Below, piece after piece: positions 1 through 24,026 of a stretch of 24,026 nt of DNA (the first letter of the stretch is position 1; each line of letters begins with the position of its first letter). Where the stretch lies: IMG/VR virus record IMGVR_UViG_3300028809_000068, positions 1 to 24,026 of that record; one strand, 5' to 3'. Below the pieces are notes generated by a model that was not told the origin of the DNA, did not search any database, and saw nothing but the letters and a program-made list of their open reading frames with translations. The stretch comes from a virus. Both the position numbers and the translations under genes were made by a program.

Positions 1-69
1 GTCGGGAGGAGGGTCCGCGGGCCAGTCGTAGGGCTCGTGGGCGCGAAGCTGGGATTGTTCGAGTGCCAT
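1..69 (-). CDS. Unknown protein, N-terminal 23 codons (runs off left edge)
   Basis: This is an open minus-strand frame starting at ATG (position 69) and continuing past the window edge without a stop. The encoded start is MALEQSQLRAHEPYDW followed by a Pro/Asp-rich stretch. An AAGGAA Shine-Dalgarno sequence (75-80) sits 5 nt before the ATG, and a strong sigma70-type promoter (104-133) lies just upstream. Those two signals make it a real gene despite the short visible part. No family is recognisable. It follows the tape-measure gene on the same strand but has its own promoter, so it probably begins another separately controlled accessory unit. Confidence 0.6.
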   Translation of the reverse strand, partial: MALEQSQLRAHEPYDWPADPPPD

Positions 70-103
70 TGCGGTTCCTTGCAGTTGTGATTCGATGGCT
101 ACG

Positions 104-140
104 AATCTAACGCAAACCTAAACGCTATGTCAAGCGTTTA
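104..140 (-). promoter_or_regulatory. Sigma70-type promoter with operator-like palindrome over the -35 box
   Basis: On the minus strand TTGACA (133-128) is followed after 18 nt by TAGATT (109-104), a consensus -35 and a 4/6 -10. The -35 box is the loop of a perfect 8-bp inverted repeat, TAAACGCT (119-126) and AGCGTTTA (133-140). The repeat overlaps the tape-measure stop codon. It could be an operator controlling the leftward gene at 69; the palindrome is seen, the repressor-binding role is inferred. Confidence 0.6.
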
Positions 141-1949
141 TCGCACCGCCGAATTGTAATTTGTGGCCCCGCCGACACGCTGGATGCCGCCGACCAGCTC
201 CTGCGGCGAGTTGGCGGTCACGTTCACCGGGCCGTTGATGTTGATCTGCTGGCCCACCTGCGGCTGCTGGTTGCCATACTCACGTGCGTATTGGGCTGCC
301 AGAACGCCGCGTTCGGCGTCTTTTTGGGTGTTGCCGTGCCGCTCGTATTTGGCCGACACCGCCGTGCCGAGCGCTTGCGCGCCCCCGCCACCCTGCAAGG
401 CTGCTTGCATCTGGCGACGCTCTTCCGGGTCCGCGTTGATGAAGTTGAGCTGCTCGTCGAGCGTGGCTTCACTCGGCAGCTTGCCGTAGCGTGCCTGAAA
501 TGCTCGCAGGCGCGAACCTCGCCACTGCATCAGCCCGTGCGCGCCTTGGCCGCCGCCCTCCCTGTTGATGGCTGCGGGGTTGAAATTCGACTCGGCCTTT
601 ATGTTTGCCGCGATGGCGGCCGCCTCGGGCACCGTGTACCCGCGTGAAATCAAACCTTGCATGATGTCGGCTTGCGTGGGGTTGCCTGTGCGCGGCGCAA
701 CGCGTGCGGCACCTGTCCCTACGCTACCACGCCCCGCACCTGCACCCTCGCCTGCCGCGAGTCGCGCCTTTGCTTCAGGTGTGAGCAGCACGCCGCCGCC
801 CGGCGAGCCGGTGCGCGCCTCGCCCACGACCATGCGCCACCCTTTGGCGACGCCTTCGCCAAAGTCGGCCACAGCACCTTTGATCTTGCCCGGACCGCCG
901 AGGACGGCCCCGAGTTTCTCATCCACCCAGGTGTAAATGACCTCCGCCGCCGCCGCCAGCTTCTTGAAGCCGAACACGACGACCTCGACAACTTCACCCA
1001 AAAACTTGAACACCTCGCCGGTGGCGCGCAGGTGCTGCGCCAACTCTGGATTCTCTTTGTCGAGCACCCGCATGAAGCCATCCACGCCCCCGCCCGCCGC
1101 AATGACTTTATCGTTGAAGGCACTCAGCTCAGACGCGCCCTTGTTGAGCCATTTCTGGAAGTCCTCGATCTGCGGTTGCAGAGCGGTCGCGACGGCGTTT
1201 GCGAAACCCAGCGCGGAATTCTTGGCCGACTCGAGCGCGCTGGTGACGCTGTTTAGCGCATCACGGTTTGCGGAGCTGGACTCAGCGTAGGAGCGCGCGA
1301 ACTCTTCGCGCACATCCTTCTCCGACTTGATCATCAATATCAGGTCGTCGCTGACGCCCATAGCTGCCAGCCCCGCCTCCATCTGATTCTGCTGACCTTT
1401 CGGCGCTGCGCGATAGACGCGCTGTGCGCTTGCCAGGACGTCCTCGATCTTGGAATCAGGCGTAGCATTGACCCCCATCGCATTCAACGCCTGCAGGGTC
1501 GGCGCCGTGCCGGTTCGGTTGAACTGCTGTTGCTCCTTCGCAAGGCCCGCGATAGCGGCCCGCCCCGCATCGGCGTCAGCGCCCAAGCGGCGAGCGGCCG
1601 AACCCCAACTTTGAAGCTCTCGATTGCTGAGCTTTGTGGAGACGCCCGCGCGGCTCAGCCCGGTCTCAAAATTCGCGAGGGCGATGACCGCTTGCACCAA
1701 CCCAGCGGCCCCGCCGCCGACACCCAGCACCGAGCCCACCGTGAGTGCGAAGGAGCGCAGCTGCGTCGTGAACTGCTTCACGGCGGCCGAGTTTGACTTC
1801 ATCCGCTTGTTGCGGGCCTCGTCGACCTTCTTGAGCTTCTTCTCGGTGTTGGTGACCTGCTTTTCGACTTCCTTGTCGGCCTTGCGGTACTGCGACGTGT
1901 CCAGCTTCAGCAGGACCAGCAGCTCGTCGACGATCTGTGCGTTTGCCAT
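138..1949 (-). CDS. Tail tape measure protein with C-terminal phage tail lysozyme domain
   Basis: This 603-aa protein is expected to set tail length, occupy the tail tube and help open the cell wall during DNA injection. Residues 1-60 are charged and heptad-like. Residues 65-95 are Gly/Ala-rich and hydrophobic, and a second hydrophobic stretch covers about 315-340; the middle is helical. Residues 423-540 resemble the phage tail lysozyme family (Phage_lysozyme2): AANIKAESNFNPAA places the likely catalytic Glu at 453, followed by AHGLMQWRGSR at 470-480. The ATG at 1949 lies 4 nt after the stop of the Dit-like gene. At 603 residues it is short for a tape measure, so a short tail is expected. It is the last gene of the leftward tail operon, and its stop overlaps the next unit's promoter palindrome. 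The lysozyme assignment is firmer than the tape-measure one, but position supports both. Confidence 0.85.
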   Translation of the reverse strand: MANAQIVDELLVLLKLDTSQYRKADKEVEKQVTNTEKKLKKVDEARNKRMKSNSAAVKQFTTQLRSFALTVGSVLGVGGGAAGLVQAVIALANFETGLSRAGVSTKLSNRELQSWGSAARRLGADADAGRAAIAGLAKEQQQFNRTGTAPTLQALNAMGVNATPDSKIEDVLASAQRVYRAAPKGQQNQMEAGLAAMGVSDDLILMIKSEKDVREEFARSYAESSSANRDALNSVTSALESAKNSALGFANAVATALQPQIEDFQKWLNKGASELSAFNDKVIAAGGGVDGFMRVLDKENPELAQHLRATGEVFKFLGEVVEVVVFGFKKLAAAAEVIYTWVDEKLGAVLGGPGKIKGAVADFGEGVAKGWRMVVGEARTGSPGGGVLLTPEAKARLAAGEGAGAGRGSVGTGAARVAPRTGNPTQADIMQGLISRGYTVPEAAAIAANIKAESNFNPAAINREGGGQGAHGLMQWRGSRLRAFQARYGKLPSEATLDEQLNFINADPEERRQMQAALQGGGGAQALGTAVSAKYERHGNTQKDAERGVLAAQYAREYGNQQPQVGQQININGPVNVTANSPQELVGGIQRVGGATNYNSAVR

Positions 1950-1953
1950 GGTG

Positions 1954-2547
1954 CTACTGCAGGATGAAATTCTTAGCGTTGATCAGCGCCGTCTGCACGC
2001 TGTTCGCGGCGTCGGTGTAGACCTGTCCAATCCGGTCGATCGGGCTGCTCTTGGGCTCCTGCACGTTGGTCTTCGTGTCGTCGCTCGACGCGATCTGCGG
2101 GATCTCCGTGAAGCGGATCGACAGGTAGAGCATGTTGCTACCCCGGTCCTGGCGCGTCTCGAACGACATGCCCATGATCGTGTAGTCGACGTACACGGCC
2201 TGCGGCGAGATGAGCGTGAAAAGGCGCGTCGGGGCCTGCGATTCGGACTGCTGAATGGCGGCCAGCCAGGTGAAACGGGCCACGTCCGAGCCGGTCTTCA
2301 CCAGCGTCACGGTGACGCCAGTCGGGCGGCGCACCTTGTTGTAGACCGCGAAGGCGCCCTTTTCGACCGGGTAATCGGATATCTGGCTATCGTAGACCGG
2401 CGTGAACTCGCCCCACGAGTCGGGAACGGTCAGCGGCTCGAAGGTCTCGCTGTCGACGATGGCGTAAATCGGCCGCGGCGGGTTCAGCCTCGGCAATCGC
2501 GAGGCGATCGCCGAAAGGATGTTCAGCCCCGTGACCGTGGCCGGCAT
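1954..2547 (-). CDS. Dit-like baseplate/tail protein
   Basis: A 197-aa protein resembling the Dit-like N-terminal domain family of myovirus baseplate proteins. The signature is the strand-rich segment around 50-64 (DSQISDYPVEKG), which in this family precedes the sentences-like beta strands VTVTLVKTG and YTIMGMSFETRQDRGSNMLYLSIRFTEI. Such proteins sit at the tail-tube/baseplate junction and connect hub to tube. The C-terminal 50 residues are predicted helical and low in conservation. Its ATG (2547) is 1 nt after the stop of the preceding gene and its stop is 4 nt before the tape measure, so the three are translationally linked. Being next to the tape measure is the usual place for this family. 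Confidence 0.65.
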   Translation of the reverse strand: MPATVTGLNILSAIASRLPRLNPPRPIYAIVDSETFEPLTVPDSWGEFTPVYDSQISDYPVEKGAFAVYNKVRRPTGVTVTLVKTGSDVARFTWLAAIQQSESQAPTRLFTLISPQAVYVDYTIMGMSFETRQDRGSNMLYLSIRFTEIPQIASSDDTKTNVQEPKSSPIDRIGQVYTDAANSVQTALINAKNFILQ

Positions 2548-2548
2548 C

Positions 2549-2971
2549 TCACGCCTCGCCGATGAAGTTCAGCTTCACGAGGGCGAGCAGCACGTCGCCG
2601 AGCGTCTTCATCTCGCGAATGTCGGTGCGCAGCAGCGCGCGGAAAGCGCCGGGGTGCTGCGGATCGGGTGCCACGTGCACGTAGTCGAGCAGCTCGGAAA
2701 CAAGCGCGTGGATGGCCATCGCGTCCGAGCCCTGCAGCGTCTTCATGATCGCGTCGATGCGGTCGCCGCCTTGATCGTCGTCACCCTCGGCGGCCTCGCG
2801 CCACATGTCGATCAGCGCCTGGTAGGAGTCCACGCGCAGCGCCGAATTGAAGCGCAGCGCATAGCCCGCCTTGGTCATCGGGTCGATTTCCAGCAGCTTG
2901 AAGCTCTTGCCGGCGTCGCGGCCCGCCGATGCGAGGATGGTCGAGGTGAGCGCTTCGTCGAGTTGGGTCAT
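2549..2971 (-). CDS. Putative tail assembly chaperone
   Basis: A 140-aa acidic, helical protein. It has the general pattern of myovirus tail assembly chaperones: an N-terminal FKLLEIDPMTKAGYALRFNSAL segment, a central helical part, and a C-terminal DIREMKTLGDVLLALVKLNF helix. Such proteins coat the tape measure before tube polymerisation. It lies two genes upstream of the tape measure on the same strand and starts 2 nt after the previous stop. I looked for a slippery heptamer at the junction with the preceding gene, as in lambda G/GT, and found none. The family assignment is by pattern and position only. Confidence 0.45.
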   Translation of the reverse strand: MTQLDEALTSTILASAGRDAGKSFKLLEIDPMTKAGYALRFNSALRVDSYQALIDMWREAAEGDDDQGGDRIDAIMKTLQGSDAMAIHALVSELLDYVHVAPDPQHPGAFRALLRTDIREMKTLGDVLLALVKLNFIGEA

Positions 2972-2973
2972 GG

Positions 2974-3546
2974 TCAGTCTTTCTGCGATTCGTGCCAGTT
3001 GCGGATGGCTCGGACGTTGTTGATCTCTTGCAAGTTGTAGGCGTCCTCGGTGCTGTAGACCGTCTCCAACTCGTGGTAGGTTGCCCGGCCCGATTCTAGT
3101 ACAGCGGCCAGCAGCGGCGAGCAGAACGTGACGCGCGTCTCGGGCCCGCCGTGCAGGATCTGATCGCCCACCATGGCCACGGGCACCTCGACGGTTTCGC
3201 GTTCAAGGATGAACCCGGTGTGCAGGTACAGCGCCTGCTGCTGGATTTTCTCGATGTTGCGCCAATCCCGGATCGCGCCGCGCGCGTCGGCCAAGTCGAG
3301 CGCGCCGCCGTCCGGCAGCCGGGCGTCCACGAAGGCCGACAGCAGGCGCAGGCCCGGCTCGCCCAGTGCGCGCAGCGCGGCCAGGTGTTTGAAGGCCAGA
3401 GTGATGATGCCGCCGTCTTCGGGCTCGCCGAGGACGCGCAGCGCAGCGCGTGCGCGACGGTCGGCGACCAGCGCCGGCAGCTCGGTGAGCAGCAGGGCGA
3501 CGCCTTTGTCACGGCCGGCGAGGTTCAGGGTGTACGTTTTGAGCAT
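2974..3546 (-). CDS. Phage tail-cluster protein of unknown function (possible second chaperone)
   Basis: A 190-aa protein starting at ATG 3546 (MLKTYTLNLAGRDKGVALLL). The N-terminal beta-strand-like opening and the acidic helical C-terminus (VYSTEDAYNLQEINNVRAIR) resemble tail assembly chaperone layouts, but I cannot name the family. A 31-codon in-frame extension to a GTG at 3639 is open. I rejected it because it would cover a -10-like element (3633-3628) and a terminator hairpin (3556-3586). No clear Shine-Dalgarno sequence precedes the ATG; only the terminator's T-run lies directly before it, which is unusual. It heads the leftward unit of chaperone, Dit-like protein and tape measure. Confidence 0.6.
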   Translation of the reverse strand: MLKTYTLNLAGRDKGVALLLTELPALVADRRARAALRVLGEPEDGGIITLAFKHLAALRALGEPGLRLLSAFVDARLPDGGALDLADARGAIRDWRNIEKIQQQALYLHTGFILERETVEVPVAMVGDQILHGGPETRVTFCSPLLAAVLESGRATYHELETVYSTEDAYNLQEINNVRAIRNWHESQKD

Positions 3547-3549
3547 GCA

Positions 3550-3586
3550 AAAATAAGGGCGCACCGACGTGGTATCGGTGCGCCCT
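3550..3586 (-). terminator. Intrinsic terminator or attenuator in the leader of the tail operon
   Basis: A perfect 12-bp stem (3556-3567 paired with 3575-3586, 7-nt loop) is followed on the minus strand by TATTTTT directly before the ATG at 3546. It would end transcripts arriving from the small-gene islet. It also lies downstream of the TACACT element at 3633, so late transcripts must read through it. Confidence 0.8.
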
Positions 3587-3627
3587 AGTCCCCACCAAGA
3601 GACAGACTCCGCAAAGAAAGCCGAGCC

Positions 3628-3656
3628 AGTGTAGCGCACCGGGCGTAGCGGTACAA
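3628..3656 (-). promoter_or_regulatory. Putative late promoter (TACACTGGC type) for the leftward tail operon
   Basis: On the minus strand GCGCTACACTGGC occurs, with TACACT at 3633-3628. The hexamer 17 nt upstream is TTGTAC (3656-3651), a weak -35. The same 13-mer, GCGCTACACTGGC, precedes the gp25-like gene (-10 at 5959-5954), and TACACTGGC also precedes the terminase gene. The repeat of the motif at gene-cluster starts is the main support. Confidence 0.5.
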
Positions 3657-3658
3657 GG

Positions 3659-3838
3659 TCACGACGCGTCTCGCTTCAACCAGTGCAGGCGCCAGCCGCG
3701 CACGGTGGCGAAGGGTTTGCGTAGACCGACGCGCTCGCTGAACAGTGGACGTTCTTGCGTCCAGTGGATACCTGGGCCGTTGTGCCAAAGGCGAAACCAG
3801 CCGGTACGGTATTCGCGACTCGCCATGCGCCAGATCAC
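3659..3838 (-). CDS. Small basic protein of unknown function
   Basis: A 59-aa, Trp/Arg-rich protein (core GWFRLWHNGPGIHW, end GWRLHWLKRDAS). I chose GTG 3838 because it overlaps the TGA of the previous gene as GTGA, the coupling used at two other junctions of this operon; ATG 3826 is the alternative. It is the last gene of the islet and is followed by the late-type promoter and terminator. Several phages carry small proteins that look similar in tone, but I cannot name a family. Confidence 0.5.
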   Translation of the reverse strand: MIWRMASREYRTGWFRLWHNGPGIHWTQERPLFSERVGLRKPFATVRGWRLHWLKRDAS

Positions 3839-4158
3839 GTTGCACCTGCTTTCCGCAGGCCCGCCAGCGGGTTGCGCGAGGGCCGGCACTTGCGCAGGTC
3901 CACGGCCACGGGCGTGCGCCGTCTCAGGACGTCGATGGCCGAGGGCTTGATGCGGTACTTGCGCGCCGTCGCTTTGCGGCCCAGCAGCGGCAGGTCGGCC
4001 ACCAGCGCGGCGCGCTCGTCGGGCGAGAGGCCGAACAGGCCGCGCATGCCGGTGGGCTCTGGCGCGGCTTGCACCTGCACGCGCACCCAGGCGCTGCCGC
4101 CCAGGGCGTGAAACTTGGCTACCTCCTCGGGCGTGAGATCGACGTAAATGTGGGTCAT
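3835..4158 (-). CDS. Small protein with possible helix-turn-helix
   Basis: A 107-aa protein starting at ATG 4158, which overlaps the previous stop as ATGA. Residues 58-80 (LLGRKATARKYRIKPSAIDV and on) look like a helix-turn-helix: a helix, a turn around YRIKPS, and a basic second helix. The C-terminus is strongly basic (RKCRPSRNPLAGLRKAG), fitting nucleic-acid binding. The N-terminal 30 residues look like a small alpha/beta unit. Together with the zinc-ribbon gene just upstream it suggests a pair of regulators in this islet. DNA binding is inferred from residue pattern only. Confidence 0.55.
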   Translation of the reverse strand: MTHIYVDLTPEEVAKFHALGGSAWVRVQVQAAPEPTGMRGLFGLSPDERAALVADLPLLGRKATARKYRIKPSAIDVLRRRTPVAVDLRKCRPSRNPLAGLRKAGAT

Positions 4159-4487
4159 GGCATGCCTTTCATGGGGTGAGTGTTCGCGACGGGCCGGGCC
4201 AATCGACGGATCTTGCGCACCATGGGCGCCGAGAGCCCGTAGGCAGCTCCAACCGCGGGCGAGGGTCGCGGGTCGTTGCAGATTTTCTGGTTGCGGGCCC
4301 ACACCCGCGCGGCGGACAACTGCAGCGTCTTGTCGCGTCGCGCCTGGCGCCGAGCGTCGGCGCTGTCGGTGACTTCGAGGGTCCAGAACTTGTGTCCATT
4401 CGCGCATTCGCGCCGCCGCCGCGTGCCGCCGTGCAGTGTCCGCGTCTCCAGCACGGACGACCAAGCTGCGCAGTGGGTGCACTTCAC
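4155..4487 (-). CDS. NrdR-like zinc-ribbon protein with C-terminal HTH-like segment
   Basis: A 110-aa protein with a GTG start at 4487 that overlaps the upstream stop (GTGA). The N-terminus, CTHC at 3-6 followed by ETRTL, RRRREC and NGHKF, has the spacing of the NrdR zinc ribbon. The second metal pair appears to be Cys28 and His32 rather than CxxC. The ATP-cone of true NrdR is absent; instead residues 63-96 (NQKICNDPRPSPAVGAAYGL and on) look like a helix-turn-helix preceded by a basic helix. It is therefore best called a small DNA-binding protein rather than a ribonucleotide reductase repressor. Its partner genes are all small and driven by the promoter at 5218-5247. Confidence 0.65.
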   Translation of the reverse strand: MKCTHCAAWSSVLETRTLHGGTRRRRECANGHKFWTLEVTDSADARRQARRDKTLQLSAARVWARNQKICNDPRPSPAVGAAYGLSAPMVRKIRRLARPVANTHPMKGMP

Positions 4488-4717
4488 AACTTGCCGCCGT
4501 TCAGCAGCGTCAGCAGTTCGCGCCTGAACGCGTCACGCCCTTGCCTGTAGGCTTCGTTTGCGATCCGGGCGGCGGCTTCAGCATCGGCGACGCTGGAGAG
4601 TCGCATGTTGGGCCACAGTGTGCCCGCGTAGTAGCTGCACCCATTGCCGGGACCTTCCACGTAGTGGCGGTCATCGCTGCCGATCCGGGCGTTGTAGGTC
4701 GTAGGGTTATCGCTCAC
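4484..4717 (-). CDS. Small hypothetical phage protein
   Basis: A 77-aa protein, with start GTG 4717 chosen because it overlaps the upstream TGA as GTGA and follows GGAGGA at a good distance. A longer open frame to 4834 exists but would overlap the upstream gene by more than 100 nt. The first half is Tyr/Gly-rich (DDRHYVEGPGNGCSYYAG). The second half is a single charged helix (ADAEAAARIANEAYRQGRDA). Similar small proteins with a C-terminal AxxxANxAYxxG helix occur in many phages, without known function. Confidence 0.6.
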   Translation of the reverse strand: MSDNPTTYNARIGSDDRHYVEGPGNGCSYYAGTLWPNMRLSSVADAEAAARIANEAYRQGRDAFRRELLTLLNGGKL

Positions 4718-4947
4718 GATGCGTCCTCCACGAGGTAGTGCGTGCAGCTGTCGGCCTGGCTGTACGCCGGGCGCAGGTCGGGGCGCACCTCCGTGATGGC
4801 GCTCGGGTTGCGCCACGCGCGGTGCCCTTCGCACCAGCGCTCGAACTGCGCGTCAGTCGCGCCGGACAGGAGGAAGGCGCCGGTCTGCGCATCGATGACG
4901 ACGTGCGCGGCCCATTGCGGGTGGAGCTGTGCGAGTAGGAGTCCCAT
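4714..4947 (-). CDS. Small hypothetical phage protein
   Basis: A 77-aa protein from ATG 4947, preceded by GGAGCG. It is mixed alpha/beta in appearance, with aromatic-rich segments (FERWCEGHRAWRN) and no motif that I recognise. Its stop overlaps the next start by 4 nt. It is second in the islet operon behind the sigma70-type promoter at 5218-5247. Confidence 0.6.
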   Translation of the reverse strand: MGLLLAQLHPQWAAHVVIDAQTGAFLLSGATDAQFERWCEGHRAWRNPSAITEVRPDLRPAYSQADSCTHYLVEDAS

Positions 4948-4959
4948 GGTGCGCTCCGG

Positions 4960-5184
4960 TCAATCGGTGGCAGCTTCGGCGGCCAGCAGCAGGTAGTACC
5001 AGCAGTGTGCGTCTTGCTGGTCTTCGTCGGGCACGCCGAAGGCCGCAGCGAGTTCGGCGCCCACCGGCACCTTTCGGATGGCCGAAAGGAGTGCGCGGGA
5101 ATCTTCGTAGGTGATGTCGGGGTGCCAGTACTCGGCGGCAAGCAGGTACTCATCGGCCGTCACCCGGCAGGGCGTGTTGTCCAT
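4960..5184 (-). CDS. Small acidic hypothetical protein, first gene of accessory islet
   Basis: A 74-aa acidic protein (core ADEYLLAAEYWHPDITYEDS; C-terminus HCWYYLLLAAEAATD). ATG 5184 follows a good GGAGAAA ribosome-binding site and a 30-nt leader from the TTGACA/TAGAAT promoter. No family is recognised. Small acidic proteins expressed from strong host-type promoters in phages are often host-takeover or anti-defence factors; here that is only a hypothesis. Confidence 0.65.
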   Translation of the reverse strand: MDNTPCRVTADEYLLAAEYWHPDITYEDSRALLSAIRKVPVGAELAAAFGVPDEDQQDAHCWYYLLLAAEAATD

Positions 5185-5217
5185 CTGCGTTTCTCCGGTT
5201 GTTGAATCGTTGTGGCG

Positions 5218-5247
5218 ATTCTAAGCGGGATGTTTCGCAAATGTCAA
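5218..5247 (-). promoter_or_regulatory. Sigma70-type promoter of the leftward small-gene islet
   Basis: Minus strand TTGACA (5247-5242), an 18-nt spacer, then TAGAAT (5223-5218). That is a 6/6 -35 box and a 5/6 -10 box. The spacer contains GAAACAT, similar to GAAAGAT in the promoters at 11356-11385 and 14511-14538. It lies just after the baseplate plug stop (5252) and gives the six small genes their own transcription start. Confidence 0.8.
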
Positions 5248-5251
5248 TAAC

Positions 5252-5557
5252 CTAGTTGCCCGGAGGGTCTCCGTAGATCAGCACGAAGCGCGTGCCGAAG
5301 CCGTCGAAGGTCGGGTTGTCGATGCCCTGCAGGTCGGCGAAGCCGAGGAACTGCGGCAGGCCACGGTAGCGGTCGGGGTTGATGTCCGTCCGGTCCAGGC
5401 ACAGCCGGCCGCTCGACACCGGCACGCCGTTGTAGAGCACATCGGCGAACAGGCCGTAGTTGGTCGTCGTGAGGTTGATCCGCGCGAGTTGGCCGTCCAG
5501 GATGCACGACAGCTCCTGATTCGCGACGGCCTGGGCCGGAATGATCGTGTAGGCCAT
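5252..5557 (-). CDS. Baseplate plug-like protein (DUF6983 type)
   Basis: A 101-aa protein. Its pattern, TTNYGLFADVLYNGVPV (31-47), then an LCLDRTDI segment, then FADLQGIDNPTFDGFGTR (73-90) and FVLIY, matches the small phage baseplate-plug family found between hub genes and the gp25-like wedge in contractile-tail phages. Such a protein would close the tube at the baseplate. Its ATG lies 2 nt after the gp25-like stop, so both are on one transcript. The stop is followed immediately by the promoter of the small-gene islet. Confidence 0.7.
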   Translation of the reverse strand: MAYTIIPAQAVANQELSCILDGQLARINLTTTNYGLFADVLYNGVPVSSGRLCLDRTDINPDRYRGLPQFLGFADLQGIDNPTFDGFGTRFVLIYGDPPGN

Positions 5558-5559
5558 GG

Positions 5560-5946
5560 CTACGTGAGCTGCACCGCGCCGGTGGCGCCGTTGAAGTCGG
5601 CCACGGTCAGGTTGCCCGACAGCACGCGGCGGTCGCGGCCCACGAACCCGAAGTCGACCAGCGCCGTGCGGCACTCGGGCACCTTCAGCGCCTCGGTGTT
5701 GTAGGCGCTTTGCAGCAGGGCCATGTTCGGCGCCTCGCCCATGATCGTGTCGTAGCGGATGCCCTGCGTCGTGTCGTAGTAGACCTCGCCGCGCCAGGAC
5801 AGGCACCGGGTGGCCACATCCTGCGCCAACCGCATTCCGGGGCCGGTGTCGTCGCTCTTCGGAGTGGATGAGCCCACCGTCGCCCAGTTCCCGCGGTTGT
5901 CGGTGGTCAAGTCCCATTCGCCGTGGTCGAGCAGTAGCGTATCCAT
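5560..5946 (-). CDS. gp25-like baseplate wedge protein
   Basis: A 128-aa protein of the T4 gp25 / phage baseplate assembly W type. It opens with a short beta hairpin containing a D-x-x-G pattern (LLLDHGEWDLTTDNRGNW). The LAQDVATRCLSWRGEVYYDT segment then leads to the typical R-G-E...GIRYD. The C-terminal strands (RRVLSGNLTVADF) complete the fold. gp25 subunits link the sheath's first ring to the wedge. The family length (100-140 aa) fits. The ATG at 5946 has no Shine-Dalgarno sequence; instead TACACT ends exactly 7 nt before it (5954-5959), suggesting a leaderless transcript. The gene is divergent from the terminase. Confidence 0.7.
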   Translation of the reverse strand: MDTLLLDHGEWDLTTDNRGNWATVGSSTPKSDDTGPGMRLAQDVATRCLSWRGEVYYDTTQGIRYDTIMGEAPNMALLQSAYNTEALKVPECRTALVDFGFVGRDRRVLSGNLTVADFNGATGAVQLT

Positions 5947-5953
5947 GGGCGCC

Positions 5954-5959
5954 AGTGTA
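5954..5959 (-). promoter_or_regulatory. TACACT -10-like element, leaderless arrangement for the gp25-like gene
   Basis: Minus strand GCGCTACACTGGCGCCC is followed directly by ATG, with 7 nt between TACACT and the start codon. No good -35 hexamer occurs 16-19 nt upstream. The terminase gene on the other strand has the same TACACTGGC element and the same 7-nt gap. Confidence 0.55.
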
Positions 5960-5989
5960 GCGCAGGCGTCGTGCCGAGTTGTTTGAATC

Positions 5990-6195
5990 TAGTTGGCACG
6001 ATCCTTGCTTTGAATGACACATGACACAATGACACTAGTATTTAACTTATTCTTAGAAATATAGAATCATATTTAATCCTCTTTAAGTATGTATTTTGAG
6101 TTGGCAGACTCTTATGGAAAATGGTGTCTTGTCAGTCATTGTGTCATTGCCGATTAGAACTTTAGTGCTCAGTAGGGCAGAAAGCGCTTAAACGG
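5990..6195. other. AT-rich divergent intergenic region with ATGACAC repeats
   Basis: This 260-nt gap between divergent gene clusters holds no gene. It is the most AT-rich stretch of the window, richest at 6036-6120. ATGACAC occurs three times in near-tandem at 6014-6020, 6021-6027 and 6029-6035, and once inverted (6141-6147). ATGACACAATGAC (6021-6033) has a perfect 13-bp inverted copy at 6135-6147, about 100 nt away. On the minus strand TATATT at 6064-6059 is a possible additional -10. Candidate roles are a regulator-binding region, a replication origin or a packaging site; none is proven. Confidence 0.7.
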
Positions 6196-6201
6196 TACAC
6201 T
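6196..6201 (+). promoter_or_regulatory. TACACT -10-like element before the terminase operon
   Basis: GGTACACTGGCACGC runs straight into GTG 6209, with 7 nt between TACACT and the start codon. A -35 is not evident (TAGGGC at 6173-6178 matches poorly). It mirrors the element before the divergent gp25-like gene. Confidence 0.55.
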
Positions 6202-6208
6202 GGCACGC

Positions 6209-6679
6209 GTGACCGATTACCGCATTGCACCCGTCAAGGCGTCACTCATCGCCGACCTCGTCGAGTTGATCAACATCAACCTGGCCGAGTTGCTGCGTTC
6301 GTCGCTCGTGCAGTGCCCGGAGTGCCGCGGCAACGGTGAGACGGGCGGTGGGGCATCTGGCGAAGCTGCGCAGACCTGCGGGACGTGCGGCGGCGTGGGC
6401 TACATCGAGCGCTACACCGTCGACATGGAAATGCTCAAGACCTACCGGTACGGCCGGCTGGTCGAGGGCTTCGAGGTCAAGCAGGGCCAGCTCGTGCCGA
6501 AGATCCGCAGCAAGTCGTCCGCCTACGCCATGCTCGTGAAACTGCTGGGGCTCGACAAGGCCGTGATCGAGATCGCGCAGGGTGCAACCTTCGCGCAGGC
6601 GCTGTCGGACGAGCAGCGGGCCACCTACGTCGAGCAGCTGAAGGAACTGGCCACCATGGGCGCGCTCGATGGCCGATGA
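6209..6679 (+). CDS. Putative terminase small subunit with DnaJ-like zinc ribbon
   Basis: A 156-aa protein immediately upstream of, and overlapping by 11 nt, the large terminase; position is the main argument for a packaging-initiation role. Residues 36-64 form a CPECRGNG ... CGTCGGVGY zinc-binding knuckle pair (Cys36, 39, 57, 60) like the DnaJ central repeats. The N-terminal part (DLVELININLAELL) and the C-terminal DEQRATYVEQLKELATMG are helical. The start must be the GTG at 6209 because the next ATG in frame falls after the zinc motif. There is no ribosome-binding site, consistent with a leaderless mRNA. The zinc ribbon could recognise DNA; that is inference. It could also be a non-terminase regulator. 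Confidence 0.6.
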   Translation: MTDYRIAPVKASLIADLVELININLAELLRSSLVQCPECRGNGETGGGASGEAAQTCGTCGGVGYIERYTVDMEMLKTYRYGRLVEGFEVKQGQLVPKIRSKSSAYAMLVKLLGLDKAVIEIAQGATFAQALSDEQRATYVEQLKELATMGALDGR

Positions 6680-8165
6680 CGCCGTGATGGACGCGCCAGA
6701 GGCCGCTACAGCCCCGCCAGCGCTCGATCCGGTGCAGGTGCTGGTGGAGCTAGCCCGGACCAACTTCGCGGCCTTCGTGACCGCTACGCACCGCCCGCGG
6801 TTCAAGCATTCGGGTTTCTCCCTACGTGTGTGCCGCGCGATCGACAAGTTCGTCGAGGACGTGCTGGCCGGCAAGCGCCCGGTGCTGGTGCTCACCGCGC
6901 CGCCGCAGCACGGCAAAAGCTCGCTCATCTCGCGCTGCCTGCCTCCGTACCTGTTCGGCCGCCTGACGGGCGACCTGCCGGCGGTGCGCATCGCGAGCGC
7001 CAGCTACTCGCACGCACTGGCCCAGCGCAACCGCCGGGACGCGCAGAACATCATGCTCGAGCCGATCTATCGCGCGATCTTCCCCGAGGTCTCGCTGATC
7101 GGCTTCAAGGGCATCGACAACGCTTCGGACGGCCTGGAGGTGCCCGGTGACGGGTGGCTGCGTGGCGTGGGCGTGGGTGGGCCGCTCACGGGATTCTCGG
7201 TCGACGTTGGCCTGATCGATGACGCCGTGAAGAACGCCCAGGAGGCCCTGTCGGAGCTGACGCAGCAGACGCACCGCGACTGGTACGACGCGGTGTTCAC
7301 GACGCGCCTGCAGGCACGCTCGGGCTCGGTCATCATCGGCACGCCGTGGTCAGCCAACGACCTGCTGGCCCACGTGCGCAAGACCATGAAGGACGATTCG
7401 CGCCTGACGGTGTTGTCCTTCGCCGCGCTGAACCTGCCCGACGAGATCGGCTACGACCCGGACCTGCCCGCCGGTGCGCTGGTGCCCTACCTGCACGACG
7501 AGACGAAGCTGCGCGAGCTCAAGCAGCACATGTCGCTCATGTGGTGGGCGAGCATGTACCAGCAGTCGCCGCTCGCCGACGTGGGCGCGATCTTCAAGCG
7601 CGACTGCGTGCGCTACTACCGACGCGCCGACCTGGCCGCCCTGCGCTTCGTGCAGGAGGTGATCTCCGTCGACGCCACTTTCAAAGATGGCGACGCCTCC
7701 GACTTCGTGGCCGCCGGCGTGTGGGGCAAGACGGCCGACAACGACGTGTACCTGCTCACCGGCCGGCGCGAGCAGTTGGCCTTCATGGCGACGGCGCAGG
7801 CCATTGCTGACCTGAAGCAAAAACATCCGCGCGCGCTGAAAATCTTCATCGAAGAGGCGGCCAACGGCGCCGCGCTCATCGACATGCTGCGCAAGCACTA
7901 CCCGGGCATCGTCGGCATTCCGCCGCTCGGCTCGAAGGTTGCGCGCTGGCACGCGGTGTCCTGGGCCTGGGCGAATGGGCAGGTATACCTGCCGCACCCG
8001 GATGAGGCGCCGTGGATCGTGCCATGGGTGGCCGAGATCACGACCGTGCCCGACGCAAAGAACGACGACACCGCCGACTGCATGGCCCTGGCCCTGCAAC
8101 AACTGCTGCTGCGCACGCCCATTTCGCAGCTCATCACGAGCGACATCCTGCGCGCCGCGAGTTAA
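6669..8165 (+). CDS. terL: Terminase large subunit (ATPase and nuclease)
   Basis: A 498-aa packaging motor that translocates DNA into the prohead and cuts concatemers. The Walker A motif is TAPPQHGKSS (76-85). Walker B is VDVGLIDDAVK (178-188) with the acidic pair 184-185. VIIGTPWSANDLL (221-233) fits the coupling motif. In the RNase H-like nuclease domain VISVDATFKDG supplies Asp335, IFIEEAANG supplies Glu395/396, and NDDTADCMALAL supplies Asp467/468/470. Length and motif order are normal for phage terminases, so it appears intact. Its ATG lies inside the end of the small-subunit gene, giving coupled expression. Confidence 0.95.
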   Translation: MADDAVMDAPEAATAPPALDPVQVLVELARTNFAAFVTATHRPRFKHSGFSLRVCRAIDKFVEDVLAGKRPVLVLTAPPQHGKSSLISRCLPPYLFGRLTGDLPAVRIASASYSHALAQRNRRDAQNIMLEPIYRAIFPEVSLIGFKGIDNASDGLEVPGDGWLRGVGVGGPLTGFSVDVGLIDDAVKNAQEALSELTQQTHRDWYDAVFTTRLQARSGSVIIGTPWSANDLLAHVRKTMKDDSRLTVLSFAALNLPDEIGYDPDLPAGALVPYLHDETKLRELKQHMSLMWWASMYQQSPLADVGAIFKRDCVRYYRRADLAALRFVQEVISVDATFKDGDASDFVAAGVWGKTADNDVYLLTGRREQLAFMATAQAIADLKQKHPRALKIFIEEAANGAALIDMLRKHYPGIVGIPPLGSKVARWHAVSWAWANGQVYLPHPDEAPWIVPWVAEITTVPDAKNDDTADCMALALQQLLLRTPISQLITSDILRAAS

Positions 8166-8174
8166 AATCTCGCG
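8140..8174 (+). promoter_or_regulatory. Putative internal promoter at the end of terL, flanked by an inverted repeat
   Basis: GCGACA (8140-8145, 4/6) is spaced 17 nt from TAAAAT (8163-8168, 5/6). The -10 overlaps the terL stop and forms the loop of the perfect inverted repeat CGCGAG (8156-8161) / CTCGCG (8169-8174). Similar TANAATCYCG elements occur at 11456, 20387 and 22416. Confidence 0.45.
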
Positions 8175-8198
8175 ACAACCGAATAAGGCCCTCCCAAC

Positions 8199-9833
8199 AT
8201 GTCCCGTCGTCGCCTACCCCCGTCCCGTCGCTCGCCCGCTGCCGCAGCGGCCGCTACGGTCGCCGCCGAGGCATTGCCGGCCGAGACCGCCGAAGAGCGC
8301 GCGCGCCGCGCGCGCGCCGCGTCGATGCAGACCGCGGTGGGCGCCGCGCCGCGCGCCGAGGCATCGCCGAGCCTGCAGCTCGCGACCCCGCACGAGATCG
8401 ACGCAGCCAAATACCACCCGAAGGAACGCGAAGCGGCCGCGCACGCGATGGACTGGGGCGGCCAGGCCGGCAACGCGCTGTCGTTCGTGCAGAACGCCGG
8501 CTGGCCCGGCTTTCCGACACTGGCACTGCTCGGCCAGCTCGCCGAGTACCGCTCGATGCACGAGACGCTCGCCGACGAGTGCGTGCGTTGCTGGGGCGTC
8601 GTGGCATCCTCGGGCGAAGGCGATGACGACAACTGCTCGCAGATCGAAGCCGAGCTCAAGCGCCTGAACATCCGCGCCGCGGTGCGCCAGATCGTCGTGC
8701 ATGACCAGGCGTTCGGCGGCGGGCACGCCTACATCAAACTCAAGGACGACGAGTCCGCGCGCGACACGCCCCTGCTGCTCAAGCCCTACTCGGTGCCGAA
8801 GGGCTCGTTCGAGGGCCTGCGCATCGTCGAGCCCTACTGGGTCACGCCGAACGACTACAACTCGATCGACCCGACGAAGGCGAACTTCTACAAGCCCTCG
8901 TCATGGTGGCTGCTGGGCACCGAGACGCACGCGACGCGCTTGTTCACGCTCGTGAGCCGTCCGGTGCCGGACATGCTCAAGCCGGCCTATTCCTTCCGCG
9001 GCATCAGCATGACGCAGCTGGCGATCCCTTACGTGGACAACTGGCTGCGCACGCGCCAGTCGGTGTCCGACACGGTGAAGCAGTTCTCGGTCTCCGGCGT
9101 GCTCATGGACCTGCAGCAGTCGCTGTTGCCCGGCGCCGGCACGTCGCTCGACATGCGCGCGCAGTTGGTGAACCTGTACCGCGACAACCGCAACCTGCTG
9201 CTGCTGGACAAGGCCACCGAGGAATTCTTCCAGAGCAACACGCCGCTGTCGGGCCTGGACGCCCTGCAAGCGCAAGCGCAGGAGCAGATGGCCTCCGTCT
9301 CACACACGCCGCTCGTGAAGCTGCTCGGCATCACGCCCTCGGGCCTGAACGCATCGAGCGACGGGGAAATCCGCGTCTGGTACGACTACGTGCACGGGTA
9401 CCAGGACGCGTCCCTCACGCCGCTCATGCAGGTCGTGCTGCAGCTGGTGCAGTTGTCGCTATTCGGCGTGATCGACGAGGACATCACCTGGCAGTGGGAG
9501 AAGCTGCACGAGGCGACCGAGGTCGAAGCGGCCGAGATCGCCCGCGCCGAGATGGAGACCGACCGCGGCTATGTCGAGATCGGTGTGCTCTCGCCCGAGC
9601 AGATCGCACAAACTCTGTCGGCCGACCCCACCTCGCGCTATTCCGGCATCGTGGACGGCAAGGACATCGAGTCCATCCCCAACGAGGACATCGGCGCCAT
9701 TACCGACGCGATCCTCGCCATCGAACCCCCGGGCGTCGACACGCCGCCGGCTGCCCCCGCCGTGCCGGCGGGCGCAGGGCTGCCAGCTGGTGCGCAAGCC
9801 GGCGTACCGTCGCCCCCGCCGCTCGAGGCCTGA
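8199..9833 (+). CDS. Portal protein (DUF1073 type)
   Basis: A 544-aa protein that forms the dodecameric DNA entry ring and the docking site for terminase and tail. From about residue 80 it follows the DUF1073 phage portal family: SMHETLADECVRCWG, DQAFGGGHAYI, VEPYWVTPNDYNSIDPTKAN and FYKPSSWW come in order. They are followed by SFRGISMTQLAIPYVDNWLR and, near the C-terminal stem, LVKLLGITPSGLNASSDGEI and VWYDYVHGYQ. The first 60 residues are Ala/Arg/Pro-rich and likely disordered, and the C-terminal 40 are Pro/Ala-rich. It lies between terL and the Mu F-like gene, the canonical place. I see no sign of the Acb1 anti-CBASS domain sometimes fused in this family. Confidence 0.9.
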   Translation: MSRRRLPPSRRSPAAAAAATVAAEALPAETAEERARRARAASMQTAVGAAPRAEASPSLQLATPHEIDAAKYHPKEREAAAHAMDWGGQAGNALSFVQNAGWPGFPTLALLGQLAEYRSMHETLADECVRCWGVVASSGEGDDDNCSQIEAELKRLNIRAAVRQIVVHDQAFGGGHAYIKLKDDESARDTPLLLKPYSVPKGSFEGLRIVEPYWVTPNDYNSIDPTKANFYKPSSWWLLGTETHATRLFTLVSRPVPDMLKPAYSFRGISMTQLAIPYVDNWLRTRQSVSDTVKQFSVSGVLMDLQQSLLPGAGTSLDMRAQLVNLYRDNRNLLLLDKATEEFFQSNTPLSGLDALQAQAQEQMASVSHTPLVKLLGITPSGLNASSDGEIRVWYDYVHGYQDASLTPLMQVVLQLVQLSLFGVIDEDITWQWEKLHEATEVEAAEIARAEMETDRGYVEIGVLSPEQIAQTLSADPTSRYSGIVDGKDIESIPNEDIGAITDAILAIEPPGVDTPPAAPAVPAGAGLPAGAQAGVPSPPPLEA

Positions 9834-9835
9834 GC

Positions 9836-10846
9836 ATGGAGCTGCGCAACCCCGGCAAGCGCGACATCGTGCTCGGGGCCATCGTGCCCAACGTGCAGAC
9901 CGAGGTGGCCTACCGCAACGCGCTGGCCAAGGCCGTCGCGAACATGACGGCGAGCTACGAATACTGGATGCGCAGCAAGTACCGGCGCGCGCTCGACACG
10001 AACATGGCTGCCGGGCGACTGCCCGACCCGGAGCGCGCCGACGATGCGGGCCTGCCGGGCCCGAGCGAGTCGGCGGGCGACATGTTCGACGAGCTGGCCC
10101 GCCTGCGCGCGCACTGGGAGAAGCACTTCCACCGGATGTCGGCCAAGCTCGCCACGCAGATGCTGGATGCGATGTACCGCGACAACGCCAACGCCTGGGG
10201 CTCCAAGCTCAAGCGCGCGGGGTTCGACATCGAGATGAAGCTGTCGCCCGCGCAACAGCTGATCCTGAAAGCCAAGGTGCCGGAGAACGTCGCGCTCATC
10301 CGTTCGATCCAGCAGGACTACCACAAGGACATCGAGGGCATCGTCTCGCGCAACTTCCTGAAGGGCCGCGACCTGTCCACGATGGCCGAAGAGATCCAGG
10401 AGCGCGGAGGCGTGTCCACGCGCCGCGCGGCGCTCATCGCGCGCGACCAGTCAAACAAGGCCACGGCGCAGATGAACGCGGCGCGCCAGCAAGAATTGGG
10501 CCTAAATTGGGCGACCTGGATTCACTCGAGTGCCGGCAAAGAGCCGCGGCACAGCCACGTGAAGGCCGGGCGCGAGCAGTGGATTTTCGACACGCAAGCG
10601 GGCATCAACTTCGGCGATAGCTTCGGCCAGGTGCTGCCAGGTGAGGCGATCAACTGCCGGTGCCACAGCCGGACGATCATCCCTGCGCTGGGCCGCGGTG
10701 ACATTCAGTCCGAGGACGACATGGAGCCCGTGGGCGGCTTCCCGGGTGCCTACCGCGCGAAGGCGGGCAAGTTGGCGGGCGAGAAGCAGAAACAGGACGT
10801 CGTGTTCACGCGCTCGCCGGCGGGCTCGCCCGTCAAATACAGCTAG
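9836..10846 (+). CDS. Phage Mu F-like minor head protein
   Basis: A 336-aa protein expected in the capsid interior or at the portal vertex, needed for head assembly. The ATG at 9836 is 2 nt after the portal stop. Residues 195-283 carry the head-morphogenesis (Mu F / SPP1 gp7) domain: ARDQSNKATAQMNAAR (202-217), HVKAGREQWIFDT, and the Cys motif PGEAINCRCHSRTIIP (268-283). The N-terminal two-thirds is helical and charged. Its stop shares a CTAG palindrome with the stop of the convergent gene on the other strand, so the two genes overlap by 4 nt tail to tail. Confidence 0.9.
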   Translation: MELRNPGKRDIVLGAIVPNVQTEVAYRNALAKAVANMTASYEYWMRSKYRRALDTNMAAGRLPDPERADDAGLPGPSESAGDMFDELARLRAHWEKHFHRMSAKLATQMLDAMYRDNANAWGSKLKRAGFDIEMKLSPAQQLILKAKVPENVALIRSIQQDYHKDIEGIVSRNFLKGRDLSTMAEEIQERGGVSTRRAALIARDQSNKATAQMNAARQQELGLNWATWIHSSAGKEPRHSHVKAGREQWIFDTQAGINFGDSFGQVLPGEAINCRCHSRTIIPALGRGDIQSEDDMEPVGGFPGAYRAKAGKLAGEKQKQDVVFTRSPAGSPVKYS

Positions 10847-11328
10847 CCGCGTAGGGCGTGCGAGCGCGGCCGGCCGAGGATGTAATCAGGCCGGCGCTGC
10901 GGCTGCGGGCAAACCGCCAGCAAGCGCCAACCCGCCGCGAAGTGTTCCTGCAAAGCGTCCGTGCAGGAGTCTTCGAGCAGCAGCGTTTCGGCGATGTCCA
11001 TGAGTGCAGGGCCGGGCTGCTCCTGGCCGCACTTCTCGTTAAACAGCTGACCGACTGCTGCGACGCTCTTTGTGATCGCCGCGGCTACCAGCGCTTCGAC
11101 GTCGATCTCGGGCTTCACTTCGTGAACCGGCGTCGCGGCCTCAACGAACGAGTAGCGGTCGCAGTAGCCCCCGTGCATCAGTGCGAGGGCCGTGTCGGCA
11201 TCGCAGAGCACCCGGGCGTCGCCGATCTCCTTGGCGCCAAGTTGCGCCAGTAGCGCTAGTTGCGCCGCGCGCTTTGCTTCCCGGTCCTCGCCGTAGAGAT
11301 ACTCGGCCTTGATTTCGTACAGTCGCAT
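10843..11328 (-). CDS. Unknown protein on the opposite strand, inserted between head genes
   Basis: A 161-aa protein transcribed against its neighbours. It starts MRLYEIKAEYLYGEDREAK and has a mixed alpha/beta look: an N-terminal strand, a long Ala-rich helix and a Cys-containing middle (LCDADTALALMHGGYC). The C-terminus is Pro/Arg-rich. I do not recognise the family. It has its own sigma70-type promoter (11356-11385). The convergent stop overlap and private promoter mark it as an accessory gene in the packaging/capsid cluster. Confidence 0.7.
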   Translation of the reverse strand: MRLYEIKAEYLYGEDREAKRAAQLALLAQLGAKEIGDARVLCDADTALALMHGGYCDRYSFVEAATPVHEVKPEIDVEALVAAAITKSVAAVGQLFNEKCGQEQPGPALMDIAETLLLEDSCTDALQEHFAAGWRLLAVCPQPQRRPDYILGRPRSHALRG

Positions 11329-11355
11329 AGCGGGCTCTTGAGTTAGTGTGCGGCA

Positions 11356-11385
11356 ATTCTAACGGCAATCTTTCAGAGTTGTCAA
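11356..11385 (-). promoter_or_regulatory. Sigma70-type promoter for the inserted minus-strand gene
   Basis: Minus strand TTGACA (11385-11380), an 18-nt spacer containing TGAAAGATT, then TAGAAT (11361-11356). The 6/6 and 5/6 matches, the spacing and the spacer word TGAAAGATT (also in the 14511 promoter) support it. Confidence 0.8.
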
Positions 11386-11433
11386 ACCATCCACTAAACT
11401 TCGCGGCCTTCGCTATCGTTGCGACAGCGCCCA

Positions 11434-11466
11434 TAGACGGATATCATCGCGCGAGTACAATCCGCG
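11434..11466 (+). promoter_or_regulatory. Putative promoter with near-leaderless layout for the protease/scaffold operon
   Basis: TACAAT (11456-11461, 5/6) lies 9 nt before ATG 11471, between inverted GCGCG and CGCGC. TAGACG (11434-11439, 4/6) is a possible -35 with a 16-nt spacer. No Shine-Dalgarno sequence is found before the ATG, so a very short or absent leader is predicted. Confidence 0.45.
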
Positions 11467-11470
11467 CAAC

Positions 11471-12865
11471 ATGACCCAGCTGCAATACGCCTTCGATCGC
11501 CAGTCCGCCCGCTCGGTGGACACGGATGGTCGTATGCGCGTGAAGAATTGCATCTTGTCCACTGCCGAGGTAAACCCGTACCGCGGTCAAGAGATCCCGA
11601 AGTGGAAAGACCTCGACCTGGACCCGGATCGTGTCTACGACCTGTACCGCGATCCCGACGAGCTGCGCGCGGCGGTGAAGTCCTTCGAGGGCGTGCCGCT
11701 GATGATCAAGCACATCCCGAACACCGCCGAGCAGCCCCGCAAGGAGTACATCGGCGGCTCGGTGCACAACATCAGCTTCGACGGCAAGCACCTGCGCGGC
11801 GACATCCTCGTGTGGGACGGCCACGCCATCGAGCTCATCGAATCCGACGAGAAGTCCGACCTGTCGTGCAGCTATCGCTACGACCCGGTGATGACGAGCG
11901 GCGACGCCGCCGGCGCCAAGTACGACGGCCTCATGGCTAAAATCCAGGGCAACCACGTAGCACTGGTGGACGAGGGGCGCGCTTCCGGCGCTCACGTCGC
12001 CGACGCAGCGCTGCAGCCGCAGCATCCCGACCCATCTTTGCAAGGAGATTCCATGGCCTTCCCCGATCCGAAAGCGGCAGCACCTGCTGCGGCACCTGCT
12101 GCGGCACCTGCCGCCCCGGCTGCTGCAGCCGCGCCTGTCGCCCCTGCGGCACCCGCAGCCCCTGCCGCCGATCCCGCTGGCGCCGAAGTCGGCGCAGCCC
12201 TGAAGCACATCGCGACGCTGCTCGAAACCGTGCTGGCGCGCCTGCCGGGCGCCGAGCCGGCTGCGCCTGCAGCCCCCGCCGCTGCGGCAGCCGCACCTGG
12301 CGCCATGGACGAAGACCCCGAAGGCGGCAAGCCCTCGGGCGAAGTCGGTCCCGAGAACGAAGGCAAGAAAGGCCCTGGCTTCGCGCTGGAACCGACCGCC
12401 AAGGTTGTGGGCGCCGAGGACGAAGATCCCGAGCTGGACGAGAACGGCGACCCCGTGCTGCCCCCGCCCGACCAGGAAGGTACGCCCGCGCGCGGCTCGC
12501 CGACGCCACACGCCGCCATGGACGCCAAGGGCGTGCAGGCCGTCGTGGCCGCCGCAGTCAGCGCCGAGCGCCGCCGCGCCGCCGCCGTCGAGGAAGCCAA
12601 GCGCGCCACGCGCAACACCATCGGCGAGGTGGCCATGGACAGCGCCGCTGCCATCTACCGCACCGCGCTCGAACAGGTGGGCGTCGACGTCGCCAAGATC
12701 GGCAAGGGCGCCGAGCGCATCGCCTGGGACGCCTACAAGGTGGCCGCTGGTGCCGCCGCCGGCGTGCGCCCCTCGCGCACCGTCGAGCACGCAGCGGACG
12801 GCAAGGCCGTCGACAAGACGCCCGACTACATGAAGCACGTCAACAAAATTTCCGTGAAGGGCTAA
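11471..12865 (+). CDS. DUF2213 prohead protease fused to scaffold
   Basis: A 464-aa protein. Residues 1-175 are the DUF2213 prohead protease: VPLMIKHIP with His81, the YIGGSVHNISFDG and LRGDILVWD strands, DLSCSYRYD with likely nucleophile Ser132, and NHVALVDEGRA with His162. An Ala/Pro-rich linker covers about 202-300. Acidic helical segments and a C-terminal coiled-coil-like part follow (AVVAAAVSAERRRAAAVEEA), as in scaffolds. It precedes cement and major capsid, the lambda C/Nu3 position. An in-frame ATG with a perfect ribosome-binding site at 12053 probably also makes the scaffold alone. The catalytic residues are assigned by family pattern, not tested. No ribosome-binding site precedes the main ATG. 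Confidence 0.85.
   Translation: MTQLQYAFDRQSARSVDTDGRMRVKNCILSTAEVNPYRGQEIPKWKDLDLDPDRVYDLYRDPDELRAAVKSFEGVPLMIKHIPNTAEQPRKEYIGGSVHNISFDGKHLRGDILVWDGHAIELIESDEKSDLSCSYRYDPVMTSGDAAGAKYDGLMAKIQGNHVALVDEGRASGAHVADAALQPQHPDPSLQGDSMAFPDPKAAAPAAAPAAAPAAPAAAAAPVAPAAPAAPAADPAGAEVGAALKHIATLLETVLARLPGAEPAAPAAPAAAAAAPGAMDEDPEGGKPSGEVGPENEGKKGPGFALEPTAKVVGAEDEDPELDENGDPVLPPPDQEGTPARGSPTPHAAMDAKGVQAVVAAAVSAERRRAAAVEEAKRATRNTIGEVAMDSAAAIYRTALEQVGVDVAKIGKGAERIAWDAYKVAAGAAAGVRPSRTVEHAADGKAVDKTPDYMKHVNKISVKG
12053..12865 (+). CDS. Nested scaffold protein from an internal in-frame start
   Basis: An in-frame ATG at residue 195 of the protease gene is preceded by AAGGAG (12042-12047) with a 5-nt spacer. This is a far stronger ribosome-binding site than that of the full-length gene. 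The 270-aa product begins MAFPDPK and contains exactly the Ala/Pro-rich linker and the acidic, coiled-coil scaffold part without the protease. Lambda C/Nu3 and related phages use the same nested layout, where separate scaffold is needed in excess over protease. The start placement right at the domain boundary supports real use. Confidence 0.75.
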   Translation: MAFPDPKAAAPAAAPAAAPAAPAAAAAPVAPAAPAAPAADPAGAEVGAALKHIATLLETVLARLPGAEPAAPAAPAAAAAAPGAMDEDPEGGKPSGEVGPENEGKKGPGFALEPTAKVVGAEDEDPELDENGDPVLPPPDQEGTPARGSPTPHAAMDAKGVQAVVAAAVSAERRRAAAVEEAKRATRNTIGEVAMDSAAAIYRTALEQVGVDVAKIGKGAERIAWDAYKVAAGAAAGVRPSRTVEHAADGKAVDKTPDYMKHVNKISVKG

Positions 12866-12907
12866 CGCCTAGAACGGTTTCACCCCGGAACGGAAAAGGA
12901 GTCTCCC

Positions 12908-13411
12908 ATGTTCCAGAATCAGGTCTACATCAACCCCGCGCAAGCGGTCCCGGGTGACTTCGCGTCGTCCAACCCGATGATCTACAAGCTCTCGGGCAAC
13001 GGCAAGATGGTCGCCGTGGCCGAAGGCGTGACGGTTGGCCACTTCGCCGCGCTGCTCGCCGACGGCACCGTCGACTCGATCCTCGCTGCTGCGCCGCTGG
13101 CCGGCCGCATCGGCTTCGTGCACCGCGAGAACAATGCCCAGATCACGACCTACCTGGCCGAGTCGGGCATGACCATCCAGGCGGGCCAGCCCGTGGCGCT
13201 GTTCGGCAAGGGCGACTTCTGGGTGCGCACCGACGTGATCACCGGCACCCCGACGCGTGACGCAGCCGTGTACTGGGACGTGCTCACCGGCAACACTATC
13301 ATCGGCGCGCCGGGCTCGCCGCCTGCGACCACCATCGACACCGGCTACAAGCTGGTGTCGGAGGCGGCCACCGTCGGTGCCGTCGTCATCATCAGCAACA
13401 CCGGCGCCTAA
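12908..13411 (+). CDS. Capsid cement/decoration-like structural protein
   Basis: A 167-aa Gly/Ala/Val-rich beta protein preceded by AAAAGGAG, so probably highly expressed. Its FQNQVYINPAQAVPGDFASS opening, the VAEGVTVGHFAALL segment and the later AGRIGFVHRENNAQITTYLA resemble the structural cement protein family (Gp24-like) encoded just before DUF2184-type major capsid proteins. Such proteins bind the outside of the capsid lattice and stabilise it. Position between scaffold and major capsid agrees. Assignment is by pattern and context. Confidence 0.7.
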   Translation: MFQNQVYINPAQAVPGDFASSNPMIYKLSGNGKMVAVAEGVTVGHFAALLADGTVDSILAAAPLAGRIGFVHRENNAQITTYLAESGMTIQAGQPVALFGKGDFWVRTDVITGTPTRDAAVYWDVLTGNTIIGAPGSPPATTIDTGYKLVSEAATVGAVVIISNTGA

Positions 13412-13439
13412 GTCGCGCAGAACCGAAGGAGCACACAAC

Positions 13440-14447
13440 ATGCGCGATTCCCAAGTCATCGCAGCGCTGGCGGCCAAGGGCGTCATCCTGGCGCCCGGCG
13501 TCAAGAACGTCACCACGCCCCTGGCCGAGTTCGCCATGGACGCGGCGGACCTGACGCCCACGCTGGTCGGCACGCCCAATGCGGGCATCCCGTCGTACCT
13601 GACGACCTACGTCGATCCGAAGGTCATCGAGGTGCTCGTCGCCCCGATGAAGGCCGCCGAGATCGTCGGCGAGTCGAAGAAGGGCGACTGGACCACGCTG
13701 ACGGCCGCGTTCATCCAGGCGGAACCGACCACCGAAGTCGCCACCTACGGCGACTACTCGGCGGACGGCTCGTCGGGTTCCAATGTGAACTACCCGCAGC
13801 GCCAGAGCTACCACTTCCAGACGTGGACCCGCTGGGGCGAGCGCGAGCTGGAAATGGCCGGCGCCGGTCGCATCGACCTGGCCGCACAGCTGAACTACTC
13901 GTCGGCCCTGGGCCTGTCGAAGTTCCTGAACTCGTCCTACCTGTTCGGCGTGGCGGGCCTGCAGAACTACGGCCTGACCAACGACCCGCGCCTGATCGCG
14001 CCGGTCGCCGCCGGCACGAACTGGGCAACCGGCACGCCGGAAGCCATCTTCAACTCCGTGAAGGACATGTTCAAGCTGCTGCAGACGCAGACGCAGGGCC
14101 TGGTCGAGCAGGAGCAGGAGCTGGTTCTGGCCATGCCGCCGACCGCCTCGGGCGACCTGAACACGGTCAACTCGTTCGGTCTGTCGGCTGCGAAGCTGCT
14201 GCTCGACGCGTTCCCCAAGCTGCGCATCGTGACCGTGCCCGAGTACGACACCGCCGGCGGGCGCCTCGTGCAAATGTGGGTGCCGCGCCTGGAAGGCCAG
14301 GACACGGCCACCTGCGGCTTCACCGAGAAGATGCGCGCCCACGCCATCGAGCGCTACTCCAGCTACTTCCGCCAGAAGAAGTCGGCCGGCACCTGGGGTG
14401 CCATCGTGTGGCGCCCGGTCTGCATGTCCGCACAGCTCGGCGTGTAA
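13440..14447 (+). CDS. Major capsid protein (DUF2184 type)
   Basis: A 335-aa shell protein of HK97-like fold. The ATG at 13440 follows AAGGAG. Family features include an N-terminal helical arm, the LTTYVDPKVIEVLVAPMKAA segment and then KKGDWTTLTAAFIQAEPTTE. The YPQRQSYHFQTWTRWGEREL block follows, then the C-terminal RLEGQDTATCGF with MSAQLGV at the end; all fit DUF2184 capsid proteins of myophages. The codon usage is strongly C-ending, as expected for a very highly expressed virion gene. An intrinsic terminator follows directly (14471-14502), isolating the capsid unit from the next islet. Confidence 0.9.
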   Translation: MRDSQVIAALAAKGVILAPGVKNVTTPLAEFAMDAADLTPTLVGTPNAGIPSYLTTYVDPKVIEVLVAPMKAAEIVGESKKGDWTTLTAAFIQAEPTTEVATYGDYSADGSSGSNVNYPQRQSYHFQTWTRWGERELEMAGAGRIDLAAQLNYSSALGLSKFLNSSYLFGVAGLQNYGLTNDPRLIAPVAAGTNWATGTPEAIFNSVKDMFKLLQTQTQGLVEQEQELVLAMPPTASGDLNTVNSFGLSAAKLLLDAFPKLRIVTVPEYDTAGGRLVQMWVPRLEGQDTATCGFTEKMRAHAIERYSSYFRQKKSAGTWGAIVWRPVCMSAQLGV

Positions 14448-14470
14448 ACCTTCGGGGTTCCACGTGAAAC

Positions 14471-14502
14471 AAAGCCCCGCCACTGTGCGGGGCTTTTCTT
14501 TA
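14471..14502 (+). terminator. Intrinsic terminator after the major capsid gene
   Basis: A perfect 10-bp stem, AAAGCCCCGC (14471-14480) and GCGGGGCTTT (14487-14496) with a 6-nt loop, is followed by TCTTTAT. It ends the capsid operon 24 nt after the stop codon. Confidence 0.9.
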
Positions 14503-14510
14503 TCTGGTGT

Positions 14511-14538
14511 TTGACATTGATGAAAGATTCGCTAAACT
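14511..14538 (+). promoter_or_regulatory. Sigma70-type promoter for the rightward small-gene islet
   Basis: TTGACA (14511-14516), a 16-nt spacer containing TGAAAGATT, then TAAACT (14533-14538, 4/6). It lies between the capsid terminator and the first small gene. Confidence 0.7.
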
Positions 14539-14563
14539 TCAGACATACCAACTGGAGAACCTC

Positions 14564-14791
14564 ATGAGAGTTACCGTAAAGTCATGGCGAGGCGAGCGAA
14601 TGATGGACCTTGCCGACGCGCTGACGCCCCGCGAATCGCGCGATGGCCAGGTCGAAGCCGCACAAGCGCAGGCGGATGCAGTGGCAGATGCAATCGGACG
14701 GTTGACCGCGCTACTAGTCGAAAAGGGCGCCATCACGCTCGATGAGGCGAAGAGCGCTTGCGGTGCGTATGACGACATCACACCGATCTGA
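14564..14791 (+). CDS. Small hypothetical helical protein
   Basis: A 75-aa protein starting at ATG 14564 with TGGAGAA upstream. A GTG at 14507 is in frame but lies at the promoter -35, so it is excluded. The sequence has a short beta start (MRVTVKSWRGERM), then a long Ala/Gln-rich amphipathic helix (QVEAAQAQADAVADAIGRLT). An acidic end (EKGAITLDEAKSACGAYDD) follows. It looks like a small helical dimer former; function unknown. Confidence 0.6.
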   Translation: MRVTVKSWRGERMMDLADALTPRESRDGQVEAAQAQADAVADAIGRLTALLVEKGAITLDEAKSACGAYDDITPI

Positions 14792-14971
14792 CAGGACGCC
14801 AGTGCGTGCCGCGTGACAGGCGGCACGTGCGGGTGACTGTCGAACCGCGGTCAATTCGTGCGCGCCGGGGTATTCATGCCTCGTCAGATCCTCACTCACG
14901 TGCGCGCAGCGTTGTTTCCGGTGCTTTGGCGAGCCGGACAGCACCCACCCTTTCACCACCAAGGAGAACAC
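14792..14971 (+). other. 180-nt non-coding gap with one hairpin
   Basis: No ORF with a ribosome-binding site is visible. GTGCCGC (14806-14812) and GCGGCAC (14820-14826) form a perfect 7-bp stem with a 7-nt loop, but there is no T-run after it, so termination is not supported. Part of the gap is open in frame with the next gene (GTG 14858) without a ribosome-binding site. Confidence 0.5.
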
Positions 14972-15184
14972 ATGGCAAAAGTTGGCGACCTGGTACGCGT
15001 CGTGCATGGCGACGAACCCTACTTCTACCCGGGCACGCTCGCGCGCGTCAAGGAGATCGACGCAGACGGCGATGTTCGGGGCGACTTTCGCGACCTCGGC
15101 AACGCAGAGGGCACATTCGACCCCGACTGCGACGGCACGTGGTGCGTCGGGCGCGGCGGCGAGTTTGTGGTGGTACCGTCATGA
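14972..15184 (+). CDS. Small acidic protein with SH3/KOW-like pattern
   Basis: A 70-aa protein starting at ATG 14972 after AAGGAG. The opening KVGDLVRVVHG and the following YPGTLARVKEIDADGDVRGD look like a small SH3-like or KOW-type beta barrel. The rest is acidic and ends WCVGRGGEFVVVPS. Such single-domain proteins are common among phage accessory genes, with no established role. Its stop overlaps the next start as ATGA. Confidence 0.65.
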   Translation: MAKVGDLVRVVHGDEPYFYPGTLARVKEIDADGDVRGDFRDLGNAEGTFDPDCDGTWCVGRGGEFVVVPS

Positions 15185-15405
15185 ACCCGGTCGCCTATGA
15201 CACCGACGACTTTCTGCTAGCGCGCGTCGTGACGGCTCACGAGGCGGATGGCAGTGCGATCAACGCCGTTGCCATGTGGTGGCCTACGACGATTCCCCAA
15301 TTCGGCACTACGTGGTCGCTGCACTACACCGGCAAGACGCGACGCAGCGGCCCCGCCGTGGTGGACGACTTCGGCGACCTGGTGCTCGTGGGGTGGCGAC
15401 TGTGA
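15181..15405 (+). CDS. Small hypothetical protein
   Basis: A 74-aa protein starting at ATG 15181 inside the previous stop. It is rich in Trp and beta-strand patterns (INAVAMWWPTTIPQF, TTWSLHYTGKTRRSG, LVLVGWRL). No family is recognised. It is translationally coupled to both neighbours (ATGA and GTGA overlaps), so the three probably work in the same expression unit. Confidence 0.6.
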   Translation: MNPVAYDTDDFLLARVVTAHEADGSAINAVAMWWPTTIPQFGTTWSLHYTGKTRRSGPAVVDDFGDLVLVGWRL

Positions 15406-15557
15406 AGCCGCGCATTTGCCTTTCGCCGAGTCGCGGGCGAAGCAGCTACCGCTGGCAGTGCTATGGCGACGGTCGGCGCGGCTACGGCCACACGCCCGCA
15501 GATGCTTACTTTCGCTGGCTGCACCGGATACCCGCGCCACGCCTGCCGGAAGGGTGA
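15402..15557 (+). CDS. Small aromatic protein (51 aa)
   Basis: A GTG start at 15402 overlaps the upstream TGA as GTGA. The encoded KPRICLSPSRGRSSYRW opening and the YRWQCYGDGRRGYGHTPADA segment, then AYFRWLH, resemble a recurrent small phage protein with W-x-C ... GYG-x-TPxxAYxxW. The coupling and recognisable pattern support it despite its size. Function unknown. Confidence 0.6.
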   Translation: MKPRICLSPSRGRSSYRWQCYGDGRRGYGHTPADAYFRWLHRIPAPRLPEG

Positions 15558-15582
15558 CGCCCGCTTAACCCTGCGATACACT
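15554..15582 (+). promoter_or_regulatory. Putative late promoter (TACACT type) for the connector operon
   Basis: GTGACG (15554-15559, 4/6) and TACACT (15577-15582) are spaced by 17 nt. CCTGCGATACACTAGG resembles CCTGCGCTACACTGG before the gp25-like gene. It sits after the small-gene islet and before the next structural gene. Confidence 0.5.
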
Positions 15583-15624
15583 AGGCCGCTACGCCTTCAC
15601 CCTACCAAATCACCGGAGAACACC

Positions 15625-15969
15625 ATGGCCCGCACCCCCAACAAACGCACTGCCGACATGCTCACCGTCGCCTGCAAGCTCCCGCAGGGTCTCACGATCC
15701 CGATGCCCGACGGCACGCAGATCAAGCTGAACGGCGCACACTCGCCCTTCGCGCTGGCCGGACATGGCATGACCGACGTCAAGGCCGACGCCTGGGCCAT
15801 CGTCGAAGAGAAGTACGCGGACGCCGCGTGGCTCAAGAACGAGGTGGTGTTCGCCATGGGCGAGCGCGACAGCGCTGTCGCCAAGGCCGAGGACCGCAAG
15901 GACGAGAAGGCCGGCTTCGAGCCCGTCGACCCGCTGAAGCTGCCCAAGGGCCTGACCAACGCCGAGTAA
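15625..15969 (+). CDS. Conserved small phage structural-cluster protein
   Basis: A 114-aa protein starting at ATG 15625 after CGGAGAA. The N-terminal half is beta-like (TVACKLPQGLTIPMPDGTQI), and the C-terminal half is highly charged (VAKAEDRKDEKAGFEPVDP). It sits between the major capsid and the DUF4054 connector. Small proteins with a KLPxGL...G motif occur in this place in related myophages, but their function is not established as far as I know. A role in capsid or connector assembly is a guess from position. Confidence 0.65.
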   Translation: MARTPNKRTADMLTVACKLPQGLTIPMPDGTQIKLNGAHSPFALAGHGMTDVKADAWAIVEEKYADAAWLKNEVVFAMGERDSAVAKAEDRKDEKAGFEPVDPLKLPKGLTNAE

Positions 15970-15988
15970 GCGCCGCGCGCTCACTGCC

Positions 15989-16459
15989 ATGGCTATCGTC
16001 GTCTTCGACCCGGCGGCCTTCAAGGCTGCTTATCCTGAGTTCGTGCTGATCTCGGATGCGCGCTGCACGATCATGTTCGATCTGGCCGCACAGGGCATTC
16101 TGGACAACACCGACAACTCGCCGGTGATGGCCCTGGACTACCGCACGCAACTGTTCTGGCTACTCGTCGCGCACCTGCTCACGCTGTTCGCAGTGGCCGC
16201 AGACGGCTCGGAGCGGCCCGTGGGGCGCGTCGACACGGCCACCGAGGGGTCGGTGTCGGTCGGGTTCGCCTACGAGCTTCCTGCGGGTTCTGCCATGTCC
16301 GCGTGGTTCAACCAGACCAAGTACGGCGCGCTGTACTGGATGATGACCGCGCAGTTTCGTAGCCTGCTCTACAAGATGGCCGGGAACAGCGGCGTGGGTT
16401 TCTCGCGCGCTTTCAACGCTGCGCCGTTCAACGTGCCGGCTGGCACCATCGCGCCATGA
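15989..16459 (+). CDS. Head-tail connector protein (DUF4054 type)
   Basis: A 156-aa protein of the DUF4054 family: an FDPAAFKAAYPEFVLISDAR start, followed by a helical core with YRTQLFWLLVAHLLTLF. The conserved GRVDTATEGSVSVGFAYELP loop and the WFNQTKYGALYWMM helix come next. Family members are adaptor proteins binding the portal. The long hydrophobic helices are part of the alpha-helical adaptor fold, not membrane spans. It opens a tightly overlapping connector operon. No strong ribosome-binding site is visible, so expression probably depends on coupling with the upstream gene. Confidence 0.8.
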   Translation: MAIVVFDPAAFKAAYPEFVLISDARCTIMFDLAAQGILDNTDNSPVMALDYRTQLFWLLVAHLLTLFAVAADGSERPVGRVDTATEGSVSVGFAYELPAGSAMSAWFNQTKYGALYWMMTAQFRSLLYKMAGNSGVGFSRAFNAAPFNVPAGTIAP

Positions 16460-16635
16460 TTTTCTCGATCGGCGCCTTCCTGCTGCTCGGTTTCGGGCTG
16501 TTCTGCTGGCTCGTCGGGTCGGACGTGCACAAAGTACCCCGGCCGGTACTCGCGATGGCCGGCTGGGCCTGCATCTTCGGTTGGTTGTTTATCGCAGCCA
16601 GCGCGATCCTCGCGCTTGCGCGCTACGCGCCGTGA
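16456..16635 (+). CDS. Small two-helix membrane protein
   Basis: A 59-aa ORF with ATG 16456 overlapping the upstream TGA as ATGA and its own stop overlapping the next GTG. Two hydrophobic segments, about residues 4-21 (SIGAFLLLGFGLFCWLV) and 33-54 (MAGWACIFGWLFIAASAI), are separated by a short polar loop containing GSDVHKVPRP. It fits an inner-membrane protein. It is unusual in a connector operon and could be an unrecognised holin-like or superinfection-related product. No family is recognised. The double coupling argues that it is translated. Confidence 0.6.
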   Translation: MIFSIGAFLLLGFGLFCWLVGSDVHKVPRPVLAMAGWACIFGWLFIAASAILALARYAP

Positions 16636-17120
16636 CCGTCACGCGCCGCGGCCTGCGCATGCCCGACCGCGACATGTCGTCGGCGACGGTGAAGGCTGGC
16701 GTGCTCGCAGGTGCGACCTACCCCGCCGGCACGATCCGAGATGCGCGCACGGGGCGCGAGTACCCCGACCCACGCGCAGGCATGCCGGTAGCGGCCATCG
16801 CCGCCGCGCTCGAGTACGGTGTGGGCCAGAACCATCCGCGCCCGTTCATGCAGCAGACCGTCGCGCAGCGGCGCAAGGAATGGACCGAGGGCGCGGTGAA
16901 GCTGTTCCAGGCGGGCCACTCGCCGCAGCAGCTCGCCGGCATCCTGGGCCAGGTCATGAAAGAAGACATCATGAAGACCATCACCGACTGGCCCGCCGAC
17001 AACTCGTCGGAGTGGGCCGCCACGAAGGGCTTCAATCACGGGCTGATCCAGACCTCGCACCTGCTCAAGTCGATCGATTCGCAGGTCGTGCAGGACGACG
17101 CGGCCGAAGGGGCGATCTGA
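16632..17120 (+). CDS. HK97 gp10-like head-tail joining (neck) protein
   Basis: A 162-aa protein. GTG 16632 overlaps the upstream stop as GTGA; ATG 16659 is an alternative start. The pattern KAGVLAGATYPAG, then MPVAAIAAALEYG, then PRPFMQQTVAQRRKEW matches the general HK97 gp10/neck family motif of an E-x-G followed by RPF. Such proteins form a ring completing the head-tail interface. The C-terminal ISTGF-equivalent segment here is HGLIQTSHLLKSIDSQVV, with the typical [LI]xxSI pattern. Order after DUF4054 is as expected. Confidence 0.7.
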   Translation: MTVTRRGLRMPDRDMSSATVKAGVLAGATYPAGTIRDARTGREYPDPRAGMPVAAIAAALEYGVGQNHPRPFMQQTVAQRRKEWTEGAVKLFQAGHSPQQLAGILGQVMKEDIMKTITDWPADNSSEWAATKGFNHGLIQTSHLLKSIDSQVVQDDAAEGAI

Positions 17121-17563
17121 TGGGCATGAACCTGCATGCCCTCACGCGCGGCGCGATCCAGATGGTGAACGACGACGTGGACGGCACTGTCTACGTGAGC
17201 ACGGGCAATGCCAACGTGCGCGGCATCCTGACGCCCACGTTCACGCCCGTGGTGGCCCGCCTGCAGGTGCAGGCGCAGAAGCACACGGACATTCAGCACG
17301 AGCGAAGCCTGCAGAACAATAACGGCTTCCTGACGATGTACGCCTACGGCAACTTTTCGGACATCGAGCGACGCGACAACAAGGGCGGCGACGTCGTGAA
17401 CATCCCGGCCGGCCCGCGCGCCGGTTGGTACCTCATCACGCAGGTGCTCGAGTGGTGGCCCGGCTGGTGTGCTTTCGAGGTGACGATTCAGCTCAACTAC
17501 GCCACAATCCAGGACTACATCACCAAGACCGCCAACGGCACGCCGCCACCGCCCACCCCCTGA
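17120..17563 (+). CDS. Head-tail joining cluster protein of unknown function
   Basis: A 147-aa protein, ATG 17120, overlapping the neck gene by 1 nt (TGATG). It has a beta-rich core (VYVSTGNANVRGILTP, then TPVVARLQVQAQKHTD, and WYLITQVLEWWPGWCAFEVT) and a Pro-rich end. The position between gp10-like and neck-terminator genes suggests a neck or stopper protein. The YLITQVLEWW...FEVTIQL signature resembles phage proteins annotated only as structural. I infer virion location from context. Confidence 0.65.
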   Translation: MGMNLHALTRGAIQMVNDDVDGTVYVSTGNANVRGILTPTFTPVVARLQVQAQKHTDIQHERSLQNNNGFLTMYAYGNFSDIERRDNKGGDVVNIPAGPRAGWYLITQVLEWWPGWCAFEVTIQLNYATIQDYITKTANGTPPPPTP

Positions 17564-18168
17564 TGGCCACCATTGCCCATTCCGAAGACGTAGTTTTCGA
17601 CGCCCTCTGGAACTGGGTGCAGGCAGTCACGGCCGTGCAGCTCCCGGGCGACCTCGCGCCCGGCGATCAGGTGTTCAAAGGTTTCCAGAACACGACGGCC
17701 ACGCGGACGGGCAACTACGTCGTGCTGTCGCCCGGCGTCAAGCAGCGGCAGGACCAGGGCCGGCGCAGCTACGTGCCGGACACACTCGACCCCTCCACGG
17801 GCGTCGTGAATATCGCGCGGCACACGACCTACAGCTACCAGGTGGACTGCTACGGGCAGTTGGGCGCTGACGTCGCCGACATCATCTCGATCGCCTGGCG
17901 CTCGCTGTGGGGCTGTGACCAGCTCACCGGCGCGGCCATCACGCCGCTGTACGCTGACGAGCCCCAACAGCTGAACGTCGTGAACAGCGAGAACATTTAC
18001 GAGCAGCGCTTCATGCTGCGCCTGTTTGCGCAGGTGAATCAGGTCGTCACGTTGCCGCAGGACTTCTTCAATGCCGTCGAGCTGCACGTCGAGCCCCCTG
18101 TGGACATGTGGCCCGACCTGCCGCCCGTGGGCGGCTACGGCTTAGACTACGGCAACAGTTTCGGCTAG
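17563..18168 (+). CDS. Neck/tail terminator protein (LIC_12616-like)
   Basis: A 201-aa protein, ATG 17563, overlapping the previous gene by 1 nt. The order of segments, EDVVFDALWNWVQ, then GNYVVLSPG, TTYSYQVDCYGQLGADVADI, LYADEPQQLNVVNSENIYEQ and FMLRLFAQVNQVVT, matches the phage neck terminator family. These proteins cap the tail tube for joining the head. Family length is about 150-200 aa, so it is complete. It ends the connector operon. The tailspike, not the sheath, follows, which is an unusual order. Confidence 0.75.
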   Translation: MATIAHSEDVVFDALWNWVQAVTAVQLPGDLAPGDQVFKGFQNTTATRTGNYVVLSPGVKQRQDQGRRSYVPDTLDPSTGVVNIARHTTYSYQVDCYGQLGADVADIISIAWRSLWGCDQLTGAAITPLYADEPQQLNVVNSENIYEQRFMLRLFAQVNQVVTLPQDFFNAVELHVEPPVDMWPDLPPVGGYGLDYGNSFG

Positions 18169-18192
18169 GCCGGCCAATAGAAAGACACGAAC

Positions 18193-20346
18193 ATGACCGA
18201 ACGCATCCTCCCCGGCATCGGGCTCACCGGATTCTGGGACCAAGGCGCCCCCTGGAAGGTCGGCGGGGACCAGAACTGGCTGCGCTCGTCGGTGCTCACG
18301 CAGCTGGCCGTCGAGTCGGCCACGACGTCGCTGCCTGCCTCGCCGCTGAACGGTGTGATCTACGTCGTCCCCGTGGGCGACGTAAACGAGAACCAAGTCG
18401 CCGCGCGCGACAATGGCGCATGGGTCTACCTGCCGCCGCAAGAGGGTTGGACGGCCTACGTGCGTGATACGGGGCAGCTCTTGACTTTCGACGGCACTGC
18501 GTGGGCGGGCCCGCTGGCCTCGGCGGACGGCGCGGAACAGGTTGGGGCTGGTGCGGAAGGTACCGTACAGGCGGCGTTGAACGGCCGGGTGAAGACCCTG
18601 CAGAACTACACCGCCCTACTCGCATATGGTGGTTTCCTTGACGTACAGATCACGTCAGCGGGAGTCGCGGGTCTGTTTCGGTACGACGCAGCATTGCCGA
18701 ACACTACCAATGGGGGCACGCAGTTCGCACACACCTCCGGTACAGGTGCGTGGACGCGCCTTTTTTCTGGCGACGTGAATATTCTGTGGTTCATTTCGGG
18801 CAGTCTCTTTGTGGACAACAGCTCGGCGGCAATTGCGGCAATTGCGGCACACAACCGTTTCACCGTGCCGCGCGGCTTCATTCTCATAATGAAGAATGTC
18901 GAGGCCCAAAACGACACAGAAATCACGTCCTACGGCGGCTTGAAACTTCCGGACGGTTGTTCGGATTTCGACCGGGGCATTTATGCGGCAGGTAAATCCC
19001 GTGTGCGAATTGTCGTGCAGGATTTCGACGGCAACTACGCGGGCCAATCCGGGAACATCGGCACCCACCTGATTTATTTGACCAATTGCCCGGACCCGTT
19101 TGTCCGGGTCGCCTACGCACACGGCCACTACATCGCCTCTGGCGCGCCGATGCCGTCACCGGACGGCATCCGGGACACGTCCACGGGCGGCGTGTTTGCC
19201 TATCAGTGCACGCGTGCGGACGTGCAAGTGAACATGATTCGCGGTTGGGGTCGAGAGGCCGTGCAATTGCGTCTGTGCGATTACGCGCGCGGTGCTGTCG
19301 GTGCGCAAGGCATTTACGACACCGAATACTCCGGCGTCCAAATGAGCGGCACTTACGGTGAATTGCTGTGGGCCGTCGTGGACTATGCCGGCGCGTCCGC
19401 CGTGGGCTTCGACATGGTGAATGGCGTTGCATCGAACATCGTTGCCACCAACACCCGCGCCAATCACGGCTTGAACATGGGCCATCCAGGCTACCCCGCC
19501 AGCGGTTCCGTGGTCAACAACCTCGTGGTCAACGGCTGCCTGGGAATGGGCGTCAGCGTGGCCTCGAGTTCAAGGGACGTCGCGATTAACAACGCCAACA
19601 TTTCCTATGCGGGCATTGCGTGCGGCAGCTTCTCAGATGGCTCGGTCGACGTGCGCGTGTCGAATAGCGTGTTCAAATTCGCAGCCCAGTACAACCTGAA
19701 CGCATCCGTCACGCAGGTCTATTGCGCCAATGTGAAAAGCAGCGAGTTTGGAGCGAAAGCGCTGAAAGTGAGCACCGTCGTTGGCAACTTCGTCGAAGGC
19801 GAAACGGTGTCTACGGGCACCGGCAGTGCGCCGCTCACGCGCCGGGTTACCGGTTTGTCTGCGACGGCGTTGCTGTTTCCGGGGACCATCACCGGCACGT
19901 TCACGGCCGCGCAGACCATCACCGGCGCCACGAGCGGGGCAACGGCAACAATCACCGATGTCTACACCCCCGTGCAGCGCAACGAGTCGAGCGGCGGGCG
20001 TTTTGTTGACACGTCGCGTTTTTACCCGGGCACCGTGGGGCAGACCAAGTTTGACGACGGCACCGCAATTGCGGCTTACTCGTTCCCTTGCGCGCACACG
20101 ACCCCAGGCACGGAGCAGCTGTTTCAACTGGCCTTCTCCTCAAATGTGACTTGGGTCGGCGACATGAGCGTGGCTGCATCGATTGGCAGCGTGAGCCTGC
20201 CGGGCACGAATACCTACACCGTGGACCGCTTGAGCGCCGTAACAACCCTGACCACAGGCAACGCCACGGGTGTCGATGTTCGCATCAACGCGTCGGTCGC
20301 GCAAACCTACGCCGTGCGCTTGGTCATGGTTGGGCGGTGGAAATAG
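18193..20346 (+). CDS. Tailspike/tail fibre with DUF2793-like head-binding part and beta-helix
   Basis: A 717-aa receptor-recognition protein. Residues 1-110 look DUF2793-like: the FWDQGAPWKVGGDQNWLR opening, GVIYVVPVGDVNENQVA, NGAWVYLPPQEGWTAYV and LLTFDGTAWAG. Residues 200-520 have the alternating short-strand pattern of a right-handed beta-helix, as in pectate-lyase-like tailspikes. FVEGETVSTGTGSAPLTRRV and TFTAAQTITGATSGATATI (about 535-590) repeat an ExxTGxxSGA-type module. The final about 120 residues form a beta-sandwich-like domain ending VRLVMVGRWK. No catalytic residues can be assigned. It is visibly more AT-rich than its neighbours, as expected for a recently exchanged host-range gene, and it is inserted between neck and sheath genes. 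Confidence 0.75.
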   Translation: MTERILPGIGLTGFWDQGAPWKVGGDQNWLRSSVLTQLAVESATTSLPASPLNGVIYVVPVGDVNENQVAARDNGAWVYLPPQEGWTAYVRDTGQLLTFDGTAWAGPLASADGAEQVGAGAEGTVQAALNGRVKTLQNYTALLAYGGFLDVQITSAGVAGLFRYDAALPNTTNGGTQFAHTSGTGAWTRLFSGDVNILWFISGSLFVDNSSAAIAAIAAHNRFTVPRGFILIMKNVEAQNDTEITSYGGLKLPDGCSDFDRGIYAAGKSRVRIVVQDFDGNYAGQSGNIGTHLIYLTNCPDPFVRVAYAHGHYIASGAPMPSPDGIRDTSTGGVFAYQCTRADVQVNMIRGWGREAVQLRLCDYARGAVGAQGIYDTEYSGVQMSGTYGELLWAVVDYAGASAVGFDMVNGVASNIVATNTRANHGLNMGHPGYPASGSVVNNLVVNGCLGMGVSVASSSRDVAINNANISYAGIACGSFSDGSVDVRVSNSVFKFAAQYNLNASVTQVYCANVKSSEFGAKALKVSTVVGNFVEGETVSTGTGSAPLTRRVTGLSATALLFPGTITGTFTAAQTITGATSGATATITDVYTPVQRNESSGGRFVDTSRFYPGTVGQTKFDDGTAIAAYSFPCAHTTPGTEQLFQLAFSSNVTWVGDMSVAASIGSVSLPGTNTYTVDRLSAVTTLTTGNATGVDVRINASVAQTYAVRLVMVGRWK

Positions 20347-20364
20347 TCGCGCGCGGCCGGCCGC

Positions 20365-20392
20365 TTGCCGAAGGCTCGCTCGCTGATAGAAT
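20365..20392 (+). promoter_or_regulatory. Putative promoter for the sheath operon
   Basis: TTGCCG (20365-20370) and TAGAAT (20387-20392) are spaced by 16 nt, with the TAGAATCCCG element resembling those at 8163, 11456 and 22416. The start codon is 61 nt downstream. It follows the tailspike stop, so the sheath has its own start of transcription. Confidence 0.5.
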
Positions 20393-20453
20393 CCCGTGAG
20401 CCGATAGTGGCAGTCAATCGCGGCGCGCCGTCGCACACCTTGGAGCCTCGAGC

Positions 20454-21944
20454 ATGAGCACCATCCCCATTTCGCAAGTAGTGCAGATTTTGCCCGGCGT
20501 TATCGCCGGCGGCGGCCAGGCGTCCAAGCTGTCCGGCATGGTCGTCACGACCGACGACTCGATCCCGCCCGGCGCGCCGAAGAACTTCTTCACGAAGGAA
20601 GACGCCTCCGACTGGTTCGGCCCGAGCGCACCCGAAACGGTGATGGCCAACCAGTACTTCCCGGGCATCGTGAACGCTGGGCAGCTGCCCTTCGTGCTCA
20701 AGTTCGCACGCATCGCCGATGCCGACACGCCCGCCGCTGTCTATGGCGCGCAGCTCGCAGGCATGACCCTCGCGCAGCTGCAGGCCCTGCCCGCCGGCAC
20801 GCTGGTCGTCACGACCGCCGCGCTGCACACCTCGGCCTCGATCAACCTGGCCACCGCTACGAGCTTCGCGAACGCCGCGACCCTCATGCTGGCCGGATTC
20901 ACGACGCCCGACTTCACCATCACCTACGACGCGACGCGCAAGCGCTTCCTCGTCGAAACCACTGCAGTCGGCGACGGCACCACCATCTCGGCAGTGACCG
21001 GCACGCTGGCCACCGGTGTCGGCCTGTCGGCAGCCGCTGGCGGCACGACCGCGCAGGGTGTCGATGCCGACACGCCGGCTACTGCAATGAATCGCATCGT
21101 GCAGCAAGACGCAGACTGGGGCACGTTCTCCACAGTCTACGCTGCTGACATCGACGAGCGCACCGCCTTCGCAGCCTGGAACAGCGGTCAGGGCTACCAG
21201 TTCCTGTACTGGGCCTGGGACACCGAAGCGGCCAGCATCGTCGCGAACAACGATTCGTCGTTCGGCGCGCAAGTCTTCGCGCAGCCCTACCAGGGCACTG
21301 TCCCGGTGTACGGCACGCACGAACTCGTCGGGGCCTTCATGGGCTACGCGGCGTGCATCAACTTCCAAATCCCGAACGGCCGCACCAACCTGGCTTTCCG
21401 CCAGTTCAACGGCGCGCCCTCAGCGACGGTCTCGGACCTGTCCACGGCCAACGCGCTGCTGTCGAACCACTACACCTACCTGGGCGCCTACGCGAACGCG
21501 GCGAACACGTACACCGTGGCCTACAACGGGGCGACCTCGGGCGCGTTCCTGTGGGTCGACACGTACCTCGATCAGATTTACCTCAACCGCGAGCTACAGC
21601 GCGCCTTCTTCGAGGCCCTGATGGCCTACAACTCGGTGCCCTACAACCAGGACGGCTACACGATGCTGTACCGGGCCGGCGTGGACGTGATCGACGCCGC
21701 TCTGATTTCCGGCATCATCCGCGCCGCGGTGCCGCTGTCCAAGAGCCAGCAGCTGCAGGTCGACACGCAGGCCGGGCGCGTCGTCTCCGACGTCGTGCAG
21801 ACTCGGGGCTGGTATCTGCTCATCGACGACGCGGCGAACTTCGCGCAGGTGCGTCAGAACCGCGATTCGCCCCTGGCGTACCTCTGGTACACCGACGGCG
21901 GGTCCATCCAACGTCTCACCGTGCGTTCGATCGCCGTCATCTAA
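20454..21944 (+). CDS. Tail sheath protein (DUF3383 type)
   Basis: A 496-aa contractile sheath subunit. Matching features of the DUF3383 family are an N-terminal VVQILPGVIAGGG and the FFTKEDASDWFGPSAPE segment with a following YFPGI. The middle has FTITYDATRKRFLVET, and YQFLYWAWDTEAASIVAN and QIPNGRTNLAFRQFNG come next. Near the end are LYRAGVDVIDAALISG and the family-like LYTDGG variant YLWYTDGG with IQRLTVRSIAVI. It is preceded by TTGGAG. It proves a contractile tail. Its partner tube gene is 12 nt downstream. It is far from the tape measure and baseplate genes, which lie on the other strand. Confidence 0.9.
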   Translation: MSTIPISQVVQILPGVIAGGGQASKLSGMVVTTDDSIPPGAPKNFFTKEDASDWFGPSAPETVMANQYFPGIVNAGQLPFVLKFARIADADTPAAVYGAQLAGMTLAQLQALPAGTLVVTTAALHTSASINLATATSFANAATLMLAGFTTPDFTITYDATRKRFLVETTAVGDGTTISAVTGTLATGVGLSAAAGGTTAQGVDADTPATAMNRIVQQDADWGTFSTVYAADIDERTAFAAWNSGQGYQFLYWAWDTEAASIVANNDSSFGAQVFAQPYQGTVPVYGTHELVGAFMGYAACINFQIPNGRTNLAFRQFNGAPSATVSDLSTANALLSNHYTYLGAYANAANTYTVAYNGATSGAFLWVDTYLDQIYLNRELQRAFFEALMAYNSVPYNQDGYTMLYRAGVDVIDAALISGIIRAAVPLSKSQQLQVDTQAGRVVSDVVQTRGWYLLIDDAANFAQVRQNRDSPLAYLWYTDGGSIQRLTVRSIAVI

Positions 21945-21956
21945 GGAGCACGCAAC

Positions 21957-22388
21957 ATGCCCGCAACTCTCACGACGGCCAACTCGGTCTTGGCGCTCAC
22001 CACCGAGGCGCTGTTCCCCGCCGCGCAGATTCTCACCGGCTACGCGGCCGACAACATCTTCGAGACCGATGCCGTCGAGAACGGCGAGTACTCGATGGGC
22101 ATCGACGGCCGCCTGTCGGCGGGCTTCGTGTTCAACGAGATCCCGTTCACGCTCACGCTGCAGGCCGACAGCGATGCCCTGAAGCTGTTCGAGCAAATCT
22201 ACGGCTACGAGGTCTCGAACCGCACCAAGCTGATCAACAACCTCACGATCACGCTGCCCGCGCTGCGCCGGCGCTACGACCTGAAGAACGGCTTCATGCG
22301 CAGCTACAAGGCGCCTGCTGGGCAGAAAATCCTGCAGCCTGGCGTCGTGGCCTTCGTGTTCGCGCGTCAGGAAATGTCGAACCTCTGA
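21957..22388 (+). CDS. Putative tail tube protein
   Basis: A 143-aa protein starting at ATG 21957 after AAGGAG, immediately behind the sheath. In contractile-tailed phages the tube gene follows the sheath. Its small beta-barrel-like pattern (FETDAVENGEYSMGIDGRLS, then FTLTLQADSDALKLFEQIY, and TITLPALRRRYDLKNGF) fits the size and composition of DUF3277-like tube proteins that form the inner tube of the tail. I give moderate confidence because my assignment rests mostly on position, size and strand pattern. Confidence 0.65.
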   Translation: MPATLTTANSVLALTTEALFPAAQILTGYAADNIFETDAVENGEYSMGIDGRLSAGFVFNEIPFTLTLQADSDALKLFEQIYGYEVSNRTKLINNLTITLPALRRRYDLKNGFMRSYKAPAGQKILQPGVVAFVFARQEMSNL

Positions 22389-22398
22389 TGGCGTGCAG

Positions 22399-22421
22399 TG
22401 CGCCACGGTGTGGCGCATAAT
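22399..22421 (+). promoter_or_regulatory. Hairpin overlapping a -10-like CATAAT element
   Basis: TGCGCCA (22399-22405) and TGGCGCA (22411-22417) form a perfect 7-bp stem with a 5-nt loop. CATAAT (22416-22421) followed by CTCGC resembles the elements at 8163 and 11456. No good -35 is visible. It could be a promoter, or RNA structure ending the tube transcript, but no T-run follows. Confidence 0.35.
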
Positions 22422-22447
22422 CTCGCACTTTGAGGGAGGTGCGCGAG

Positions 22448-22633
22448 ATGATCTACGATCCCCGCAGCGGGACTTACTTCCAGCCCGATGACGCCACGGC
22501 CGTGCACACCTATGCCGGTCCCGGCGGCGCCGTCAACACCACCACGCTGACCTACAACGGCGGTACGTGGCTGAAGACGTACACCTACACCGGCAACCTG
22601 ATGACCAGCGTGACTGGCTGGGTGAAGCAATGA
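22448..22633 (+). CDS. Small beta-rich phage protein
   Basis: A 61-aa protein from ATG 22448 with GGGAGGT 7 nt upstream, which is why the longer frame from 22430 was not used. It has a Tyr/Thr/Gly-rich strand pattern (YFQPDDATAVHTYAGPGG and WLKTYTYTGNLMTSVTGWV), resembling small repeat motifs of tail-fibre or virion accessory proteins. It overlaps the next start by 4 nt. Function unknown. Confidence 0.6.
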   Translation: MIYDPRSGTYFQPDDATAVHTYAGPGGAVNTTTLTYNGGTWLKTYTYTGNLMTSVTGWVKQ

Positions 22634-23454
22634 GCGGCGTTACCATCCCCTACGGCTATGCCGTCACGGTCGGCGCGGTGCCGGGCGCGTCGCGCGTCGC
22701 GATGCTGGGCAACAACCCCTCGATCGACACGGCCACACAGCCCGAGGACGTCTGGTCCGGCGCCGAGCTCGGCGTGCTCAATGGCATCGATCACAAGTTC
22801 ATCCCGCGCCCGCAGAACGTTGCGGTGTCGATGGAAGTGGTCAGCTCGAGCGCGCTCGACACCGCGGCCGGCGCAGGCGCCCGTACCGTCACCATCGACT
22901 ATCTGGACGCGGCCTATGCTGCGCAGTCGGTCGTGCTGACGCTGAACGGCGTGACGCCCGTTGCGCTGCCGGTGCCTGTGCGGCGCGTGAATGGCCTTCG
23001 CGTCTCGACCTCGGGCACGTTCGGCGGCAACAACGCGGGCAACCTGTCCGTGCGCCTGGCCGGCGGCCTGGGTGCGACCTTCGCCTACGCGCGTTCGGGC
23101 AACGGCCTGGCGCGCTCGTCGCTGTACACCGTGCCCGCTGGGCAGACGTTCGACATCTACAGCATGGTGCTCGGGGTGAACCGCGCGGACACGCAGGACC
23201 GCTGGGCGACCTTCTCGCTGTGCATCCAGAACGCGGTGGGGAACCTGATCAAAGGCATCGAGCTGCCGGCCAGCACGGTCGTCGCCTACCGGCAGGAGAA
23301 CCTGGACGTGCCGAGCGTCATCGTGCCCGCGACTTCGGACGTGTGGTGGCGCTGCGAGGCGGTCAGCCAGAACAGCACGAACGTGACGGGTGCATATGCC
23401 GGCATCGTGCGCACTGGCGCCCCCTTCCTGGGCCGTTTCGGACTGTCGGGATAG
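22630..23454 (+). CDS. Putative virion structural protein of unknown class
   Basis: A 274-aa beta-rich protein with ATG 22630 overlapping the previous stop. It begins VTIPYGYAVTVGAVPGASRV followed by MLGNNPSIDTATQPEDVWSG. That pattern of a short variable start, N-x-x-x-D and E-D-V-W is seen in phage virion proteins from many phages, often labelled structural or head/tail fibre. The second half (LYTVPAGQTFDIYSMVLGV, VVAYRQENLDVPSVIVPATS, WWRCEAVSQNSTNVTGAYAG) looks like a beta-sandwich with a receptor-binding or capsid-decoration type. It has no catalytic motif. It closes this operon before a bidirectional terminator. I infer virion location from sequence pattern and position. Confidence 0.6.
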   Translation: MSGVTIPYGYAVTVGAVPGASRVAMLGNNPSIDTATQPEDVWSGAELGVLNGIDHKFIPRPQNVAVSMEVVSSSALDTAAGAGARTVTIDYLDAAYAAQSVVLTLNGVTPVALPVPVRRVNGLRVSTSGTFGGNNAGNLSVRLAGGLGATFAYARSGNGLARSSLYTVPAGQTFDIYSMVLGVNRADTQDRWATFSLCIQNAVGNLIKGIELPASTVVAYRQENLDVPSVIVPATSDVWWRCEAVSQNSTNVTGAYAGIVRTGAPFLGRFGLSG

Positions 23455-23474
23455 GCAGGTAGCCCAACCATGCA

Positions 23475-23504
23475 AAAGGCCCGCAGAAGCGGGCCTTTCT
23501 CATT
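23475..23504. terminator. Bidirectional intrinsic terminator between convergent genes
   Basis: AAAGGCCCGC (23475-23484) and GCGGGCCTTT (23489-23498) form a perfect 10-bp stem with a 4-nt loop. A T-rich tail (CTCATTT) follows on the plus strand and TTTT (end of stem) follows on the minus strand, so it can end both convergent transcripts. Confidence 0.9.
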
Positions 23505-23823
23505 TGTGCACGCGCTCGCGGCGCAATCGCCGCAGCTGACCCGCGATGTAGCGCCGGCGCAGCATGCTCGACCAGGCAAGGTAGGAGGTCTGCAGGTACT
23601 GGCCGGCCCACGTCGAGCCGGTGTCGTGCCACTCCCGCAGCCGCAAGGCCGTCACGCGGCCCGTGCGCACCGTCCAGCATGCCGCGCGCCAGGTGATGCG
23701 CACCGCGCCAATCGTGCCCTGCAGCAGCGCGTCGAGGCATCGCCAGGCGGCCACGAGCAGGTACACGAGCGACGCGGCCACCATGGGCACCATCAGCAGG
23801 AGCATGAGCGCGATGAGCCACAT
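23500..23823 (-). CDS. Membrane-anchored protein of unknown function
   Basis: A 107-aa protein. I chose ATG 23823 because AAGGAGGG precedes it; the open frame extends further to 24024 without ribosome-binding support. Residues 1-27 are a strongly hydrophobic transmembrane segment (WLIALMLLLMVPMVAASLVY and on). The rest is basic and Trp/Arg-rich, ending with a cluster of arginines (MLRRRYIAGQLRRLRRERV). That would place it in the inner membrane with a basic soluble tail. Candidates include a lysis-related or small phage membrane protein, but no family is recognised. It is downstream of a gene entering from the right edge, 2 nt after that stop. Confidence 0.6.
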   Translation of the reverse strand: MWLIALMLLLMVPMVAASLVYLLVAAWRCLDALLQGTIGAVRITWRAACWTVRTGRVTALRLREWHDTGSTWAGQYLQTSYLAWSSMLRRRYIAGQLRRLRRERVHK

Positions 23824-23825
23824 GA

Positions 23826-24026
23826 TCAGCCCTCCTTGCGGATGGCGCGCCCGAGTTGCTCCGGCGAGAAGCCGAGAGCCGCAGCGCGTTGGTTGAGCTC
23901 GCGTCGCACCAGCATGGCGTGCCGATTGATGATGCCCAGCTCGTGGGCGTTGGCCGGGCGCGCGTCGCCCGCTCGGTCCACGCCGCCAGTGCACACATTG
24001 CGGTCGTTGGCCAAGGAGTACCACGA
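23826..24026 (-). CDS. Unknown protein, C-terminal part (enters from right edge)
   Basis: The frame is open to the window edge: 66 visible codons, with possible start TTG 24014 but no ribosome-binding site, so the true start is probably outside. The sequence contains YSLANDRNVCTGGVDRAGDA and a helical, charged C-terminus (MLVRRELNQRAAALGFSPEQ) that could be a helix-turn-helix-like end. It is not assigned to a family. Its stop is 2 nt before the start of the membrane protein gene. Confidence 0.5.
   Translation of the reverse strand, partial: SWYSLANDRNVCTGGVDRAGDARPANAHELGIINRHAMLVRRELNQRAAALGFSPEQLGRAIRKEG

Follow-up and report, generated by a model that had tools for sequence, protein, structure and literature searches.

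Putative leaderless promoters heading the virion operons of a phage family that infects Burkholderia and Xanthomonas

The window, i.e. the whole stretch of 24,026 nucleotides (24-kb record) that was analysed, is part of the genome of a relative of the Bcep781-like Burkholderia phages (Naesvirus) and of Xanthomonas phages such as phiXaf18 (Kantovirinae): its large terminase shares 58-62% identity with those of these relatives, and the head and tail blocks are colinear. From the hosts of the relatives we infer a host within the Burkholderia/Xanthomonas groups; an actinobacterial origin, suggested by the TANNNT-ATG pattern, was dropped since Burkholderia and Xanthomonas are the hosts of the nearest phages. 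In the window a single AT-rich region of 262 bp separates the tail and head operons, which diverge directly from it (Table 1); in Bcep781, Bcep1, phiXaf18 and the XapPhi/PhiXhv phages the gp25-like and gp19-like genes lie at separate places. The gp25-like protein of the window is 50% identical to Bcep1 gp53, with a conserved N-terminus. The head operon opens with a relative of Bcep781 gp19, named here after the latter; this gene is annotated as 'terminase small subunit' in PhiXhv-1, and its product in the window contains two CxxC-type cysteine clusters. The two genes had been labelled gp25-like and terminase from the sequence at first reading. The former label agrees with the phrog_120 match, but the plus-strand gene is the one preceding the large terminase, which is the next gene and starts at 6669, and not the large terminase itself. 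No early gene was recognised in the 24-kb fragment and Rfam gave no match in the window; a 717-codon ORF (18193-20346, plus strand) lies between the relative of Bcep1 gp05 and the tail sheath gene, where tblastn found no Bcep1 counterpart.

Table 1. Coordinates, in the window, of the genes, putative promoter elements and repeats.
Feature	Position	Strand	Details
Third TACACT(GGC)	3628..3633 (9-mer TACACTGGC 3633-3625)	-	TTGTAC 17 nt upstream (3656-3651); apparently leadered
Terminator-like hairpin, 13 bp, and U-run	3556..3586	-	ends 10 nt before ATG (3546) of tail gene
gp25-like baseplate wedge gene, first of tail operon	5560..5946	-	ATG 5946-5944; phrog_120, E 1.6e-17
Putative -10 element TACACT, gp25-like gene	5954..5959	-	7 nt (GGCGCCC) before ATG
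Left repeat block AATGACACATGACACAATGACAC	6013..6035	+	AT-rich intergenic region
Right, inverted repeat block GTCATTGTGTCATTG	6135..6149	+	arms 6021-6033/6135-6147, 13 nt, 100% complementary
Putative -10 element TACACT, gp19-like gene	6196..6201	+	7 nt (GGCACGC) before GTG
gp19-like gene (small-terminase position), first of head operon	6209..6679	+	GTG start; phrog_16968, E 1.4e-63; protein alignment
TACAAT, putative near-leaderless late promoter of head maturation protease-like gene	11456..11461	+	9 nt before ATG (11471)

Twin elements had been described at the same distance from both divergent starts, and both are there: the minus strand reads TACACTGGCGCCC-ATG from 5959 to 5944 and the plus strand TACACTGGCACGC-GTG from 6196 to 6211. 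The 7-nt gap holds when counted from the hexamer TACACT but not from the 9-mer TACACTGGC, for which it is 4 nt; in both genes the first T of TANNNT stands at -13. The 9-mer occurs three times in the window for an expected 0.10, and TACACT-N7-RTG twice for an expected 0.04; these numbers were reached in none of 100 dinucleotide shuffles. The -35 boxes are poor, as first noted (with a spacer of 17 nt one reads ACAACT and TAGGGC). With duplex energies of -1.5 and -3.0 kcal/mol, to be compared with a median of -4.75 kcal/mol for 202 CDS of three relatives, neither gene has a good Shine-Dalgarno sequence, in agreement with the first reading.

Relatives were gathered by protein similarity, from alignments of the gp25-like and gp19-like proteins, so that the promoter lies outside the selection criteria; this yielded 38 distinct upstream regions per gene. 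A TANNNT hexamer with a gap of 6 or 7 nt to the start codon is present in 32/38 regions of gp25 and in 36/38 of gp19, or 37/38 once a misplaced start (L096) is corrected, the first T falling at -12 or -13 in these 32 and 37 relatives. At 0-5 or 8-10 nt before the start, TANNNT occurs in none of the 38 gp25 and 38 gp19 regions. Absence of the element from the relatives had been named beforehand as the outcome that would speak against leaderless initiation; these counts give the opposite. The gp25 set contains 16 distinct TANNNT hexamers, whose middle bases vary freely, and grouping its 30-nt flanks at 60% identity gives 26 clusters (median pairwise identity 30%), a clustering that corrects only roughly for the fact that the loci are related and the counts not independent. 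With flanks so unrelated and hexamers so diverse, only T-A-...-T and its distance to the start appear to be kept in this set. Part of the invariance of T1, A2 and T6 comes by construction, since the rows were found via TANNNT and those of the family logo, where T/A/T are invariant or nearly so, were picked for A2 and T6; it is the distance that stands as an independent result. Within the gp19 set, 27/38 regions keep TACACT itself. Besides, a C or a T immediately precedes the start codon in every one of the genes that have the element (69/69), against 61% of the 202 CDS, and RNA polymerase prefers a pyrimidine at -1.

Of the six gp25 regions that depart from TANNNT, four carry CACACT or CACAAT in its position; in the other two, L025 and L032, an extra gene lies between the promoter and gp25. 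That of L025 has an AAGGAGG Shine-Dalgarno and its stop codon is 12 nt before the gp25 ATG; the -10 is missing at gp25, which is no longer the first gene, since the extra gene precedes it within the operon. L032 was assigned to the same case solely on the similarity of its intergenic sequence. The gp19 exception L084 displays, by eye, TAAAGT-CGCCCC-ATG four codons upstream of the start chosen by our script. In phiXaf18 (L004, positions 77-95) the deposited gp19-like start, at 77, is upstream of the -10 hexamer and the conserved leaderless start would be the ATG at 95, so that this annotation is probably 6 codons too long.

The element is restricted to the first genes of operons. It was found before none of the inner genes considered: TerL (0/32), portal (0/28), minor head (0/11), MCP (0/9) and the gene that follows gp25 (0/38). 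By contrast baseplate J, the first gene of another late operon, has it in 6/6 cases with a gap of 6-7 nt. The head protease, also a first gene, shows a looser arrangement among ten distinct relatives, with TANNNT at gap 7 in 3/10, at gap 8-10 in five more (the window included) and absent in two. The distribution of Shine-Dalgarno sequences is the reverse: energies of -4 kcal/mol or lower are found in 1/38 gp25 and 5/38 gp19 relatives, and in 75-100% of the large terminase, minor head, capsid and sheath genes. Several gp19 genes of the phiXaf18 clade and that of L066 nevertheless possess a G-rich stretch, a possible Shine-Dalgarno, down to -7.0 kcal/mol.

Fixed spacing, a pyrimidine before the start, scarce Shine-Dalgarno sequences and limitation to first genes make leaderless initiation at a sigma70-type -10 the best reading of these data, and the comparison among relatives strongly supports this part of the original prediction. 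We give a probability of about 0.87 to the two TACACT being the -10 boxes of divergent late promoters, read by the host polymerase with its housekeeping sigma factor and producing leaderless gp25-like and gp19-like mRNAs. Transcription would start at the initial nucleotide of the start codon or no more than about 2 bases away; the mRNA of the tail operon would begin with the gp25-like gene and that of the head operon with the gp19-like gene, and ribosomes would initiate at the 5'-terminal AUG or GUG without any Shine-Dalgarno, the downstream genes of both operons relying on ordinary Shine-Dalgarno sites. The transcription start, the polymerase and its sigma factor, the late timing and the leaderless translation are all what we infer from sequence, late expression because the genes have virion functions. 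Two features of the window argue against leaderless initiation: its two promoters have a degenerate -35, and its gp19-like gene starts with GUG. A GUG start is reported to be inefficient on leaderless mRNAs in E. coli, though not in all bacteria (PMC9031893). Among the relatives, the G-rich stretches of some gp19 genes and the CACACT or CACAAT of four gp25 exceptions count against this reading too.

The upstream region distinguishes the two promoter types. Aligned on the hexamer, the gp25 logo displays TTGAC at a spacer of exactly 17 nt from the -10; TTG is present at spacer 17 in 10/37 sequences and in 0-2 at any other spacer, and the mean number of matches to TTGACA is 3.05/6 at spacer 17 against about 1.4 elsewhere. 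A TTGACA-like -35, at 17 nt, is a family pattern of the gp25 set, with no good match at 16-18 nt in the two promoters of the window nor in the gp19 set. Read in this way, the gp25 pattern is that of a sigma70 promoter from which transcription is expected to begin at the start codon. It had been proposed that a phage or host factor replaces the -35 contact: such a factor is needless for gp25, given the family TTGAC at 17 nt, and the idea keeps its place for gp19 only.

The gp19-type promoter could be leaderless and yet depend on an activator from phage or host, or on a protein that modifies sigma, recognising CTATCG/ATTGCG in place of the -35. Its conserved form is CTATCG...ATTGCGTTACACT: the logo shows no clear -35 at 16-18 nt, CTATCG lies 20-21 nt upstream in 15/36 sequences, (A)TTGCG stands directly upstream of TACACT, and G occupies -2 in 94%; one clade of Xanthomonas phages has a TTGAC, only 7 nt upstream. 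In Bcep781 (L003) the gp25 and gp19 promoters, although 20 kb apart (16067 and 36449, both on the minus strand), share a near-identical block of about 30-40 bp, CTATCGCTTTGCATTGACGATTGCGTTACACTCGCAYGCATG, a point in favour of an activator. A small protein of phiXaf18 (L004, 42784-43326, minus strand) is a candidate transcription regulator on the basis of a weak match to sigma-70 region 4, a helix-turn-helix (HTH) (E 4.6e-5, below the Pfam cut-off), and of a second, weaker HTH-like match. On the other hand, CTATCG and ATTGCG are missing from the window and its nearest relatives, CTATCG being absent from the whole window clade and found, within gp25 promoters, only in those of Bcep781 type; a -35-like TCGNNA is readable at 17-18 nt; and no regulator is tied to the site, the Bcep781 gp21 protein, similar in position to the phiXaf18 one, having been rejected as sigma-like because it contains no sigma-like domain. 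We consider the need for such an activator as possible but unlikely. A wider proposal, that the late structural operons are leaderless as a strategy, with a phage activator substituting for the -35 at gp19-type promoters and an advantage for late translation as initiation factors or the state of ribosomes change, seems to us more doubtful still.

TACACT might also be part of a binding site for a phage regulator or for the packaging or replication machinery, the real start being elsewhere and translation leadered. The strong conservation of TACACT itself in the gp19 set would fit a binding site, as would the imperfect inverted repeat formed by the two copies of the window (5951-5962/6193-6204). 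However, this explanation does not account for gp25, where the middle bases are free while T1, A2, T6 and the distance hold, and where TTGAC at 17 nt is a sigma70 pattern; it is very improbable. As for chance or the common ancestry of a short sequence without function, the two nearest relatives (L006, L007) do share much of the region by descent, but over most of the family the flanks are unrelated and the element and its spacing persist, and inner genes are devoid of it, which leaves this explanation next to no credit.

Leaderless (TA-led) bacterial genes have been described by a signature of their own, a TANNNT some 12 bp ahead of the start codon (Zheng et al. 2011, PMC3160421); with them the phage genes share the hexamer pattern, the distance (first T at -12 or -13) and the absence of Shine-Dalgarno; TA-led genes are chromosomal, whereas those of the phage family are the first genes of virion operons and the layout is kept in unrelated flanks. 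According to the same study, leaderless genes are predicted, among gamma-Proteobacteria, mostly in Xanthomonadales, and occur in 9/71 beta-proteobacterial genomes (PMC3160421). In Burkholderia cenocepacia J2315, which belongs to the host genus of the Bcep781 relatives, 72 genes have a transcription start site that coincides exactly with the start codon and is directly preceded by a TAnAAT-type -10 (Sass et al. 2015, PMC4603805); those transcripts were mapped experimentally and are enriched for regulators, whereas the phage genes are virion genes known from sequence. Leaderless transcripts, initially thought unusual for such a phage, are thus less so, being known in Xanthomonadales and Burkholderia, the hosts of the relatives; as leaderless genes are documented or predicted in both groups, these hosts can plausibly translate leaderless mRNAs.

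On the phage side, the closest likeness is to lambda cI, a leaderless phage mRNA in a proteobacterial host and the one named in a review (PMC9031893). We found no description of leaderless late operons of phages in the open-access literature. The cI gene encodes the repressor of a temperate phage, unlike late structural operons. T4 MotA/AsiA and P2 Ogr act at activator-dependent phage promoters without -35; the window and the gp19 set resemble these by a -10 without good -35, but for the phage family no activator site or protein is identified and gp25 has a family -35. As far as the open-access literature shows, a phage family (about 40 relatives) whose virion operons retain what looks like a leaderless layout at their first genes would be new. 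If so, a lytic family of Burkholderia and Xanthomonas phages starts its virion operons leaderless even though promoter flanks, hexamer and gene order change, and offers a natural system to ask what leaderless initiation is good for. It would also bear on the annotation of gene starts and promoters in the family, for example the deposited phiXaf18 start, and short promoter/start cassettes of this kind might be usable in high-GC hosts.

The third TACACTGGC of the window was rejected as a leaderless start: the next start codon is about 75-80 nt away, beyond a terminator-like hairpin. The tail gene that follows the hairpin is a relative of Bcep1 gp48; its leader of about 75 nt is conserved, with a z-score of -5.6, and the pattern scan for the leader of this third element matched only the two nearest relatives (L006, L007). 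A terminator-like hairpin precedes the same tail gene in all the relatives that were read, with differing sequences, and could possibly be an attenuator, an antitermination site or a small RNA.

The intergenic region between the divergent promoters has a structure of its own. Among the 21 phages whose late promoters diverge (window 5980-6160; L021-L056), most have an AT-rich core flanked by inverted repeats of 7-8 bp, which differ from phage to phage: TGACAC, ACAGACGA, ACGGAGGA, ATCCCACC, ACTGACGA, etc. This arrangement might correspond to a replication origin with fast-changing iterons, or to regulator sites.
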